Below, piece by piece: positions 1 to 64,000 of a DNA stretch of 64,000 nucleotides. The notes under the pieces are model-generated. The model made no database searches. It saw only the letters and a program-made list of their open reading frames with translations, and was not told where the DNA came from. The DNA comes from Bacillota bacterium (GTDB lineage Bacteria > Bacillota > Sulfobacillia > JACIYH01), in assembly GCA_030019365.1 (NCBI GenBank), contig JASEFA010000001.1:62001-126000 (forward strand), written 5' to 3'. The first letter of the stretch is position 1; each line of letters opens with the position of its first letter. The position numbers and the translations under genes are program-made.

Positions 1-675
1 GACGAGTTCGCCCTGGAAGAGGGGCTGCGCATCAGGGAGAGGCTGGGGGGGCAGGCCACGGTCACCATGGTGTGCGTGGGACCGCCCCGGGCCGAGGAAG
101 CGCTGCGCACCGGGCTGGCCATGGGTGCCGACGGGGCCGTCCACATCTGGGATGATATGTTGGCGGGCACCGATGCCGCCGCTCTGGCGGTCGTGCTGCA
201 GGCGGCGGTGACGCAGGTCGGTTTCGACCTCATCCTGTGCGGACGGGTGGCCATCGACGACGCCTCCGCCCAGGTGGGGCTGCGCCTGGCCGAGAGGCTG
301 GGGATTCCCCATGCCAACGCGGTGACCCGACTGGAGATCCAGGGCCAGAAGCTGGCGGCCCACCGGGAAGTGGAAGGCGGGGTGGAGGTGGTGGAAGTGC
401 CTCTGCCCGCGGTGGTCACCGCCCAGAAGGGTCTCAACGAGCCCCGCTATCCCACCATTCCCGCCATCATGAAGGCGCGGCGCAAGGAGATCGGGCGACC
501 CGGCCTGGCCGGGCTGGGCCTGGATGCGCAGGCGGTCGCCGGCGCCTGCCGCAGCGAGGTGCTCTCCCTGGCCCCGGCGCCGGCGCGCAAGGGTGGCCGC
601 CTGGTGGCGGGCGAGCCCGAGGAGGCGGCCCGCACCCTGGCCCACCTCCTGCGCGAAGAAGCAAAGGTGCTGTAG
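1..675 (+). CDS. etfB: Electron transfer flavoprotein beta subunit (5' end outside window)
   Basis: ETF beta carries electrons between flavin dehydrogenases and a partner as a heterodimer with ETF alpha. The frame is open from base 1, so the true start lies upstream and roughly the first 30-40 residues are missing. Visible family features are the AMGADGAVHIWD stretch, the LCGRVAIDD segment and the LPAVVTAQKGLNEPRYP block typical of ETF beta. It is followed 12 bp later by etfA and then by a membrane Fe-S oxidoreductase, so this pair probably delivers electrons to the membrane rather than to a soluble partner. Whether it bifurcates cannot be told from this fragment. Confidence 0.93.
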   Translation, partial: DEFALEEGLRIRERLGGQATVTMVCVGPPRAEEALRTGLAMGADGAVHIWDDMLAGTDAAALAVVLQAAVTQVGFDLILCGRVAIDDASAQVGLRLAERLGIPHANAVTRLEIQGQKLAAHREVEGGVEVVEVPLPAVVTAQKGLNEPRYPTIPAIMKARRKEIGRPGLAGLGLDAQAVAGACRSEVLSLAPAPARKGGRLVAGEPEEAARTLAHLLREEAKVL

Positions 676-687
676 GGGGTGGGGAGT

Positions 688-1674
688 ATGACCGGCATAT
701 ACGTGTATGCTGAAACCAAAGAAGGTGAGTTCCGCAAGGCGACCGGAGAAATCCTCTCCCGCTGCCGGGCGGTGGCGGACGCCACCGGCCAGCCCCTGGT
801 GGCGCTGGTGGTGGGTCCCGCTCCCGATGATGCGCCCGCGCGCCTGGCCCCCTTCGGCGCCGACCTGGTTCTCCATGTGGACGGGCCCGGTCTGGACGTG
901 TACACCAGCCAGGGCTACGTCTGGGCACTGGCCTCCTGCCTGAAGGACCGCGAGCCCATGGCAGTGTTCTTCGGCAACACCCCCCTGGCCCGCGACCTGG
1001 CTCCCCGGGTGGCGGAGCGGTTGGGGGCGGCCCTGCACGGCGACTGTACCGGGCTGGCCTGGGAGGGCGGTCGCTTCGTCTTCACGCGGCCCGTGTATGG
1101 AGGCAAGCTCTACGCCCGGGCAGTGTCCAAGCCGGGGTACCCCGTGCTGGCCACTTTCCGGCCTAACTCCCTGGGGATGGCGCCGGCGAACGCTACCTCC
1201 CCTGCCTGCGAGCGGGTGCAGGTGGAAGTCCCCGCCGGTACCGTCACCGCGGTGGTGAAGGAGACGGTACGCCAGGTGGCCGGCCGGGTGAGCCTGCAGG
1301 AAGCGGAGATCATCGTGTCCGGGGGCCGGGGGGTGGGCGGACCCGAGGGCTTCCGGGTAATCGAGGAGCTGGCCGACGCGCTGGGAGCGGCGGTGGGGGC
1401 TTCCCGGGCCGCCGTGGACGCCGGTTGGATCAGCTATGACCATCAGGTGGGCCAGACCGGTAAGGCGGTATCGCCCAACCTGTACATCGCCTGCGGCATA
1501 TCGGGGGCCATCCAGCACCTGGCGGGGATGTCGTCGGCACGCTGCATCGTGGCCATCAACAAGGACCCGGACGCTTACATCTTCAAAGTGGCCGACTACG
1601 GTATCGTGGGAGACCTGTTCCAGGTGGTGCCGGCCCTCGCCCGGGAGCTGCGCGAGATGCTGGCCAGGGCCTAG
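688..1674 (+). CDS. etfA: Electron transfer flavoprotein alpha subunit
   Basis: Partner of the upstream ETF beta; its C-terminal half binds FAD. The N-terminal part (about 1-190) is the ETF alpha/beta fold. The C-terminal FAD domain shows the family signature with [20 protein letters not shown], then HLAGM and [18 protein letters not shown]. At 328 residues it is a normal-length alpha subunit without an extra ferredoxin domain. ATG 688 is chosen because AGGGGGTG lies about 7 bp upstream; an in-frame GTG at 679 is possible. It sits in an apparent operon etfB-etfA-HdrD-like gene. Confidence 0.95.
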
Positions 1675-1686
1675 GAGCTGGTGGTC

Positions 1687-3684
1687 ATGCCCGCACGCAC
1701 CATATACTGGAACATACCCGGGCATCCTTGGTTGTACCTGTTCTTCGTCATCGCCGTCGTGGTGCTGGCCTGGGGTCTGTGGGGACGTTACCGGGTGATC
1801 CGCCGGGGTCCGCGTCAGCCCCTGTGGGACCAGGCCGGCCGGCGGCTGTGGTCCCTGGTGGTGGACGGCCTGTTCGAGCGCCGCTTCTGGACGGACCCCT
1901 ATGCCGCGGTCATGCACCTCTGCATCATGGGGGGCATGCTGGTGCTCCTGTTCGGAACCGCCGTCGTCCTCCTGCAGGCCGACTTCCACCTGCCCGTCTT
2001 CCGGGGCACCTTCTACCTGGGGCTCTCCCTGGCCCTGGACGTCTTCGGGGCGCTGGCGGCCCTGGGGCTGGTGATGGCCCTGGTGCGTCGCTACCTGGTC
2101 CGGCCCGCCCGGCTGGACAACCGGGGGGAAGACGCCCTCATCCTGGGCGGGCTGCTGTTCGTGGTGGTGAACGGCTTCGCCCTGGAGGCCCTGCGGCTGG
2201 CAGCCGCCCCCGACCCGTGGCAGGGCTGGACCCCGGTGGGCGCTCTCCTGGCCGCGCCCCTGGCCGGGGTACGCGCGGCCACCCTGATGGCCTGGCACCG
2301 GGTACTCTGGTGGGTCCACCTGAGTACGGCCCTGGCCCTGGTCGCCTGGTTGCCCTTCTCCAAGCTGCTCCACATCGTCACCGGGCCGGCGCACCAGCTC
2401 CTGCGGGACCTGGGCCCGCGGGGAACGCTGGCGCTGGTGGACTTCAGCGACGAGACCCGCGAGGTTTACGGGCTGGCCAACCTGGACGAGGTGGGGCCGA
2501 GGGGCAGGCTGGCCCTGGAGGCCTGTACCCGCTGCGGGCGCTGCCAGGAGGTATGTCCCGCCCACCTTTCCGGTAAGCCCCTCACCCCCAAGCAGGTGGT
2601 GCTAGACCTGCGCGCCGAGCTGGAGGCCGGCCTTCAGTGGTGGCAACGCCGCGCGGGTGGTTCAGGCCAGGCGGCGGGGCGCACGATACCGGGCCAGGTG
2701 GTGGAGGCGGACGTCATCTGGTCCTGCACCACCTGTGGTGCCTGCCAGGAGCACTGCCCGGTGTACATCGACCACCCCCCTCTGCTGGTGGAGATGAGAC
2801 GCTACCTGGTGATGGTGGAGGGAGATTTCCCTTCCGAGGCTCAGCTTGCCCTGCGCAACGTGGAGACCAACTACAACCCCTGGGGGGTGGGCTGGGCCGA
2901 GCGGGGCCGGTGGGCCGAGGGGCTGGACGTCCCGGACTTCGCCGGCCCGGCGGGGGCGCAAGCCGACGCCTGGCTTTACTGGGTGGGGTGCGCGGGGGCC
3001 TTTGACGCCCGCAACCGCAGGGTGGCGACCAGTCTGGTCCGTCTCCTGCAGCAGGCCGGGGTCCCCTTCGGCATCCTGGGTACCCAGGAGCGATGCTGCG
3101 GCGACCCCGCGCGCCGGCTGGGGAATGAATACCTGTTCCAGATGCTGGCCGAGCACAACATCGCCGCCATGTCCCGCGCCGGGGTGCGGCGCATCGTCAC
3201 CGCCTGCCCCCACTGCTACCACGTGCTGGGCCGCGAGTACCCCGCCCTGGGGGGCCAGTTCCAGGTGGTGCACCACACCACCCTGCTGGCCGACCTGGTG
3301 AGGGAGGGGAAGCTCGCCCCCGTCGCCCGGGAGCCTCTGGAGGAACCGCTCGTCTACCACGATTCCTGCTACCTGGGAAGATACGCGGGCATGTACGACG
3401 CGCCCCGCCACCTCCTCGACGCCCTGGGGACGGGCCGGGTGGAGCTTTCCCGGGCGCGGGCGCACAGCTTCTGCTGCGGGGGCGGGGGCGGTCGCACCTT
3501 CCTGGAGGAGTCCCTGGGCAGGCGCATCAACCTTATGCGCAGCGAGGAGATCGTGGCCGCCCGGGCGCGCACGGTGGCCACGGCCTGTCCCTTCTGTCTC
3601 ACCATGCTGGAGGACGGTGCCAAAGAGAGAGGAGGAGCCTTCACCGTGTACGACGTGGCCGAGTTGCTGGCCCGTCGTCCGTGA
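1687..3684 (+). CDS. Membrane-anchored HdrD-like Fe-S oxidoreductase (ETF-linked)
   Basis: About 665 residues. Residues 1-240 hold about six hydrophobic helices like the nitrate reductase gamma/cytochrome b type anchor. Two 4Fe-4S motifs follow (CTRCGRCQEVCP and CTTCGACQEHCP). Then come two full CCG (DUF224) domains: YWVGC, CCGDP, CPHC and later DSC, CCGGGGG, CPFC. Proteins of this layout next to etfAB pass electrons between ETF and the quinone pool in syntrophs and other anaerobes; I infer the same role here. ATG 1687 sits 9 bp after AGGAG; GTG 1681 is an alternative. The 3' end overlaps the convergent membrane gene by 44 bp. Confidence 0.9.
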   Translation: MPARTIYWNIPGHPWLYLFFVIAVVVLAWGLWGRYRVIRRGPRQPLWDQAGRRLWSLVVDGLFERRFWTDPYAAVMHLCIMGGMLVLLFGTAVVLLQADFHLPVFRGTFYLGLSLALDVFGALAALGLVMALVRRYLVRPARLDNRGEDALILGGLLFVVVNGFALEALRLAAAPDPWQGWTPVGALLAAPLAGVRAATLMAWHRVLWWVHLSTALALVAWLPFSKLLHIVTGPAHQLLRDLGPRGTLALVDFSDETREVYGLANLDEVGPRGRLALEACTRCGRCQEVCPAHLSGKPLTPKQVVLDLRAELEAGLQWWQRRAGGSGQAAGRTIPGQVVEADVIWSCTTCGACQEHCPVYIDHPPLLVEMRRYLVMVEGDFPSEAQLALRNVETNYNPWGVGWAERGRWAEGLDVPDFAGPAGAQADAWLYWVGCAGAFDARNRRVATSLVRLLQQAGVPFGILGTQERCCGDPARRLGNEYLFQMLAEHNIAAMSRAGVRRIVTACPHCYHVLGREYPALGGQFQVVHHTTLLADLVREGKLAPVAREPLEEPLVYHDSCYLGRYAGMYDAPRHLLDALGTGRVELSRARAHSFCCGGGGGRTFLEESLGRRINLMRSEEIVAARARTVATACPFCLTMLEDGAKERGGAFTVYDVAELLARRP

Positions 3685-4417
3685 CGGATGGGGAGCCGCT
3701 GCCGGGCCCGGGCCGGTTGCTGCCGGTGGGCCGGGCCGGCGGATGGGGGCGGGAAGGCCGCTTGCGACGAGATGGCTGCCCCCGGCGGGTCCCTCCCCGG
3801 ACCGACCGGGGGCGGTTGTTATTGCCCGGCCGCAGGAGGTGCAGGCGCGCCAGCAGTTCGCCGGCCCAGGTGATGATTTCCCCGGAGCGGCGGATGGCCA
3901 GGCCCTTGCAGGCGGCCTTTCCCCCGATGGTGAGGGCGGCCACTCCGCTCACCACCACCACCTGGGGGACCAGGTCACCGGCATGAGGGTACATGGTCAC
4001 CAACCGGAGCACCAGGGTGGAAGCGGCTGCCCCGCTCAGGGTACCGCAGATGTCGCCGATCACGTCCGTGCAGAAGTTGTTTACCTTATCGGCATGGCGA
4101 ACCAGCCACAGGGCCTGGCGGGCTCCTGGCCTTTTCTTGGCGGCGCGGGCGTGCAGGGGTGCTTCGGAGGCGGCGGCCGCAGCCACGCCCACGATGTCGA
4201 ATACCACGCCCACCGCCACCACCGCCAGGATGGCGGCCACTGCGGGCGCAATGCCCAGCCGGGAGGAAAGAGCCTGAGTGGGAAAGGACATGCCCAGGGA
4301 GATCCCGAACGCCAGGGCGGCCATCGCCGTACCGTAACGCAACCCCCGGCGCGCCTGCGACCGGTTAATGCCGCCGCGCGCCGGACGGCGTCTGGGACCT
4401 CTGTCGTCTTCCGCCAA
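3641..4417 (-). CDS. DUF21/CorB-like integral membrane protein
   Basis: A 258-residue protein. After a basic N-terminus, residues 30-85 form two hydrophobic helices. A conserved block follows, [35 protein letters not shown] and GAAASTLV, which resembles the transmembrane (DUF21) part of CorB/HlyC-type proteins found as short stand-alone versions in Bacillota. Another helix lies around 150-175. The last 60 residues are Arg/Pro-rich and probably disordered. No CBS or CorC domain is present, so calling it a transporter would be overreach. It starts with TTG 4417 behind GGGGGTGA. The tail overlaps the convergent Fe-S oxidoreductase gene. Confidence 0.7.
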
Positions 4418-4548
4418 TGCGCTCAGTCACCCCCGCCGTAATCTATATTTTCTTCGTCCCCCTCCACTTCCTTCCGATCGCAAAGCGGGAGGAGAATTGC
4501 GCCGGGGAGCGAAAAGAAAAGAGAACGAGGATCGGGGGAGGGCTGAAC

Positions 4549-5541
4549 TTGGAGAAGCTCATCGAGGTCAAGGACCTGAAGACCTACTTCTTCACCTCCG
4601 ACGGAGTCCTGCCCGCCGTGGACGGGGTGACGTTCCACATCAATCGGGGCGAGACCCTGGGGGTGGTGGGGGAATCCGGCTGCGGAAAGAGCGTCACTTC
4701 GCTCTCCATCATGAGGCTGGTGCCCATCCCTCCCGGCAGGTATGTGGGCGGGGAGATCCTGTTTGACGGTGAAAGCCTGCTCAAGAAGTCCGAGCCCGAA
4801 ATGCGCAAGATCCGCGGCAACGACATCGCCATGATATTCCAGGAGCCCATGACCTCCCTCAACCCGGTGTACACCATCGGTGACCAGATCGCGGAGGCCG
4901 TCCAGCTGCACCAGGGTCTCAAGCGCCGGGAGGCCATGGCCAAGGCCGAGCACATGCTGCACCTGGTGGGTGTGCCCGACCCCCACCGGCGCATCCGGGA
5001 GTATCCCCACCAGCTGTCGGGGGGCATGCGGCAGCGGGCCATGATCGCCATGGCCCTCTCCTGCAACCCCAAGCTGCTCATCGCCGACGAACCCACCACC
5101 GCCCTGGACGTCACTATCCAGGCCCAGATCCTGGAGCTCATGAAGAGCCTCAAGCGGGAGCTGGGGATGGCCATCATGCTCATCACCCACGACCTGGGAG
5201 TCATCGCCGAGATGGCGGAACGGGTGGTGGTCATGTACTCGGGGAAGGTGGTGGAGGAGGCAGCGGTGTACGACCTCTTCCGCGAGCCCCTGCATCCCTA
5301 CTCCGAGGGGCTGCTGACCTGCATTCCCCGTATCGACCGGGCCCGGGGCAGGTTGAACGTCATCGAGGGGGTGGTCCCCAACCCGCTGGAGTTCCCGCCC
5401 GGGTGCCGGTTCCATCCTCGCTGCCCCTACGCGCAGGACGTCTGCCGCGTCCAGGAACCGCCCCTGGTCGCGCAGGGTTCCCGCCGCATAGCCTGTCATT
5501 TCACTCCGGCCCAGCGGCGGCCGGCCCGGGAGGTGGCATAG
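4549..5541 (+). CDS. Oligopeptide/dipeptide ABC transporter ATPase, OppD/DppD type
   Basis: ATP-binding subunit of a peptide/nickel-class importer. Walker A is GESGCGKS, the Q-loop region is [11 protein letters not shown], the ABC signature is LSGGMRQR, and Walker B is [12 protein letters not shown]. The C-terminal oligopeptide-transporter extension ends with [12 protein letters not shown] and its Cys residues, which can bind an Fe-S cluster in this family. TTG 4549 is preferred because GGGGGAGGG lies 6 bp upstream and the protein then starts at [10 protein letters not shown]. The gene abuts an OppF-type gene, but no permease or binding-protein gene is present nearby. The pair is therefore an orphan ATPase module that must work with permeases encoded elsewhere. 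Confidence 0.93.
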
Positions 5542-6555
5542 GTGAGCGTGGTGCTCAAGGAAGAAGTGGGTCCGGCCGCTTCGCCCCAGGGAGACTTCCT
5601 GCTGGAAGTGGTGGATCTCAAGAAGTACTTCCCGATCTACGGGGGCGTGTTCTCCCGGGTGGTAGGTTACAACTACGCCGTGGACGGCGTGTCCTTCCGC
5701 GTGAAGCGGGGAGAGACCTTCGGCCTGGTGGGCGAGTCGGGTTGCGGCAAGACCACGGCCGGGCGGACCATCCTGCGGCTGACGCCGGCCACCTCGGGCA
5801 AGGTGTACTTCGATGGACAGGATGTCTACGCCCTCTCGCCCGCCCAGATGCGCCGGCTGCGCCGGGAGATGCAGATCATATTCCAGGACCCCTATGCTTC
5901 CCTCAACCCGCGTATGACGGTGGGGGAGATCATCGGTGAGCCCCTGGAGATCCACGGCGTGGCCCGGGGCGCGAAGAAGCAGGAGCGGGTCAGGGAGCTG
6001 TTGCAGGTGGTGGGGCTGCAGTCTTCCGACGGCCGCCGCTACCCGCACGAGTTCTCGGGCGGGCAGCGGCAACGCATCGGCATCGCCCGCGCCCTGGCCC
6101 TGAACCCCAAGTTGATAATCTGTGACGAGCCCGTTTCCGCTCTGGACGTGTCCATCCAGTCGCAGATCCTGAACCTGCTGGACGAGTTGCAGGATCAGTT
6201 CGGCCTGACGTATATCTTCATCGCCCACGGGTTGCATGTGATCAAACATGTGTCCGACCGGGTGGGCGTCATGTACCTGGGCAAGCTGGTGGAAGTGGCA
6301 TCAGCCGACGAGCTGTTCGCCGAGCCGTACCACCCTTACACCGAAGCCCTGCTGTCCGCCATCCCCGTTCCCAATCCCGAGGTGCGGCGGGAGCGCATCG
6401 TGCTGGAAGGCGACGTGCCCAGCCCCATCAACCCTCCGCCCGGGTGCCGGTTCCACACCAGGTGCCGGTACGCCCAGCCCCAGTGTCGCGAGGCGGAACC
6501 TCCCCTGCGGGAGGTGGGTAGCGGCAGGATGGTAGCCTGCCACCTGCGTCCCTAA
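5542..6555 (+). CDS. Oligopeptide/dipeptide ABC transporter ATPase, OppF/DppF type
   Basis: Second ATPase of the pair, 337 residues. Walker A GESGCGKT, the [17 protein letters not shown] block, signature [15 protein letters not shown], Walker [14 protein letters not shown], and the OppF C-terminal [17 protein letters not shown] are all intact. GTG 5542 directly follows the stop of the OppD-type gene, with GGGAGGTGG a few bases upstream, so the two are translationally coupled. The substrate (peptide or metal) cannot be deduced without the permease and binding protein. Confidence 0.93.
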
Positions 6556-6629
6556 GATCGGTCGGGTTCGCCACGGGCTTGCGCCGCTACCTGCCGCGGG
6601 GGTCAAGGGAAAGAGAGGGGGAGCGGGGC

Positions 6630-7967
6630 ATGGAGGGAGGCCGCAAGCGGCTGAGCACGGCGCGCATGCTGGCTTACAGCCTGGGTTCCCTGGGAGCATC
6701 CGTCCCGGGCCAGGCTTTTTCCACGTATGCGGTGTTCTTCTATGTCGACGTCCTCAAGCTGCCGGCGCTCTGGGTTGCCACCATCGGCATGACGATCTAC
6801 GGGATCTGGAACGCGGTCAACGACCCTCTCCTGGGGTACCTGTCTGATCGCACCTCCACCCGCTGGGGGCGGCGCATTCCCTGGATCGCCGGAGGTCTCC
6901 TGCCCCTGGTGGTGTTCTTTATCCTGGTATGGACGCCGCCCGCCCTGGCGCCCGGCGGGCTGTTCGCCTACTTTATGGTGGTCATCTTCCTGTACGACTT
7001 CTTCTTCACCCTGGTGGTGCTGAACTGGACGTCCCTCTTTCCCGAGATGTTCCCCAGCCTCAAGGAGCGGGCGGTGGTGTCGGCCTGGCGGCAGATCTTC
7101 GGTAACCTGGGTCTCATCCTGGGGGTGGCCCTGGCCCCCATGCTGTACAGCACCATGGGCTGGGCGGGCATGGGTATCGCTCTGGGCGTGGTCACCGGTG
7201 CGGCCCTGGGCGTCTCCCTGCTGGGCAGCCGGGAGGACCCCTCCCTGCGCGGAGAACCCCTCTTGCTGGGCCCGGCCCTGCGCTTTACCCTGGCCAACCG
7301 GTCCTTCCTGACCTATGTGCTCACCAGCCTCACCGTGCAGTTCGCCTTCGTGGTGCTCCTGGCCACCCTGCGCTTCTATACCAAGTACGTGCTGGGGCTG
7401 AACGAAGGCCAGCACACCATAATGCTGCTGGCCTGTTTCCTGATGGTGTTCATCCTGCTGCACCCCTGGGGCCGGATCACCGTGCGGCTGGGACCGCGCA
7501 AGACTATGATGGTCGGCATCGTCATCTTCGGGATCACGCTCCTGCCGGCCTGGTTCGTGAGCGAGTTCGTAGGGGGCGTGGTATTCGCCGCCTTGCTGGG
7601 CGTGGGCCTGCCCGCGCTCATGCTGCTCCTGGACGTGCTCATCTCCGACGTCATCGACGAAGATGAGCTGCGCTCGGGCGCCCGGCGGGAAGGCATGTAC
7701 TTCGGCGTCCATGCCCTGGTCATCCGCCTGGGAATCTCTTTTCAGGGCCTGGTGATGGGTGCCGTCCTCACGTTCACGGGGTACGATCCCCGCCTGGCGA
7801 CCCAGACAGCCTCCGCGCTCTGGGGCCTGCGTTTTCTCATGGCCGGCGTTCCCCTGGTGGCCCTGGTTCTCGCTTTCGTGTGCATAGTGCTGTACCCCCT
7901 GCACGGGGAGCGGCTGGCCGCCGTGAAGGCCGAGATCGCCCGGCGTCGCGAGGGCTGTGAGGCTTGA
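6630..7967 (+). CDS. GPH-family (glycoside-pentoside-hexuronide) cation symporter, MFS superfamily
   Basis: About 445 residues with roughly twelve hydrophobic segments. Family marks are YGIWNAVNDPLLGYLSDRTSTRWGRR (read as adjoining motifs NDPLLGYLSD and RWGRRIPWI) after helix 2, which define the GPH/melibiose-carrier-like group, and SDVIDEDELRSGARREGMYFG near helix 10. It probably exchanges a sugar or related small solute with a cation at the cytoplasmic membrane. ATG 6630 is chosen because AGAGAGGGGGAG lies just upstream. The longer frame from 6579 has no ribosome binding site. The stop overlaps the TTG start of the next gene. Confidence 0.85.
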   Translation: MEGGRKRLSTARMLAYSLGSLGASVPGQAFSTYAVFFYVDVLKLPALWVATIGMTIYGIWNAVNDPLLGYLSDRTSTRWGRRIPWIAGGLLPLVVFFILVWTPPALAPGGLFAYFMVVIFLYDFFFTLVVLNWTSLFPEMFPSLKERAVVSAWRQIFGNLGLILGVALAPMLYSTMGWAGMGIALGVVTGAALGVSLLGSREDPSLRGEPLLLGPALRFTLANRSFLTYVLTSLTVQFAFVVLLATLRFYTKYVLGLNEGQHTIMLLACFLMVFILLHPWGRITVRLGPRKTMMVGIVIFGITLLPAWFVSEFVGGVVFAALLGVGLPALMLLLDVLISDVIDEDELRSGARREGMYFGVHALVIRLGISFQGLVMGAVLTFTGYDPRLATQTASALWGLRFLMAGVPLVALVLAFVCIVLYPLHGERLAAVKAEIARRREGCEA

Positions 7968-9688
7968 GCGGCGGGAGGGGCTACACCGCTTTCAATCCCC
8001 TGGAGATACCCGCCTTCCGGTCCCGGATGCTGGGGCCGGGGTTCATGGGGGGAAAGGCGAAAGGCCTGTTCCTGGCTGAGCACGTGCTGGCCGGGCGGGG
8101 TCTGCTGGGCACGCGGGTGCTGATACCGCCCACCTGGGTGCTGCCCACCGGGGTATTCGAGCAGTTTCTAGACGGGAACGATCTGTACCGGTTCAGCCCG
8201 GGTGCCCGCACCATGGAGGAGTACGGGGAGATCGTGGCCGAGTTCGCCCGGGCCTCCCTGCCGCGGGCGGTACGGGAGCGCCTGGGGGCATGGCTGGCCG
8301 GGGTGGAATACCCGCTGGCCGTGCGTTCTTCGGCATTTCTGGAGGACAGCCTGCGCTACTCCTTCGCCGGCAAGTACCACACGGTTTTCATCCCCAACCG
8401 GGGACCCCTGGAGGTCCGCCTGGCCCAGCTGGAGGGGGCCATCAAAGAGGTGTACGCTTCGGTGTACGGGCCCGATGCGGTGGCCTACCGCCAGCGCCGG
8501 GGCCTGGGGGACGACAGCATGGCCGTCATGCTGCAGAAGCTGGTGGGCAGGGAGCACCGGGACCTGTTCTACCCCGAGATCTCGGGGGTGGGGTTTTCAC
8601 GCAACTACCGGTGCTGGAGCGAGCGGGTGCGGCCCCAGGATGGGGTCCTGCGCCTGGTGTTCGGCCTGGGGACCCGGTGCACGGGGCGGGGGTACGCCCG
8701 CCTGGCTTCCCTCACCAATCCCGACCTCCGGCCCGAGGGCAACGATCCCCGCGACGTGGCACGGTACTCCCAGGAGATCTTGGACGCGCTGCACCTGCCC
8801 TCCGGGCAGCTGCAGTCGTGGAACATCAATCAGCGGCCGGACGTGATGGCCTGCCATCCCCGTTTCGGGTGGTATGCCCGCCTGTACCTGCCCGACCGCA
8901 ACGAGCTGGTTCCCCCGCCCGCATTGCTCCCTGCGGGGCCGGCCGGTACCAGGTACGTTTTCAGCTTCCCGGACCTGGGCCGGCATTTCCGCCCGGTGGT
9001 GGACACCGTCCGGGACCTGTTTGCCCTCCTGGAGGAGCCCGAGGCCATGGACACCCCCGCGGACATCGAGTTCACCTGGGACCCGGGCTCGGGGGAGTTC
9101 TACCTGGTCCAGGCCCGCCCGCTCTCCAGCTACGAGGAGTTCCGGCCCGTGCCCATCCCGGACCGGCTGCCCGGTGAGGTGATCCTGCGGGGCGACCGCA
9201 TGATGACGAACGGGCGGCTGGAAGCCGTAAACCACCTGGTGTACGTGGACCCCGAGCTGTACCGGCAGACGGCTGACAAGGCGCGGGTTGCCAGGGAAGT
9301 GGGGAGGGTGAACGAAGGACTGGCGGGAGACCGCTACATCCTGGTGGGGCCGGGCAGGTGGGGGACCACCCACCCGGCCCAGGGGGTCCCGGTCCAGTAC
9401 AGGGAGGTGGCCCACGCCGGGCTGCTGGTGGAGTTGGGTTCGCGCGAGGAGACCTTCATCCCGGAGCTGTCTTATGGCACCCATTTCTTCGCCGACCTGG
9501 AGAACGATCGCATTCTCTACCTTCCCGTCTTCACCCACCTGGCCACCAACCTTTACCACCGGGACTGGTTCTCCCGCTCTGCCGCCGGAGAAACCGGTCA
9601 CCCGGCAGTGAAGGTCTACCGCGGCAGGTTCTCGGCCTATCTGGACGGTCGCCAGCCTCTGGGGATCGTGGTTTCCCATCCCCTCTAG
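7964..9688 (+). CDS. PEP/pyruvate-binding domain protein
   Basis: About 574 residues. The N-terminal part resembles the ATP-grasp nucleotide-binding domain of PEP synthase and pyruvate phosphate dikinase: GGKAKGL near residue 25, PLAVRSSAFLEDSLRYSFAGKYHT at about 108-131 (split as AVRSSAFLEDS and SFAGKYHTVF), and DIEFTWD followed by FYLVQARPLS near 370. The swivelling histidine domain and PEP-binding TIM barrel of those enzymes are absent. Instead there is a C-terminal block with ILVGPGRWGTTHPAQGVPV and YGTHFFADLENDRI. The activity is therefore unknown, perhaps a phosphoryl-transfer or regulatory protein. TTG 7964 overlaps the upstream stop; the ribosome binding site is weak, so the start is uncertain. 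Confidence 0.75.
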   Translation: MSGGRGYTAFNPLEIPAFRSRMLGPGFMGGKAKGLFLAEHVLAGRGLLGTRVLIPPTWVLPTGVFEQFLDGNDLYRFSPGARTMEEYGEIVAEFARASLPRAVRERLGAWLAGVEYPLAVRSSAFLEDSLRYSFAGKYHTVFIPNRGPLEVRLAQLEGAIKEVYASVYGPDAVAYRQRRGLGDDSMAVMLQKLVGREHRDLFYPEISGVGFSRNYRCWSERVRPQDGVLRLVFGLGTRCTGRGYARLASLTNPDLRPEGNDPRDVARYSQEILDALHLPSGQLQSWNINQRPDVMACHPRFGWYARLYLPDRNELVPPPALLPAGPAGTRYVFSFPDLGRHFRPVVDTVRDLFALLEEPEAMDTPADIEFTWDPGSGEFYLVQARPLSSYEEFRPVPIPDRLPGEVILRGDRMMTNGRLEAVNHLVYVDPELYRQTADKARVAREVGRVNEGLAGDRYILVGPGRWGTTHPAQGVPVQYREVAHAGLLVELGSREETFIPELSYGTHFFADLENDRILYLPVFTHLATNLYHRDWFSRSAAGETGHPAVKVYRGRFSAYLDGRQPLGIVVSHPL

Positions 9689-9766
9689 CGGGCGCGCCCA
9701 TGCCTGCCCACCCGCGCGCGGCACTGCGTCCGCCGGCCATGCGCGGGCGGGTGCTGCCAGCTCCAC

Positions 9767-9796
9767 TTGCTCCGCCTCCGGGTCATCGTGTATGCT
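9767..9796 (+). promoter_or_regulatory. Weak sigma-A-type promoter candidate for the BFN-family gene
   Basis: TTGCTC at 9767-9772, an 18 bp spacer and TATGCT at 9791-9796, about 30 bp before the start at 9825. It matches the consensus only moderately. The rest of 9689-9824 is GC-rich with no other recognisable element. Confidence 0.35.
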
Positions 9797-9824
9797 GGGA
9801 GCGCACGAATCGGGGGGGATGGGC

Positions 9825-10244
9825 ATGAAGCCGGTCAGGGTGGAGCGCCTGGGCATGGACATGGTTTCCGACCAGGTGGTCGTATTCCTGAAGGAGCTGG
9901 ACGGCGACCGTTCCCTGCCCATATGGATCGGGCACCTGGAGGCGGGCTCCATCGCTCTGGCCCTGGAAGGAGTGCAGCCGCCCCGGCCCATCACCCACGA
10001 TCTCTTGAAGAGCATGCTGGAGGCAGTGGGAGCGCGGGTGAAACGGGTGGCGATCAACGAGCTGCGCAACGAGACGTTCTATGCCTTGATCGAAATCGAA
10101 GCAGACGGGCACACCTTTGAGGTGGATTCCCGCCCCAGCGACGCCCTGGCCCTGGCCCTGCGCGCGGAGGCTCCCATCTTTGTGGCGGAACAGGTGCTGG
10201 AACAGGCCGGGGTACGCTCCAGCGAGGGAGAGCAGAGTGGATAG
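9825..10244 (+). CDS. Bifunctional nuclease (BFN/DUF151) family protein
   Basis: About 139 residues, the usual length for the BFN/DUF151 domain. Motifs are LPIWIGHLEAGSIALALEG, RPITHDLLKSML, FYALIEIEADG and the conserved DSRPSDALALALR. Plant and bacterial members have been reported to have nuclease activity; many bacterial members remain uncharacterised, so function here is inferred by family only. ATG 9825 is 7 bp from the G-rich ribosome binding site; ATG 9819 is possible. Its end overlaps the next gene by 8 bp, which suggests coupling. Confidence 0.88.
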   Translation: MKPVRVERLGMDMVSDQVVVFLKELDGDRSLPIWIGHLEAGSIALALEGVQPPRPITHDLLKSMLEAVGARVKRVAINELRNETFYALIEIEADGHTFEVDSRPSDALALALRAEAPIFVAEQVLEQAGVRSSEGEQSG

Positions 10245-11214
10245 CATCGTCATCCCGGTGGCCAACGGGGTGCTCCCCCGTCCCGACGGCGGATTGGTGA
10301 CCGGCATATTCGTGAACCCCTATGCGGCCCGGGTGCTGCAGGAGGCGGAACCGGGGGCCGACATCCTGCTGTGCCCGTACGGCATCGCCAGGGGCAGGCT
10401 GTACCCGGTGGGGGTGATGGTCTCCGTCCGGGAGGCCTGGATGCAACCGGTCTACGTGGGCGATCCCCGCGGGCCCTACCGGAAGGTGGTGGCCCTGTTT
10501 GCGCGCGTGAGCGGGCGAGGGCGCTTCCGGGCGGGGGCGTTCTGGCGGCGGGGGCAGACCTTGATGGCCTCCCGGGTGGAAGCCCTGGACGTGGCTGCCC
10601 TCCGGGCAGAGGGGTATCCCGTGCTGGACGGGGCCGGGTGGCAGCCCCTGGGCGGGCATACCCGCTTCCAGGGGCCGGACGACGTGGTGGTCACCCTGGA
10701 GGGGGTGGAGTACGCCTCCGGCGGGCCGGTGGAGGTGGCCGGCAACGTGGGAGGGATCATCCCTCCCGATCAGGCCCACACCGTGGAACACGGCATGATC
10801 CGGGCCCTGTCCCGGTACGCTTTCTGCACGCCCCGCCTGCTCCGGGAGGCGTTTGCCGAAGAGGGCAGGGAACTTGAGCAGTCCCTGGACCTCGGCTTTC
10901 GCCTGCGCCTGCCGGAAGTGTTCGGGGTGACGCAGACGGGAGCCTGTGGCAATCCTCTCTCCGACCTGGCCCATTTCTACCTGGCCCGGGAGCTGGTGGA
11001 GAGGCTGGTCGAGGGGGAGTCCTTGCCCCGGTCCCTGCAGGCGGCCCGGAACGTGACCATGTCGCGCCTGGTGGAGGATCTGGAGCTGACCGACCGGACC
11101 CCGTTCCGCGTCCCCCGTGCCCTGAAGCACGGTATGTTCCACGATAACACTCCCATGGACCTGAGCACCCTCAAGCGAGTGCTGGCGCGATTTCCCGCCT
11201 CGCCCTGGTCATAG
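10237..11214 (+). CDS. Conserved protein of unknown function
   Basis: 325 residues from GTG 10237, with GAGGGAGAG 5 bp upstream. I do not recognise the family. The sequence looks like a real soluble protein. An N-terminal strand-rich part contains IVIPVANGVLPRPDGG and LLCPYGIARGRLYPVG. The central part has GGIIPPDQAHTVEHGMIRAL, and the C-terminal half has TQTGACGNPLSDLAHFYLAR and LKHGMFHDNTPMD. Several His, Cys and Asp residues sit in conserved-looking motifs (HTVEHG, ACGNPLSD, HGMFHD), which could bind a metal or catalyse a reaction. It overlaps the BFN-family gene by 8 bp, so the two may be functionally linked. Confidence 0.75.
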   Translation: MDSIVIPVANGVLPRPDGGLVTGIFVNPYAARVLQEAEPGADILLCPYGIARGRLYPVGVMVSVREAWMQPVYVGDPRGPYRKVVALFARVSGRGRFRAGAFWRRGQTLMASRVEALDVAALRAEGYPVLDGAGWQPLGGHTRFQGPDDVVVTLEGVEYASGGPVEVAGNVGGIIPPDQAHTVEHGMIRALSRYAFCTPRLLREAFAEEGRELEQSLDLGFRLRLPEVFGVTQTGACGNPLSDLAHFYLARELVERLVEGESLPRSLQAARNVTMSRLVEDLELTDRTPFRVPRALKHGMFHDNTPMDLSTLKRVLARFPASPWS

Positions 11215-11304
11215 CTCCGTGTACCCCGCGCGGCCCGGTGCGGGCGTCCGGCGCCACACGGCCGGCCAGGCGCGCCGGGGCGGGCGTCCGGAGGAGGTGG
11301 CCCC

Positions 11305-11832
11305 GTGGACCTGGTGCGCATCGGTGAGAAGGTGCTTAGCCGCCAGAAGCTGGCGGAGGCCATCGACCGCATCCTGGAGATGCGGGCCCGGGGGCTGTCC
11401 CAGCAGGAGGTGGCGGACCGAGTGGGGGTGGACCGCACCTTCGTTTCCCGCCTGGAGACCCTGGGTGAGGTGCGCAAGGGCCGGACCATTGCCATCGTCG
11501 GTTTCCCGGTGGACAACCGGGCCGAACTGGAGGAGGTGGCTCGCGAGGAGGGGGTGGACTACACCCTGCTGCTCACCGACCAGGAGCGCTGGGAGTTCCT
11601 CGAGAACAAGAGCGGGGTGGAACTGTTCAACGAGATCATGTCTATCATCTACGCCGTACGGGAGCACGACGTGGTCATCCTGCTGGGCTCCGACCGCCGC
11701 GTGAGTCTGATGAAGGGCCTCGTGGATAAAGAAGCCGTCCTGGTTCCCCTGGGCGCATCCCCCATGACCCGGGGAGCCCGGGTGGACCGCGAGAAGCTGC
11801 GTGCCGTCATCCGCTCCGTCAAATCCCCGTGA
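11305..11832 (+). CDS. XRE-like helix-turn-helix transcriptional regulator
   Basis: 175 residues. Residues about 17-55 form a helix-turn-helix with GLSQQEVADRVGVDRTFVSR as the recognition unit. The remaining 110 residues form an alpha/beta domain (RTIAIVGFPVDN, LLLTDQERWEFLENKSG, DVVILLGSDRRV) that may sense a ligand; I do not know the ligand. GTG 11305 follows GGAGGTGG at a 6 bp spacing. No nearby operator can be assigned. The gene stands alone between the unknown 325-residue protein and another unknown protein. Confidence 0.75.
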   Translation: MDLVRIGEKVLSRQKLAEAIDRILEMRARGLSQQEVADRVGVDRTFVSRLETLGEVRKGRTIAIVGFPVDNRAELEEVAREEGVDYTLLLTDQERWEFLENKSGVELFNEIMSIIYAVREHDVVILLGSDRRVSLMKGLVDKEAVLVPLGASPMTRGARVDREKLRAVIRSVKSP

Positions 11833-11986
11833 CGCGGCTGAAGCAGTACCTGCCCGGGGCTTTCTCGCGCAGAATTGATGGCTGCATGCGGTCATAAGAT
11901 ATCTCGTGCCCGGGTGCGCCGGACCTCCTTGCCCGGCGGGGCAACAGAGGTACCGGTGGGGGCCGGGTGTTCCCGGCAGGAGGAGA

Positions 11987-12934
11987 ATGGCCGTGGGCTT
12001 CGCCTGCGTATTTGCTTCCGCAGCGGGCGGTGGTCCCTGCGGGGGCATGCTCGCCACGGCGGCCAGGGCGGTGGGCGGCATGGACCTTCCCTGGCGACGC
12101 CGGGTGGTGCGGGTAACCCGGGCGGACGGGCGGGAGGGGTGGGCGGCCCTCCTCCCCCGGGATTCCTCCCCTCGCCGGGTGAGCCGGACAGTGGCGCGGC
12201 TGGCCGGCACGGGAGCAGGGGAGGTGAGCCTGGCTCCCCGATTCGGCCTTCCCTGCCGGGGCCTGCACCTGTGGATGGCCGCGTGCCTGCGGGCCGCCTT
12301 GCTGCTGGCCTCGGTCCGGGGAACGCCCGCGCGGGCCCTGGTGGTGGGGGCCGATACCGCAGCGGGGCGGCTCGCCCTGAGCTGGCTGGGGGCCAGGCTG
12401 AGACACATCTGCGTGGGGGATGCGCCGGGATGGCGGCATATGCGGGATGGGGATCGGCTGCTGGCCGACCTGGGGGTGGCAGTGCGGTGGGATCCGGTCG
12501 ATGGCCCCGGGCCCCCCTGGGAAGGGGATCTGGTGGTATGGGCGGGCGAGTCCCGTATCCTCGAGCGGGAGGTGCGCGCACCGGTGTGGCTGGGGGCGTG
12601 CTGGGTGCCGTGTTCGGGTACGGAGATGGTGGTGGAGGATGCCCTCCTCTCGGGCCCCGGGATGAAGGGCATACCCGCCTGGTGGTGGAAGGAGTGGGGC
12701 TGGCGGGAAGGATTCCTGCCCGCAGGAGGCCTGGAGGCGGCGCTGGGCGGCGCACCCTGGATGCGGGCGCACCCGCTCGACCGGGTGTGGCGGGCGGCCC
12801 GGGAGCGGGGGTGGTCGCTGGCGGGGGCCCTTGTGGCCCAGGGCGGCCAGCCGGGGAGGTCGCGCGGCGCGGGGCGGGTGGTGTGGTTGACAGGCATGGA
12901 GGCTGCGCATATAATCGGGAATGCCATTGACTGA
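11987..12934 (+). CDS. Hypothetical protein with a Rossmann-like segment
   Basis: About 315 residues, ATG 11987 behind CAGGAGGAG. I do not recognise it. The middle part has ALVVGADTAAGRLALSWLGA followed by ICVGD, which looks like a dinucleotide-binding beta-alpha-beta unit with an altered glycine pattern. The sequence is rich in Trp and Arg and has CRGLHLWMAACLRAALLLA before the Rossmann-like part, as seen in substrate-binding halves of some dehydrogenases. It lies directly before greA, and the greA promoter is embedded in its 3' end. A role is not assignable; it may be a diverged reductase. Confidence 0.6.
   Translation: MAVGFACVFASAAGGGPCGGMLATAARAVGGMDLPWRRRVVRVTRADGREGWAALLPRDSSPRRVSRTVARLAGTGAGEVSLAPRFGLPCRGLHLWMAACLRAALLLASVRGTPARALVVGADTAAGRLALSWLGARLRHICVGDAPGWRHMRDGDRLLADLGVAVRWDPVDGPGPPWEGDLVVWAGESRILEREVRAPVWLGACWVPCSGTEMVVEDALLSGPGMKGIPAWWWKEWGWREGFLPAGGLEAALGGAPWMRAHPLDRVWRAARERGWSLAGALVAQGGQPGRSRGAGRVVWLTGMEAAHIIGNAID
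12887..12915 (+). promoter_or_regulatory. Perfect sigma-A promoter driving greA-lysS
   Basis: TTGACA at 12887-12892, a 17 bp spacer and TATAAT at 12910-12915: both hexamers are exact consensus. It lies inside the last codons of the upstream gene. The predicted transcription start is near 12922, giving a leader of about 100 nt before the greA GTG at 13023. Confidence 0.85.
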
Positions 12935-12937
12935 GCA

Positions 12938-12954
12938 CCGGGCCGCCGGCCCGG
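12938..12954 (+). terminator. GC-rich hairpin in the greA leader / end of upstream gene
   Basis: A 7 bp perfect stem CCGGGCC/GGCCCGG with a 3 nt loop lies 4 bp after the upstream stop codon and just after the predicted greA transcription start. There is no good T-run, so it is either a weak terminator for read-through from upstream or a 5' stabilising hairpin of the greA mRNA. Confidence 0.45.
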
Positions 12955-13022
12955 GGCCTTCATATATTGCCGGTGGAGTCCGATTTATCGAGGAGCAAGA
13001 CTCCCGGGGAGGAGAAGATGAG

Positions 13023-13499
13023 GTGGCCCAGAAAGAAATCGTTCTTTCGCCGGAGGGCCTCCAGAAGCTGGAGAAGGAGCTGGAGTACCTGAAGTCGGTT
13101 CGCCGGCGGGAAGTGGCAGAGCGGATCAAGCAGGCCCGGCAGTTTGGTGACCTGGACGAGAACTCCGAGTACGAGGACGCCAAGAATGAGCAGGCTTTCG
13201 TGGAGGCGCGCATCGCCGAACTAGAGAACGTGCTGCGGTATGCCCGCGTCCTCAACCGGGAGGCCATCGATCCCGAGCGGGTGAGCCTGGGGGCGCAGGT
13301 CACCCTGCGGGACCTGGAGACGGGGGAGGAGTTCACCTACACCATCGTTTCCTCGGCGGAGGCCGACCCGGCTGCCGGTCGCATTTCCGACCAATCCCCG
13401 GTCGGACGCGCGGTGCTGGGGCAGAAGGTGGGCTCGCAGGTGGAGGTGGTGGCGCCCCTGGGCCGCTTCCGATACGAGATTGTGGCGTTGGGGAGGTAA
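13023..13499 (+). CDS. greA: Transcription elongation factor GreA
   Basis: 158 residues, the usual GreA length. The factor enters the secondary channel of RNA polymerase and triggers cleavage of backtracked RNA. The N-terminal coiled coil includes LEKELEYLKSVRRREVAERI and the acidic tip DLDENSEYEDAKNEQ with the catalytic Asp/Glu pair. The C-terminal FKBP-like domain ends with SPVGRAVLGQKVGSQVEV. GTG 13023 is used because GGGGAGGAG lies about 7 bp upstream; the ATG at 13018 is out of frame. It is followed 9 bp later by the lysS frame, a pairing common in Bacillota. Confidence 0.97.
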   Translation: MAQKEIVLSPEGLQKLEKELEYLKSVRRREVAERIKQARQFGDLDENSEYEDAKNEQAFVEARIAELENVLRYARVLNREAIDPERVSLGAQVTLRDLETGEEFTYTIVSSAEADPAAGRISDQSPVGRAVLGQKVGSQVEVVAPLGRFRYEIVALGR

Positions 13500-13508
13500 G
13501 AAAGGAGC

Positions 13509-15032
13509 TTGGGTTCCGGAGAAGGCATCGCGGGAAGGGAAGATGCCGGGGCGGGCCTCGCGGAGGGCCGGTTGACCGATGTGCTGGAGGCCCGCCGGGC
13601 CCGGCTGGAAGAATGGAGGGCGAAGGGGGTCGACCCGTTCGGGGGCAGGTTTGAAAGGACCCACTTCGCCCGGCAGATTCAAGAGGGGTTCACGGCCCTG
13701 GAGGGGACCGAAGTACGGGTGGCGGGCCGGGTGATGGGCCTCAGGGTCCATGGCAGGGCCAGCTTCGCCGACCTGCAGGACCTCACCGGCCGCATTCAGG
13801 TATATGCCCGCGCCGACGTGCTTCCGGACGGGCAGTATGACGACTTCACCCTGCTGGATACCGGCGACATCATCGGGGTGTGGGGCAGGGTGATGCGCAC
13901 CCGCCGGGGCGAGACGTCGGTGCAGGCGGAAGGATGGCAGCTCCTGGCCAAGTCCCTGCGGCCTTTGCCCGAGAAGTGGCACGGCTTGCGCGACGTGGAG
14001 CTCCGGTACCGCTACCGGTACCTGGACCTCACCGTCAACCCCCGGGTGCGCGACGTTTTCCTCACCCGGACCCGGGTGGTGCGGGCCATCCGCAGCTTCC
14101 TGGACGCCCGCGGGTTCTACGAGGTGGAAACCCCCGTGATGAGCCCGGTGGCGGGCGGAGCCACCGCCCGGCCCTTCGTGACCCACCACCACGCCCTGCA
14201 CCTGGACCTCTACCTGCGCATCGCCCTGGAGCTTCACCTGAAGCGACTCATCGTGGGCGGTCTGGAGAAGGCTTACGAGATCGGGCGGGTGTTCCGGAAT
14301 GAGGGCATATCCACCCGTCACAATCCCGAGTTCACCATGCTGGAGCTCTACCAGGCATATGCCGACTACGAGGACATGATGGAGCTCACGGAGCAGATGG
14401 TCTCCCGCGTAGCCGCCGAAGTCCTGGGCACCACGGTCATCACCTACCAGGGCCAGCGCATCGAGCTGGAGCCGCCCTGGACCCGCCTGAAGCTGTGGGA
14501 CGCCATGGGTCGCTTCGCCGGCCTGAGCCCGGGGGACATCCGGGACGACCGTGATGCTGCCCGGGTGGCTGCCGCCCGGGGGCTGCGCATGGACAGGCCT
14601 CCCACCAAGGCGGGAGTGATCGAGAAGATCCTCGAGGAGCAGGTGGAACCCCACCTGGTACAACCGGCATTCCTGCTGGATTACCCGGTGGAGATGTCCC
14701 CTCTGGCCAGGCGGCGGCCCGATGATCCCTCTCTCGTCTACCGCTTTGAGGCTTTCGTGGCCGGACGGGAGATAGCAAACGCCTTTTCGGAACTGAACGA
14801 TCCCATCGACCAGAGGGAACGCTTTGCGCAACAGGCGGCCATGCGGGCGCGGGGCGATGAGGAGGCCCACCCCTACGACGAGGACTTCCTGCTCGCCCTG
14901 GAGTACGGCATGCCGCCCACGGGGGGGCTGGGGGTGGGCGTCGACCGCCTGGTGATGCTGCTTACCGATTCGCCATCCCTGCGCGACGTTATCCTCTTTC
15001 CGCTCCTGCGCCCCCGTCCCGCCGAAGACTGA
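13509..15032 (+). CDS. lysS: Lysyl-tRNA synthetase, class II
   Basis: Charges tRNA-Lys. The N-terminal OB-fold anticodon domain (about 20-170) contains DPFGGRFERTHFA and LRPLPEKWHGL. The class II core shows motif 1 around SFLDARGFYEVETPVM, GGATARPF, motif 2 GRVFRNEGISTRHNPEFT and motif 3 GGLGVGVDRLVMLLT. The length is normal. Coordinates give the longest frame, starting at TTG 13509, where AAGGAG is only 1 bp away. TTG 13572, with GGAGGG 4 bp upstream, is an equally likely start. Confidence 0.96.
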   Translation: MGSGEGIAGREDAGAGLAEGRLTDVLEARRARLEEWRAKGVDPFGGRFERTHFARQIQEGFTALEGTEVRVAGRVMGLRVHGRASFADLQDLTGRIQVYARADVLPDGQYDDFTLLDTGDIIGVWGRVMRTRRGETSVQAEGWQLLAKSLRPLPEKWHGLRDVELRYRYRYLDLTVNPRVRDVFLTRTRVVRAIRSFLDARGFYEVETPVMSPVAGGATARPFVTHHHALHLDLYLRIALELHLKRLIVGGLEKAYEIGRVFRNEGISTRHNPEFTMLELYQAYADYEDMMELTEQMVSRVAAEVLGTTVITYQGQRIELEPPWTRLKLWDAMGRFAGLSPGDIRDDRDAARVAAARGLRMDRPPTKAGVIEKILEEQVEPHLVQPAFLLDYPVEMSPLARRRPDDPSLVYRFEAFVAGREIANAFSELNDPIDQRERFAQQAAMRARGDEEAHPYDEDFLLALEYGMPPTGGLGVGVDRLVMLLTDSPSLRDVILFPLLRPRPAED

Positions 15033-15048
15033 CAGCCGCCTTCGGTGC

Positions 15049-15074
15049 GCCACCGCCGCAGCGGGCACGGTGGC
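15049..15074. terminator. Candidate bidirectional hairpin between convergent lysS and MATE genes
   Basis: GCCACCG at 15049-15055 pairs with CGGTGGC at 15068-15074 across a 12 nt loop. It sits in the 82 bp between two convergent genes, the expected place for a shared terminator, but a clear T-run is missing on either strand. Confidence 0.4.
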
Positions 15075-15114
15075 GGCCCAGGGTGGCGATATGGGGCGTG
15101 GCCGGCGGCGGTGT

Positions 15115-16497
15115 TCAGATGCGGATGGTCTGCCAGCGGCGGCTGCGGAAGCGGGAGGTGACCAGTACGGCGCGAGCCCACTGGTCGCAGGCGATGGCGC
15201 CCCAGACTCCGTAAAGGCCCAGCGGCAGCACCATCACGCCCAGGTAACCCAGGGACAGACGTACCACCCAGATCCCCACCAGGGTCATGTATAGAGGCCA
15301 GCGGGTGTCGCCTGCTCCCCGCAGGGCCCCGGCCAGCACCATGTACAGGGCCAGTCCGGGCTGGGAGATGGCGGCTATGCGCAGGGCCGAGCTGGCCAGG
15401 ACCGTCACCTGGCCATCGGTGGTGTACATTCGGGCGAGGGAGAGGGAGAATAGCGCGAACACCAGGGAGAGGGCCGTGACCAGACCGAAGGCCAGCACGC
15501 GGGCCGCGTAGGCGTAGCGTTCCGCCAGCCGCAGCCTGCGCGCTCCCAGGGACTGCCCCACCAGGGCGGTGGCGGAGATGGCGAATCCCATGCTGATGGG
15601 GAAGGTCAGGTTGGTCAGGTTGACGGCGATCTGGTGGGCGGCGTAGGTGGTCATCCCCAGGGAGGTGACCACCCGCACGAACATGAGGATTCCTAAGGAC
15701 ATGGCCAGTTGCTCGGCGGCGCTGGGGATGCCCACGTTGAGGATGCGCCGCAGCAGGCCGAAGTCGGGGCGGTAGCGGGACCACGAGGACAGGTGCAGGC
15801 CGCAGCGACCGGTGGCGGTGGCGATCAGGAAGACGGCGGATCCCCACAGACCGCTCAGGATGAACGATATCCCGGCGCCGGTGAGGCCCAGGGCGGGCGC
15901 GCCCATCCTTCCCCCCACCAGAAGATACGCCGTGAGGACGTTGAGGGAGGTGCCCACGGCGTTGACCATCATGGGAGTGCGGGTGTCTCCCGCACCCCGG
16001 AGGCTGGCCCCCAGGCACATGGCCAGGGAGCTCGGGGGAATACCCGCGAAAAGGAGCCTGAGATACGGCGCGGCCAGGGCGGTGGTGGGGGCGTCCAGCC
16101 CCATGAGGCGCAGGGCGGGACGGGCCAGCATGAACCCGGCCAGTCCCACCAGGACGGCCAGGGCGACGGTGGCGGAGGCCGCCTGGCGGGCGGCGTCGCG
16201 GGCGGTATCGGCATCCCCCGCCCCCATAGAGCGGGCCACCACCGTGGTGGCGCCCGCCCCCAGGGCGAAAAACCCGGACACCAAGAACCACTGCAGCTGG
16301 TTGGAGACGCCCACGGCGGCAATGGCCTCGGGCCCCAGGCCTCCCACGATGGTGAGGATGAGCATCTGGGCGAAGCCGAAGAAGAGCTGCTCGGCCACCG
16401 AGGGCCAGGCGAGCCTCAGGACATGGCGCGCCAGGACCGCGCCGGGCGCTCCTTCGCATATGGTGACGAACGAAGGCAGGGCATTACTTCGGGCCAC
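15115..16497 (-). CDS. MATE family efflux protein
   Basis: 460 residues with about twelve hydrophobic segments arranged as two homologous halves, typical of MATE exporters that expel drugs or metabolites in exchange for Na+ or H+. Characteristic pieces are LAWPSVAEQLFFGFAQM, GLGPEAIAAVGVSNQL, and in the second half NVGIPSAAEQLAMSLG and MGFAISATALVGQSLGARR. It starts with GTG 16497 behind AAGG at 6 bp spacing. Substrate unknown. The neighbouring minus-strand genes handle amino acids, so a metabolite role is possible but unproven. Confidence 0.9.
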   Translation of the reverse strand: MARSNALPSFVTICEGAPGAVLARHVLRLAWPSVAEQLFFGFAQMLILTIVGGLGPEAIAAVGVSNQLQWFLVSGFFALGAGATTVVARSMGAGDADTARDAARQAASATVALAVLVGLAGFMLARPALRLMGLDAPTTALAAPYLRLLFAGIPPSSLAMCLGASLRGAGDTRTPMMVNAVGTSLNVLTAYLLVGGRMGAPALGLTGAGISFILSGLWGSAVFLIATATGRCGLHLSSWSRYRPDFGLLRRILNVGIPSAAEQLAMSLGILMFVRVVTSLGMTTYAAHQIAVNLTNLTFPISMGFAISATALVGQSLGARRLRLAERYAYAARVLAFGLVTALSLVFALFSLSLARMYTTDGQVTVLASSALRIAAISQPGLALYMVLAGALRGAGDTRWPLYMTLVGIWVVRLSLGYLGVMVLPLGLYGVWGAIACDQWARAVLVTSRFRSRRWQTIRI

Positions 16498-16621
16498 GGA
16501 ATACCTTATTGGCCGCTCCCGCCCGTTTTCCTCCCGCGGGGCTGCCCGGTCTTCAGGGGCGCGCGGGCCGGCGGGGCTGCGCTCGCCCGAGGCGCGGGCC
16601 CGGGCCTGCGGGGGGCTGGGG

Positions 16622-17740
16622 TTATTCGAGGGGCTGGACGGGGCCGACGTGAACGGTGATGCCGCGGGCGGCCAGCTCCTCCAGGAAGAGGTCGGGAGGA
16701 ACGGCTCCTTCCGCTTCCGGGGCGATGACGCCCGGGCGCCTGATCTGGCCCCGCCCCACCATAAGGGTGCCGATGGCCAGGGGTACCCCGGTGAGATTCA
16801 TCATCCGGTCTGCGGCGGCCAGTTCCACCCGGGCCGGGCGGCCGTCCTTTTCCCCCCGCACCTCCACGTGGATGGCCGAGAGGGGACGGGCGGGCCTTCC
16901 CAGCTTCTCCAGCAGCGGGAGCAGGGGTTTGATCACCCGGCCCAGGGCATCCTTGCGGGCCGGAGTGGCAGTGAGTCCCAGGCGGGCCACGGTCACGGCC
17001 AGCCAGTTGAGGAACCCCTCGGTGAGACCGCCCCGCAGGGATACCTCCTGCAGGCCGGGGATGAAGCGCGGGATGGTGACCGGCTCGGGGTGTCCCACGT
17101 GGTAGACGGGCACCGCCCCGATGGGATCGGGGAAGGTGACCATCTTGCGGCCGGTTCCGGCCGCCGCCCGGGTCATGGTACCCCCCGAGAAGGTGGGTAC
17201 CCGGCCGGTGAAGATGTGCATGGTGTGCAGCACCACGGCGTATCCTTCTGAATCGGCCGACGCCCCGCACCAGGCCACGTGGACCTCGCGGGCGGAGTCC
17301 AGCATGTCGACACCCTTGCGGGCCAGGACGTTGGACAGCCCGGGGGTCCACCCCAGGCCGGTGAGGATCGTTACGCCGCGCTGGCGGGCCTCTCCGTCGA
17401 GCTCCAGCACTGCCTCGGCGGCATCGTAGTCGTCGCAGATGCTCACGTAAGGCCTTCCCGCGTCGATGGCCCCTCTGGCCACCTGGACCTCGAAAAGGTA
17501 GAAGGGCCCGATGGCCCCCGCGGCCACGTCATGCTCGGCGATGAGGCGGGCGAGCGCATCGTGGTCCCGGGCGTCCACGGCGCACGCCTGCGCCCGGGGT
17601 CCGATGGCAGCCGCCACCTGCTGTGCCTTTTCCAGATTACGGTCCGCAATGGTCAGGACTTCCACTTCTGCCGCCCGTCCCAGCTCCCTGGCCGCCCGGC
17701 TTCCCATGTCGCCCGCTCCGCCCAGCACCACGACCTTCAC
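16622..17740 (-). CDS. Saccharopine dehydrogenase family NAD(P)-binding protein
   Basis: 372 residues. The N-terminus is a Rossmann fold, VVVLGGAGDMGSRAARELG, followed by ADRNLEKAQQVA and CAVDARDHDALARL. The saccharopine-dehydrogenase/reductase C-terminal part includes GWTPGLSNVLARKGVDML. Family members act on lysine-pathway intermediates, carboxynorspermidine or lipids, so the substrate cannot be named. GTG 17740 has AAAGGGGG upstream. It lies beside a polar amino acid ABC transporter on the same strand (87 bp downstream of the ATPase), consistent with amino acid metabolism. Confidence 0.8.
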   Translation of the reverse strand: MKVVVLGGAGDMGSRAARELGRAAEVEVLTIADRNLEKAQQVAAAIGPRAQACAVDARDHDALARLIAEHDVAAGAIGPFYLFEVQVARGAIDAGRPYVSICDDYDAAEAVLELDGEARQRGVTILTGLGWTPGLSNVLARKGVDMLDSAREVHVAWCGASADSEGYAVVLHTMHIFTGRVPTFSGGTMTRAAAGTGRKMVTFPDPIGAVPVYHVGHPEPVTIPRFIPGLQEVSLRGGLTEGFLNWLAVTVARLGLTATPARKDALGRVIKPLLPLLEKLGRPARPLSAIHVEVRGEKDGRPARVELAAADRMMNLTGVPLAIGTLMVGRGQIRRPGVIAPEAEGAVPPDLFLEELAARGITVHVGPVQPLE

Positions 17741-17826
17741 CGAAAGAGCCCCCTTTGCTGAGCTTTTTTCCTTTGAGGGAATTCGCTGACGGAGGGTTCT
17801 TTCCTGCCACCCCCTGCCAGTGCGGG

Positions 17827-18561
17827 TCAGAGGACCTTGCTCAGGAAGGCGCGGGTGCGGTCGTGCCGTGGCGAACCGAATACCTGCTCGGGCGGGCCCT
17901 CTTCCAGGATGACACCGTGTTCCAGGAACATGATGCGGTCGGCCACCTCGCGGGCGAAGCCCATCTCGTGGCTGACCACCAGCATGGTCATCCCCTCCCG
18001 GGCCAGGTCCTTCATCACCGCCAGCACCTCGCCGATCATCTCGGGATCGAGGGCGGAGGTGGGCTCGTCGAAGAGCATGAGCTTGGGGCGCATGGCCAGC
18101 GCCCGGGCGATGGCCACCCGCTGCTGCTGGCCGCCGGAAAGCTGGGCGGGCAGGCTATTCACCTTGGCGGCCAGGCCCACCTTGGCCAGCAGCTGCCGCC
18201 CCAGCTCCTCCGCTTCCGCCCGGGGCATCCCCAGCACCTTGGTGGGAGCCAGGGTGACGTTTTCCAGGGCGGTCAGGTGGGGGAACAGGTTGAACAACTG
18301 GAACACCATGCCCACCTGGCGCCTGATCTGGCACACGGGGGCGTGTCGCTCCGTGATGGACTGGCCGTCGATATATACCTGGCCGGAGGTGGGTTCTTCC
18401 AGCCGGTTGACGCAGCGCAGGAGGGTGCTCTTCCCCCCTCCGCTGGGTCCGATGACGACCACCACCTCCTGCCTGGCCACTTCGAAGCTGACGCCTTTCA
18501 GCACCTCGAGCCGGCCGAAGTACTTGTGCAGGTCCTTCACCATCAGCATGGGCCCGTCCAT
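17827..18561 (-). CDS. glnQ: Polar amino acid ABC transporter ATPase (GlnQ type)
   Basis: 244 residues, the normal GlnQ length. Walker [11 protein letters not shown]-loop [20 protein letters not shown] (motif FNLFPHLT), signature [15 protein letters not shown], Walker [15 protein letters not shown] and the switch histidine in [14 protein letters not shown] are all present. It works with the permease immediately upstream (6 bp apart) and the binding protein before that; the three form a binding-protein/permease/ATPase operon on the minus strand. Substrate specificity (glutamine, another polar amino acid, or cystine-like) is inferred from family only. Confidence 0.93.
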
Positions 18562-18567
18562 GATCTG

Positions 18568-19242
18568 TCACCTCCCCTCGCGGCGGTGCTCGCGCTTGAG
18601 CCTGATCTCCATCCAGGCGACCAGGCGGGTGAAGGGCAGAGTCATGGCCAGGTAGAGCAGGGCCACCAGGATGTAGATTTCGAACGGGCGGAAGGAGCGC
18701 CCTGCGGAGATCATGCCCCGGAACATGAGCTCCTCCATGGAGATGATGGCTACCATGGAGGAGTCCTTGAGCATGGCGATGAACTCGTTGCCCAGGGGAG
18801 GGAGCACCCTCCGGAAGGCCTGGGGCAGGATCACGTACCGGAAGGCCTGTACGGGCGTCATGCCCAGGGACAGGGCCGCCTCCGTCTGTCCCCGCTCGAT
18901 GGACTGGATGCCGGCCCGGAATATCTCGGTGACGTAGGCGCCGCAGTTGATGCTGAGGGCGGCGATGGCGTCCACCACCATGTTGGGTTTGTATCCGAAA
19001 AGTTGAGGGAGCCCCCAGTGGATGAGCGCAATCTGGGCCAAAAGGGGCGTCCCGCGGAAGAAGTCAACGTAGACTGCGGCCGGCCAGGAGACGATCTTCA
19101 ATCGGGAAAGGCGAGCGACGGCTGTGAAGAGCCCGATCGCGGTTCCCAGGGCGGTGGTGATCACCGTGAGCCGCAGGGTGAGCCACGCCCCGCCCAGCAG
19201 GAACGGGAAGTAACGCTCCATGACTTCCAGATTGAGGGTCAC
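18568..19242 (-). CDS. Polar amino acid ABC transporter permease (HisM/GlnP type)
   Basis: 224 residues with about five membrane segments. Starting with GTG 19242 gives VTLNLEVMERYFPFLLGGAWLT and is supported by GGGAGGT about 9 bp upstream; the longer frame reads through the intercistronic hairpin and is not credible. The EAA loop that contacts the ATPase is EAALSLGMTPVQAFRYVILPQA (motif EAALSLGM). Only one permease gene is present, so the membrane core is probably a homodimer. Confidence 0.93.
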   Translation of the reverse strand: MTLNLEVMERYFPFLLGGAWLTLRLTVITTALGTAIGLFTAVARLSRLKIVSWPAAVYVDFFRGTPLLAQIALIHWGLPQLFGYKPNMVVDAIAALSINCGAYVTEIFRAGIQSIERGQTEAALSLGMTPVQAFRYVILPQAFRRVLPPLGNEFIAMLKDSSMVAIISMEELMFRGMISAGRSFRPFEIYILVALLYLAMTLPFTRLVAWMEIRLKREHRREGR

Positions 19243-19266
19243 GGGTGTCGGACCTCCCCTCACGCA

Positions 19267-19300
19267 AAGGGGAGGGGTGTGGAGCCACGCCCCTCCCCTT
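19267..19300 (-). terminator. Strong intercistronic hairpin between binding protein and permease genes
   Basis: A 16 bp stem (one G-T pair) runs from AAGGGGAGGGG to CCCCTCCCCTT, closed by CCAC/GTGG around a tiny loop. On the transcribed minus strand only three T residues follow. Such a stem between a binding-protein gene and its permease typically stabilises the upstream mRNA segment or causes partial termination, so that the binding protein is made in excess. Confidence 0.75.
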
Positions 19301-19318
19301 CGTTTGTGGGCCGGGATC

Positions 19319-20134
19319 TCACTTGCCGAAGAACTGGTTGTACAGCTCGTCGTACCTGCCACTGGCCTTGATGGCGGCCAGGGCGCGGTTGATCTTGGCG
19401 TGCAGATCGGTGTCTTCCTTGCGCATGGCCATGCCCAGGTATTCCACGTTGATGGGCTGACCGATCACGAAGGGATCGCCCGGGTTGGCTTTAACGTGCT
19501 CCACCGCTACCGGCAGGTCGAGCACGCAGGCCACGGCGCCGCCGATCTTCACCTCATTGATGGCATCGGGGGTGCTCTTGAACTTCTTGATGTTCACCAG
19601 CTTCTTACCCTCGCCCTTGAGCTTCTCGTTGAGCTTCTCCATGGCGAACTGGCCGGTGGTGTTGACCTGCACGGAAACGTCCTTGCCGGCCAGGTCATCA
19701 GGCCCCTTGATGCCCGCGTCCTTGTGGGACATGATGACCTGCCCGGACTTGAAGTAGGGGTCCGAGAAAGTCACGGCCAGGGCCCGTTCGTCGGTGATGG
19801 TCATACCGGAGATGATGAGGTCGATTTCCTTGGCCAGCAAAGCCGGGATGAGCCCGTCCCAGGCCATGTTGCGGATGTCGGCCTTGAACCCGGCTTCGTC
19901 GGCAATGGCCCGGATCAGGTCCATGTCGAATCCCTTCAACTCGCCCGTCTTTTCGTCTACCCACTCAAAGGGCGGGTAGGCCGCTTCCGTCCCCACCTTC
20001 ACCACCGGTTTCTCCGGCTGGGGCGGGGGCTGCTGGGCTGCCGGCGGCGCCGCCGGTTGCTCAGCCTTCTGGGCGCATCCGGCCAGTCCCAGCAGCAGGC
20101 CGGCCGCCAGCAGCAGGGCCAGTGCCTTTTTCAC
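19319..20134 (-). CDS. Polar amino acid ABC transporter substrate-binding lipoprotein
   Basis: 271 residues from GTG 20134, with GGAGGGGGG upstream. Residues 1-22 are a lipoprotein signal peptide ending in the lipobox LAGC, so the mature protein is anchored outside the membrane by its Cys. A Pro/Gln/Ala-rich linker of about 20 residues follows. The bilobed SBP family 3 domain comes next: VGTEAAYPPFEWVDEKTGELKGFDMDL (motif AAYPPFEW), TITDERALAVTFSDPY and LDLPVAVEHV. It delivers a polar amino acid to the permease/GlnQ pair encoded downstream. Confidence 0.93.
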   Translation of the reverse strand: MKKALALLLAAGLLLGLAGCAQKAEQPAAPPAAQQPPPQPEKPVVKVGTEAAYPPFEWVDEKTGELKGFDMDLIRAIADEAGFKADIRNMAWDGLIPALLAKEIDLIISGMTITDERALAVTFSDPYFKSGQVIMSHKDAGIKGPDDLAGKDVSVQVNTTGQFAMEKLNEKLKGEGKKLVNIKKFKSTPDAINEVKIGGAVACVLDLPVAVEHVKANPGDPFVIGQPINVEYLGMAMRKEDTDLHAKINRALAAIKASGRYDELYNQFFGK

Positions 20135-20199
20135 GATGGATCCCCCCTCCGGTGAATATCGCGCCGTTTTCTTTTCGCCGCGGGGAGGACAATTCCTGC

Positions 20200-20589
20200 C
20201 TATGAGGGCATTTCTCCCCAAAAGTCGATGGGGAGGGGCTGCCGCTGCCTTCCGGATAGGAGGGAGGCTTCGCGGAGCACGACCGGTCCCTGGCCAGCAT
20301 CGACCACCAGGGAGGGATAGGTGAGCACCTGGGCCACCATGGCACCCCGGGGCGGGCCCAGGAGTTCGACCTCCAGCTTCCCGCGGGCGAGTTGCTCGGC
20401 AGGGGGCCCCGTCAGGCGGAGCTCGTACCCGGCCGTCCTCTGCTCACCGGCGCTGACGAGAAGGTAGATCCGGCGCCGGTACGAGGTGACATACACCCCC
20501 GGCGCCGCGCTCTCGACTCGCTGGCGCAGTTGATCGGGGACTTCCTGCCGGGCCAGCACGCGGGGCATCTGCGCCGACACATCGACCAC
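20200..20589 (-). CDS. PrcB-like C-terminal domain protein
   Basis: About 126-129 residues (GTG 20589, or GTG 20580 with GAGG 8 bp upstream). The middle and end resemble the PrcB C-terminal-like fold: TAGYELRLTG followed by GKLEVELLGPPRGAMVAQVLTYPSLVV. This domain is named after a subunit of a Treponema protease complex, but stand-alone versions in Bacillota have no assigned function. No signal peptide is evident. It lies between nadE and the amino acid binding protein gene on the same strand. The identification rests on a short pattern and is tentative. Confidence 0.6.
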   Translation of the reverse strand: MVDVSAQMPRVLARQEVPDQLRQRVESAAPGVYVTSYRRRIYLLVSAGEQRTAGYELRLTGPPAEQLARGKLEVELLGPPRGAMVAQVLTYPSLVVDAGQGPVVLREASLLSGRQRQPLPIDFWGEMPS

Positions 20590-20618
20590 CTCACCATCAC
20601 GCTATGCGGGTGCGGGCC

Positions 20619-21365
20619 TCAGGCTCCTTTTGCCGGGGGGAGCGGCGGGGGTTGGGTGGGCAGGCGGCGCTTGTGTTCGGAGACCAGGTGCATGCGCTCG
20701 ATGCACCGGCGTACGTCCACTGCCGCCTCGCCGGTGAGCAGGTAGCGGTCCAGGTCGGAGTAACTGAGGCCCATTTCCCCTTCGTCGGTCTGACCGGGCC
20801 ACAGCCCTGCGGTGGGAGGTTTGCTGATGATGGGCTCGGGAACGCCCAGGTGGCGGGCGAGCTCCCGCACCTGGCTCTTGACCAGACCGGCCAGGGGCAG
20901 GATGTCCACGCCTCCATCCCCGTACTTGGTGAAGTACCCCACGTGCAGCTCGCTGAGGTTGCCGGTTCCCACCACCAGGAGGTTGTAGGTGTTGGCGTAG
21001 TAGTACAGGGCGATCATGCGCAGGCGGGGTTTGAGGTTGGCCAGGGCCAGGCGGTGGCGCTCGGGGGGACCGCCGGCGGGCAGGGTGGCGCGGAGGGCCC
21101 GGTAGGGCTCGTCCAGGGGTATGGTGACGGGCTGGAGGCCGAGGGCTCCGGCCACCAGGTCCGCGTCCTGCAGGTCGGCGGGGTCGCTCTCGCAGGGCAG
21201 GATGAGGGTGTGGGCCGCTTGCGGGAAAGCCCGCCTGCAAAGGGCGGCGACCGTGGCCGAGTCCACGCCGCCGCTCAGGCCCACCACGGTTCCCCGGGTT
21301 CCCGATTCTTCCACCTGTTCCCGTATCCACCGCACCAGGTGCTCTGCCAGTCTCGCGGTGTCCAT
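20619..21365 (-). CDS. nadE: NAD+ synthase, ammonia-dependent type
   Basis: Converts deamido-NAD plus ammonia to NAD using ATP. The PP-loop is GLSGGVDSATVAAL; other family blocks are KPRLRMIALYYYAN, VVGTGNLSELHVGYFTKYGDG and PSADLWPGQTDE-like KPPTAGLWPGQTDEGEMG (here Thr-Ala replaces Ser-Ala-Asp). About 248 residues with no N-terminal glutaminase (nitrilase) domain, so it uses free ammonia. ATG 21365 lies 6 bp after GGAGG. The C-terminal dozen residues are Pro-rich. Confidence 0.95.
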   Translation of the reverse strand: MDTARLAEHLVRWIREQVEESGTRGTVVGLSGGVDSATVAALCRRAFPQAAHTLILPCESDPADLQDADLVAGALGLQPVTIPLDEPYRALRATLPAGGPPERHRLALANLKPRLRMIALYYYANTYNLLVVGTGNLSELHVGYFTKYGDGGVDILPLAGLVKSQVRELARHLGVPEPIISKPPTAGLWPGQTDEGEMGLSYSDLDRYLLTGEAAVDVRRCIERMHLVSEHKRRLPTQPPPLPPAKGA

Positions 21366-21552
21366 CCCGTTCCTCCTTTCCAGGATCACTCAGTAGTTGT
21401 ACGTGTCGGGCGGCGGGTCCTCCCTGCTATGTCAGTTCCGTGACGGGGACCGCGCCGGGCACGCCAGGTGCCCTAACTGGGAATATGTCCCTCAACAATG
21501 GGTACAATAAGGGGCGACGGTTACCATATTGTAGGAGAAGGAGTGTAGCAGG

Positions 21553-22257
21553 ATGGAGGACGCGGAGAAGCTGTTCTACCAGGACATGCGGGAGAAGCGG
21601 GTGTCGGCGGCCGGTGCCCGCCACAAGAAGGGGAAGAAGGGGCGCGTGGGCAGGGTGGTCACGCCCTCCGACGTGTCCGGTCCGGAGTACCGCCAGGGGG
21701 GGCAGACGCTCAGCTACAACGTGACCGAGCTGGTGGGGGTGCTGAGCCAGAGCCCCGCCCTCAAGGAGGCGCTCCTGGGTCGACTGGACGAGGAGTACCG
21801 CACCTACCGGCTGGCCGTCGAGCGCACCGTGGAGGCCGTGAACCAGCTGCTGGGGGCAGCCCTGCAGTCGACCCACCGCCAGGTCCACGAGCTGGCGAAT
21901 CGGGTGCAGGCGCTGGAGAACGTCCTGGCCGAGGACCGGGGGATGGCCTACGGGGTGGACGGCCCGGCGGTCGCAGATCCCCTGGAGGAGATAGCGGGCG
22001 GGAGCCACCGGGGTGCGCCCGGGCGGCCCGCGCGTAAGCGCATCCGCTGGGGGTCTACGCCCGAGGAGATCAAGAGCACCACCTTCCGGGTCCTGGAGGG
22101 GCTGCAAAAGAGCGGGGAGCGCATCACGGTGGGACTCATCCGGGCGCGCACTCCCAGCATGATGCGCTGGCTGTATGGCGAGAAGGCGGTGTTCGCCGGT
22201 CTCAGGGGCCTGATGGAGGAATACCAGCAGCACATGTCCCACGCCGCCGGGTCGTAG
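21553..22257 (+). CDS. Hypothetical coiled-coil protein
   Basis: 234 residues; family not recognised. The N-terminal 45 residues are very basic (ARHKKGKKGRVGRV). Residues 55-125 contain LSYNVTELVGVLSQSPALKE and a long amphipathic helix (RLAVERTVEAVNQLLGAALQ, HELANRVQALENVL) that predicts a coiled coil. After a Gly/Arg-rich linker, residues 170-228 (STTFRVLEGLQKSGERITVG, RWLYGEKAVFAGLRGLMEEY) look like a small helical domain that could bind nucleic acid. The start ATG 21553 has GGAGAAGGAG upstream. Basic N-terminus plus coiled coil suggests a DNA- or RNA-associated scaffold, which is inference only. Confidence 0.6.
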   Translation: MEDAEKLFYQDMREKRVSAAGARHKKGKKGRVGRVVTPSDVSGPEYRQGGQTLSYNVTELVGVLSQSPALKEALLGRLDEEYRTYRLAVERTVEAVNQLLGAALQSTHRQVHELANRVQALENVLAEDRGMAYGVDGPAVADPLEEIAGGSHRGAPGRPARKRIRWGSTPEEIKSTTFRVLEGLQKSGERITVGLIRARTPSMMRWLYGEKAVFAGLRGLMEEYQQHMSHAAGS

Positions 22258-22393
22258 CCCGGCGGCCCGGAGCCGCAGCCTGCAGCAAGCGCGGTTCGCC
22301 TGGCGCCGTGGCCAGCGGCCTGCAGGTGAGCGGGGGTCCCGGGGCGAAACAGCACGGTGAGAAGCCCGGCGGGGGGCGAACGCGACGAGAGCC

Positions 22394-23206
22394 GTGCTGT
22401 TCGACTTTGGTAGCACCCTGACCGTGTGCCCCGCCTGGATGGACCTGGAACTCGACACCCTGGTGGACGTGGTCCTGGCCGGTCTGGCCGGCAGGGGGTG
22501 GCCGGTTCCCCGGGAGGTGGACCACCAGCGGGGCAGGCGGATGCTCCGGCACCTGCGTGAGGTAGCCCGGACGACCTGGATGGAATGCCCCGCCCGGCGT
22601 TGCGTGCAGGCTATCCTGCCCGCGCTGGGTGTGCCAGTTCCGCCCGGTTCCGTGCTCGACCGGGTGCTGGAGGACGTTTACGGGAGGCTGCTCCCCGAGG
22701 TGAGCTGGGTGCCGGGCAGCCGGCAGCTTCTGGCCTCCCTGGCCGGGGAGGGAGTGGCCCTCGGCCTGGTGTCCAACGCTGCATATGCCCCCCTTATCCG
22801 CCGGGTGCTGGGCGAGGCCGGGGTCGCCCTCCTCTTCGGGACGGTAATCATTTCTGCGGAGCTGGGGTGGAGAAAGCCGCACCCCGCCCCCTTCTTGCGT
22901 GCCCTGGGGGATCTGGGGGTGGCTCCCGGAGAAGCGTGCCACGTGGGCGATCACTTCCACCAGGACGTGGTGGGTGCGGCCCGCGCCGGCATCCGGCCCG
23001 TGTGGATCAGCGCCGCGGGCGGGGACGGGACCGGGTACCCCCCGTTGTACGACCGGGCGGCGGGTGTCCCCGAGCCCTCCGGGCCGGCGACCCTTGCCCG
23101 CCTTCCCGGTGGGGCGACGCCGGTGGTGGTGCCCGACCTGCGCGGGGCGGCGGAGTTCGTCCTGGGCGCGATCAGGGAGAATGGTAAAGAAGGGCCACGT
23201 CGCTGA
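22394..23206 (+). CDS. HAD-superfamily hydrolase
   Basis: 270 residues. HAD motif I appears as LFDFGSTLTV: the first Asp is present, but the usual second Asp (DxD) is replaced by Gly, as in some phosphatase and dehalogenase-like members. Motif II is LVSNAA, motif III is the Lys in GWRKPHPAPF, and motif IV is GEACHVGDHFHQDVVGAARAG (GDxxxxD). An in-frame stop at 22358 limits the start, and GTG 22394 is the only usual start codon left. The C-terminus overlaps the convergent helicase gene by 35 bp. Substrate unknown. Confidence 0.85.
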   Translation: MLFDFGSTLTVCPAWMDLELDTLVDVVLAGLAGRGWPVPREVDHQRGRRMLRHLREVARTTWMECPARRCVQAILPALGVPVPPGSVLDRVLEDVYGRLLPEVSWVPGSRQLLASLAGEGVALGLVSNAAYAPLIRRVLGEAGVALLFGTVIISAELGWRKPHPAPFLRALGDLGVAPGEACHVGDHFHQDVVGAARAGIRPVWISAAGGDGTGYPPLYDRAAGVPEPSGPATLARLPGGATPVVVPDLRGAAEFVLGAIRENGKEGPRR

Positions 23207-25247
23207 GGTCGGTGGTGGTGCGCACGGGCGGAAGGGTGCGCATGAGGAAGCGACCGTAGTGACGGGTGGCCAGCCGGTGGTCGAGGACCACCACGGCGCC
23301 CCGGTCTGACCGGCTGCGGATGAGGCGCCCGAATCCCTGTTTCAGCTTGATGGCTGCCCGCGGCAGGCTGTATTCGCGGAAGGGGTCCTTGCCCAGGGCC
23401 CGCAGGTGCTCGCAGCGCGCTTCCACCAGGGGCTCGTCCGGCACCTCGAAGGGTAACCGGGCGATGATCACGCAGGAGAGGGCTTCTCCAGGCACGTCCA
23501 CTCCTTCCCAGAAGGAGTCCACCCCGAAGAGCACCGACCCCGGGTGGCGCCGGAATCCTTCCAGCAGGGCATCCCGGGACGCGTCCCCCTGGCGCAGAGG
23601 GGTGTATCCCATCTCCTCCAGGTGGGGCGCCACCTCCTGGTACACCTGATTCATGGCCTGGTACGAGGTGAAGAGCACGAAGGCCCTTCCCCGGGAGATG
23701 GCCACGATTTCCCGCACCTTCTCGGCCACGTAGGAAAGGTACCCGGGCCGACCGGGGTCGGTCGACCTGGCGTCCTCGGGGACGCACAACAGCGCCTGCT
23801 CCCGGTAATCGAAGGGGGATCCCAGCACCAGCCCCTCATACTCCCCCAGGCCGAGGGAAGAGGCGGTATACGAGAAGTCTCCGCCTGCAGCCAGGGTGGC
23901 TGAGGTCAGGATCGCGCTGCGCGTGCGCGAGAACAGCAGATCGGCCAGGACCTGGGCCACCGAAACGGGCGCACAGCACAGGGCCACCCCCCCGTAGCGC
24001 ATGCCCGGGGTGGGCTCCAGCCAGTACGCGCAGTCAGGGTCGGCCAGCGCAGCCGCCTGCTCCAGTTCCTCCCCCAGGGTGCGGCAGCGGAAGGCCTGGT
24101 TGGCGGCCAGCCGGGAAGTTTCTTCCGAGAGGCCCATTTCGGCCAGCTGGTCCAGAGCTTCGGCCAGACGAACGAGGTCGGCCAGGGGTCCCTCGTATCC
24201 TGCCAGGGGTGACCGGAGCCGCAGGGCCCGTCCTCCGCCCGGGGCGGCGGCCAGCATCCGGCCCAGGTAATCGAAGAAGCGGGCGGCGGAGTCGCGCAGC
24301 CCCGCCAGCACCCGGTCGTAGCGGACGAGGGTGCGTTCGCTCAGGGCTCGTTTCACATCGGGTCGGCGGACGAGATCCTCCACCGATTCCGCCAGCCAGG
24401 CCAGGCGGTAACCGGTGAGCCGCGTGCCCAGGTGATCTGCCGCTACCCGCTCCAGGTGGTGGGCCTCGTCGCATATCACCACATCGTGGGATACGAGCAC
24501 GCCCGCGCCGCCCGTTTCCCGGCGCACCCTCAGATCGGCGCAAAGCAGGGCGTGATTGGTCACCAGCAGGTGGGCCTCGTCCTGACGCCTGCGCGCCCGC
24601 CGGAAGAAGCATTCCTGGCGGAAGGGGCACTTCTCTCCCACACACTGGTCGCTATCGCTCTGCACCCTGGCCCACACCTCACCCGGGACGGGAAAGGGCA
24701 GATCGGCGCGGTCGCCGCTGGCGTCACGCTGGCCCGCCCACCGGGCCAGTTCACTGACGGCTTCGTCTGCCTGGTTGGCCACCACGCCCAGGCTGAGTTG
24801 CTGCTCGCGCGCCATGCTTTCGGCCTGCAGTCGCCTCCGGCACAGGTAGTGGTTTCTCCCCTTGACCAGCACTGCCCGGAGGGGCGGGGCGTCGAGGCCT
24901 TCCAGGACGTGCTCTACCGCAGGGATGTCTTTCCCGAGCAGCTGTTCCTGCAGGTTGATGGTGTGGGTGGTGATGACCACGTGTTCGCCCCGGCCCAGGG
25001 CCCAGATGGCGGCGGGGAACAGGTAGGCCAGGGACTTCCCCACGCCGGTACCGGCTTCCACCAGGCCGTGGTGGCCCTCCTGCAGGCATTTCCATACCAG
25101 GCGAGCCATCTCCAGCTGCTGCGGACGCTCTTCGTACGCCGGCAGTACCCCGGCGAGCAGCCCGCCCGGCATGAAGATAGCTTCCAGGAGCGACTCATCG
25201 AGGGTTAGGGCCAAGAGATTCCCCCCTGTCCGGCTAGATTTTGCCAC
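23172..25247 (-). CDS. dinG: DinG-family ATP-dependent DNA helicase (XPD-like, Fe-S)
   Basis: 691 residues. Walker A is GLVEAGTGVGKSLAYLFPAA (motif GTGVGKS), the DEAH box is ICDEAHHLE, and motif VI is QGFGRLIRSRSDRG. A Cys cluster between them (LCRRRL, then QCVGEKCPFRQECFF) fits the 4Fe-4S cluster of XPD/DinG helicases. It lacks the N-terminal exonuclease domain of Bacillus DinG. Starts GTG 25247 or TTG 25214 (with GGGGGG 6 bp upstream) are both plausible. It is divergent from the SOS-controlled polymerase-like gene, so it may share the LexA-controlled region. Role: unwinding DNA/RNA structures during repair. Confidence 0.9.
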   Translation of the reverse strand: MAKSSRTGGNLLALTLDESLLEAIFMPGGLLAGVLPAYEERPQQLEMARLVWKCLQEGHHGLVEAGTGVGKSLAYLFPAAIWALGRGEHVVITTHTINLQEQLLGKDIPAVEHVLEGLDAPPLRAVLVKGRNHYLCRRRLQAESMAREQQLSLGVVANQADEAVSELARWAGQRDASGDRADLPFPVPGEVWARVQSDSDQCVGEKCPFRQECFFRRARRRQDEAHLLVTNHALLCADLRVRRETGGAGVLVSHDVVICDEAHHLERVAADHLGTRLTGYRLAWLAESVEDLVRRPDVKRALSERTLVRYDRVLAGLRDSAARFFDYLGRMLAAAPGGGRALRLRSPLAGYEGPLADLVRLAEALDQLAEMGLSEETSRLAANQAFRCRTLGEELEQAAALADPDCAYWLEPTPGMRYGGVALCCAPVSVAQVLADLLFSRTRSAILTSATLAAGGDFSYTASSLGLGEYEGLVLGSPFDYREQALLCVPEDARSTDPGRPGYLSYVAEKVREIVAISRGRAFVLFTSYQAMNQVYQEVAPHLEEMGYTPLRQGDASRDALLEGFRRHPGSVLFGVDSFWEGVDVPGEALSCVIIARLPFEVPDEPLVEARCEHLRALGKDPFREYSLPRAAIKLKQGFGRLIRSRSDRGAVVVLDHRLATRHYGRFLMRTLPPVRTTTDLSDVALLYHSP

Positions 25248-25334
25248 AGGTCCCCGCCAGGCCGCAACGCATGCCGGTGTGTGGTCGGCAGGCCGGTTCT
25301 GCTTGCGGGTTGCGAACGGGCGTGTGAAAACCCC

Positions 25335-25364
25335 TTGACAGCAAGAGCGAACACCTGTTATACT
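25335..25364 (+). promoter_or_regulatory. Sigma-A promoter of the ImuB-like gene
   Basis: TTGACA at 25335-25340 is an exact -35 box, followed by an 18 bp spacer and TATACT at 25359-25364. It lies 39 bp before the start codon and overlaps the two LexA-type operators listed separately. Confidence 0.85.
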
Positions 25365-25385
25365 AGAACTGCAGTTCGAATGAAC
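25348..25385 (+). promoter_or_regulatory. Two LexA (DinR) SOS boxes over the promoter
   Basis: Box 1 is CGAACACCTGTTAT at 25348-25361, inside the spacer and -10 element; it matches the Bacillota consensus CGAAC-N4-GTTCG except at the end of the second half-site. Box 2 is GAACTGCAGTTC at 25366-25377, a perfect GAAC-N4-GTTC palindrome just downstream of -10. The second half of box 2 also pairs with a further GAAC (GTTCGAATGAAC, 25374-25385). LexA bound here would block RNA polymerase, so the gene is expected to be induced by DNA damage. Confidence 0.85.
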
Positions 25386-25402
25386 AGGGAGGGCGGGGCA
25401 GC

Positions 25403-26791
25403 ATGGATCGTGTGATTTACCTGTGGCTCCAGGGCGGTATTGCCCTGGCCCACCTTTTCGCCCGCACGGAGCCCGCGGACGGGGGGAACACCCCGGTGGC
25501 GCCCCCGCAGGGAAGCGCGCTGCCGGAGACCCGCCCGGAACCCCTTCTCGTCTGTCACCAGGGGCGGCTGGTCGATACTTCTGCGGAGGTTTCCGGCCTC
25601 CGGGTGGGGGAGAGGCGTTCCCGCCTGGGGCAGTTCTGCCCGGGGGCCTCGGTGGTGGCGTACGATGCCGGGGTATGCGGGGCTCGAGCCCGTGATTTCT
25701 GGGATCTGGGCACCACCCTTTCGCCGGTGGTCGATCCGGAGGCGGAAAACCGGGTGTACCTGGGGTGGAACACGGCGTGGCCGGAGCGGCTCGATCGCGG
25801 GGTAGTTGCCCTGGCGGAGAAGGTGGTACCCGCCCTGGGATACCGCCTGCTGGGAGCCCTCGCCTCCAGCAAGGTGGTGGCCCGGGGGGCGGTGCAGTGG
25901 CTCTACGATGCCCTGGGTGAGGGCAGGCCCCCCCGGTTGCCCGGGTCGGACCGGGGTAACCGGCTGGTACCGGTTGGACGGGGGGGTGCTGCGGGCTGGT
26001 GGCTGGAACTGGGCCTCCGGGGGGAAGCGGAGTTCTGGGCCTCCCTTCCCGTGCGGTACCTGTGGCCGTTACCGGAAGACGTGGTAGAGCGATTCCTGCG
26101 GCTGGGATTGTATCGCATCGGGGATGTGGCCGGGTTGGGGGCGGAGACCCTGTCCCTCAAGTTCGGTGCCCTGGGGGGCGATATCGCCCGCCTGGCCCGG
26201 GGGGAAGGGCCGGATGATGTGCAGTCCCGTCATCCGCCGGAGAGGGTAGAGCGCCAGCTCAGCTTCACCGCCCCGGTGTACGACTACGGGACGGTGGCCA
26301 GAGGGTTGAGATGGCTGGCCCGGGAAGCGGCGGCCGCCCTGCAGCAGAAGGGATATGGCACGCGGGATCTGGTGCTGGAAGTGGAGTGGGAAGGGGGTGT
26401 GCGCACCCGGGAGGAGCGCCGGTTGCCCCGGGGGGAAGGTGATCCCGCGCGGCTGGCCCTGCTCACCGGGCTGCTCTGGGAGCGGCTGCTCCTGGGCGGG
26501 CGGGGACGGCCCGCTGCCACCGCTGGCCGGGCCGGGCCCGCCCTGCCGGCGGCGCGCGGTCGCGTTCCGGGTGGAGGGGTGCAGGCGGTGCGGGTGGTGG
26601 CAGGAGGCCTGGAAGAGGCGTGGTTCGGGCAGTTGCAGCTTTTCCCCGGCGACCAGCCCACTTCCTCGGAACCCGCCGCCGAAAGGTTGCAGGCGGTTCT
26701 GGAGAGCCTGCGGGAGAGGTATGCCCGCGAAGTCGTGCGCGTGGGGATGACCCCCACCCGTCGCCAGTTGATGCTCTCCTTCTACGCCTGA
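25403..26791 (+). CDS. imuB: Y-family DNA polymerase-like protein, probably catalytically inactive (ImuB-like)
   Basis: 462 residues. The order of segments matches Y-family polymerases: a first strand (RVIYLWLQGGIALAHLF), palm pieces (VDTSAEVSGLRVGERR, FCPGASVVAYD, DLGTTLSPVVDPEAENRVYL), GYRLLGALASSKVVARGAV, a helix-hairpin-helix region (LRLGLYRIGDVAGLG) and a little-finger-like end. The acidic catalytic residues are missing: the DxD of the first strand and the SxDE motif are replaced. This is the ImuB pattern, an inactive subunit that brings an error-prone polymerase to the clamp. ATG 25403 has GGGAGGG 9 bp upstream. Two LexA boxes precede it. No ImuA or DnaE2 gene is nearby. Confidence 0.75.
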   Translation: MDRVIYLWLQGGIALAHLFARTEPADGGNTPVAPPQGSALPETRPEPLLVCHQGRLVDTSAEVSGLRVGERRSRLGQFCPGASVVAYDAGVCGARARDFWDLGTTLSPVVDPEAENRVYLGWNTAWPERLDRGVVALAEKVVPALGYRLLGALASSKVVARGAVQWLYDALGEGRPPRLPGSDRGNRLVPVGRGGAAGWWLELGLRGEAEFWASLPVRYLWPLPEDVVERFLRLGLYRIGDVAGLGAETLSLKFGALGGDIARLARGEGPDDVQSRHPPERVERQLSFTAPVYDYGTVARGLRWLAREAAAALQQKGYGTRDLVLEVEWEGGVRTREERRLPRGEGDPARLALLTGLLWERLLLGGRGRPAATAGRAGPALPAARGRVPGGGVQAVRVVAGGLEEAWFGQLQLFPGDQPTSSEPAAERLQAVLESLRERYAREVVRVGMTPTRRQLMLSFYA

Positions 26792-26793
26792 CC

Positions 26794-26808
26794 GCCACCC
26801 GGGGTGGC
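26794..26808 (+). terminator. Small hairpin after the ImuB-like gene
   Basis: GCCACC/GGTGGC stem with a 3 nt loop immediately after the stop codon, followed by CTTCCC rather than a T-run. Probably attenuating at most. Confidence 0.3.
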
Positions 26809-26871
26809 CTTCCCGGCGACAGTGCGCCCTAGGCCGGTACCTCCTGATGGCGCATGGGGGGAGTCTTGCCC

Positions 26872-27258
26872 GTGCCGTACCATGCTCCTGTCGTGCGCTG
26901 GGCCCGCGAACAGGGGCTTCCCCTGCCCCTGGGGATCGTGCGCGACCACCGTTTCCTGCCGGTGGTGGACGTCCTCGATCGCTGGGCGGAGACGGGGAGG
27001 TGGTGGGAAGGCGAAGAAGGGGAAACCATCTATTTCCGGGTCCGGCTGGCCGATGGCAGCGTCCGCGAACTGAGCTGCCCGGTCGGTCGCAGGGCTACAG
27101 GGGGCGGGGGATCCTGGTTCGGCGGGAGAGCCAGTGGGTCACCGCTAGGGCCACGAGCAGGGACGAGCCCCCGCCCATCGCAAAAGCCCAGCCCGCTCCC
27201 CAGCGGTCGGCCAGGGTACCGGCGAACAGGTTCCCCAGGGGGCCGGTGCCCTGCATGA
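26872..27258 (+). CDS. DUF6504-like small protein, partner of ImuB
   Basis: About 128 residues from GTG 26872, which has GGGGGAG 8 bp upstream (ATG 26854 is an alternative). Residues up to about 75 match the DUF6504 pattern: VVDVLDRWAETGRWWEGEEG followed by IYFRVRLADGSVREL. In other high-GC bacteria this small domain is encoded beside imuB/dnaE2 mutagenesis genes, which fits its position 80 bp after the ImuB-like gene. After residue 75 the sequence becomes Gly/Pro/Arg-rich and no longer looks like the family. It also overlaps the convergent MFS gene by about 160 bp, so the real C-terminus may have been altered by a frameshift. Confidence 0.55.
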   Translation: MPYHAPVVRWAREQGLPLPLGIVRDHRFLPVVDVLDRWAETGRWWEGEEGETIYFRVRLADGSVRELSCPVGRRATGGGGSWFGGRASGSPLGPRAGTSPRPSQKPSPLPSGRPGYRRTGSPGGRCPA

Positions 27259-28336
27259 GCATGCTGTAGACGCTCATGGCCCGTCCCCTCATCTGGGGCG
27301 GTACGCTCACCTGAATGGTGCTGTTGGCGGAAGCGGTGAAGGTTATCATGCTCCAGCCCACGACCACCAGGAGGGGCACCAGGACCGGGAAGGACAGTCC
27401 CCACGGCATGGGGCCGGTGATGATCCCCAGGACGGTTTCCACACCGGTGAAGGCGAACAGGGCTCCCCAGAGGAGCCTGGCACGGGGCCCACCCTGGCTG
27501 ATGGCGGCCAGGGCCAGCGCCCCAGCCAGGGCCCCCGCGCCCTGGGCGGAGAGGAGAAAGCCGAAGCCCTCCGACCCGGTGTGCATCTCCTGGCGGGCCA
27601 GCACGGGGAGGAGCGTCTGGAAGTTCATGGCCAGCATGCTGGTTGCTCCGGCCGTCAAGAACACGGCCAGCACGTAGGGGCTCCGCCATATGTAGGAGAG
27701 ACCCGCTCCGATATCCTGGAGCAGCACCATGCGACCGGGGGTGGGGTGCTCTTCCAGGTTGATCAGGGCCAGGCTTAAGAGCACGGCCAGGAAGCTGACC
27801 CCGTTGGCCACGAAAGCCCAGCCCGTACCGGTGGCGGCGATGAGGAGCCCGGCCACCGATGGTCCGATGAGGCGGGCCACGTTGAAGCTGGTGGAGTTGA
27901 GGGCGATGGCGTTCAGGATGTCTTCCCGCCCCACCAGGTCCATGATCATGGACTGGCGGGCCGGGGTATCGAAGGAGGTGATGACACCCAGCAGGGTGGC
28001 CAGTATCATGATGTGGGCCGCCGTGACCCGCCCGGTGAGGGTGAGCGCAGCCAGGACGAAGGCCAGGATCATGGCGGCGGCCTGGGTGACCATCACCAGC
28101 TTGCGGCGGGGGAGGCGATCGGCCACCGCTCCGGCGGGGAGGGCCAGGAAGAAGATAGGGGTGAACTGGAGGGCTCCCACCACCCCCAGCAGGAAGGGGG
28201 AGTTGGTCAGCTCCAGCACCAGCCAGGACTGGGCCACGCGCTGCATCCAGGTGCCGATGAGGGAAATGCACTGCCCTATCCAGTACAACCGGAAGTTGCG
28301 GTGTCTGAGAGCGGCAAAGGGGCTGCGGATGGCCAA
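27095..28336 (-). CDS. MFS exporter (EntS-like)
   Basis: 413 residues with about twelve hydrophobic helices. The N-terminus LAIRSPFAALRHRNFRLYWIGQ (motif FRLYWIGQCIS) and WMQRVAQSWLVLELTNSP, GAVADRLPRRK, DTPARQSMIMDLV and LNAIALNSTSFNVARLIGP are typical of EntS-type exporters. TTG 28336 is chosen because GGAGG sits 7 bp upstream; the reading frame stays open for another 550 codons upstream, but that part is antisense to tldD. Substrate unknown. Confidence 0.88.
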   Translation of the reverse strand: MAIRSPFAALRHRNFRLYWIGQCISLIGTWMQRVAQSWLVLELTNSPFLLGVVGALQFTPIFFLALPAGAVADRLPRRKLVMVTQAAAMILAFVLAALTLTGRVTAAHIMILATLLGVITSFDTPARQSMIMDLVGREDILNAIALNSTSFNVARLIGPSVAGLLIAATGTGWAFVANGVSFLAVLLSLALINLEEHPTPGRMVLLQDIGAGLSYIWRSPYVLAVFLTAGATSMLAMNFQTLLPVLARQEMHTGSEGFGFLLSAQGAGALAGALALAAISQGGPRARLLWGALFAFTGVETVLGIITGPMPWGLSFPVLVPLLVVVGWSMITFTASANSTIQVSVPPQMRGRAMSVYSMLMQGTGPLGNLFAGTLADRWGAGWAFAMGGGSSLLVALAVTHWLSRRTRIPRPL

Positions 28337-28453
28337 TCGCGATCCTCCAGTTACTTCGGGAACCTCAATTTCGCCTATTCCAGAGGACGTCCCCTCATTC
28401 CTGCAGGAACCGGTCGCTGGATGGGGAAACCATTGATGCCGGGAGGTGAGGGC

Positions 28454-29827
28454 TTGAAGGCACTTTTGCAAGCGCTGGTGGCGGGCAAGCCGGCGGACTA
28501 CGTGGAGGCCCGCTACGAGGAGAGCACCACCGTACGCGTCGTTTACCGGGGGCCGCGGCTGGAGACGGTGGCAGAGTCCGTCCTCTCGGGGGGAGCCGTC
28601 CGGGCTCTGGTGAACGGGGGCTGGGGCTTCGTCTCCTTCAACCGCCCCGATGACGCCGGGGAGCTGGTGGGCGCTGCTCTTACCGCTGCGGGGCAGGTGG
28701 GCCGGGAGCGGGGCGAGAAGGTTGTACTGGCGCCTGTCGATCCCGTGGAGGCCGAGGTGCGCCTGGACCCGGGGGAAGACCCCCGCCAGGTGAGCCTGGC
28801 CCGCAAGGTGGAAGTTATGGGCGACTACAACCGGCGCATCATGTCCTGGGGTCCGCCCGTGAGCAGTTCGTCGGTCATGTATCAGGAGAAGTTCACCCGC
28901 CTGTGGCTGTGCACGTCGCACGGTACCTGCATCTATCAGGAGAAGCTGGACCTGAGCGGCCTGGTGGCGGCGGTGGCCACCCGCGGGGGTCTCACGCAGA
29001 TCGGGCGGTACGGGTTTGGCTCCTCCCGCGATTTCGGGGCGGCGCGGGGGCTGGAGCCCCGGGTCGAGGAAGTGTGCCGGCTGGCCGTCGAGCTGCTGGA
29101 TGCGCCGGTGGTACAGGCGGGGGAGTATCCGGTGGTCTGCGATTCCCGCCTGGCGGGGGTGTTCGTGCACGAGGCCTTCGGGCACCTGAGCGAGGCGGAC
29201 GATCTGGCCGAAAACCCGGCCCTGCAGCAGGTCATGAAGCTGGGGCGGCGCTTCGGGGCCGGGATTCTCAACATCTACGATAGCGGCCTGGACAGGGGGG
29301 GCCGCGGATATCTCCCTTACGACGATGAGGGCACGCCGACCGAGAAGACCTACCTGGTGAGGGAGGGGGTGCTGGCGGGCCGGCTGCACTCGCGGGAATC
29401 GGCGGGGCGGTTGGGCGAGCGTCCCACCGGGAACGCCCGCGCTCTGGACTTCCGCTTTCCACCCATCTGTCGCATGCGCAACACCGGTATCGATGCCGGG
29501 ACGGCATCCTTCGAGGATTTGCTCTCCGGCATCGACCTGGGGGTGTACGCGGTGGACTCCTATGGTGGCGAGACCAATGGCGAGATGTTCACGTTTACGG
29601 CCGGTTACGGTCGCATGATCAGGAACGGCGGGTTGGCCGAGCTGGTGCGGGAGGTCAAGCTCACCGGAAACGTTTTCCACACCCTGGAGAACATCGACGC
29701 CATCGGCCGGGACGTGGGTACCGAGGAGGGTCCGGGCGGTTGCGGCAAGGGTGCCCAGGCCCCCCTGCCCGTCAGCCACTGGAGTCCGCCCATCCGTATC
29801 CGCCGGGCCGTGATCGGGGGGAGATGA
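28454..29827 (+). CDS. tldD: TldD metalloprotease subunit
   Basis: 457 residues. TldD and TldE form a zinc protease that degrades unfolded peptides, for example in the maturation of modified peptides. The catalytic signature is FVHEAFGHLSEAD (HExxxH), followed by GRRFGAGILNIYDSG and YDDEGTPTEKTYLV. The C-terminal metal region includes TAGYGRMIRNGGLAELVREV and LTGNVFHTLENIDAIG. TTG 28454 follows GGGAGGTGAG. It is 4 bp from tldE, so the two subunits are coupled. No ribosomal-peptide precursor gene was recognised nearby. Confidence 0.93.
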   Translation: MKALLQALVAGKPADYVEARYEESTTVRVVYRGPRLETVAESVLSGGAVRALVNGGWGFVSFNRPDDAGELVGAALTAAGQVGRERGEKVVLAPVDPVEAEVRLDPGEDPRQVSLARKVEVMGDYNRRIMSWGPPVSSSSVMYQEKFTRLWLCTSHGTCIYQEKLDLSGLVAAVATRGGLTQIGRYGFGSSRDFGAARGLEPRVEEVCRLAVELLDAPVVQAGEYPVVCDSRLAGVFVHEAFGHLSEADDLAENPALQQVMKLGRRFGAGILNIYDSGLDRGGRGYLPYDDEGTPTEKTYLVREGVLAGRLHSRESAGRLGERPTGNARALDFRFPPICRMRNTGIDAGTASFEDLLSGIDLGVYAVDSYGGETNGEMFTFTAGYGRMIRNGGLAELVREVKLTGNVFHTLENIDAIGRDVGTEEGPGGCGKGAQAPLPVSHWSPPIRIRRAVIGGR

Positions 29828-29831
29828 CGGG

Positions 29832-31187
29832 ATGAGCAGCCACAGGGAGGGCCAGTTTGCCCACGAGTTTGCCTTCATGGAGCAGGCGCTGGACCTGGCC
29901 CGGCGTGCGGGCGCCGCGGCGGAAGTGTACTTGATCTCGGGAGAGCGGCTGCCGGTCAACTTCGAAGCGGGGCGCCTCAAGCGCATAGAAAGGACCCGTC
30001 ATCAGGCCCTGGCCCTGCGGGTGATCCACGAAGGCCGGATGGGCCTCAGCTCCACCACCGTGACCCAGGAACCCCCAAAGCTGGTGGAGAGGGCTCTGGC
30101 CGCGGCCCGGTTCGGCCCCGAGGTGGAGTTCGGCTTTCCTGCGGAAAGCCCAGGCACCGACCCGGGAGATTGGTGGGACGGGCGGGTGGCCGCCCTGGAA
30201 CCGGATGTAATGCTGGAGTGGGGGCGCGGCTTTGTAGAGCAGGTGGCGGCGGTCGAGGGGGTCCTGGCCCACGCCACTGTGGCTCGCCATGCCACCGTCA
30301 CCCGCGTCATGAATACGGTCGGGCTGGATGCTTTCTACCGCAAAACCGGCCTCACGGCCGTGCTCATCGCGGAGGTAACCGAGGAGGGAAATTTCCTGCA
30401 CGTCTACGACTGGGACTCTTCAACCGGTCTGGACGTGGATGTGGCGGCTATGGCTGCGGAAGTGGTGGATGACCTGCAGGTGGCGAGGCGGAATGTGGAG
30501 TTCGCCACCGGCGAGTACCCGGTGGTGCTGGCTCCCCGGGCGGTGCGGGACCTGCTGGGACCCATCATGGCGTGCGTCGACGGCCGGGCCGTCCAGCGGG
30601 GCATATCTCCCTGGCAGGGGCGACTGGGGGAGGCGATGTTCCACCCTTCCTTCACCCTGCTGGACGACGGTCGCCTGCCCGGCGCGGTGGGGAGTGCCCT
30701 CTGTGACGACGAGGGTGTCCCCACCCGGCGCACGCCCATCATCGAGAGCGGCGTGCTGCGCAGCTTCCTCCTCGACCTGGAGTCGGCGGCGGCACTGGGT
30801 ATGGCACCCACCGGCAACGGGTCGCGGAGCGATCTGGCCGACGGTCCTCCCGTCCCCAGGCCCACCAACCTCCTCATCCCGGCAGGCGAGCGGCCCCGCG
30901 ACGAGATGCTGGCCGGGGTGAAAGATGGCCTCCTGGTGGAGAACTTCATGGGGGCCTGGTCGGGGAACCTCTACGCGGGCGTGGTTACCGGAAACGTGGC
31001 CCTCGGTTACCGACTGCGGCACGGAGAGCGGGTGGGCCGGGTGAAGGACTGCATGTTCTCGGTGAATGCCTTCACGGCCCTGAAGGAGGCCCTGGGGGGT
31101 ATCAGCCGGGAAACCAGGCGGCTGGGCAGTGTGCGCTTCCCTTACCTGTTGCTGGAACGGGCCACGGTCACCGTCCGCTCCTCTTGA
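29832..31187 (+). CDS. pmbA: TldE/PmbA metalloprotease partner subunit
   Basis: 451 residues. The PmbA/TldE family forms a heterodimer with TldD and lacks the HExxxH motif, as here. Family blocks are VYLISGERLPVNFEAGRLK, GEYPVVLAPRAVRDLLGPI, DDEGVPTRRTPIIESGVLRS (motif DEGVPTRR) and the C-terminal GAWSGNLYAGVVTGNV. The start ATG 29832 is 4 bp after the tldD stop, with GGGGGGAGATGA upstream. It ends 82 bp before the convergent radical SAM remnant. Confidence 0.93.
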   Translation: MSSHREGQFAHEFAFMEQALDLARRAGAAAEVYLISGERLPVNFEAGRLKRIERTRHQALALRVIHEGRMGLSSTTVTQEPPKLVERALAAARFGPEVEFGFPAESPGTDPGDWWDGRVAALEPDVMLEWGRGFVEQVAAVEGVLAHATVARHATVTRVMNTVGLDAFYRKTGLTAVLIAEVTEEGNFLHVYDWDSSTGLDVDVAAMAAEVVDDLQVARRNVEFATGEYPVVLAPRAVRDLLGPIMACVDGRAVQRGISPWQGRLGEAMFHPSFTLLDDGRLPGAVGSALCDDEGVPTRRTPIIESGVLRSFLLDLESAAALGMAPTGNGSRSDLADGPPVPRPTNLLIPAGERPRDEMLAGVKDGLLVENFMGAWSGNLYAGVVTGNVALGYRLRHGERVGRVKDCMFSVNAFTALKEALGGISRETRRLGSVRFPYLLLERATVTVRSS

Positions 31188-31269
31188 GGCGGTCACCTTC
31201 ACCCGCCGGTGGGCCGGGGGAACGCCGAGGCCCGGGGCCGGGTTCGGGGGTGGTACCGGGCGGTATGCT

Positions 31270-31963
31270 TCAGACACCATAGAGCTTGTAGCAGTGAAGA
31301 CACGGGGAGGGCGGCGGAGGCGGCAGGGGCGGGGCGGAGCGGTCCAGCAGGGCGTCGGAGGCGAATCCCATCTGCCCCCACTGGTGACGGCGGGCGAAGG
31401 CCTGGCGGAAGGCACGGGCTTCCCGTGAGCTCCATGCCGGGCCCAGTCCCCGGGACACGTTGCCGAAGGTGAGCCGGGGGACGTTCTCCGATATCCCTTC
31501 GAACAGGCGGGGAAACGGCGCCCGGCAGGGCAGAGCGAGGTAAGCGCAGGGGGATGCCGGCTATGCGATCCAGGGAAGAACCCAGGCGCAGGGAGTCGTT
31601 GGTGGCGGCACGGGCCCCCGCCACGGAAATGGCTACGAGATCGACGCCCAGGCGGCAGGCTTCCCGGCTCGCCTGCTGGTCAAGGAGTACGGCGTTGGTG
31701 GTGAGGGATACCCGGCAGCCCGCCCCTTTCAGAGCGGCGGCCATATCCCACAGCCGGGGGTGGAGCAGGGGTTCGCCCCAGCCCTGCAGGTGTACGAGTT
31801 CCAGGCGGGGTGCGTCGGACAGCAGGGCGGTGAAGGACTCCCAGGGCAGGTGAGTGGTGATCCAGGAGTCAGCCAGGGCGGTGCGGGGGCAGAACCGGCA
31901 CCGGAGCTGGCAGGCTGAGGTTACCTCCAGCTGGACTATGCGGGGAAGCTGTGGAGACCGCAT
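31270..31963 (-). pseudogene. Radical SAM protein, frameshifted remnant
   Basis: ATG 31963 follows GGAGGGAG and opens a normal radical SAM N-terminus: VQLEVTSACQLRCRFCPRTA holds the CxxxCxxC motif, then VHLQGWGEPLLHPRLWDM and VSLTTNAVLLDQQ. After SLDRIAGIP (about 31555) the frame turns into Pro/Arg-rich nonsense. The continuation is found in another frame as AYLALPCRAPFPRLFEGI, VPRLTFGNVSRGLGPAW and finally PCLHCYKLYGV, a typical C-terminal Cys motif, ending at 31270. About twenty residues expected between the two parts seem to be missing, so a deletion that is not a multiple of three has broken the gene. Confidence 0.75.
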
Positions 31964-32166
31964 GCATCTCCCTCCGCCGGTCCTTCGACGGCGGTGGACT
32001 CCGGTCCTCCCGATAGATGAAGTTCGGGGAGACCGGGGCCGCGCCACTACCAGGGCGGCGGAGGTCCGCCCGCGCCGGGCCGGCACCGGCTGCCGGGGCT
32101 GCGGGGGCGGAGGGTGACTGCAATATGACGAGGACGTGGTCGATATAGGGGGAGAGGTGGGAAAGC

Positions 32167-33000
32167 GTGCCGGTAGTGAAAGCTGGCGATCTGGAGCTGT
32201 ACTGGGCCGGGAACCTCCGGCCCGAAGGCGGCATGCTGGTCATGGTCCACGGTGCCGGGGGCAACCACTCTCACTGGTTGCCCCAGATCGCCCACCTGCG
32301 TACGGTTCCGGGGTGGAGCGTGGTGGCTTTCGACCTGCCCGGCCACGGGCGATCGGGAGGGGAGCCGCGATCCAGCATCCCCGCCTATGCTGAGGCAGTG
32401 TACCACGGGGTGGAGGCTCTTCTGGCATCGGGCAGGGGCCGGCGGCCAACCCCCGTGGGGGAGCAGAGTGGCGAAGAGGCAAGCGCCGCGGGGGAGTGCC
32501 CCCTGGTGGTGGCCGGACACTCGATGGGAGGAGCCATAGCCCTGGAGATGGCCCTTTCCCGGACCGGGGTCCTGGCCGGGCTCATCCTGGTCGGCACGGG
32601 GGCGCGCCTGCGTGTTCTGCCGTCGGCCCTGGAGAAGATGTCGCGGGGAGAGCGTGACGAGACCCTCCTGGAGATGGCGTATGCGCCCGGGGCACCGCTG
32701 GAGTTACGCGAGCGGGGCCGGGCAGAATTCCGTTCCGTACCGGTCCAGGTGCTGTACCGGGACTACAGCGCCTGCGACCGCTTCGACCGCATGCAGGAAG
32801 TGGCCTCTCTCCGGCTTCCCGCCCTGGTGGTGGTGGGGGCCGAGGACGCCCTCACCCCCACCAGGTACTCCCGGTACCTGGCGGACAGGCTGGGTGGCAC
32901 TCTGCGCGTCATCCCGGGGGCCGGGCACATGGTGATGCTGGAGAAGCCCGCTGAAGTCAACCAGGCCATGGGTGATTTCCTGAAGCCCCTGAGGGGATGA
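32167..33000 (+). CDS. Alpha/beta hydrolase
   Basis: 277 residues. The oxyanion-hole motif is MVHGAGGNHSHW, the strand before it FDLPGHGRSGG, the nucleophile elbow AGHSMGGAIA (Ser), the acid VVGAEDALTP (Asp), and the catalytic His GAGHMVMLEKP. All three catalytic residues are present, so it should be an active esterase or related hydrolase. A short charged insert (about 85-110) follows the lid region. GTG 32167 has AGAGGTGGG upstream. The substrate cannot be predicted. It is divergent from the broken radical SAM gene. Confidence 0.88.
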   Translation: MPVVKAGDLELYWAGNLRPEGGMLVMVHGAGGNHSHWLPQIAHLRTVPGWSVVAFDLPGHGRSGGEPRSSIPAYAEAVYHGVEALLASGRGRRPTPVGEQSGEEASAAGECPLVVAGHSMGGAIALEMALSRTGVLAGLILVGTGARLRVLPSALEKMSRGERDETLLEMAYAPGAPLELRERGRAEFRSVPVQVLYRDYSACDRFDRMQEVASLRLPALVVVGAEDALTPTRYSRYLADRLGGTLRVIPGAGHMVMLEKPAEVNQAMGDFLKPLRG

Positions 33001-33036
33001 GAGATAGGCGGCCCGGGGATTGGGGCGAGGTCAGCG

Positions 33037-34149
33037 ATGCGCGTGGCGGCCCTTAGCGAGGAACTGGAAGGCGAAGTGGTGGCGCGGCCCGTGTGCACCG
33101 CGTCGGGCCAGGTGCTGGTGGGGGCGGGAGTTACGCTGACGCGATCCCTGATCGCAAGGCTCAGTGAGCGGGGATTCACCCGCGTGGCGATCAGGGACTG
33201 GCTGCTCGACGATGTGGCGATCGACGATGCCGTCTGCGAGGAGACGCGGGCCATGGCCACGCGCGCCGTGTACACCGTCCTGGAAGGGGTGGCCCGCGGG
33301 GAGAGGCCTGACCCGGGGAAGGTGGCAGAGGTGGTCAGGGCCGTGATATGGGAGCTGCGGCAGAGCGCGGACGTGGTGCTCAGCCTCTCCGCGCTGCGCT
33401 GCCACGATGACTACACCTGCGTTCACTCCGTGAACGTGTGCATCCTGGCGGGAGTCCTGGGCATCGCCATGGGTCTTCCCGACGGTGAGCTGACCGACCT
33501 GGCTCTGGGGGCCATCCTGCACGACCTGGGCAAGATCCGCGTCCCCAGGCCCATGCTGGGCAAGCCCGGTCCGCTGGGGGAGGAAGAGTGGGTGCAGGTG
33601 AAAGCTCATCCCATGGAGGGATATCACCTGATGGTGCGTTGCGTGGGGTCGGGCTACCTGGCTGCCCACGCTGCCCTGGATCACCACGAGCGGCTGAACG
33701 GCTCCGGGTACCCCCGCGGCCTGACGGGCCGGGAGATCACCCTGATCGGGCGCATGGTGGCCATCGCCGACGTCTTCGACGCCATGACCAGCGACCGCGT
33801 TTACCGCTGCCGGGTCCCGCCCCACCTGTGCCTGGCCCACCTGAGGGAGCAGCGGGGGGAGCTGTACGACGCCTCCCTGGTGGACCGGTTTTGCGAGCGC
33901 ATCGCCCCCTATCCTGTGGGCAGCCTGGTCAGGCTGAGCACGGGGGAGCTGGCGGCCGTGGTGGGATGTGAAGCCGGCAACCTCTCGTCTCCGCGGGTGC
34001 GGCTGGTTTCCGACTCCGAGTTTCGCCCCATCACCCCGCGGGAAATCGACCTGGCGGCTGTCCCCGGGGTGACCGTGGTGGAGGCCCTGGACGATTACCC
34101 GCACGCCTTCAGACAGCGCATCCGCCCAGCTTGCCCCGCCCCCTCATGA
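33037..34149 (+). CDS. HD-GYP domain protein, probable cyclic di-GMP phosphodiesterase
   Basis: 370 residues. The HD-GYP core (about 120-290) keeps its metal and signature residues: HDDYTCVHSVNV, ILHDLGKIRVP, KAHPMEGYHLM, ALDHHERLNGSGYPRGLTG. A DUF3391-like N-terminal part (1-110) and a short C-terminal beta domain (LVRLSTGELAAVVG) complete the usual layout. It should degrade cyclic di-GMP in the cytoplasm; no membrane helix is visible. ATG 33037 follows GCGAGG. A second c-di-GMP gene (EAL type) lies at 55984-57243. Confidence 0.92.
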   Translation: MRVAALSEELEGEVVARPVCTASGQVLVGAGVTLTRSLIARLSERGFTRVAIRDWLLDDVAIDDAVCEETRAMATRAVYTVLEGVARGERPDPGKVAEVVRAVIWELRQSADVVLSLSALRCHDDYTCVHSVNVCILAGVLGIAMGLPDGELTDLALGAILHDLGKIRVPRPMLGKPGPLGEEEWVQVKAHPMEGYHLMVRCVGSGYLAAHAALDHHERLNGSGYPRGLTGREITLIGRMVAIADVFDAMTSDRVYRCRVPPHLCLAHLREQRGELYDASLVDRFCERIAPYPVGSLVRLSTGELAAVVGCEAGNLSSPRVRLVSDSEFRPITPREIDLAAVPGVTVVEALDDYPHAFRQRIRPACPAPS

Positions 34150-34159
34150 TGTATATAAT
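34131..34159 (+). promoter_or_regulatory. Promoter of the toxin-antitoxin pair
   Basis: TTGCCC at 34131-34136, a 17 bp spacer and an exact TATAAT at 34154-34159, 20 bp before the antitoxin TTG. The -35 box lies within the last codons of the HD-GYP gene. Confidence 0.65.
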
Positions 34160-34178
34160 AATGTAGGAGGTGGGGGAT

Positions 34179-34442
34179 TTGATCCGCAAGCAGCTGTATA
34201 TCCCCAAGAGCCAGGACGCGCTGCTCAAGCAGCGGGCTGTCCAATGGGGAGTGAGCGAGGCCGAGCTGGTTCGGCAGGCGGTTGAGTCCTACCTTGCCCC
34301 CAGGATACACCCCCCCCGCGACCTCTCGGCCTGGGAGCGGGAGAAAGCTTTCATCAGTGCGAGGGCCGAAGAGCTGGAGGGGATGGGCGAGCCCGCCGGG
34401 TGGAAGCGGGAGGAGATCTATGATGGGCGGCGTACTGGTTGA
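34179..34442 (+). CDS. Ribbon-helix-helix type antitoxin
   Basis: 87 residues from TTG 34179, preceded by AGGAGGTGGGG. The N-terminus (IRKQLYIPKSQDALLKQRA, GVSEAELVRQAVESYL) has the strand plus two helices of a ribbon-helix-helix DNA-binding domain. The C-terminal tail (LSAWEREKAFISARAEELEG) would bind and inhibit the toxin. It overlaps the toxin start by 20 bp. Such antitoxins usually repress their own promoter together with the toxin; the -10 region TATATAATAATG just upstream could be the operator. Confidence 0.8.
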   Translation: MIRKQLYIPKSQDALLKQRAVQWGVSEAELVRQAVESYLAPRIHPPRDLSAWEREKAFISARAEELEGMGEPAGWKREEIYDGRRTG

Positions 34443-34884
34443 TACCAACGTGGTGGTGTACGCCTACGCTTCGGACGCCCGCAAGCGGGCGCGGGCCGTG
34501 GACGTGATGGATTGCCTGGTGCGTGGGGGCGCCGCGGTCCTGAGCACACAGGTCCTGGCCGAGTTCTCTGTGGCGGCGCGCCGGAAGCTGCAGCCTCCCC
34601 TGACCTGGGCTCAGATTGCCGCGCGGGTCCAGAACTACCTGACGTCGTGGCGCGTGCTGGAGGTGACGGGGCCTATCATCATGGAGGCCGTCCGGGGTGT
34701 AGAGCAGCATGGATTCTCGTACTGGGACGCCCAGATATGGGCCACCGCGCGCCTTAATCAGATTCCGGTGGTGCTCAGCGAGGATCTGGGCAGCCGGAGC
34801 ACCCCCGTCGAGGGGGTTCTGTTTGTGGACCCGTTCGCTCCCGATTTTGACCCGGTCGGTTTCATCAATACCCTGCTGTTCTGA
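34423..34884 (+). CDS. vapC: PIN-domain toxin (VapC type)
   Basis: 153 residues. PIN nucleases cleave RNA with a Mg2+/Mn2+ site made of acidic residues. Here they are Asp in LVDTNVVVYAYA, Glu in TQVLAEFSVAARR, Asp in SYWDAQIWATA and Asp in VLSEDL, so all four positions are filled. ATG 34423 has CGGGAGGAG 7 bp upstream; ATG 34420 is also possible. It overlaps the antitoxin gene, as usual for VapBC pairs. A small GC-rich hairpin with a T-rich tail (about 34978-35000) follows. Confidence 0.88.
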   Translation: MGGVLVDTNVVVYAYASDARKRARAVDVMDCLVRGGAAVLSTQVLAEFSVAARRKLQPPLTWAQIAARVQNYLTSWRVLEVTGPIIMEAVRGVEQHGFSYWDAQIWATARLNQIPVVLSEDLGSRSTPVEGVLFVDPFAPDFDPVGFINTLLF

Positions 34885-34977
34885 GCGGGTTCGAGCGGCA
34901 ACCTGTCTTCGGTTTGGGATGGTTCCGGCCACCGCCCGGCACCCAGCAGCGCATCCCCGCGCCAGACGCCGCCGTCG

Positions 34978-35000
34978 GGCCCCGCCGGGCCTTTCCTTTA
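34978..35000 (+). terminator. Candidate intrinsic terminator after the vapC-like gene
   Basis: GGCCC-CGCC-GGGCC hairpin followed by TTTCCTTTA. The T-rich tail doubles as the upstream edge of the next promoter. The 90 bp between vapC and this hairpin show nothing else recognisable. Confidence 0.5.
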
Positions 35001-35025
35001 CAGGGGGGTGGCGATTCGTTATAAT
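34997..35025 (+). promoter_or_regulatory. Strong promoter upstream of the structured RNA and acetyl-CoA pathway operon
   Basis: TTTACA at 34997-35002, a 17 bp spacer and exact TATAAT at 35020-35025. Transcription is expected to begin near 35032. It is the only near-consensus promoter seen before the acs cluster. Confidence 0.8.
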
Positions 35026-35031
35026 GTGATT

Positions 35032-35240
35032 GCAGTATGGGTTGCTGAAGGGCCAAGGTTATAGCTTGACCACTCAGGCGGAACGGCTGGATTCCCCGCG
35101 GGAAGGGGTCCGAGGCCTGATGGCAGTGGCGATGGCCACCGTGCCCGCGCTGCATGGGCGGCGCGGGTGGTGGCGTGACGGGGGAAGTGAGCAGGTGAGC
35201 TACGGGGCCGGGTGCGTAATCCCGGCCCTGCTACTTTTGT
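35032..35240 (+). ncRNA. Structured RNA of about 200 nt, unknown class (leader/riboswitch or small RNA candidate)
   Basis: The segment between a near-consensus promoter and an intrinsic-type terminator folds readily by eye. TCAGGC (about 35076) pairs with GCCTGA (about 35115) and encloses CGGA/TCCG and a TTCCC-cgc-GGGAA hairpin. Next come GTGGC-gatg-GCCAC and CCCGCGC/GCGCGGG with a 10 nt loop, then the terminator hairpin. No convincing open reading frame fills it. It does not match the core motifs I know for cobalamin, SAM, TPP, FMN, THF or c-di-GMP riboswitches, nor a 6S-type single rod. Being 5' of the acetyl-CoA pathway operon, it may control that operon by attenuation, or be an independent sRNA. 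Confidence 0.55.
35205..35240 (+). terminator. Hairpin with T-rich tail ahead of the acetyl-CoA pathway operon
   Basis: GGGCCGGG at 35205-35212 pairs with CCCGGCCC at 35221-35228 (8 bp, all G-C, 8 nt loop), followed by TGCTACTTTTGT. It would terminate transcripts from the 35020 promoter unless an alternative fold intervenes. Downstream (35245-35330) TTCGCT and AGCGAA could form a further weak stem before the first gene. Confidence 0.65.
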
Positions 35241-35336
35241 ATACAGAAAGTTCGCTTAGTTTTTGGACAGGGGGAGGATGATGCCTGCCCGCACCGAAGA
35301 CGAGAATCGAGCGAATCTGGGCTGAGAGAGCAGGGG

Positions 35337-35564
35337 GTGTGCGAGAAAGTGGAGGTCAAAGAGGAGAAGACCAGGTTCGACGGGGTGAAGGTGGAGGTGC
35401 TGGGGCCCACTTACGAGCCGGGCAAGCCGGCCGGCCAGGAGGAAGGCAGCTGGCGCCGCAAGCTGCACGACCGCGAGGAGATGCTGAAGTACCTGAAGAC
35501 GGGCGAGCGTTACTGGTACAGCGGGGACTGGTACGGCAGCGAACGGCGCAAGAACCCGGCCTAG
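35337..35564 (+). CDS. Small Trp/Tyr-rich protein, first gene of the acetyl-CoA pathway operon
   Basis: 75 residues from GTG 35337 (GTG 35349 is an alternative with AGGGGG upstream). Family not recognised. The N-terminal half is charged with Lys/Glu (KVEVKEEKTRFDGVKVEVLG). The C-terminal half is amphipathic and aromatic: GSWRRKLHDREEMLKYLKTG followed by ERYWYSGDWYGSERRKNPA. There is no Cys, signal peptide or membrane helix. It is 67 bp before acsD in the same direction, so it is probably co-transcribed and could be a regulator or assembly factor of the complex. Confidence 0.55.
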   Translation: MCEKVEVKEEKTRFDGVKVEVLGPTYEPGKPAGQEEGSWRRKLHDREEMLKYLKTGERYWYSGDWYGSERRKNPA

Positions 35565-35631
35565 CCGGTGAAAAGACCGGACCCGGCAGGGGGTAACCCG
35601 GTGGGGCCGGAAACAGAATGGGGTGATTTGG

Positions 35632-36576
35632 TTGGCTTTTTCCATTCCCACCATCACGTACACCGGCAAAGTGAAAGAGATTTCCCTGGGACCGCCGGAG
35701 CGGGCGGTCAGGGTGGGGGATGCCGGTTGCTACCCGTTCCACCTTTTCGAGGGGCAGATGGGCAACCCGCCCCGCATTGCCATGGAAGTGTATGATGTGA
35801 CACCGGAAGAGTGGCCCCCCGCCGCCCTGGAACCCTTCGCCGACGTGCTTTCCGATCCGGTGGCCTGGGCGAAGAAGTGCGTGGGTACCTACGGGGCGGA
35901 AATGGTTTGCCTGCAGCTCGTCAGCACGGATCCCAACGGCCTGAACCGCCCCGCCGGGGAGGCTGCCGCCACGGCCAAACGGGTGGCTGACGCCGTGAGC
36001 GTGCCCCTCCTCGTTTGGGGTTCGGCAGACGTGGAGAAGGACGCCGAGGTCCTGCGCCAGGTGTGCGAGGCGTGCGAGGGCAAGCACCTGGTGGTGGGAC
36101 CGGTCCAGGACAAGAACTACAAGAAAATCGGCGCACCGGCCATCGGTTACCGCCACACGGTGATCGCCTCCACCCCCATCGACGTCAATCTGGCCAAACA
36201 GCTTAACATCCTCCTGGGCAACCTGGGGGTGCCCGATGAGTTGCTGGTGATGGACCCCACCGTGGGTGGCCTGGGGTACGGCCTGGAGTACACCTACTCG
36301 GTGATGGAGCGCATGCGCATGGCCGCCCTCACCCAGCAGGACGACCGCCTGCAGTTCCCCCTGGTGTGCAACCTGGCCAAGGAAGTGTGGAAGGTCAAGG
36401 AGGTCAGGCTGGATGACCCCAACCTGGGCGATGCCGGGAAGCGGGGCATCCTCATGGAAGCCATTACGGCGGTTCTCCTGGCACTGGCCGGCGCGGACGT
36501 CCTCATCATGCGGCATCCGGAAGCGGTCCGGCTGGTGAGGGGATACCTGGCCGAGATGATGGGCGCGGCCGCCTGA
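35632..36576 (+). CDS. acsD: Corrinoid Fe-S protein small subunit (CODH/ACS delta)
   Basis: 314 residues. With AcsC it forms the cobalamin-containing protein that carries the methyl group from AcsE to acetyl-CoA synthase. It is a TIM-barrel protein without Fe-S cysteines. Family pieces are ITYTGKVKEISLGPPERAVR, GAEMVCLQLVSTDPNG, VGPVQDKNYKKIGAPAIGY and VMDPTVGGLGYGLEYTYSVM (motif GGLGYGLEY). TTG 35632 gives the expected N-terminus (FSIPTITYTGK) with GGGGTGAT about 5 bp upstream; GTG 35623 is the alternative. It opens the acs gene set. Confidence 0.95.
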   Translation: MAFSIPTITYTGKVKEISLGPPERAVRVGDAGCYPFHLFEGQMGNPPRIAMEVYDVTPEEWPPAALEPFADVLSDPVAWAKKCVGTYGAEMVCLQLVSTDPNGLNRPAGEAAATAKRVADAVSVPLLVWGSADVEKDAEVLRQVCEACEGKHLVVGPVQDKNYKKIGAPAIGYRHTVIASTPIDVNLAKQLNILLGNLGVPDELLVMDPTVGGLGYGLEYTYSVMERMRMAALTQQDDRLQFPLVCNLAKEVWKVKEVRLDDPNLGDAGKRGILMEAITAVLLALAGADVLIMRHPEAVRLVRGYLAEMMGAAA

Positions 36577-36648
36577 CATGGGAGTGCCCGCGGGTCGGCT
36601 GCCGCGGCGAAGCGCCGGCAGGCCTCGGGCGGGAAGGAGAGGTAGTAG

Positions 36649-38607
36649 ATGGCTGAGAACACGGACCGGAGCGTATGTCCGGCCACGGTACAGTTGCTCG
36701 GCAAGGCCCAGCAGGAGGGCGTGAGCACCGCCTTCTTCCGGGCGGATCAGGTGAAGCCGTGTCCCATCGGGGCGGACGGCAGTTGCTGCCGCAACTGCGC
36801 CATGGGGCCGTGCCGGGTGCTCCTGCCCCGCGGCAAGTCCGACCTGGAAGTCGAAGTGACCGGCGTATGCGGGGCCACCACCGATACCATATCGGCCCGC
36901 AACTTCCTGCGCATGATCGCGGCCGGGGCGGCCGCCCACTCCGACCACGGACGGGCGGTGGCGGAAACCCTGATCGCGGCCGCCAAGGGAGAGGCACCGG
37001 GCTACTCCGTTAAGGACGAGTACAAGCTCATGAAGCTGGCCCTCGACTTCGGCATCGAGGTGGGAGACCGCCCCATCGAAGACATCGCGGTGGATGTGGG
37101 CCGGGCGGCCCTGGCCCAGTTCTCCCAGCAGGAAGGGGAGCTGGCCTTCATCAAGAAGGCGCCACTGAAGAGGCAGGAGATCTGGCACAAGCTGGGCGTC
37201 GTCCCCCGCGGCATCGATCGGGAAGTTGTGGAGGCTCTGCACCGCACCCACATGGGGGTTGACCAGGACGCGGAGAGCCTGCTCATGCACGGGATGCGGG
37301 TGGCCCTGGCCGACGGGTGGGGCGGCTCCATGATCGGCACCGAGTTGCAGGACGTGCTCTTCGGCACCCCCCAGCCCATCCTGGGTCAGGTGAACCCGGG
37401 GGTGCTCAAGCCCGACCATGTGAACGTGATCGTGCACGGGCACGAGCCCCTGCTCTCAGAAATGATGGTGATGGCAGCGGAAGATCCCGAGATGCTGGCC
37501 CTGGCCCGCGCCAAAGGGGCCCAGGGGATCAACGTGGCCGGGATCTGCTGCACGGCCAACGAGATCCTCATGCGCCACGGCATCCCCATCGCCGGCAACT
37601 TCCTGCAGCAGGAGCTGGCCATAGTCACCGGTGTGGTGGACGCCATGGTGGTGGACGTGCAGTGCATCATGCAGTCTCTGCCCAAGGTGGCCCAGTGCTA
37701 CCACACCAGGATCATCACCACTTCGAACCGGGCCCACATCCCCGGTGCCACCCACATCGAGTTTCACGAGCACGATGCCCTGAATGCGGCCCGGGCCATC
37801 GTGCGGGCGGCCATCGAGGCGTTCCCGCACCGCACCGGCCGGGTGGAGGTCCCTGCCCACCAGGTGGACTTCGTGGCCGGTTTCAGCCACGAGACCATCG
37901 ACTACCTGCTGGGTGGCATGTTCCGCGCTTCCTACCGGCCCCTCAACGACAACATCATCAACGGTCGCATCCGGGGCGTGGCGGGCGTGGTGGGCTGCAA
38001 CAACCCGCGGGTTGAGCACGACGCCGTGCACGTGGCCATGGTCAAGGAGCTGATCAAGAACGACGTCCTCGTGCTGCAGACGGGCTGCAGCGCCATCGCC
38101 TGCGCCAAGGCCGGCCTGCTCACCCCGGAGGCCGCGGGCCAGCACGCCGGGGGCGGGCTGGCGGAGGTGTGCGAGACGGTGGGCCTGCCCCCGGTCATCC
38201 ACATGGGGTCGTGCGTGGATAACAGCCGCATCCTGATGGCGGCCACGGCCATGGTGAAGGAAGGCGGCCTGGGCGACGATATCAGCGACCTGCCCGCCGC
38301 GGGGGCGGCCCCCGAGTGGATGAGCGAGAAGGCCATCTCCATCGGCCAGTACTTCGTGGCCTCGGGCGTGTTCACCGTGTTCGGGGTGACCTGGCCCACC
38401 ACGGGCAGCGAGAAATTCACCCGCATGCTCTTCGAAGGGCTGGAGGAGAAGGTAAAGGCGCGCTGGGCTTACGAGCCCGACCCCATCAAGGCGGCCAGGT
38501 GCATGATCGAGCACATCGATGCCAGGCGCAAGGCCCTCGGCATCGACAAGGCCCGCGAGCGCGTGCTCTACGACATGGCCATGCGCCGCGAGCTGGAAGC
38601 GCTCTGA
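36649..38607 (+). CDS. acsA: Ni-dependent carbon monoxide dehydrogenase catalytic subunit
   Basis: 652 residues, the usual length of CooS/AcsA. It interconverts CO2 and CO at a Ni-Fe-S C-cluster; in the complex CO passes by tunnel to AcsB. The N-terminal Cys set for clusters B and D is visible: CPIGADGSCCRNCAMGPCRV, then VCGATTDTISARNF. Later C-cluster ligands lie in VIVHGHEPLLSEMM (His), AGICCTANEIL, QTGCSAIACAKAGLL and VIHMGSCVDNSRIL. ATG 36649 is preceded by GGAGAGGTAGTAG. It is 16 bp before acsB, as expected for the two core subunits. Confidence 0.97.
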   Translation: MAENTDRSVCPATVQLLGKAQQEGVSTAFFRADQVKPCPIGADGSCCRNCAMGPCRVLLPRGKSDLEVEVTGVCGATTDTISARNFLRMIAAGAAAHSDHGRAVAETLIAAAKGEAPGYSVKDEYKLMKLALDFGIEVGDRPIEDIAVDVGRAALAQFSQQEGELAFIKKAPLKRQEIWHKLGVVPRGIDREVVEALHRTHMGVDQDAESLLMHGMRVALADGWGGSMIGTELQDVLFGTPQPILGQVNPGVLKPDHVNVIVHGHEPLLSEMMVMAAEDPEMLALARAKGAQGINVAGICCTANEILMRHGIPIAGNFLQQELAIVTGVVDAMVVDVQCIMQSLPKVAQCYHTRIITTSNRAHIPGATHIEFHEHDALNAARAIVRAAIEAFPHRTGRVEVPAHQVDFVAGFSHETIDYLLGGMFRASYRPLNDNIINGRIRGVAGVVGCNNPRVEHDAVHVAMVKELIKNDVLVLQTGCSAIACAKAGLLTPEAAGQHAGGGLAEVCETVGLPPVIHMGSCVDNSRILMAATAMVKEGGLGDDISDLPAAGAAPEWMSEKAISIGQYFVASGVFTVFGVTWPTTGSEKFTRMLFEGLEEKVKARWAYEPDPIKAARCMIEHIDARRKALGIDKARERVLYDMAMRRELEAL

Positions 38608-38623
38608 GGACGGGGGGAGAGTC

Positions 38624-40828
38624 ATGTCCAAGATCATCGCTTCGGCAGCCATCCGTGGTGCCCACAAGCTGGTGGCCCGGGCGGAAGAGAAGTGGCAGCA
38701 GGCTATGGACCGCTGGGGCCCCAGGCAGGAAGTGGGCTTCCCCAACACCGGTTATTACCTGCCCGTGGTCTACGGCATCCTGGGGATGCCGGTGAAGACC
38801 CTGGGCGACATGGAGCCGGTGCTCAAGAGGGCGAAGTCGCTCCTTCCCCCGCCTGTACGGGAGCATGTCCACCTGCCCTACCTGGGTCCGGTCCTGGACG
38901 CCGGCATGGCCACCATGTTCGCGGAGGAGATCATCGAGGCCGTCCGCTACCTGGAGGAGCCCGACTTCTACACCAAGCAGGAAGAGCCTACCGACGGCCG
39001 CATCTGGCTGGGGGCAGCGGACGACATCATCCTGCGCCGGCGCGGCATCGAGTTCGTGGACGGCACCGCCCCCGGGTTCGCCGCCGTGGTGGGGGCGGCC
39101 CCCTCGCCCGAGGTGGCGGCCAGGATCGCCCAGGAACTGCAGGAGAAGATGCTTTACGTGTTCATGGCCGCCGAGCACAACGGGGTGCACTTCGGCGAGC
39201 AACTGGTGGAGGCGGGGGTGCAGATCGGCTGGCCCACCCGGCTGGTCACCTTCGGTCCCGACATCACCTCGGCGGTGTTCGCCATCGGCTTTGCCACCCG
39301 GGCGGCCATGTCCTTCGGGGGCGTGGAGCCGGGTGACTTCCGCAAGATCCTCATCTACAACAAGGACCGCATCTTCGCCTTCGTGCTGGCCATGGGCACG
39401 GTGAGCGACGAGTGGTACGCCACTGCGGCGGGCGCCATCAACTGGGGGTTCCCCACCATCGCCGATACCCCCATCCCCCAGATCCTGCCCACGGGCGTGT
39501 GCACCTACGAGCACGTGGTCTCCAACGTGCCCCACGACCACATGGTGGCGAAGGCCATCGAGGTGCGCGGGCTGAAGGTGACGGTCACCAAGGTGCCGGT
39601 ACCGGTGGCCTACGGGCCCGCCTTCGAGGGCGAGCGCGTGCGCAGGGACGACGTGTACCTGGAGTGCGGGGGCGGCCACAGCCCCTGCGTCGAGTGGTGC
39701 ACCATGAAGAACATGGACGAGGTGGAGGACGGCAAGATCGAAGTGATCGGGCCCGAGATCGACGACGTCCCCGCCGGCTCCCACCTGCCCCTGGCCGTGG
39801 TGGTGGAGGTGGCCGGGCGCAAGATGCAGGAGGACTTCGAGCCCATCCTGGAGCGCCAGATCCACCACCTGGTCAACTACGCCCAGGGCGTGATGCACAT
39901 CGGCCAGCGCGACATCGCCTGGTTCCGCGTCGGCAAGGCGGCGCAGGAGAAGGGCTTCAAGCTGCAGCACATCGGGTCAATCCTGCACGCCAAGCTGCAC
40001 CAGGACTTCGGCACCATCTTCGACAAGGTGCAGGTGAAGCTGTACACCCGGGAGGAAGACGTGCTGCCCATCCTGGAGAAGGCCCGCGCCGTGTACCGGA
40101 CGCGGGACGAGCGCATTGAGGGTATGACCGACGAGACCACCGACATTTACTACTCCTGCACCCTGTGCCAGTCCTTCGCCCCCGGTCACGTGTGCATGAT
40201 CAGCCCCGAACGCACCGGGCTGTGTGGTGCGTACAACTGGATGGACTGCAGGGCCTCCTACGAGATCAACCCCACCGGCCCCAACCAGCCCGTGGCCAAG
40301 GGCGAGTGCCTGGACCCCAAGCTGGGGCGTTTTGCGGGCGTGGACGAGTTCGTGGCCAAGGCCTCCCGCGGCAAGATCCAGACCTACAACTTCTACAGCA
40401 TCGTGCACGATCCCATGACCACATGCGGGTGCTGCGAGTGCATCGCCGCCGTCCTGCCCATCTGCAACGGGATCATGACCGTGAACCGGGAGTACACGGG
40501 CATGACCCCCTGCGGCATGAAGTTCACCACCCTGGCCGGCATGGTGGGCGGCGGGGTGAGCACGCCCGGCTTCGTGGGCCACAGCAAGTATTACATCACC
40601 CAGCGCAAGTTTCTGGCCGGTGACGGCGGGCTCCTGCGCCTGGTGTGGATGCCCAAGACGCTGAAGGAAGAAATCCGGGAGCGATTCGAGAAGCGGGCCG
40701 GGGAGCTGGGTGTACCCGACCTGCTCGACCGCATCGCCGACGAGACCGTGGGGGTGACGGAAGAGGAGATCCTCCCATTCCTGGAGGAGAAGGGACACCC
40801 CGCCCTCACCATGGAACCCATCCTCTAA
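38624..40828 (+). CDS. acsB: Acetyl-CoA synthase (CODH/ACS beta)
   Basis: 734 residues, full bacterial length including the N-terminal domain that binds CODH (archaeal homologues lack it). It joins CO, a methyl group from AcsCD and CoA to make acetyl-CoA. The A-cluster cysteines are present: CTLCQSFAPGHVC and GLCGAYNWMDC around residues 508-530, and the Cys-Gly-Cys that holds the distal Ni in TTCGCCECIA near 602. The middle CoA-binding part includes YGPAFEGERVRRDD. ATG 38624 is preceded by GGGGGGAGAG. All catalytic residues I can check are intact. Confidence 0.97.
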   Translation: MSKIIASAAIRGAHKLVARAEEKWQQAMDRWGPRQEVGFPNTGYYLPVVYGILGMPVKTLGDMEPVLKRAKSLLPPPVREHVHLPYLGPVLDAGMATMFAEEIIEAVRYLEEPDFYTKQEEPTDGRIWLGAADDIILRRRGIEFVDGTAPGFAAVVGAAPSPEVAARIAQELQEKMLYVFMAAEHNGVHFGEQLVEAGVQIGWPTRLVTFGPDITSAVFAIGFATRAAMSFGGVEPGDFRKILIYNKDRIFAFVLAMGTVSDEWYATAAGAINWGFPTIADTPIPQILPTGVCTYEHVVSNVPHDHMVAKAIEVRGLKVTVTKVPVPVAYGPAFEGERVRRDDVYLECGGGHSPCVEWCTMKNMDEVEDGKIEVIGPEIDDVPAGSHLPLAVVVEVAGRKMQEDFEPILERQIHHLVNYAQGVMHIGQRDIAWFRVGKAAQEKGFKLQHIGSILHAKLHQDFGTIFDKVQVKLYTREEDVLPILEKARAVYRTRDERIEGMTDETTDIYYSCTLCQSFAPGHVCMISPERTGLCGAYNWMDCRASYEINPTGPNQPVAKGECLDPKLGRFAGVDEFVAKASRGKIQTYNFYSIVHDPMTTCGCCECIAAVLPICNGIMTVNREYTGMTPCGMKFTTLAGMVGGGVSTPGFVGHSKYYITQRKFLAGDGGLLRLVWMPKTLKEEIRERFEKRAGELGVPDLLDRIADETVGVTEEEILPFLEEKGHPALTMEPIL

Positions 40829-40885
40829 GCCGGGCCCCCATCGTGGTAGCCGGGGAGCCCACCATCTGAGAAAGGACGGATGCCG

Positions 40886-42238
40886 ATGCCACTCACCGGG
40901 ATCGAGATATTCAAGCTCCTGCCCCGCACCAACTGCGGCCAGTGCGGGGTACCCACCTGCCTGGCTTTCGCCATGAACCTGGCCGCCGGCAAGGCCGAGC
41001 TCTCCTCCTGTCCCCACGTTTCCGAGGAGGCCAAGGCCAAGCTGGAGGAGGCCTCCGCCCCCCCCATCCGTCCTGTGACCATCGGAGCGGGTGACGGGCA
41101 GGTGAAGGTCGGCGGCGAGACCGTCCTCTTCCGCCACGAGAAGCGGTTCGAGAGCCCCACTGCTATCGCCATGCTGGTGCGCGACGACATGTCTGACGAC
41201 GAGATCGCTGCCCGCCTGCAGAAGTTCCGCACCCTGCGCTACGAGCGGGTGGGACTCATCCTCAAGCCGGACATGGTGGCCGTGGAGGCGGCCTCGGGCG
41301 ACCCGGAGCGCTTCGCCCAGGTGGCGGCCCGCGTCCACACCGAGACGGGCGGAGCGGCCATGATCCTCATGAGCGACCAGCCCCCGGTGCTGGCGCGGGC
41401 CCTGGAGGCGGTGCCGGGGAGCCGGCCTCTCCTCTACGGGGTGACCGTCGACAACCTGGAGGCCATGCTGGAGCTGGCCAAAGCCCACAACGCCGCCCTG
41501 GGGGTGAAGGGGGACAGTATCGAGGGGACCATCGCCGCCAGCCAGAAGCTACTGGACCTGGGGTGCAAGAATGTGGTGCTGGACGGGGGTGCCCGCAGCC
41601 TGAAGACAGCCTTCGACGAGCAGGTGGCCATCCGCCGGGCGGCCCTCCTGCAGAAGTTCCGTCCCCTGGGGTTCCCCACCATCGTGTTCCCCTGCCGCAT
41701 GACGGACGACCCCATGAAGGAGGCCCTGATCGCCGCCACCTTCATCGCCAAGTACGGCGGTATCGTGGTGCTCTCCGACCTGGAGGGTCACTCCCTGTTC
41801 CCGCTGCTGGTGGCGCGGCTGAACATCTTCACCGACCCGCAGCGGCCCATGTCCACGGGCGAGGGCATCTACCCCATCGGCACCCCGGACGACAAGTCGC
41901 CCGTGCTGGTGACGTCCAACTTCTCCCTGACCTACTTCATCGTGTCGGGCGAGATCGAGAACAGCCGGGTGCCGGCCTGGTTGCTGGTGCAGGACACCGA
42001 GGGTCTTTCCGTGCTCACCGCCTGGGCGGCCGGTAAGTTCGTGGCCGACACCATCGCCGCCCTGGTGAAGAAGTCGGGCATCGCCGACCGGGTTTCCCAC
42101 CGCAGGATCGTCATCCCCGGCCACCTGGCGGCGGAGAGCGGTGCCCTGGAAGACGAGCTGAAGGGATGGCAGGTACTGGTAGGTCCGCGGGAGGGTGCCC
42201 ACATCCCCGCGTACCTCAAGAACTGGCAGGCTGCTTGA
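40886..42238 (+). CDS. acsC: Corrinoid Fe-S protein large subunit (CODH/ACS gamma)
   Basis: 450 residues. The N-terminal domain carries the 4Fe-4S cluster that reductively activates the corrinoid: NCGQCGVPTCLAFAMNLAAG followed by the fourth Cys in LSSCPHVSEEA. A TIM barrel follows (TVDNLEAMLELAKAHNAALG, CKNVVLDGGARSL). The C-terminal cobalamin-binding domain contains SNFSLTYFIVSGEIENSRVP (motif TYFIVSGEIE). ATG 40886 gives the standard MPLTGIEIFKLLP start; ATG 40880 is 3 bp from AGGACGG. It pairs with AcsD and is followed by the methyltransferase gene. Confidence 0.97.
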   Translation: MPLTGIEIFKLLPRTNCGQCGVPTCLAFAMNLAAGKAELSSCPHVSEEAKAKLEEASAPPIRPVTIGAGDGQVKVGGETVLFRHEKRFESPTAIAMLVRDDMSDDEIAARLQKFRTLRYERVGLILKPDMVAVEAASGDPERFAQVAARVHTETGGAAMILMSDQPPVLARALEAVPGSRPLLYGVTVDNLEAMLELAKAHNAALGVKGDSIEGTIAASQKLLDLGCKNVVLDGGARSLKTAFDEQVAIRRAALLQKFRPLGFPTIVFPCRMTDDPMKEALIAATFIAKYGGIVVLSDLEGHSLFPLLVARLNIFTDPQRPMSTGEGIYPIGTPDDKSPVLVTSNFSLTYFIVSGEIENSRVPAWLLVQDTEGLSVLTAWAAGKFVADTIAALVKKSGIADRVSHRRIVIPGHLAAESGALEDELKGWQVLVGPREGAHIPAYLKNWQAA

Positions 42239-42256
42239 GGAAGGGGGGCGCATGCG

Positions 42257-43135
42257 GTGATCCTGGTCGGCGAGAACCTGAACATCATGTCCAAGACCTA
42301 TGGCCCCGCCATCAAGGAGCGGGACGCCGCCCCGATCCAGGAACTGGTCCGGCAGGAGGCCGGGGCGGGGATGGACTACATCGACGTGAACATCGGCCCC
42401 GCCCGCAAGGGCGGCGCGGAGACCATGACCTGGCTGGTGCAGACGGTCCAGGCGGCCGTAGACCTGCCCCTGTCCCTGGACACCACCAACCCGGGGGCGG
42501 TAGAGGCCGGGCTGAAGGTGCACCGGGGCAAGGCCCTCATCAACTCTATTTCGCTGCAGCCGGAGCGCCTGGAAAGGGAGCTGCCCCTGGTCACCCGGTA
42601 CGGCTGCGCCATGGTGGGACTGCTCTGGGGCACCGAGGGTATGCCGCGGGATGCCGCCGAGCGGGCCGCCCTGTGCGTGGACCTGGTGTACCGGGCCACG
42701 CAGGCCGGCATTCCCGAAGAGGACATCTGGGTCGATCCCATCGTCACGCCCGTTTGCGTGGACATCAACCAGGTGAAGTCCTGCCTGGAGTTCATGAGCA
42801 TGCTGGGGGAGATCGCCCCCGGGTGCAGGTCCATCGTGGGGCTCTCCAACGTGTCCAACGGGACGCCTGCGCGGCTGCGGCCCTATCTGAACCGCACCTA
42901 CCTCATGATGTTCATGAAGTACGGGTTGCACGCCGCCATCGTGGATGCCTTCGACGGGGACCTGGTGGCCATCGCCCGGGGGAGGCGTCCGGAGCTGGTC
43001 TCCCTGGTCCACCGCATGATGGACGGGGAAAACCCCGATTTCGCGCAGCTGACGCCGGAGGAGGTCGCCTACGCCAAGACGGTGCGCGTCCTCACCGGCC
43101 AGATCGTGTACTCCCACTCCTGGCTGGAGGTGTGA
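42257..43135 (+). CDS. acsE: Methyltetrahydrofolate:corrinoid Fe-S protein methyltransferase
   Basis: 292 residues, GTG 42257. It moves the methyl group from methyl-THF to the Co(I) of AcsCD. The pterin-binding TIM barrel shows VGENLNIMSKTYGPAIKERD, GAGMDYIDVNIGPARKGGAE (motif DYIDVNIGP), LPLSLDTTNPGAVEAGL, NSISLQPERLE, VDPIVTPVCVDINQV and SIVGLSNVSNGTP, which cover the folate-contacting Asp and Asn residues. It is the link between the methyl branch (MetF, same operon) and the carbonyl branch. Confidence 0.97.
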   Translation: MILVGENLNIMSKTYGPAIKERDAAPIQELVRQEAGAGMDYIDVNIGPARKGGAETMTWLVQTVQAAVDLPLSLDTTNPGAVEAGLKVHRGKALINSISLQPERLERELPLVTRYGCAMVGLLWGTEGMPRDAAERAALCVDLVYRATQAGIPEEDIWVDPIVTPVCVDINQVKSCLEFMSMLGEIAPGCRSIVGLSNVSNGTPARLRPYLNRTYLMMFMKYGLHAAIVDAFDGDLVAIARGRRPELVSLVHRMMDGENPDFAQLTPEEVAYAKTVRVLTGQIVYSHSWLEV

Positions 43136-43145
43136 GACGACGGTG

Positions 43146-43907
43146 ATGGGCCTGGGGGAGAGCTACCGCCAGGCCCTGGCCCTGGCCCGGGAAGAACTGG
43201 GGCGGTGGTCCGGGGCGGAACTGGAGAAGCGGCTGGCCGCATCCGGGGCCCGCTGGCTACCCGCGGGGCAGGTGGCCGAGCCGGAGCCAGGTTCGGGCGG
43301 GACCGCTGCCCGCGCCATCGGGCTTTCCTTCCTGGGTCGGCCGCTGGTGGTGACCGTTCCCGACGGCCGGGTGGATTTTCTGCCGGGAGCAAGCGCCGGC
43401 GCGCCAGATGCGCCCGCGCTGGAGGCTGCGCCCGGCGCGGAGGTGGGCGGCCGGGTCGCGTCGGTGACCGGGGCGGAGGCGCCCCAGTGGCTGGCCATCC
43501 TGACGCTCCACTACCTGAACGGTGCCGGGGGTGATCCCCTCAGGGGGGAGCTCATCCCCTTCCGGGATCTGCCCGGGGGGCGGGTGTACGACGCCAACTT
43601 CGAAAAGCGCGTGCGGGCCCGGCTGGTGCGGCGATACGCCCACCAGCCGGCCCTCCTCGTGGAGGCGGGGAAGCGCCTGGGCGGCGAAGCGGCGGACATG
43701 GGCGATGCCGCCGTGCGGCTGCTTCCCTTCCCCCGCGTGCCCGTCTGGATGGTGCTGTGGGCCGCCGACGAAGAGTTCCCGGCCCAGGCCAACGTGCTGT
43801 TTGATGGCAGTGTGGGGTCCTACCTGTGCACGGAGGACGTGGTGGTCCTCTGCGAGCAGATGGTTGCCGAGATGATCAACCTGAGCAGGAAAGAGGTCGG
43901 AAGGTAG
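43146..43907 (+). CDS. DUF3786 protein of the acetyl-CoA pathway cluster
   Basis: 253 residues from ATG 43146 (GTG 43143 also possible). DUF3786 proteins are often encoded within CODH/ACS gene clusters of anaerobes; biochemical function is unknown to me. Visible family pieces are WLAILTLHYLNGAGGDPLRGE, LIPFRDLPGGRVYDANFEKR, LPFPRVPVWMVLWAADEEFP and NVLFDGSVGSYLCTEDVVVL. There is only one Cys (SYLCTED), so it is not itself an Fe-S protein. The position between acsE and the Ni-insertion ATPase suggests a role in maturation or activation. Confidence 0.8.
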   Translation: MGLGESYRQALALAREELGRWSGAELEKRLAASGARWLPAGQVAEPEPGSGGTAARAIGLSFLGRPLVVTVPDGRVDFLPGASAGAPDAPALEAAPGAEVGGRVASVTGAEAPQWLAILTLHYLNGAGGDPLRGELIPFRDLPGGRVYDANFEKRVRARLVRRYAHQPALLVEAGKRLGGEAADMGDAAVRLLPFPRVPVWMVLWAADEEFPAQANVLFDGSVGSYLCTEDVVVLCEQMVAEMINLSRKEVGR

Positions 43908-43908
43908 A

Positions 43909-44661
43909 GTGCCCAAGCACGTGTCGGTTGCCGGCAAGGGAGGGACGGGGAAGACCACCCTGTCGGCCTTACTGGTGAGGTGGCTGCTGGAGCGGGGTAA
44001 GACCCCGGTGCTGGTGGTGGACGCCGATCCCAACGCCAACCTGGGGGAGGCCCTGGGGGTGAGCTGGGAGGGGACCATCTCCGAGGTGCTGGAGAAGGCG
44101 AAGGCCAAGCAGGGAACCGCGGCCGGGATGACCACGGGCACCTTCATCGAGTACCAGCTGAACCAGGTCCTCAGCGAGGCCCGCGGGTTCGACCTGCTGG
44201 TGCTGGGCGGCCCGGAGGGGCCCGGGTGCTACTGCTTCCCCAACGAGATGCTCCGCCACTACATGGAGGAGCTGAGCGGCAACTACCCCTACCTGGTGAT
44301 GGACAACGAGGCCGGCCTGGAGCACCTGAGCCGGCGGGTGGCGCGCGGCGTGGACGTGCTCCTGGTGACCAGCGATCCCACTGTGCGGGGGATTCGCTCC
44401 GCCGAGCGCATCGCCCGCCTGGCCCGCTCCCTGGGCGTGGTGTCCGGGCGGGTGGAGTTCGTGCTGTCCATGGCCCGCGATGGTGACGAGCCGGCCCTGC
44501 GGCAGGAGATGGGGTCCCTGGGCATCACCCCGCTGGGCATCATCCCCTACGACGAGACCCTGGTGGAATACGACCTGAGGGGGAGGCCCCTGTTCGATCT
44601 GCCCCCCGATGCGCCCGCCTGGCGGGCGGCGGCGGATCTGGCCGAGAAGCTGGGACTGTGA
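43909..44661 (+). CDS. acsF: CooC/AcsF-type nickel-insertion ATPase
   Basis: 250 residues. A MinD-type P-loop ATPase that loads nickel into CODH/ACS. The deviant Walker A is AGKGGTGKTT, switch I is VVDADPNANLGEALG, and the CooC metal-binding CxC equivalent is GPEGPGCYCFPNEMLR (Cys-Tyr-Cys). DNEAGLEHLSRR and VTSDPTVRGIRSAERI are further family marks. GTG 43909 starts 1 bp after the DUF3786 stop. It presumably acts on AcsA and/or AcsB made from the same mRNA. Confidence 0.93.
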   Translation: MPKHVSVAGKGGTGKTTLSALLVRWLLERGKTPVLVVDADPNANLGEALGVSWEGTISEVLEKAKAKQGTAAGMTTGTFIEYQLNQVLSEARGFDLLVLGGPEGPGCYCFPNEMLRHYMEELSGNYPYLVMDNEAGLEHLSRRVARGVDVLLVTSDPTVRGIRSAERIARLARSLGVVSGRVEFVLSMARDGDEPALRQEMGSLGITPLGIIPYDETLVEYDLRGRPLFDLPPDAPAWRAAADLAEKLGL

Positions 44662-44673
44662 GGCGAAGAGCCC

Positions 44674-46590
44674 GTGAGCAGGGTGCAGGTGAAGTTCCTT
44701 CCCGACAATGTGACGGTGAGCGTGTCCCCGGGCACCGACCTTTTGCAGGCGGCGGCCCTGGCCGGGCTGGAGATCAAGTCCGGCTGCGGCGGGGAGGGTG
44801 TCTGCGGGCGCTGCCTGGTGGCCATCCGGTCGGGCAAAGCCCGGGTGGGGGAAGGGAGCATGGCCCCCAGGTACCGGCGCCTGGGCTACGTCCTGGCCTG
44901 TCGCACCAGGGTCGACGAGGACCTGGTGGTGGAGATCCCGCCCGAGGCCCGCATCGAGACCGCCCAGCAGGTCCTGCTGGACGCGCCGTCCCGGCTCCTG
45001 CAGGAGAAGGAGACGGATGTGCTGGTCCAGTACGGCCTGCAGCCGGCCTGCCGCAAGTACCCGCTGTCTCTTTCTCCCCCCACCCTGGTGGAGAACGCAC
45101 CCGACCTCACCCGGCTGGTCGCGAGGCTGGTACCGGCCACCGGCTTTTCCGAGATAACCGCAAACCTCGACGTGTTGCGGGAACTGCCCGAGGTCCTGCG
45201 CCGGCAGGATTTCCGGGTGACCTGCACCCTGGCCGACCTGGGGGAGGGGCGGGCGGAAATAGTGCACGTGGAGCCGGGGGAGGCGGTACGACCGGCCTAC
45301 GGCCTGGCCGTGGACATCGGCACCACCACGGTGGCCGCCCTCCTGGTGGACCTGGCTTCGGGGGAGACCCTGGATCGGGTGGGCACGTACAACCACCAGA
45401 TCCGCTTCGGCGATGACGTCATCACCCGCATCGTCCACTCGGTGCGGGAGGAGCGGGGCCTGGAAGAACTGCAGCGGGCGGCGGTGGACACCATCAACGA
45501 GCTGATCGACCTCCTGCTGGCCCGGCACGACCTCTGGCCCACCGATATCCAGGCGGTGGTGGTGGCGGGCAACACCACCATGACCCACCTCTTCCTGGGG
45601 GTTTCCCCCAAGCACCTGCGCCTGGAGCCTTACATCCCGGCGGCAGCCCGCTTCCCGGTGGCTAAGGCGGGCGAGCTGGGCCTGAAGGTGCACCCCGAGG
45701 CTCCCGTGCGCTGCACACCCGCGGTGGCCTCCTACCTGGGCGGGGACATCGTGGCCGGGCTGCTGGTGTCCGACATGCAGCATCTGCCCGGCATCGGGCT
45801 TTACATCGACATCGGTACCAACGGGGAGATGGTCCTGGGCGGGCGCGACTTCCTGGTGGGGTGTGCCTGCTCGGCCGGTCCCGCCTTCGAGGGGTCGGGC
45901 ATAACCTGCGGCATGCGGGCCACAGCGGGCGCCATCGACGGGGTGGCCATCGACCCGGAGACCCGGGAGGCGCGGGTGCACACGGTGGCGGGGGAGAAAC
46001 CCCTGGGCATCTGCGGGTCTGGCCTGGTGGACCTCCTGGCCAAGATGTGGCGCGCGGGGATCATCGACCGGGCCGGCAACTTCCAGCGGGTGCCTTCACC
46101 GCGCCTGCGCTGGGGTGACGAGGGACCCGAGTACGTGCTGGCCTGGCGCCGGGAGTCCGGCAGCGGCCGGGACGTGGTGATCAGTGAGGCCGATGTGAAG
46201 AACCTTTTGCGGTCCAAGGGGGCCGTGTACGCCGGCATCCGCTCCCTGCTCCGTTCGGTGGACATGGAGCTGGACGCCGTGGAGAGGGTTTGGATCGCGG
46301 GCGGTTTCGGAAACTACCTCAACATCAGCGAAGCCGTGCGCATCGGTCTTCTGCCCGACCTACCTCGGGAGAAGTTCGTGTTCCTGGGCAACGCCTCCGT
46401 GAAGGGGGCGCGCCTGGCCCTGCTTTCGGGCCGGGCCTGGCAGGAGGCGGAGAGGGTGGCCCAGGGCATTACCTATCTGGAGCTTTCCGTGGGGAACACC
46501 TTCATGGACGAGTTCGTGTCCGCGCTGTTTTTGCCCCATACCGACCTGCGGCTGTTCCCGTCGGTGGAGCGGGAGGAGGTGGAGCGATGA
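44674..46590 (+). CDS. acsV: Corrinoid activation/reactivation protein (RACo-like, 2Fe-2S plus ASKHA ATPase)
   Basis: 638 residues from GTG 44674. It reduces inactive Co(II) of the corrinoid Fe-S protein back to Co(I) using ATP. The N-terminal 2Fe-2S ferredoxin domain has KSGCGGEGVCGRCLVAI and a distal Cys in VLACRTRV. A linker domain follows (about 95-200), then the ASKHA ATPase domain: AYGLAVDIGTTTVAALLVDL (motif VDIGTTTV), VVVAGNTTMTHLFLG, IDIGTNGEMVLGG, GICGSGLVDLLA and VWIAGGFGNYLNISEAVRIG (motif AGGFGNYLN). It overlaps hdrC by 4 bp. Confidence 0.95.
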   Translation: MSRVQVKFLPDNVTVSVSPGTDLLQAAALAGLEIKSGCGGEGVCGRCLVAIRSGKARVGEGSMAPRYRRLGYVLACRTRVDEDLVVEIPPEARIETAQQVLLDAPSRLLQEKETDVLVQYGLQPACRKYPLSLSPPTLVENAPDLTRLVARLVPATGFSEITANLDVLRELPEVLRRQDFRVTCTLADLGEGRAEIVHVEPGEAVRPAYGLAVDIGTTTVAALLVDLASGETLDRVGTYNHQIRFGDDVITRIVHSVREERGLEELQRAAVDTINELIDLLLARHDLWPTDIQAVVVAGNTTMTHLFLGVSPKHLRLEPYIPAAARFPVAKAGELGLKVHPEAPVRCTPAVASYLGGDIVAGLLVSDMQHLPGIGLYIDIGTNGEMVLGGRDFLVGCACSAGPAFEGSGITCGMRATAGAIDGVAIDPETREARVHTVAGEKPLGICGSGLVDLLAKMWRAGIIDRAGNFQRVPSPRLRWGDEGPEYVLAWRRESGSGRDVVISEADVKNLLRSKGAVYAGIRSLLRSVDMELDAVERVWIAGGFGNYLNISEAVRIGLLPDLPREKFVFLGNASVKGARLALLSGRAWQEAERVAQGITYLELSVGNTFMDEFVSALFLPHTDLRLFPSVEREEVER

Positions 46591-47135
46591 CCCTGGCCGA
46601 GGAGATCAGAGAGCGCAGCGGTCAGGACATTAACTCCTGCTACCAGTGTCACAAGTGCTCGGGAGGCTGCCCGCTTACCTTCGTGTCGGACCTGCCCCTG
46701 AGCGGGGTGATAAGGGTCCTGCAGCTGGGGCTGCAGGACGTGGTGCTGGCCTCCCGCCTGGTCTGGCTGTGTTCCGGCTGTCGCACCTGCTACGAGCGCT
46801 GTCCCAACGGCATCGACGGGGCGCGGGTGCTGGACGCCATCAAGGCCATGGCCAAAGAGGAAGACCGGGTGGAGGATCCCCAGGTGGCGGCCTTTCACGA
46901 CGCCTTCCTGGGCATGGTGAGACGATTCGGGCGCGCCTACGAGCTGGGGATGATGGCCGAGTACAAGATCCGCACCGGCACCTTCACCCAGGACGTCCCC
47001 ATGGGGCTCAAGATGCTGGCGCGGCGCAAGCTGCGCCTCACGCCGTCCCTGGCTCCCGGCCGGCGCGACCTGGCCCGCCTCTTCCGGGAAGGCGTGCGCT
47101 ACCGGAAGCGGCGGGCGGGGGGTGATTTCGCATGA
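46587..47135 (+). CDS. hdrC: Heterodisulfide reductase-like subunit C
   Basis: 182 residues. Two 4Fe-4S motifs, INSCYQCHKCSGGCPLTF and WLCSGCRTCYERCPNGID, define HdrC. It relays electrons between HdrA and the CCG clusters of HdrB. Its ATG overlaps the acsV stop (ATGA) and its stop overlaps the hdrB start, which ties the reductase module translationally to the acs genes. In this setting the partner of HdrBC is probably MetFV rather than a heterodisulfide. Confidence 0.93.
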   Translation: MTLAEEIRERSGQDINSCYQCHKCSGGCPLTFVSDLPLSGVIRVLQLGLQDVVLASRLVWLCSGCRTCYERCPNGIDGARVLDAIKAMAKEEDRVEDPQVAAFHDAFLGMVRRFGRAYELGMMAEYKIRTGTFTQDVPMGLKMLARRKLRLTPSLAPGRRDLARLFREGVRYRKRRAGGDFA

Positions 47136-48082
47136 GCGGTGCGAGCGGTGCGTGCGTGAAGCCAGGAGCGGTTTCCGCGGGCATGGCGGCCGGCGCCGTC
47201 GGGGGCGGGGGTGTCGGCCTGAGCCTGGCGTACTACCCGGGGTGCTCCCTGCACTCGACGGGATGGGAGTTCGACGCCTCCACGCGGGCGGTGTGCGCCG
47301 CCCTGGGCATCGAGCTGCGGGGGGTGCCGGGGTGGACGTGCTGCGGTTCTTCCTCCGCCCACACCCGTCCCGGTCCCCTGGGCCGCGCGCTGGGGCTGCG
47401 CAACCTGGTGCTGGCGGAGGATGCGGGGGAGGAAATGCTCGTCCCCTGCGCGGCCTGCTACAACGTCCTCAAGGGGGCGGATGCCGCCTGGCGGGCCGGT
47501 GAGGAGGAGGCGCGGGAGGCGGCCCACCTGGTGGAGGATAGCCTGGGGCGTCCCTACCGGGGAAAGGTGGCCGTCCGCCACGTGCTGGAGGTGCTGGCCC
47601 TGCCCGGGGTGCTAGAGACCCTCCGGGCCCGGGTGAGGTCTCCCTGGCGGGTCCCGGTGGTGCCTTACTACGGGTGCCTGCTGGCCCGGCCCTCCGCCCA
47701 GGTGGGGTTCGACCGCCCCGAACAACCGGTACTGATGGATCGCATCCTGGAAGCCATCGGGGCCGAGGTGCGGCCCTGGTCGTACAAGACCGACTGCTGC
47801 GGGGCCTCCCTCACCATCTCCCATGCCCCGGTGGTGGAGGTCCTGGTGAACGAGCTCATCAAGCAGGCCGGGCGGGCGGGGGCGCTGGCCCTGGTGACGG
47901 CCTGCCCCATGTGCCACGCCAACCTGGACTCCCGCCAGAGCGTGACGCCGCCCGTGCCCGTGCTCTACATCACGGAGGCGGTGGGCATCGCCCTGGGCCT
48001 GCCCGATGCGGGGCGCTGGCTGGGAGCCCACCTGGTGGACGCCCGTGCCCTGCTCACCCCCGACGGGGAGATGGTATCATGA
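47132..48082 (+). CDS. hdrB: Heterodisulfide reductase-like subunit B
   Basis: 316 residues. Two complete CCG domains that in true HdrB hold noncubane 4Fe-4S clusters: YYPGCSLHSTG, WTCCGSSSAHT, PCAACYNVL, and YYGCLLARP, TDCCGASLTIS, TACPMCHANLD. The first 30 residues are a Gly/Ala-rich extension without a clear role. Translationally coupled on both sides (4 bp overlaps with hdrC and hdrA). No methanogen-type heterodisulfide is expected in a bacterium, so it probably hands electrons on to MetFV. Confidence 0.93.
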   Translation: MSGASGACVKPGAVSAGMAAGAVGGGGVGLSLAYYPGCSLHSTGWEFDASTRAVCAALGIELRGVPGWTCCGSSSAHTRPGPLGRALGLRNLVLAEDAGEEMLVPCAACYNVLKGADAAWRAGEEEAREAAHLVEDSLGRPYRGKVAVRHVLEVLALPGVLETLRARVRSPWRVPVVPYYGCLLARPSAQVGFDRPEQPVLMDRILEAIGAEVRPWSYKTDCCGASLTISHAPVVEVLVNELIKQAGRAGALALVTACPMCHANLDSRQSVTPPVPVLYITEAVGIALGLPDAGRWLGAHLVDARALLTPDGEMVS

Positions 48083-51000
48083 GCGATTTGCCCCGCAACG
48101 CGACGGTGGAGGTGCCGCCCGCGGCCGCGGGCCCGGACGGCAAGCCCCTGGGTTCGGTGCTGGTGGTGGGGGCGGGGATAGCCGGCATGCAGGCCGCTCT
48201 CGATATGGCCTCTTCCGGTTTCCTGGTGCACCTGGTCACCCGGGAGCCCTCCATCGGCGGACGCATGGCCCAGCTCGACAAGACCTTCCCCACCAACGAC
48301 TGCGCCATGTGCCTGCTGGGCCCCAAGATGACCGACTGCCAGAACCACCCCAACATCGTGCTCCACACCATGAGCACCCTGGTGGGCCTGGAGGGCAAGG
48401 CGGGCGACTTCCGCGCTCTGGTCCAAGAGCGGGCCCGCTACGTGGAGGTGCGCCAGTGCACGGGGTGCGGCGACTGCGCCGGTGTCTGCCCCGTGACGGT
48501 GAGGGACCGGTTCAACCTGGGTCTGTCCGAGCGCAAGGCCATCTACAAGCACTTCCCCCAGGCCGTCCCCAACGCTTACGCCATCGAGAAACGGGGGACG
48601 CCCCCCTGCCGGGCCACCTGCCCGGCGGGGTGCAACGTGCAGGGGTATGTGGCCCTCATCTCCCAGGGCAAGTTCCGGGAGGCCCTGGAGGTGGTGCGCC
48701 GCCGCCAGCCCTTCGCCTCCATATGCGGGCGGGCCTGTCACCATCCCTGTGAATCGGAATGCAACCGGGGCCAGTACGACGAGCCCCTTGCCATAGCGGT
48801 GTTGAAGCGGGCCGCCGCCGACTTCGGCTGGTCGGACGAGCCCGAGCTACCCGCCACCCGGCGGGAAGAGCGGGTGGCGGTGGTGGGGGCGGGTCCGGCC
48901 GGCCTGGCCGCCGCCCTGGACCTGGCCCGGGAGGGCTACCGGGTGACGGTGTTCGACGCCGCGCCCGCGCCGGGGGGCATGCTGCGCTCGGCCATCCCCG
49001 AGTACCGCCTGCCCCTGGACCTGGTGGAGAAGGAGGCGGGCTGGATCCTCTCGCACGGCATGGAGTTCCGGGGCGGCGCGAGACTCGGCACCGACTTCTC
49101 CCTGGACGACCTCACCGCCGGGGGTTTCCGAGCGGTGCTGCTGGCCCTGGGTACCCCCAAGGGGCGCGGTCTTCCCATACCGGGCACCGACGGTCCCGGC
49201 GTGGAGCTGGCCCTGCCCTTCCTCAACCGGGCCAAGCTGGGACCCCGGCCCCAGGTGTCGGGCCGGGTGCTGGTGATCGGCGGCGGCAACGTGGCCATGG
49301 ACGCCGCCCGCTGCGCCCTGCGGCTGGGCGCTTCCTCAGTGGCCATGGCCTGCCTGGAGTCCCGGCGCGAGATGCCCGCCCACCCCTGGGAGATCGAGGA
49401 GGCGGAGGAAGAGGGCATTGAGGTCCACACCTCCTGGGGTCCCGTGGAGGTGGTACGCGAGGGCGACCGCGTGCGGGGCGTGCGCCTGCGCCGCTGCACC
49501 CGGGTGTTCGACGAGCAGGGCCGCTTCCGGCCCCAGTTCGACGACTCCGTCAAGACTTACCTGGAGGCCGACCGCGTCATCATCGCCATCGGCCAGGCGC
49601 CCGACGCCGGCTTCCTGCCCGCCCAGGGCGTGGATCTGGACGGGCGCGGTTTCATCGCCGCCGACCCCCTCACCCGGGCCACTGCCCGGCCGGGGGTGTT
49701 CGCCTGTGGCGACGGGGCGGGGGGTAAGCCCTCCATCGTGGATGCGGTGGCGGACGGGCACGAGGCGGCCGAGTCGGTCCGGCGGTTCCTGCAGGGCCTG
49801 GACCTGGCCGAGGGTCGGCCGGCGGCCAAGCCCGAGAAGCTGGGCCCCCCCGAGGGGGTGCCGGTGGAGGCGAAGCGTCGCCTGCGCCAGCGGCTGGCCG
49901 CGGCCGGCGAACGGGTGCAGGACTTCCGCGAGGTGTACCTGGGCTTCACCCCCGAAGAGGCTCAGGAGGAAGCCTCCCGCTGCCTCAACTGCGGCATCTG
50001 CTCGGAGTGCCTGCAGTGCGTGGCCGCCTGCAAGAAGGAAGCTATCAACCACAGCGACGAAACGCGCACGGTGGAGATCCCGGCGGGTGCCGTGATCCTG
50101 GCTCCGGGCATGGGCCTCTTCGAGGCGGAGGGTGCCCTGGAGTACGGCTGGTCGGTGTACCCCAACGTGCTCACCAGCATGGAGTTCGAGCGCTACCTGT
50201 CGGCCACCGGGCCCACGGCGGGCAAGGTGGTGCGGCCTTCCGACGGCAGGCGTCCCCGCCGGGTGGCCTTCATCCAGTGTGTGGGCTCCCGCGACACCTC
50301 CTGTGCCGAGTACTGCTCGGCGGTGTGCTGCATGTACACGGCCAAGGAGGCCATCATCGCCCGCGAGCACGATCCCGGCATCGAGCCCACCGTGTTCTAC
50401 CTGGATTTGCGCGCCTACGGCAAGGGATTCGACCGCTATATCGATCAGGCCAGGTCCCACGGGGTGCGCTACGTGCGCAGCATGATCTCCGGCGTGAAGG
50501 AAGACCCCGTCACCCACAACCTGATCATCCGCTACTGGTCGGGGGAGCGCGTGAAGCAGGAGGAGTTCGACCTGGTGGTGCTGGCGGTGGGGGCGCGGCC
50601 CCCGGCGGGCGCCGCCGAGCTGGCGCGGGCGGTGGGCATCGAGCTGGACGAGTACGGCTTTGCCCGTAGCGACCCCGTCTTTTCTGCCCTGTCCACCCGG
50701 CCGGGGGTGTTCCTGGCGGGGGCCTTCGCCGGACCCCGCGACATCCCCGAGAGCCTGGTGGGGGCCTCGGCGGCAGCGGCCTGCGCCCACGCCCTGCTGG
50801 CGCCGGGGCGGGGCACCCAGGTCACCCCCAAGACCTACCCGCCCGAGCGGGACGTGCGAGGCGAGGAGCCCCGGGTGGGCGTCTTCGTGTGCCGCTGCGG
50901 TATCAACATCGGGGGCGTGGTGGACGTCCCCGCGGTGGTGGAGTTCGCCTCCACCCTGCCCGGGGTGGCGCACGCCCAGGAGTTCACGTACACCTGCTCC

Positions 51001-52533
51001 CAGGACAGCCTGCAGCGCATCCGGGAGGCCATCGCCGAAAAGGCCCTCAACCGGGTGGTGGTGGCCTCGTGCTCCCTGCGCACCCACCAGTCCCTCTTCC
51101 GGGAGACCCTGCGCGAGGCCGGCCTGAACCAGTTCCTGTTCGAGATGGCCAACATCCGCGACCAGTGCTCCTGGGTGCACCGGGACGTGCCCGATGCCGC
51201 CACCGAGAAGGCCAGAGACCTGGTGGCCATGGCGGTGGCCAAGGCCCGCAGCCTGACTGCTCTGCCCATGCAGGCGGTGCCCGTGGTGCAGAAGGCCCTC
51301 ATCATCGGGGGCGGTCCCGCGGGCATGGCGGCGGCCCTGGCCCTCTCCGCCCAGGGGTTCCCCTGCTACCTGGTGGAGCGTTCCGACCGCCTGGGCGGCC
51401 AGATGCTGCGCCTGCGCCGCACTATCGCGGGGCGGAACGTGCCCGTCCTGCTCTCCGACCTGGTGGGACGGGTGATGGAAGATGCGAACATCACCGTGTT
51501 CACCGGGGGGGAGGTGGCCGAGGTGGCCGGTCACCAGGGCCACTTCACCACGCGCCTGCGCCTGCCCGACGGTGAGGTCAGCGTGGAGCACGGCGTGGTG
51601 CTGGTGGCCACCGGGGTGGAGGAGTACCGGCCCAACACTTACCTGTACGGGCAGGACGACCGCGTGCGTACGGTCACCGAACTGGAAGGGCAGCTGGCTG
51701 CCCTGGAGCGGGATGGTTCCCGTCCACCGTGGAAACAGGTGGTGTTCATCCAGTGTGTGGGTTCCCGCGACAGCGAGCGGCCCTACTGCAGCCGGGTGTG
51801 CTGCGCCCAGAGCCTGAAGAACGCCCTGTGGCTGAAGCGGCTGGCCCCCGACTGCCACGTGGTAGTCCTGTACCGCGACATGCGCTCTTACGGTTTCCTG
51901 GAGAAGTACTACCGGGAGGCCCGCTCCCTGGGCATCTCGTTCCTGCCCTACCCCGATGAGACCCCGCCCGTCCTCCGTCAGGCGGAGGGGGAGCTGTGGC
52001 TGGGTACCGTGGATGCCGCCTCGGGGCGGGGCATCGAGCTGCACCCCGACCTGGTGGCCCTGGCCACGGCGGTGGTGCCCGCCTCGGGGGCGAAGGAACT
52101 GGCCTCCCTGCTCAAGGTACCCCTGGGGGAGGGCGGGTTCTTCCTGGAGACCCACATCAAGATGGGTCCCCTGGACTTCCCCTCGGCCGGCATCTACCTG
52201 TGCGGCGGCGCCCACTGGCCCAAGTCGCTGGAGGAGGCTATCTCCCAGGCCCAGGGCGCGGCCTCGCGGGCAGCGGTGGTCCTTTCCAAGGAATCCCTGT
52301 GGGTGGGTGGCGTGGTCTCGGTGGTGGACGAGTCCCGCTGCGCGGGTTGCCTGACCTGCGTGCGCGTCTGCCCCTATCATGTCCCCTTCATCAACGCCCG
52401 CGGGGCGGCCCAGATCGAGGCCGTGCAGTGCCAGGGGTGCGGCATGTGCGCGGCCGAGTGCCCGGCCCGCGCCATCCAGCTGGGCAACTACCGCTTCGAC
52501 CAGATGGAGGCCAAGCTGGGTGGCCTGCCCTAG
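48079..52533 (+). CDS. hdrA: Giant HdrA fusion with an inserted GltD/NfnB-like NAD(P)H module
   Basis: 1484 residues from ATG 48079. Residues 1-170 are an HdrA N-terminus (FAD motif VVGAGIAGMQAALDM, QCTGCGDCAGVCPV). From about 171 to 635 a complete GltD/NfnB/DPYD-type module is inserted: CRATCPAGCNVQGY, CGRACHHPCESECNRG, first dinucleotide site VAVVGAGPAGLAAAL, second VLVIGGGNVAMDAAR, end FACGDGAGG. HdrA resumes at CLNCGICSECLQCVAACKKEAIN and runs to about 900. A second HdrA unit starts near 930 (VGVFVCRCGINIGGVVDV, FAD motif IIGGGPAGMAAALAL). Two 4Fe-4S motifs (CAGCLTCVRVCP, CQGCGMCAAECP) end the protein. It likely takes electrons from NAD(P)H and splits them by flavin-based bifurcation. Confidence 0.92.
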   Translation: MSDLPRNATVEVPPAAAGPDGKPLGSVLVVGAGIAGMQAALDMASSGFLVHLVTREPSIGGRMAQLDKTFPTNDCAMCLLGPKMTDCQNHPNIVLHTMSTLVGLEGKAGDFRALVQERARYVEVRQCTGCGDCAGVCPVTVRDRFNLGLSERKAIYKHFPQAVPNAYAIEKRGTPPCRATCPAGCNVQGYVALISQGKFREALEVVRRRQPFASICGRACHHPCESECNRGQYDEPLAIAVLKRAAADFGWSDEPELPATRREERVAVVGAGPAGLAAALDLAREGYRVTVFDAAPAPGGMLRSAIPEYRLPLDLVEKEAGWILSHGMEFRGGARLGTDFSLDDLTAGGFRAVLLALGTPKGRGLPIPGTDGPGVELALPFLNRAKLGPRPQVSGRVLVIGGGNVAMDAARCALRLGASSVAMACLESRREMPAHPWEIEEAEEEGIEVHTSWGPVEVVREGDRVRGVRLRRCTRVFDEQGRFRPQFDDSVKTYLEADRVIIAIGQAPDAGFLPAQGVDLDGRGFIAADPLTRATARPGVFACGDGAGGKPSIVDAVADGHEAAESVRRFLQGLDLAEGRPAAKPEKLGPPEGVPVEAKRRLRQRLAAAGERVQDFREVYLGFTPEEAQEEASRCLNCGICSECLQCVAACKKEAINHSDETRTVEIPAGAVILAPGMGLFEAEGALEYGWSVYPNVLTSMEFERYLSATGPTAGKVVRPSDGRRPRRVAFIQCVGSRDTSCAEYCSAVCCMYTAKEAIIAREHDPGIEPTVFYLDLRAYGKGFDRYIDQARSHGVRYVRSMISGVKEDPVTHNLIIRYWSGERVKQEEFDLVVLAVGARPPAGAAELARAVGIELDEYGFARSDPVFSALSTRPGVFLAGAFAGPRDIPESLVGASAAAACAHALLAPGRGTQVTPKTYPPERDVRGEEPRVGVFVCRCGINIGGVVDVPAVVEFASTLPGVAHAQEFTYTCSQDSLQRIREAIAEKALNRVVVASCSLRTHQSLFRETLREAGLNQFLFEMANIRDQCSWVHRDVPDAATEKARDLVAMAVAKARSLTALPMQAVPVVQKALIIGGGPAGMAAALALSAQGFPCYLVERSDRLGGQMLRLRRTIAGRNVPVLLSDLVGRVMEDANITVFTGGEVAEVAGHQGHFTTRLRLPDGEVSVEHGVVLVATGVEEYRPNTYLYGQDDRVRTVTELEGQLAALERDGSRPPWKQVVFIQCVGSRDSERPYCSRVCCAQSLKNALWLKRLAPDCHVVVLYRDMRSYGFLEKYYREARSLGISFLPYPDETPPVLRQAEGELWLGTVDAASGRGIELHPDLVALATAVVPASGAKELASLLKVPLGEGGFFLETHIKMGPLDFPSAGIYLCGGAHWPKSLEEAISQAQGAASRAAVVLSKESLWVGGVVSVVDESRCAGCLTCVRVCPYHVPFINARGAAQIEAVQCQGCGMCAAECPARAIQLGNYRFDQMEAKLGGLP

Positions 52534-52599
52534 CGGTGCCGGCGGTGCGGCCGGGCCGGATGGCCCCCCGGGTAACGGGGCGCAGGAGGTGGAACTCAG

Positions 52600-53085
52600 G
52601 TGGACGACGGAACCGAAGCAGTGACAGTCGAACGTCCCGGCGGCAGCAGTGCTGGCAGCGAGCCGTCCTTTGAGCCCAGGATCGTGGCCTTCTGCTGCTA
52701 CTACTGCGCTTATTCCGCGGCCGACCTGGCCGGGTCCATGCGCCTGCAGTACCCACCCAACGTACGCCTGATCGAGGTGCCCTGCAGCGGCCGGGTGGAC
52801 CCCGCCCTGCTGCTCCGGGCCCTGGAGGAGGGGGCGGATGGCGTATACGTGGCCGGCTGCATGGAGGGAGACTGTCACTTCCAGCAAGGTAACTTTCGGG
52901 CCAAGCGCCGGGTGGGCGCCATCAAGAAGCTCCTCTCCCAGATCGGCTGGGAGCCGGAGAGGGTGGAGATGTACAACGTGCCCGCCTCCGACGGCGCCCG
53001 CTTCGCGCAGGTGGCCCGCGAGTTCACCGAACGCATCAGGGAAGTGGGACCCAACCCCGCCCGGGGGAAGAAGGTGAGATCGTGA
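52600..53085 (+). CDS. mvhD: MvhD-family 2Fe-2S electron carrier subunit
   Basis: 161 residues from GTG 52600, with GGAGGTGG upstream. MvhD proteins link HdrA to an electron-donating or -accepting partner. Cys-rich features are VAFCCYYCAYSAADLAG at the N-terminal side, VPCSGRVDP, and VAGCMEGDCHFQQGNFRAKR with its conserved Cys pair. The start is 66 bp after hdrA and the stop overlaps metV by 4 bp. In this operon it probably connects HdrA to MetV/MetF, as proposed for the Moorella complex. Confidence 0.93.
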   Translation: MDDGTEAVTVERPGGSSAGSEPSFEPRIVAFCCYYCAYSAADLAGSMRLQYPPNVRLIEVPCSGRVDPALLLRALEEGADGVYVAGCMEGDCHFQQGNFRAKRRVGAIKKLLSQIGWEPERVEMYNVPASDGARFAQVAREFTERIREVGPNPARGKKVRS

Positions 53086-53750
53086 TCATAGCCGAACAAA
53101 AGCCCATCCCCGAGATAGCGGCCCAGGTGCGCCAGTGCCAGAAGGTGCTGGTGCTGGGGTGCGGCGGCTGCGTCACCGTGTGCCAGGCCGGCGGTGAAAA
53201 GGAGGCGGAGATCCTGGCCTCGGCCCTGCGCCTGATGGGGGCCCGGGAGGGCTGGGACACCGCCTTCGACAGCATGGCCATCACCCGCCAGTGCGACCCC
53301 GAGTACCTGGACGGCATCGCCAGGAAGGTGACAGAGTACGACGCCATCCTCTCCCTGGGGTGCGGGGTGGGGGTCAACTACCTGGCCGAGCACTTCCCCC
53401 GCACCTGGGTGGTGCCGGGGCTGAACACCAAGGGGGCGGGAGCCACCCTGGAGGCGGGCGTATGGGAAGAAAGGTGCCTGGCCTGCGGGGACTGCATCCT
53501 GCACCTGACGGGCGGTATCTGCCCCCTCACCCGCTGCTCCAAGAGCCTGCTCAACGGTCCCTGCGGCGGCTCCCAGGCGGGAAAGTGCGAGATCTCCCCG
53601 GACGTGGCCTGCGGGTGGCAGCTCATCTACGACCGCCTGAGGCAACTCGACCGGCTCGACCTCCTGCTGGAGATCAGAGACCCCAAGGACTGGTCGCGGA
53701 CCCATGACGGCGGTCTGCGCCGGGTGGTGAAGGAGGAGGCCCGGCTATGA
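53082..53750 (+). CDS. metV: MetV, accessory subunit of methylene-THF reductase
   Basis: 222 residues from GTG 53082. The N-terminal part LVLGCGGCVTVCQAGGEKEA and LSLGCGVGVNYLAEHFP, plus the C-terminal Cys-rich segment ERCLACGDCILHLTGGICPL, TRCSKSLLNGPCGGSQAGKC, match the MetV / methylene-THF reductase C-terminal domain family that binds Fe-S clusters and/or zinc. It is reported to raise MetF activity when co-produced with it in Moorella. Overlaps both mvhD and metF by 4 bp. Confidence 0.93.
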   Translation: MIIAEQKPIPEIAAQVRQCQKVLVLGCGGCVTVCQAGGEKEAEILASALRLMGAREGWDTAFDSMAITRQCDPEYLDGIARKVTEYDAILSLGCGVGVNYLAEHFPRTWVVPGLNTKGAGATLEAGVWEERCLACGDCILHLTGGICPLTRCSKSLLNGPCGGSQAGKCEISPDVACGWQLIYDRLRQLDRLDLLLEIRDPKDWSRTHDGGLRRVVKEEARL

Positions 53751-54697
53751 GCCAGAACGGGTGCAAGACGGAAAGCCGGCTAGAGCGGGTACTGCGGGAG
53801 GGTCACTTCGCCGTCACCGCCGAGGTGGGCCCCCCCAAGAGCGCCTCTTCCAAGGGGATATCGCGCCACGCGGCGGCCATCAAGGAGGTGGCCGACGCCA
53901 TCAACCTCACCGACAACCAGACCGCCATCGTGCGCCTGTGCAGTCTGGCCGCCGCCGCGCACGTCATGCAGGCCGGCGGCGAGCCGGTGATGCAGATCAC
54001 CTGCCGGGACCGCAACCGTATCGCCATCCAGTCCGACCTGCTGGGCGCCTACAGCCTGGGCGTGCGCAACGTCCTCTGTCTGACCGGGGACCACATCAGC
54101 TTCGGCAATCATCCCCAGGCCCGCACCGTGTACGACCTGGATTCCGTCCAACTGGTGCGGCTGGTGCACGACATGCGGGAGAACCGCCGCTTCCAGAACG
54201 GTGAGGAGATCAAGGTGGCCCCGCCCCGCTTCTTCGTAGGCGCCGCGGAGAACCCCTTCGCCGACCCGGTGGAGTTCCGGGCCCTGCGCTTGGGCAAGAA
54301 GGCGAAGGCCGGGGCCGACTTCATCCAGACCCAGGCCGTATTCGACCTGGACCGCTTCGGCCAGTTCATGCGGGTGGTGCGGGACATGGGCCTGGACGAG
54401 CAGGTCTTCATCCTGGCCGGTATCGTGCCCACCAAATCGGCGAAGGCCCTCGAGCGCACCGCCACCGTGCCCGGCATGGTGGTGCCCCAGGAGCTCATCG
54501 ACCGGATGAAGGGAGCAGCCGACCAGGAGAAGGAAGGCGTAGCCATCGCCGTGGAGCTCATCTCCCGCCTGCGGGAAATCCCGGGCGTGCGCGGCGTGCA
54601 CATCATGGCCATCGCCTGGGAGGAAATCGTCCCCGAAATCGTCAAGGAGGCCGGCCTGCTCCCCCGTCCCCGCCTGGAGGTCGCCAGCCCCGCCTAG
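53747..54697 (+). CDS. metF: Methylenetetrahydrofolate reductase
   Basis: 316 residues. It reduces 5,10-methylene-THF to 5-methyl-THF with a flavin (FMN in the Moorella enzyme). Visible TIM-barrel motifs are FAVTAEVGPPKSASSKGI, VADAINLTDNQTAIVRLCSL, EPVMQITCRDRNRIAIQSDL (motif CRDRNR), GVRNVLCLTGDHISFG, GADFIQTQAVFDLDRFGQFM (motif FIQTQ) and VHIMAIAWEEIVPEIV. It is last in the operon; its product is the substrate of AcsE encoded upstream. Activity probably needs MetV and the HdrCBA-MvhD module. Confidence 0.96.
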   Translation: MSQNGCKTESRLERVLREGHFAVTAEVGPPKSASSKGISRHAAAIKEVADAINLTDNQTAIVRLCSLAAAAHVMQAGGEPVMQITCRDRNRIAIQSDLLGAYSLGVRNVLCLTGDHISFGNHPQARTVYDLDSVQLVRLVHDMRENRRFQNGEEIKVAPPRFFVGAAENPFADPVEFRALRLGKKAKAGADFIQTQAVFDLDRFGQFMRVVRDMGLDEQVFILAGIVPTKSAKALERTATVPGMVVPQELIDRMKGAADQEKEGVAIAVELISRLREIPGVRGVHIMAIAWEEIVPEIVKEAGLLPRPRLEVASPA

Positions 54698-55132
54698 GCT
54701 CTGCCCCGCACGCAGGTGGGCGCACCCTCGTGGAGGCGGCCACCCCCGCCTGAGGTCAGCTGGAGGAGCCCACACATGAAGATAGCTGAGGGTATCCACA
54801 GCTGATGAGAAATCCACCGCTCTGGTATGATTTGGGTGGCGGTTTTTGCGCCGCATCCCGCTGCTGCGGGCACCCCAGGTACCCCCGGGGTGCCCGGCGT
54901 CTGGCCGATGTGTGACATAAAGCCGGGGCCGGCTGGTTATGTAACTGGCTGGCGGCCCGGACCGGGGGCAGGTGCGCCAACTGGATAATTCCTCACCGCT
55001 TCTCCCGGCCGGTAGTGATGAAAGAATCGACACCGCCGGCATGCAACTCATCAACGACGTGCTGCCGGACAGCGCCGCCAGGTGCGGGCCGAGCGGAAGG
55101 AGGGGGGGTCCCCTGCGGACCCTCCCCCATCC
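54698..55132. other. Non-coding region with hairpins after the acetyl-CoA pathway operon
   Basis: No credible gene. ACCGC and GCGGT with a following TTTTTG (about 54820-54848) form a weak terminator-like structure about 125 bp after metF. A strong 9 bp hairpin GGGCACCCC/GGGGTGCCC lies at 54868-54895. A TATCCACA sequence at about 54793 resembles a single DnaA-type box, which alone means little. Near the right end, GGTCC/GGACC with G- and C-runs (about 55104-55127) would form a hairpin at the 3' end of the minus-strand ferredoxin gene. Confidence 0.5.
54868..54895 (+). terminator. Strong GC hairpin downstream of metF
   Basis: Perfect 9 bp stem GGGCACCCC/GGGGTGCCC with a 10 nt loop. No T-run follows, so it may protect the 3' end of the operon transcript rather than terminate it on its own. 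Confidence 0.4.
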
Positions 55133-55336
55133 CTAGACCATGCGGATGGCCTTGAGCGGGCAGGTGACGGCACATTTGGCACACCCCCGGCACATGGCCA
55201 CCTGATATGGCACTTCGTAGGGGCTGTCTTGCCTGAGGATGCGGTTCGGGCACACCTGCGCTGCTACGCACACGCCGCCCTCGCAGTGGGCGGCGTCGCA
55301 CCTGGTGGGGTCAACGACTGCCATGGCTTTCGGCAT
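55133..55336 (-). CDS. Small ferredoxin-like 4Fe-4S protein
   Basis: 67 residues. The second motif MCRGCAKCAVTCPLKAI is a full CxxCxxCxxxCP cluster site. The first, RCDAAHCEGGVCVAAQVCPN, has wider Cys spacing, so the first cluster would be atypical or absent. It is probably a soluble electron carrier. The start ATG 55336 lies within the end of the upstream coiled-coil gene (26 bp overlap), so both are co-translated on the minus strand. Confidence 0.8.
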   Translation of the reverse strand: MPKAMAVVDPTRCDAAHCEGGVCVAAQVCPNRILRQDSPYEVPYQVAMCRGCAKCAVTCPLKAIRMV

Positions 55337-55523
55337 TGCGGGCCGCCTCCCGAGCCTTCTCCAGCTTCTCTTCGAGGTCCTCCAGTTCCGTGAGCATGGC
55401 CGGCCGCACCGAATGGCGGGGCAACCGCCCTTTCAACTCCTCGATTTCGGCCTCCAGCCGCTCGATCTCCGCCTGCAGCCTGTCGGTCCGAGCCCGGGGT
55501 TCACCGTTCGCGTCCATGGTCAT
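55311..55523 (-). CDS. Small coiled-coil protein upstream of the ferredoxin
   Basis: 70 residues, or 68 from the second ATG at 55517, which has CAGGGG 7 bp upstream. Almost the whole chain is heptad-patterned: RTDRLQAEIERLEAEIEELK, then a short break GRLPRHSVRPAM, then LTELEDLEEKLEKAREAARN. That predicts a helical hairpin or antiparallel coiled coil. Function unknown. The overlap with the ferredoxin gene suggests that the two proteins interact. Confidence 0.65.
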   Translation of the reverse strand: MTMDANGEPRARTDRLQAEIERLEAEIEELKGRLPRHSVRPAMLTELEDLEEKLEKAREAARNAESHGSR

Positions 55524-55535
55524 ACCCCTGGGGGT

Positions 55536-55564
55536 ATTATAGCGCCTGGCAGCAGCCTAGTAAA
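55536..55564 (-). promoter_or_regulatory. Promoter of the coiled-coil/ferredoxin pair
   Basis: On the minus strand TTTACT (55559-55564), a 17 bp spacer and exact TATAAT (55536-55541). The expected transcription start near 55529 is only 6-12 nt from the ATG codons, so the mRNA would be almost leaderless. Confidence 0.65.
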
Positions 55565-55621
55565 CCGCCCCCCCGCGGGTTGGCGAGGGGCCAGCAGGAG
55601 GTGTGGCGAATTCCCCCGTCA

Positions 55622-55783
55622 TCAATGTTGATTTCTCCCGTGGCAGGGCCGGGCGAGCATAGCGAACTGGGCCGGGTCCTTCACCATCTCCCGGGCTACG
55701 AATTCCGGTAGGGGTAACCGCGGATGCAGCACGTAACTCATCCACAGTCTGATCGGGTCCTCCGGCGTGCGGCACGACGCCAT
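55622..55783 (-). CDS. Possible short ORF or remnant
   Basis: 53 codons from ATG 55783: SCRTPEDPIRLWMSYVLHPR then LPLPEFVAREMVKDPAQFAM and a final LARPCHGRNQH. The composition looks protein-like, unlike most shadow frames here. There is no clear ribosome binding site, and it overlaps the opposite-strand ABC fragment at its start. It could be a truncated gene end in a decayed region. Not recognised. Confidence 0.25.
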   Translation of the reverse strand: MASCRTPEDPIRLWMSYVLHPRLPLPEFVAREMVKDPAQFAMLARPCHGRNQH

Positions 55784-56062
55784 CGGGCCCGCGGCGGGCT
55801 GACCGTGCTGGCAGTCATGCACGACCTGAACCTGGCGGCCGCCTGGTGCGACCGTTTGCTGCTCCTGCACGAAGGCCGGGTGTTCGCGGACGGATCCCCT
55901 GAGGAAGTGATCACGCCGGAGGTGATCCGGCGCGTCTACGGGGCGGAGGTCCTGGTGCTCAGGAACCCGGTGTGCGGCTCTCCCTATGTGGTACCGGCCC
56001 TGCCAGCCCGGAGCCGGGAGACCGCTGCGGCGTCGGGGGCCGTCAGTTCCCGGGCGGGATAG
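55754..56062 (+). pseudogene. C-terminal fragment of a FecE/BtuD-type ABC transporter ATPase
   Basis: Reads LTVLAVMHDLNLAAAWCDRL with the switch His, then LLLLHEGRVFADGSPEEVIT and PEVIRRVYGAEVLVL, the conserved last quarter of iron-siderophore/cobalamin/haem importer ATPases. Walker A, the signature and Walker B are missing; the sequence before about 55754 is unrelated. Permease and binding-protein genes are absent. The 3' end runs about 80 bp antisense into the EAL gene. It is a deletion remnant, possibly of a corrinoid or iron uptake system. Confidence 0.7.
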
Positions 56063-57243
56063 GCGAACAGGTACCCCTGGGCCAGGTCCACGCCGACGGC
56101 AACCAGCGTGTCCAGTTCGGGGGGCTGTTCTACCCCCTCCGCCACCGTGGTGCATCCCAGGCGGCGGGCCAGGTGGGCCAGGGTCTCCACGACGACGCGG
56201 CGGGCGGGATCCCGGTGGCAGTTGGCCACCAGGTACCCATCTATCTTCACATAGTCTGGTTGCAGCTCCACCAGCGTGCGCAGGCTGGAGTATCCCGATC
56301 CCACGTCGTCGAGGGCTACCCCCAGACCGTGGGCGCGCGCCACCTCCACTGCCCGGCGCAGGCGTGCCAGGTCGGAGGCGGCCGAGCGCTCCGTCAACTC
56401 CAGGGTCACCTGCCCGGGCTCTATGCGGGCCTCCGCCAGCAGGTCTCCCAGCTTCTGCAGGTCGTAGGCGGGGTCGCTCAGCACCCCGGGGTCTACGTTG
56501 AGGAAGAGTCCCAGGTCGTCGAAGAGCCCGCGCACCCCGGCTATGGCCTGGCGGTGGCACAGCTCCTCCAGGCGGATGAGCAATCCATACTTCTGGGCCA
56601 GGTGGAAGAGGGTGAGAGGCTCCTGCCACCGGCTCCCTTCCGGCCCCCGGGAGAGGGCCTCGTACCCAACGGTGCGCCCATCGGTCAGGGATACGATGGG
56701 CTGGTACACGCTCTGTATCTGCCCCTGGCCCAGGATGGCCAGCATCTCCTGCCGGGAGAGGAAGTCCTCCAGGCCCATGTCGGACTTGGCCATGAGGACA
56801 GCCTCTTTCATGGCCTCGTAGATCAGGCGCTCCATGCGGCGGTCGGGACCGGCGCGGATCTCGGCGTACCCCAGGTGGACGGTGAGCTTGCGATCGAGGG
56901 GCAGGGTGCACACCGCCGCGTTGAGCCGTACCTCCAGCAGTTCGCGCAGTTGCTCCAGCTGGGGGCCCAGGTGGGGCTTTTCCCCGGGGTTGGGGAAAAA
57001 GAGCAGGAAGTCGTCCCCTCCCGTGGTGCAGGGCACGATCCCGGTGGCGTTCCCCAGGCGGAGGCCGGTGTGGCTCAACACCCTGCCCAGGGCGTCCAGG
57101 ATGGAGTCCCCGGTGCTGGTACCGCAACTCTCCTGTACCGAGGCGAAGCCGACCAGGTCCACGAACACCAGCCCGAGCACCCGGTGACGGCGGGCTATCT
57201 TGGCCAGTCGCGGGATGACCTCTGCGACAGCCGGTACCTGCAT
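55984..57243 (-). CDS. EAL-domain cyclic di-GMP phosphodiesterase with degenerate GGDEF domain
   Basis: 419 residues from ATG 57243, with GGGGGG 7 bp upstream. Residues 1-155 are a GGDEF fold whose signature is TTGGDDFLLFF, so cyclase activity is doubtful. Residues 170-415 are an EAL domain with its key residues: SVYQPIVSLTDGRTVGYEAL (EAL), LFLNVDP, VTLELTER, VALDDVGSGYSSL (DDxG), DYVKIDGYLV and TTVAEGVEQPPEL. The phosphodiesterase should therefore be active. No membrane helix or sensory domain is present. It probably lowers cyclic di-GMP. Confidence 0.88.
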   Translation of the reverse strand: MQVPAVAEVIPRLAKIARRHRVLGLVFVDLVGFASVQESCGTSTGDSILDALGRVLSHTGLRLGNATGIVPCTTGGDDFLLFFPNPGEKPHLGPQLEQLRELLEVRLNAAVCTLPLDRKLTVHLGYAEIRAGPDRRMERLIYEAMKEAVLMAKSDMGLEDFLSRQEMLAILGQGQIQSVYQPIVSLTDGRTVGYEALSRGPEGSRWQEPLTLFHLAQKYGLLIRLEELCHRQAIAGVRGLFDDLGLFLNVDPGVLSDPAYDLQKLGDLLAEARIEPGQVTLELTERSAASDLARLRRAVEVARAHGLGVALDDVGSGYSSLRTLVELQPDYVKIDGYLVANCHRDPARRVVVETLAHLARRLGCTTVAEGVEQPPELDTLVAVGVDLAQGYLFAYPARELTAPDAAAVSRLRAGRAGTT

Positions 57244-57383
57244 GTGCAACCCCCCACCGGCGCATTCACATGCCGGTTCGACCCGGTACGCCGAACCCAT
57301 TCTTCCCTCACTTAATATCGAATCCTGGCCTGTTCCTCTCCAGTTGCCTCCGACCGGGTAGCGCGTGTCAGGTTGCCCGGGAG

Positions 57384-57488
57384 TTGACGGTGCTGGTGGT
57401 GCTGTCCCTTTTCTACGTGGTGGCGGGATATCCGGGTTTCGTGTACATGCAGAAGACGGCCCGGCGCCGCGGTCTGGCCGCCCACTGA
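57384..57488 (+). CDS. Possible small membrane protein
   Basis: TTG 57384, or GTG 57390 with GGGAG 6 bp upstream, gives 32-34 residues: one hydrophobic helix (LVVLSLFYVVAGYPGFVYMQ) then a basic end KTARRRGLAAH. This is the shape of a small accessory membrane protein, with the basic tail inside. No partner is obvious. The rest of 57244-57686 holds only GC-rich sequence and the fumarase ribosome binding site. Confidence 0.3.
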   Translation: MTVLVVLSLFYVVAGYPGFVYMQKTARRRGLAAH

Positions 57489-57686
57489 GAGGCGTTTCCT
57501 TGGGCTGGAAGCAGGAGGGGGCTGGCAGGTGTCGAATCTCTCCATGGCGCCCCGCCGCCCCGTGACCTGCGTTTGCGGGCCGGCGCCGGTTGCGGGCGCG
57601 CGCGGGCGGCCGGCTTCTGGGCCGTCTGGCAGACGAGGCACCCGGCGTTGAGGAGTCGGAGTCCTGGCTAGAATGGGGGGAAGGGC

Positions 57687-58529
57687 ATGAGGGAAATCGA
57701 CGTGGCACGGGTTGCGGAAGCGGTGGCAAGGCTGTGTGAGGAAGCCAGCATGGACCTGGGTGAGGATGCCTTCGCGGCGCTGGAGAGAGCTCTGGAACAG
57801 GAAGAGTCGCCGGTGGGGAAGGATGTGATCGGGCAACTGATCGAGAACGCCCGCCTGGCCCGCAAGGAGTGGGTGCCCATGTGCCAGGACACCGGCGTGG
57901 CCGTGGTGCTGGTAGACGTGGGTCAGGACGTGCATGTGGTGGGCGGCTCCCTGGAGGAGGCCATCAACGCCGGGGTGCGCAAGGGCTACCAGGAAGGGTA
58001 CCTGCGCAAGTCGGTGGTGGGCGATCCCTTCGAGCGCAAGAACACGGGCGACAACACCCCGGCCGTGATCCACTACCGGGTGGTGCCTGGGGACAGGCTG
58101 AGGATTACGGTGCTGCCCAAGGGAGCCGGCTCGGAGAACATGAGCGCCCTCAAGATGCTGACTCCGGCGGACGGGCTGGAGGGCGTGATGGATTTCGTGG
58201 TGGATGTGGTGGATGAGGCGGGATCGAATCCCTGCCCCCCGATCATAGTAGGCGTGGGGGTGGGAGGTACCATGGACCAGGCGGCCCTGCTGGCCAAGCG
58301 GGCGCTGGCGCGGCCCGTGGGTCAACCCCATCGCCGCCCCGAGATAGCCGGTGTCGAGGAGAAGCTGCTGCAGCGGATTAACCGGCTCGGGATCGGGCCG
58401 CAGGGCCTGGGCGGACGGGTGACGGCGCTGGCCGTGCACATGGAGGTATACCCCACTCACATCGCCTGCCTGCCGGTGGCGGTGAACCTGCAATGTCATG
58501 CGGCCCGGCACAAGGAAGCCGTGCTCTAA
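57687..58529 (+). CDS. fumA: Class I fumarate hydratase, alpha subunit
   Basis: 280 residues. The two-subunit, oxygen-sensitive 4Fe-4S fumarase interconverts fumarate and malate. The alpha subunit carries the cluster cysteines: PMCQDTGVAVVLVDVG, NPCPPIIVGVGVGGTMDQAA (motif GVGVGGT) and CLPVAVNLQCHAARH. VVGDPFERKNTGDNTPAVIH is another family block. ATG 57687 has GGGGGGAAGG upstream. It is first in a C4-dicarboxylate gene run and is followed 71 bp later by the beta subunit. Confidence 0.95.
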   Translation: MREIDVARVAEAVARLCEEASMDLGEDAFAALERALEQEESPVGKDVIGQLIENARLARKEWVPMCQDTGVAVVLVDVGQDVHVVGGSLEEAINAGVRKGYQEGYLRKSVVGDPFERKNTGDNTPAVIHYRVVPGDRLRITVLPKGAGSENMSALKMLTPADGLEGVMDFVVDVVDEAGSNPCPPIIVGVGVGGTMDQAALLAKRALARPVGQPHRRPEIAGVEEKLLQRINRLGIGPQGLGGRVTALAVHMEVYPTHIACLPVAVNLQCHAARHKEAVL

Positions 58530-58600
58530 GGCCGGCGGCCAGCCTCGCGTGGTGCCACGGAGCCAGGCCGGGTTGTCTTGGGCTTGAGGAGGGAGAGCAG

Positions 58601-59161
58601 ATGTCTCTGAAGCAGGTGACCACGCCCCTGACCGACGAGGCGGTAGCGGAACTGCGGGCGGGGGACAGGGTGCTGATTTCCGGGTACATCTATGCGGCAC
58701 GGGATGCCGCCCACAAGCGGCTGTACGAGCTCTTGCAGAAGGGGGAAGAGCTTCCGTTCGACATCGAGGGGGCGGTGGTGTACTACGTGGGGCCCACGCC
58801 GCCCAAGCCGGGGCAGGTGATCGGTTCGGCCGGGCCCACCACCTCGGGACGGATGGACCCTTACACCCCGGCCTTGATCCGGGTGGGACTCAAGGGGATG
58901 ATCGGCAAGGGCCTCCGCTCGCAGGCCGTGAAAGACGCCATGAAGGAGCACGGGGCGGTGTACTTCGCCGCCGTGGGCGGCGCCGGTGCACTGATAGCGA
59001 AGAGCATTGTGGAGTCGGAAGTGGTGGCATACGAGGATCTGGGGGCGGAGGCGATAAGGCGGCTGCGGGTGGAGAACTTCCCTGTGGTGGTGGTGAACGA
59101 CCGCTACGGTGGTGACCTGTACGAGGAGGGCAGGGCCCGCTACCGCCTGGCCGAGGAGTGA
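58601..59161 (+). CDS. fumB: Class I fumarate hydratase, beta subunit
   Basis: 186 residues from ATG 58601, preceded by GAGGAGGGAGAG. The C-terminal-type subunit of two-part class I fumarases/tartrate dehydratases. The substrate-binding signatures are SGYIYAARDAAHKRL, YYVGPTPPKPGQVIGSAGPT and TSGRMDPYTPAL, followed by GKGLRSQAVKDAMKEHGAVY and AVGGAGALIAKS. Together with the alpha subunit it forms the complete enzyme. Confidence 0.95.
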   Translation: MSLKQVTTPLTDEAVAELRAGDRVLISGYIYAARDAAHKRLYELLQKGEELPFDIEGAVVYYVGPTPPKPGQVIGSAGPTTSGRMDPYTPALIRVGLKGMIGKGLRSQAVKDAMKEHGAVYFAAVGGAGALIAKSIVESEVVAYEDLGAEAIRRLRVENFPVVVVNDRYGGDLYEEGRARYRLAEE

Positions 59162-59311
59162 ACAACCAGTGAACCACCCGCGTTCCTGTGATGGACGCCG
59201 GTCGCCCGCGAGCGAGCCGGGGATGGTCGCTGGCAGCCTGGATGACCGGTGCTGGTGGGTTGGCTGAGCGGGCGAGGGGCAGGACGTAGCAAAACTGAGG
59301 AGGAGATGGAG

Positions 59312-60649
59312 ATGGCGACTCCGGAGGAACTGCTGGCCAAGACGAAGAAGCCGGCGCAGGATGCCATGCGGCTGCACCCATACTATCGTGGCAAGATCGA
59401 AACCTATCCGCGTTGCGCGGTGCGCAACATGGATGACTTCTCCATCTGGTACACACCCGGGGTGGCGGAGCCCTGCCGGGATATCCAGAAGAATGTCGAG
59501 CGGGTGTACGATTACACATGGAAGTGGAACGTGATCGCGGTGGTGTCCGACGGTACCCGCGTGCTGGGTCTGGGGAACATCGGGCCGGAGGCGGCCATGC
59601 CGGTCATGGAGGGCAAGGCCCTCCTGTTCAAGTACCTGGGCGGGGTGGATGCGGTGCCCATCTGCCTGCGCACCACCGACCCGGACGAGTTCATCCGCAC
59701 CGTGAAGCTGCTGGAGCCATCCTTCGGGGGGATCAACCTGGAGGACATCGAACAGCCCAAGTGCTTCCGCATCCTGGAGACCCTGCGGCGGGAGATGGAG
59801 ATCCCGGTGTGGCACGACGACCAGCAGGGGACGGCGGCGGTGACTCTGGCCGGCCTGCTGGGTGCCCTCAAGGTGGTGGGCAAGAAGCTGGAGGACGCTC
59901 GCATCGCCATGATCGGGGCCGGCGCGGCCAACGTGGCCTGTGCGCGGGTGATCATAGGGGCGGGTGCCGACCCCGGGCGCATCATCATGTGTGATTCCCG
60001 TGGCATCCTGCACAAGGGCCGCACGGAGCTGCGGGAGACTCACCGGGACAAGTGGGAGCTGGCCCAGAAGACGAACGCCGGGGGCCGCACCGGTGGCATC
60101 GCCGAGGCCATGAAGGGGATGGACGCCGTGATCGGGCTGTCGAAGCCCGGTCCCGGGACCATCAAGCCCGAGTGGGTGAAGGCCATGGCGCCCGACCCCG
60201 TCGTGCTCACCATGGCCAACCCCGTGCCGGAGATCTGGCCGTGGGAGGCGAAGGAAGCCGGGGTGGCGGTGGTGGCCACGGCGCGCTCTGACTTCCCCAA
60301 CCAGGTGAACAACTCCCTGGGATTCCCCAGCATCTTCCGGGGGGCCCTGGACGTGCGGGCGCGCACCATCACCGACGATATGTGCATCGAGGCGGCGCGG
60401 GAGCTGGCCCGCTATGCCGAAGATAAGGGGCTGAGCGCGGAGTACATCCTGCCCACCATGGAGGAGTGGGAGGTGTACCCGCGGGTGGCCGCTGCGGTGG
60501 GGACGAAGGCCATCGAGCAGGGGGTGGCGCGCATCGCCCTCACCCGGGAGGAGCTCAAGGCCCGCGCCGAGCAGCTCATCCGCAAGGCGCGCGACGGTGC
60601 GGCCCTCCTCATGCGGGAAGGGATCATCCCGCCGGTGCCGGCCGAATGA
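59312..60649 (+). CDS. maeB: Malic enzyme (malate dehydrogenase, decarboxylating)
   Basis: 445 residues, the short bacterial type without a phosphotransacetylase domain. It interconverts malate with pyruvate plus CO2 using NAD(P). Motifs are IWYTPGVAEPCRDIQ, VVSDGTRVLGLGNIGPEAAM (motif LGLGNIGP), WHDDQQGTAAVTLAGLLGAL with the metal-binding Asp pair, the Rossmann site MIGAGAANVACARVIIGAGA and LTMANPVPEI. ATG 59312 is 8 bp from GAGGAGGAG; ATG 59306 is too close. It lies between fumarase and succinyl-CoA ligase, so it probably links the pyruvate pool to the C4 branch. Confidence 0.94.
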   Translation: MATPEELLAKTKKPAQDAMRLHPYYRGKIETYPRCAVRNMDDFSIWYTPGVAEPCRDIQKNVERVYDYTWKWNVIAVVSDGTRVLGLGNIGPEAAMPVMEGKALLFKYLGGVDAVPICLRTTDPDEFIRTVKLLEPSFGGINLEDIEQPKCFRILETLRREMEIPVWHDDQQGTAAVTLAGLLGALKVVGKKLEDARIAMIGAGAANVACARVIIGAGADPGRIIMCDSRGILHKGRTELRETHRDKWELAQKTNAGGRTGGIAEAMKGMDAVIGLSKPGPGTIKPEWVKAMAPDPVVLTMANPVPEIWPWEAKEAGVAVVATARSDFPNQVNNSLGFPSIFRGALDVRARTITDDMCIEAARELARYAEDKGLSAEYILPTMEEWEVYPRVAAAVGTKAIEQGVARIALTREELKARAEQLIRKARDGAALLMREGIIPPVPAE

Positions 60650-60655
60650 GATGAA

Positions 60656-60690
60656 GGGGGCCGCCCGGCAACCGTACCGGGCGGTCCCCC
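60656..60690 (+). terminator. Strong hairpin between malic enzyme and sucC
   Basis: GGGGGCCGCCCGG at 60656-60668 pairs with CCGGGCGGTCCCCC at 60677-60690 (13 bp with one bulged base, 8 nt loop), just ahead of the sucC ribosome binding site. The tail is CTCTCC, not a T-run, so partial termination or mRNA processing is more likely than full termination. Confidence 0.6.
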
Positions 60691-60708
60691 TCTCCTGGAG
60701 GCGCAGTT

Positions 60709-61827
60709 ATGAAACTTTACGAATATCTGGCCAAAGATATCTTCCGGGGCGCAGGTATCCCCGTGCCGGCCGGGCGGCCGTGCCAGGCGCCCGACGAGGC
60801 CGCCCGCGCCGCGGCCGAGATCGGGCCTGTGGCCATCAAGGCGCAGATCCTGGCCGGGGCGCGGGGGAAAGCGGGGGGCATCGCCTTTGCCGACACGCCG
60901 GAGGAAGCGCGGGAGGCGGCGGCCCGGCTGCTGGGGTCGGAGTTGCGCGGCTACCGGGTGGACAGGCTCCTGGTGGAAGAGAAGCTGATCATCGAGAAGG
61001 AGCTGTACCTGGGCATGGCGGTGGAGGGCAGCGCCCGCCGTCCTCTCGTCATCGCGTCAGGCCAGGGGGGTATGGCCATCGAGGAAGTGCCCGAGCGGGC
61101 CATCGTGAAAAAGACCCTCGACATAACCTGGGGGATGCAGCCTTACACGGCCAGGGTGCTGGCGCGCCGGCTCGGGCTGGAAGGGAGCCTGGCGCGCCAG
61201 TTCGAGGACATCGCCCTGCGCGTGTGGGGGGTGTTCCGGCGCTACGACGCCGAACTGGTGGAGATCAACCCCCTGGCGGTAGCCGCCGGACGGCGGCTGG
61301 TGGCGGCCGACGCCCGCCTGAACGTGGACGACGAGGCCCTTTACCGCCACCGCGACCTGCCCCGGGTGGAGGAGGGCACCGACCTCGAGCGGCGGGTGAG
61401 GGAGCTGGGTCTTTCCTTCGTGCAGCTTGAGGGCGACATCGCGGTGATGGCCAACGGGGCCGGGATCACCATGGCGACCCTGGACGTGCTGGCCCGCTAC
61501 GGGGGCCGGCCCGCCAACTTCCTGGATGCGGGTGGGGGGGCAGCGGCGGAACCCACGGCCCAGGCCATCGGCGTGCTCCTGGAGACCCACCCCAGGGTCA
61601 TCCTGATCAACATCTTCGGGGGCATCACGCGCTGTGACGAAGTGGCCCGGGCCATCGTGAAGGTGAAGTCGGAGCGAGGTCTGCCCGTGCCCCTGGTGGT
61701 GCGGCTGGTGGGCACCAACGAGGAACAGGGCACGGCGTTGTTGCGCGATCACGGCATTGCCGCCTTCCGGCAGATGGAGGAGGCAGCGGCCAGGGCAGTG
61801 GCCATAGCCAGGGGAGGTGACAGTTGA
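60709..61827 (+). CDS. sucC: Succinyl-CoA ligase (ADP/GDP-forming), beta subunit
   Basis: 372 residues. The ATP-grasp domain begins KLYEYLAKDIFRGAGIPVPA and includes AIKAQILAGARGKAGGIAFA, and later ELVEINPLAVA. The C-terminal domain shows VMANGAGITMATLDVLARYG (motif NGAGITMATLD), ANFLDAGGGAA, INIFGGITRCDEVARAI and VVRLVGTNEEQG. The alpha subunit (sucD), which carries the phosphohistidine, is not in the window, so it must be further downstream or elsewhere. ATG 60709 follows CTGGAGG. It overlaps sdhC by one base. Confidence 0.93.
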   Translation: MKLYEYLAKDIFRGAGIPVPAGRPCQAPDEAARAAAEIGPVAIKAQILAGARGKAGGIAFADTPEEAREAAARLLGSELRGYRVDRLLVEEKLIIEKELYLGMAVEGSARRPLVIASGQGGMAIEEVPERAIVKKTLDITWGMQPYTARVLARRLGLEGSLARQFEDIALRVWGVFRRYDAELVEINPLAVAAGRRLVAADARLNVDDEALYRHRDLPRVEEGTDLERRVRELGLSFVQLEGDIAVMANGAGITMATLDVLARYGGRPANFLDAGGGAAAEPTAQAIGVLLETHPRVILINIFGGITRCDEVARAIVKVKSERGLPVPLVVRLVGTNEEQGTALLRDHGIAAFRQMEEAAARAVAIARGGDS

Positions 61828-62240
61828 TGTACAAACCGCGGGGCATCTTCATGCGCAATCCCGACCTGGTGCCGGCGTACCTGCGTCCCGGCATGTGGGG
61901 CTGGGTGCTGCACCGGGTGACGGGGCTTCTTATCCTGTTCTACCTGCTCCTTCACATCTGGGTGATCGGGCGGGCGGCGGTGAGCCCGGGAGCCTTCGAC
62001 GCCATCATGGTCACCCTGGGCACGCCCTTCTGGCGGGCGCTGGAGGTGGGTCTGCTGGCCTGCGTGCTGTACCACGGCGTCAACGGCATCCGCATCATCC
62101 TGTTCGACCTGGGCTACGGCATCCGGGTGCACCGGGCCTGGTGGTATGCCACCGTGGTGGTGGTGGTGGTGCTGTTCGTGATGGGCGCGGTGCAGATGCT
62201 GATGCCGCTGTTCGCGGGGTCCACCTCGCGGGTGGCCTAG
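61827..62240 (+). CDS. sdhC: Succinate dehydrogenase/fumarate reductase cytochrome b subunit
   Basis: 137 residues from ATG 61827, with GGGGAGGTGA upstream. Three membrane helices are visible, as in SdhC: around MWGWVLHRVTGLLILFYLLL with the haem-ligand His in LHRVTG and LLHIWVIG; around LEVGLLACVLYHGVNGIRII, with another His; and YATVVVVVVLFVMGAVQML. It anchors the flavoprotein/iron-sulfur subunits and exchanges electrons with quinone. It belongs to the sdhCDA run. Confidence 0.9.
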   Translation: MYKPRGIFMRNPDLVPAYLRPGMWGWVLHRVTGLLILFYLLLHIWVIGRAAVSPGAFDAIMVTLGTPFWRALEVGLLACVLYHGVNGIRIILFDLGYGIRVHRAWWYATVVVVVVLFVMGAVQMLMPLFAGSTSRVA

Positions 62241-62243
62241 GGG

Positions 62244-62588
62244 GTGAAGGAATTGCGCACCTGGGCCTGGATTCTGCAGCGGGCAAGCGGTGCTGTCCTG
62301 GTCTTTGCCCTGGGATTGCACTGGGTGGTCCAGCATCACGTGTCTCCAGGGGCGGAGATCACCTTCGCCGGGGTCCACCTCAAGCTGCAGTGGCTCTTGT
62401 ACCTGGTGTCCGATGTTCTACTTCTGGCGTTCGCCCTGTTCCACGGGCTGAACGGCCTGCGCACGGTCATCCTGGACTTCCGGGTGTCCCGCTCCGCGGC
62501 GGCGGTGCTGACGGTGGTACTGGTGCTGGTGGGGCTGGGAGCCCTGGTGTACGGGGTGCCACCCATCACGGCCTTGCTCAGGGGGTAG
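62244..62588 (+). CDS. sdhD: Succinate dehydrogenase/fumarate reductase membrane anchor subunit
   Basis: 114 residues from GTG 62244. Three helices, with WAWILQRASGAVLVFALGLH, VVQHHVSPG, LYLVSDVLLLAFALFHGLNG and LTVVLVLVGLGALVYGV. The His residues in ALGLHW and ALFHGLNG are in positions used as haem ligands in the SdhD family. It starts 3 bp after sdhC. Its last codons lie in the first copy of the 28 bp tandem repeat that precedes sdhA. Confidence 0.88.
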   Translation: MKELRTWAWILQRASGAVLVFALGLHWVVQHHVSPGAEITFAGVHLKLQWLLYLVSDVLLLAFALFHGLNGLRTVILDFRVSRSAAAVLTVVLVLVGLGALVYGVPPITALLRG

Positions 62589-62654
62589 CCGACATGCGGC
62601 CTTGCTCAGGGGTAACTGACATGCCACCTTTCTCAGGGGGTAGCTGACATGCCA
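62572..62654 (+). repeat. Three tandem 27-28 bp repeats, each with Shine-Dalgarno, stop and ATG
   Basis: Units at 62572-62599, 62600-62626 and 62627-62654 share CYTTSCTCAGGGG(G)TARCYGACATGC (written with ambiguity codes). Unit 1 contains the sdhD stop (TAG) and an ATG at 62594; unit 2 has an ATG at 62620; unit 3 holds the true sdhA ATG at 62649. All three have AGGGG(G) 8-9 bp before the ATG. Confidence 0.9.
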
Positions 62655-64000
62655 TATCATCGCATCCTGGTGGTGGGAGCGGGACTGGCCGGACTGCGGG
62701 CGGCCATCGAGGCGGCCGGTGAGGACGTGGCGGTGCTGACGCGGGTGCACCCGGTGCGCTCCCACTCGGTGGCCGCCCAGGGGGGCGTGAACGCACCGCT
62801 GGCTAACGTTCCGGAGGGCAAGGAAGACAGCTCGGATCGTCATGCCTTCGACACGGTAAAGGGTTCGGACTACCTGGCGGACCAGGACGCGGCGGAGCTG
62901 ATGACGCGCCTGGCCCCAGAGCGCATCTACGAGATCGAGCACTGGGGCTGTCCCTTTTCGCGGACCCCGGAGGGCAAGATCGCCCAGCGTCCCTTCGGCG
63001 GCGCGGGCTTCCCCCGCACCTGTTACGCGGCGGACCGTACCGGCCACGCCATGCTGCACACCCTGTACGAGCAGGTGGTGAAGCGCGATGTGCGGGTGTA
63101 CGAAGAGTGGCTGATGCTCGACCTGGTCGTGTCCGGGGGCCGCTGCCGGGGGGTGGTGGCCATGGACATGGTGTCGGGGCGGGTGGAGGCATTCGGGGCC
63201 GAGGCGGTGATCGTGGCCACCGGGGGCGCCGGTCGCCTCTTTGTGCGCTCCACCAACTCTCACATCAATACGGGGAGCGCGGCGGCGTTTTGCTACCGGC
63301 GGGGGGTGCCGCTCAAGGACATGGAGTTCGTGCAGTTCCATCCCACGTCGCTTTACCCCAACAACGTGCTCATCTCCGAGGCGGCCCGGGGCGAGGGTGG
63401 GTACCTTCTGAACCGGGACGGGGAGCGGTTCATGGCCCGCTATGCCCCCAAGGCGATGGAGCTGGGGCCGCGGGACATCGTGGCCCGGTCCATCCAGACC
63501 GAGATCGACGAGGGGCGGGGGTTTGAGGACGCCTACGTGCACCTTGACCTGCGGCATCTGGGGGCGGAGAAGATCAAGGAGAGGCTGCCCGCCATCCGGG
63601 AGATCGCCATGTATTTCGCCGGGGTGGACCCCATCGAGAAACCCATCCCCATCCAGCCCGCCCAGCACTACACCATGGGGGGCCTGGACGTAGACAGAGA
63701 CGGTGCCTCCGAGCTGCCCGGCCTTTATGCTGCGGGGGAGTGTGCCTGCGTGAGCGTGCACGGGGCCAACCGCCTGGGCGGCAACTCGCTTTTGGAGACG
63801 GTGGTGTTCGGGCAGCTGGCGGGGGCGGCCGCCCTGCGCTACGTGGGGGGTCTGGAGAAGACGGGTGCGGGCGACGGCGCGCTGGACAGGGCGGTGGCGG
63901 AGGTGGAGGACCGCATTGGCGAGCTCTTGGGGCGGGAAGACGGGGAGAAGATGGCCACCATCCGGGAAGAGATGAAGCAGGTGATGTTCGAGAAGGTGGG
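62649..64000 (+). CDS. sdhA: Succinate dehydrogenase/fumarate reductase flavoprotein subunit (3' end outside window)
   Basis: 450 residues visible, open to the window end; roughly the last 100-130 residues are missing. The FAD motif is ILVVGAGLAGLRAAIEAAG and the covalent-FAD His region is HPVRSHSVAAQGGVNAPL. Substrate-site blocks are FVQFHPTSLYPNNVLISEAA (motif QFHPTSLY), GEGGYLLNRDGERFMARYAP and QPAQHYTMGGLDVD, then CVSVHGANRLGGNSLLETVV. It oxidises succinate or reduces fumarate with the SdhCD anchor and an iron-sulfur subunit expected downstream. ATG 62649 follows AGGGGG in the third repeat copy. Confidence 0.95.
   Translation, partial: MPYHRILVVGAGLAGLRAAIEAAGEDVAVLTRVHPVRSHSVAAQGGVNAPLANVPEGKEDSSDRHAFDTVKGSDYLADQDAAELMTRLAPERIYEIEHWGCPFSRTPEGKIAQRPFGGAGFPRTCYAADRTGHAMLHTLYEQVVKRDVRVYEEWLMLDLVVSGGRCRGVVAMDMVSGRVEAFGAEAVIVATGGAGRLFVRSTNSHINTGSAAAFCYRRGVPLKDMEFVQFHPTSLYPNNVLISEAARGEGGYLLNRDGERFMARYAPKAMELGPRDIVARSIQTEIDEGRGFEDAYVHLDLRHLGAEKIKERLPAIREIAMYFAGVDPIEKPIPIQPAQHYTMGGLDVDRDGASELPGLYAAGECACVSVHGANRLGGNSLLETVVFGQLAGAAALRYVGGLEKTGAGDGALDRAVAEVEDRIGELLGREDGEKMATIREEMKQVMFEKV

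Follow-up and report, generated by a model that had tools for sequence, protein, structure and literature searches.

A GltD-type module lies within the ferredoxin domain of a two-unit HdrA encoded next to metVF in a Bacillota bacterium

The hdr-met locus and the domains of HdrA

The window, by which we mean the whole stretch of 64,000 nucleotides that was analyzed, contains genes in the order hdrCBA-mvhD-metVF that adjoin genes for CODH/ACS (Table 1). A Moorella-type set of this kind had been suggested in an earlier note on this DNA, and indeed its genes were found around hdrA, such that the hdrC-hdrB-hdrA-mvhD-metV-metF set of an Hdr-type (type IV) methylene-THF reductase is present. The hdrA frame on the forward strand consists of 1484 open codons, and its start overlaps the end of hdrB by 4 bases. 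A DUF3786 protein (window 43143-43907) is encoded between the CODH/ACS genes and a gene for a CooC-like ATPase, all in one gene run.

Table 1. Genes of the locus and features of the encoded HdrA (positions are those of the window).
Feature	HdrA residues	Position	Strand	Basis
hdrC		46587..47135	+	tblastn, 44% to HdrC of L011, plus reading frame
hdrB, two CCG domains		47132..48082	+	domain search
hdrA, two complementary HdrA units, GltD-type module inside unit 1		48079..52533	+	domain/PDB comparisons, AlphaFold, Foldseek
Unit 1 first part, FAD-binding TrxR-like start	28-172	48160..48594	+	alignment to 5odc 147-291
GltD/StnC-type NAD(P)H:FAD module	173-640	48595..49998	+	PDB/Pfam matches, AlphaFold, Foldseek; exact absence in ~1010-aa relatives
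Lys243, StnC Lys170 equivalent	243	48805..48807	+	alignment
Nucleotide-specificity stretch, ACLESRREMPA	424-434	49348..49380	+	alignment; acidic residue vs YRR in NADPH-type relatives
Unit 1 second part, TrxR-like FAD domain	641-925	49999..50853	+	5odc alignment
Unit 2: N-terminal cluster domain, TrxR-like domain (Lys1247), without inserted ferredoxin domain	929-1484	50863..52530	+	
C-terminal two-cluster ferredoxin domain	1414-1466	52318..52476	+	domain search
mvhD, FlpD domain		52600..53085	+	domain search
metV		53082..53750	+	PF12225
metF		53747..54697	+	PF02219

Pfam, NCBIfam and PDB comparisons were used to delimit the domains, with the solved HdrA 5odc as the reference for HdrA units. 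In unit 1, residues 28-172 match 5odc 147-291 and residues 641-855 match 5odc 293-511. The unit comprises the FAD domain, with Glu704/Lys756 as the equivalents of 5odc E356/K409, and the two clusters (Cys127/130/133/137 and Cys641/644/647/651) that belong to the inserted ferredoxin domain, and lacks the N-terminal domain and the C-terminal ferredoxin domain. In unit 2, residues 929-1101 match 5odc 2-174 and residues 1315-1480 match 5odc 478-646, so that the N-terminal and C-terminal parts, the latter with the ferredoxin domain that serves as the MvhD-side port in solved HdrA, are both present. Since there is no cysteine between residues 1096 and 1226, the inserted ferredoxin domain is missing, and the second unit is not the full HdrA unit that it had been taken for. 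Each unit supplies what the other one misses, and the protein is therefore a complementary pair and not one and a half HdrAs; the same complementary loss between units has been described for Moorella HdrA (PMC9012536). Cys78 corresponds to 5odc Cys197 and is conserved in 139/139 ungapped relatives; as the N-terminal cluster of one HdrA is completed by Cys197 of its partner in the solved structure, the two-unit fusion probably mimics an HdrA dimer. For an insert-free two-unit relative, the predicted fold is a single body (pLDDT 87.9, pTM 0.90).

The inserted module separates the [4Fe-4S] motifs of the unit-1 ferredoxin domain from each other, thereby splitting that domain, and brings along Fe-S cysteines of its own at positions 177, 181, 216-228, 635 and 638. 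Residues ~173-640 match GltD-type chains (9bov, E 7e-95; 9n5u, 1e-83; StnC 8oh5, 6e-79; also NfnI 5jca), and the Pfam domains Fer4_20 and Pyr_redox_2 were recognized here. An AlphaFold model of residues 1-1090 reached a mean pLDDT of 87.6, with values of ~90 or above over most of 173-580, and when this model was submitted to Foldseek, the insert retrieved NfnABC and StnC and the flanks retrieved HdrA. Frame, domain and PDB matches, AlphaFold and Foldseek agree on a 1484-residue HdrA fusion with a whole, folded GltD-type module, as had been claimed from the letters alone; the limits given at the time, 171-635, shift to ~173 at the start and close to 640 at the end.

Coenzyme pocket and electron path

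An acidic residue at the critical position of the coenzyme pocket is the usual mark of NADH use in this fold. At residues 424-434, 54 of the 89 inserts available belong to an acidic class (CLES and similar), 34 carry YRR, and 1 is unclassified. The five aligned solved relatives of the insert all have YRR, and the NADPH enzymes among them include StnC and NfnI. We therefore predict that inserts with an acidic "CLE" pocket use NADH and those with a "YRR" pocket NADPH. The assignment was taken from the end of the second strand because the GxGxxG/A rule published for NAD versus NADP in type III HdrA (PMC12054007) fails to separate the classes, inserts of both kinds mostly having GGGNVA or GGGNTA. 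The window copy has CLES, as have, alternatively with CLEK, nine proteins that we call Moorella-like. This label denotes a numbering match to the published M. thermoacetica HdrA and not an assignment to Moorella: all nine are exactly 1487 residues long when counted from a plausible start (ATG in 8/9) and have E696, K750, E1204 and K1246. The pocket shared with these proteins supports an NADH port in the window copy, given that Moorella HdrA is reported to oxidize NADH: its NADH:benzyl viologen activity is given as 190 U/mg, compared with 0.5 U/mg for Sporomusa HdrA, a protein described without a GltD domain, albeit in different preparations (PMC9430772).

The same genome encodes a second full-length HdrA with a GltD insert (C3:365507-369964; L089:8962-13500, minus strand) that shares 56% overall identity with the window copy. 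Its pocket reads YYRRSPEEM and falls into the YRR class. No hdr, mvhD or met partner genes were found near it within the 17 kb fetched.

Glu/Lys pairs occur in both TrxR-like domains of the window protein (E704/K756 and E1203/K1247, the alignment of the unit-2 Glu column being less certain). E704/K756 is invariant in 144/144 two-unit HdrAs while the unit-2 lysine drifts, being replaced in 23/139, and the insert-bearing unit 1 therefore appears the likelier bifurcating site. From architecture, predicted fold, gene context and the residues described, we consider the protein, with a probability of about 0.8, to be the HdrA subunit of a Moorella-type (type IV, Hdr-type) methylene-THF reductase in which a StnC/NfnABC-type insert converts the ferredoxin port into an NADH port that feeds the unit-1 FAD. 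The electron path, the preference for NADH and the direction that we infer are as follows. NADH would reduce the FAD of the inserted module, from where electrons would travel over the module's Fe-S clusters and across the split ferredoxin domain to reach the unit-1 FAD with its Glu704/Lys756 pair. There they would be combined or divided, the participants being MetVF and a third partner that could be reached via HdrCB or via the C-terminal ferredoxin domain and MvhD. As NADH sits at the low-potential port of HdrA, we favor a scheme in which NADH would be the low-potential, methylene-THF the mid-potential and the third partner the higher-potential participant. The earlier proposal that NAD(P)H could enter at the insert is also supported, in that HdrA contains a folded NAD(P)H/FAD module within a Moorella-type gene set, and the insert is the likely point of entry. 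According to the literature, transfer of electrons from NADH to methylene-THF has not been demonstrated even for Moorella.

With NADH in the low-potential place, the scheme fits the published idea of confurcation better than bifurcation to a low-potential acceptor. Confurcation, proposed for Moorella (PMC13040438), would mean that NADH and menaquinol jointly reduce methylene-THF, or the reverse. It matches NADH at the low-potential port as well as the presence of a headless complex-I-like cluster in this genome, but must remain tentative here, as known menaquinone pathway genes were not found in the 98%-complete genome: neither MqnA nor MqnD was detected, and there was no MenD above the cut-off. 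Three UbiA-family proteins are encoded, and Rnf was not found in this genome. The complex-I-like gene cluster (L191:639-10993, on C9) has no NuoEFG recognized beside it, as described for Moorella. Two large proteins of the same genome with a GltD-type C-terminal half (L090:5424-8588 and L091:7357-10395) are, judged by eye from the sequence starts, encoded beside NuoG-like genes, in the case of L090 also beside a NuoE-like gene, and probably represent further NAD(P)H-linked bifurcating complexes.

In another scheme, which the earlier note had offered and which was reportedly put forward for Moorella in 2014, the module would take up NADH and the electrons would be bifurcated, with methylene-THF and a low-potential acceptor such as ferredoxin as recipients. 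This reading is compatible with HdrA being a known bifurcating subunit and with the conservation of E704/K756. It is nevertheless doubtful, because the insert splits and occupies the very domain through which solved HdrA reduces ferredoxin, ferredoxin has been reported not to be the Moorella acceptor, and the menaquinol-confurcating alternative has been published.

Still less probable is an inserted module that acts as an additional bifurcation center of the NfnB type, as suggested for the insert of ANME-1 HdrA (PMC9012536). Homology to NfnB and an arginine kept beside the flavin (R310 in 88/88 inserts) speak for such a center; no NfnA partner gene was seen in the operon, and residue 243 speaks against it. 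NfnB has a glutamate, which marks its bifurcating flavin region, where StnC, whose flavin has lost bifurcation, has Lys170. The window protein has Lys243 in place of this glutamate near the proximal cluster, just as it has CLES in place of the YRR pocket of NfnB, and across 88 inserts the residue-243 position is occupied by Lys (84/88) or Arg (4/88). In StnC, a Lys170 to Arg variant kept half of the activity. The designation "NfnB-like" thus holds for the fold and not for the marker residue of the flavin region, which is in the StnC state, and the match of Lys243 to the non-bifurcating StnC makes it more likely that the insert serves as a linear NAD(P)H input than as a second bifurcating center. 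We therefore reject the latter as improbable. That the frame 48079-52533 is an artefact of assembly or gene calling in high-GC DNA, where both strands carry long spurious frames, is excluded for practical purposes by a 92%-identical protein (residues 1-1484) from an independent assembly (L009) and by many further assemblies with full-length relatives at 45-62% from several phyla.

Distribution and separate history of the insert

The comparison set consisted of 144 distinct two-unit HdrAs, the window protein and 143 relatives. Whether the insertion point is shared, a question raised along with the original claim, was answered by the alignment: the same insertion occurs in 89 of the 144 (~480 residues at the site, in one case shortened to 357), 54 have just 12-29 residues at this place, and 1 further row is irregular. 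Insert-free relatives of ~1010 aa join cleanly at the same point. By row count, ~46 of 399 genomes of the same phylum carry a near-full-length insert-bearing copy, and the insert-free ~1010-aa form occurs in many other genomes of this phylum. Named matches came from Desulfosporosinus, Thermincola, Carboxydocella, Dehalococcoidia, Planctomycetota and Thermoplasmatota. In Lokiarchaeota, insert-free forms dominate, and the two units also occur as separate neighboring genes (~434 and 563 aa).

Several variations on this theme were encountered. Lokiarchaeota loci (L071, L076-L078, L082) encode a two-unit HdrA of ~1155 aa without GltD, with an mvhD match overlapping the frame and metV and metF directly following. 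In L127, L131 and L148, a two-unit hdrA gene with the insert and one without it are arranged in tandem, their frames overlapping or abutting. GltD-inserted and other HdrA paralogues in Thermoplasmatota (L033, L058, L060, L063) are accompanied by mvhD and hdrC, and metVF was not found there. Proteins of ~900 aa from Bacillota (L169, L173, L178) with GltD at residues 153-632 are probably single-unit (type III) HdrAs, of which a 2025 survey of methane-metabolizing archaea counted nine known sequences. The GltD insert in the two-unit HdrA of L126:5001-9086 is ~100 residues shorter, has no readable nucleotide motif and is perhaps a decaying module.

Insert and scaffold do not share the same history. 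When the insert is left out, the second copy is most similar to the window copy (60% identity) and its clade; within the insert, the two copies share only 45% identity, and the insert of the second copy is 60-62% identical to those of Carboxydocella and Thermincola-like proteins. Likewise, L019 and L011 share 68% identity outside and 44% inside the insert. In a sliding comparison, the change-over fell at ~176 and 590-640, which are the insert edges. The scaffold tree unites 16 Bacillota proteins with a support of 100; the insert data reject this group (log-likelihood 100 lower, p-AU 8e-5), and the scaffold data in turn reject the insert-tree group (log-likelihood 337 lower, p-AU 3e-59), the p-values being optimistic as the groups were chosen after seeing the trees, although the size of the conflict is hard to explain that way. 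The scaffold group was kept when trees were calculated separately for unit 1 and unit 2, and the conflict persisted when the nucleotide site was removed from the insert tree. This conflict leads us to reject the idea that the insert arose once and was then simply inherited vertically.

The scaffold tree shows at least 5 changes between insert-bearing and insert-free states on its well supported branches and 9 by parsimony, nearly all HdrA inserts group together when compared with 20 other GltD proteins, and for the pocket class, 7 changes are counted on the insert tree and 13 on the scaffold tree. We read this as pointing to few origins of the insert, after which it was repeatedly lost and exchanged at a fixed junction, with some switches in place. 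Given the strong tree conflict and the breakpoints at the insert edges, it appears fairly probable that the GltD insert is an exchangeable cassette that was lost, regained or swapped several times at one ferredoxin-domain junction, thereby switching one and the same bifurcating scaffold between NADH and NADPH as the coenzyme that feeds it, and that some genomes, including the one studied here, keep one of each. A strict link between pocket class and metVF was not upheld: where enough flank was available, metVF lies beside 32/37 CLE, 13/25 YRR and 7/49 insert-free genes, counts that are uncorrected for relatedness.

In acetogen energetics, it has yet to be explained how NAD(P)H is coupled to the formation of methyl-THF in Hdr-type methylene-THF reductases. 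On nearly the same scaffold, the family provides natural pairs of proteins that differ in whether the module is present or in whether the pocket is acidic or basic. Such pairs allow direct tests of two claims, one identifying the insert as the NAD(P)H port and the other predicting that an exchanged insert changes the coenzyme.

Comparison with known systems

The core architecture was already published for M. thermoacetica in 2022, and the window HdrA is a further member of the kind described. The type IV HdrA of M. thermoacetica (1487 aa, 3 FAD, 1 NAD(P)H, E696/K750, E1204/K1246; PMC9430772; Mock et al. 2014) agrees with it in length class, in the layout of two units with GltD in the first, in both E/K pairs and in the hdrCBA-mvhD-metVF order; no qualitative difference was found, the sequence differs, and the present genome adds an orphan YRR copy. 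Inserts of the GltD/NfnB type are also known from archaeal HdrA (PMC9012536, PMC12054007). The type III HdrAs of ANME-1 and Bathyarchaeota (PMC12054007; HdrA9-11 of PMC9012536) likewise have such a module in the ferredoxin domain, but are described with a single TrxR-like unit and other gene partners, whereas the protein studied here has two fused complementary units and is followed by metVF.

The closest solved relatives of the insert are StnC of the Sporomusa Stn transhydrogenase and the GltD subunits of NfnABC (8oh5, 9bov, 9n5u). They share the lysine at the cluster-ligand position, but belong to other bifurcating complexes and have a YRR instead of a CLE pocket; StnC, in fusion with a NuoG-like domain, feeds a NuoF-type module. 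Insert-free HdrAs, such as those of Sporomusa ovata and the ~1010-aa relatives from Lokiarchaeota and Bacillota, have the same two-unit scaffold, sometimes beside metVF (L071, L130), and differ by the absence of the GltD module. New here are the contrast between an invariant Glu/Lys pair in unit 1 and a drifting lysine in unit 2, the lysine in place of the NfnB glutamate, an insert whose history differs from that of its scaffold, and two pocket classes that both occur in one genome. Neither exchange of the module nor two pocket classes were found described in the literature searched.
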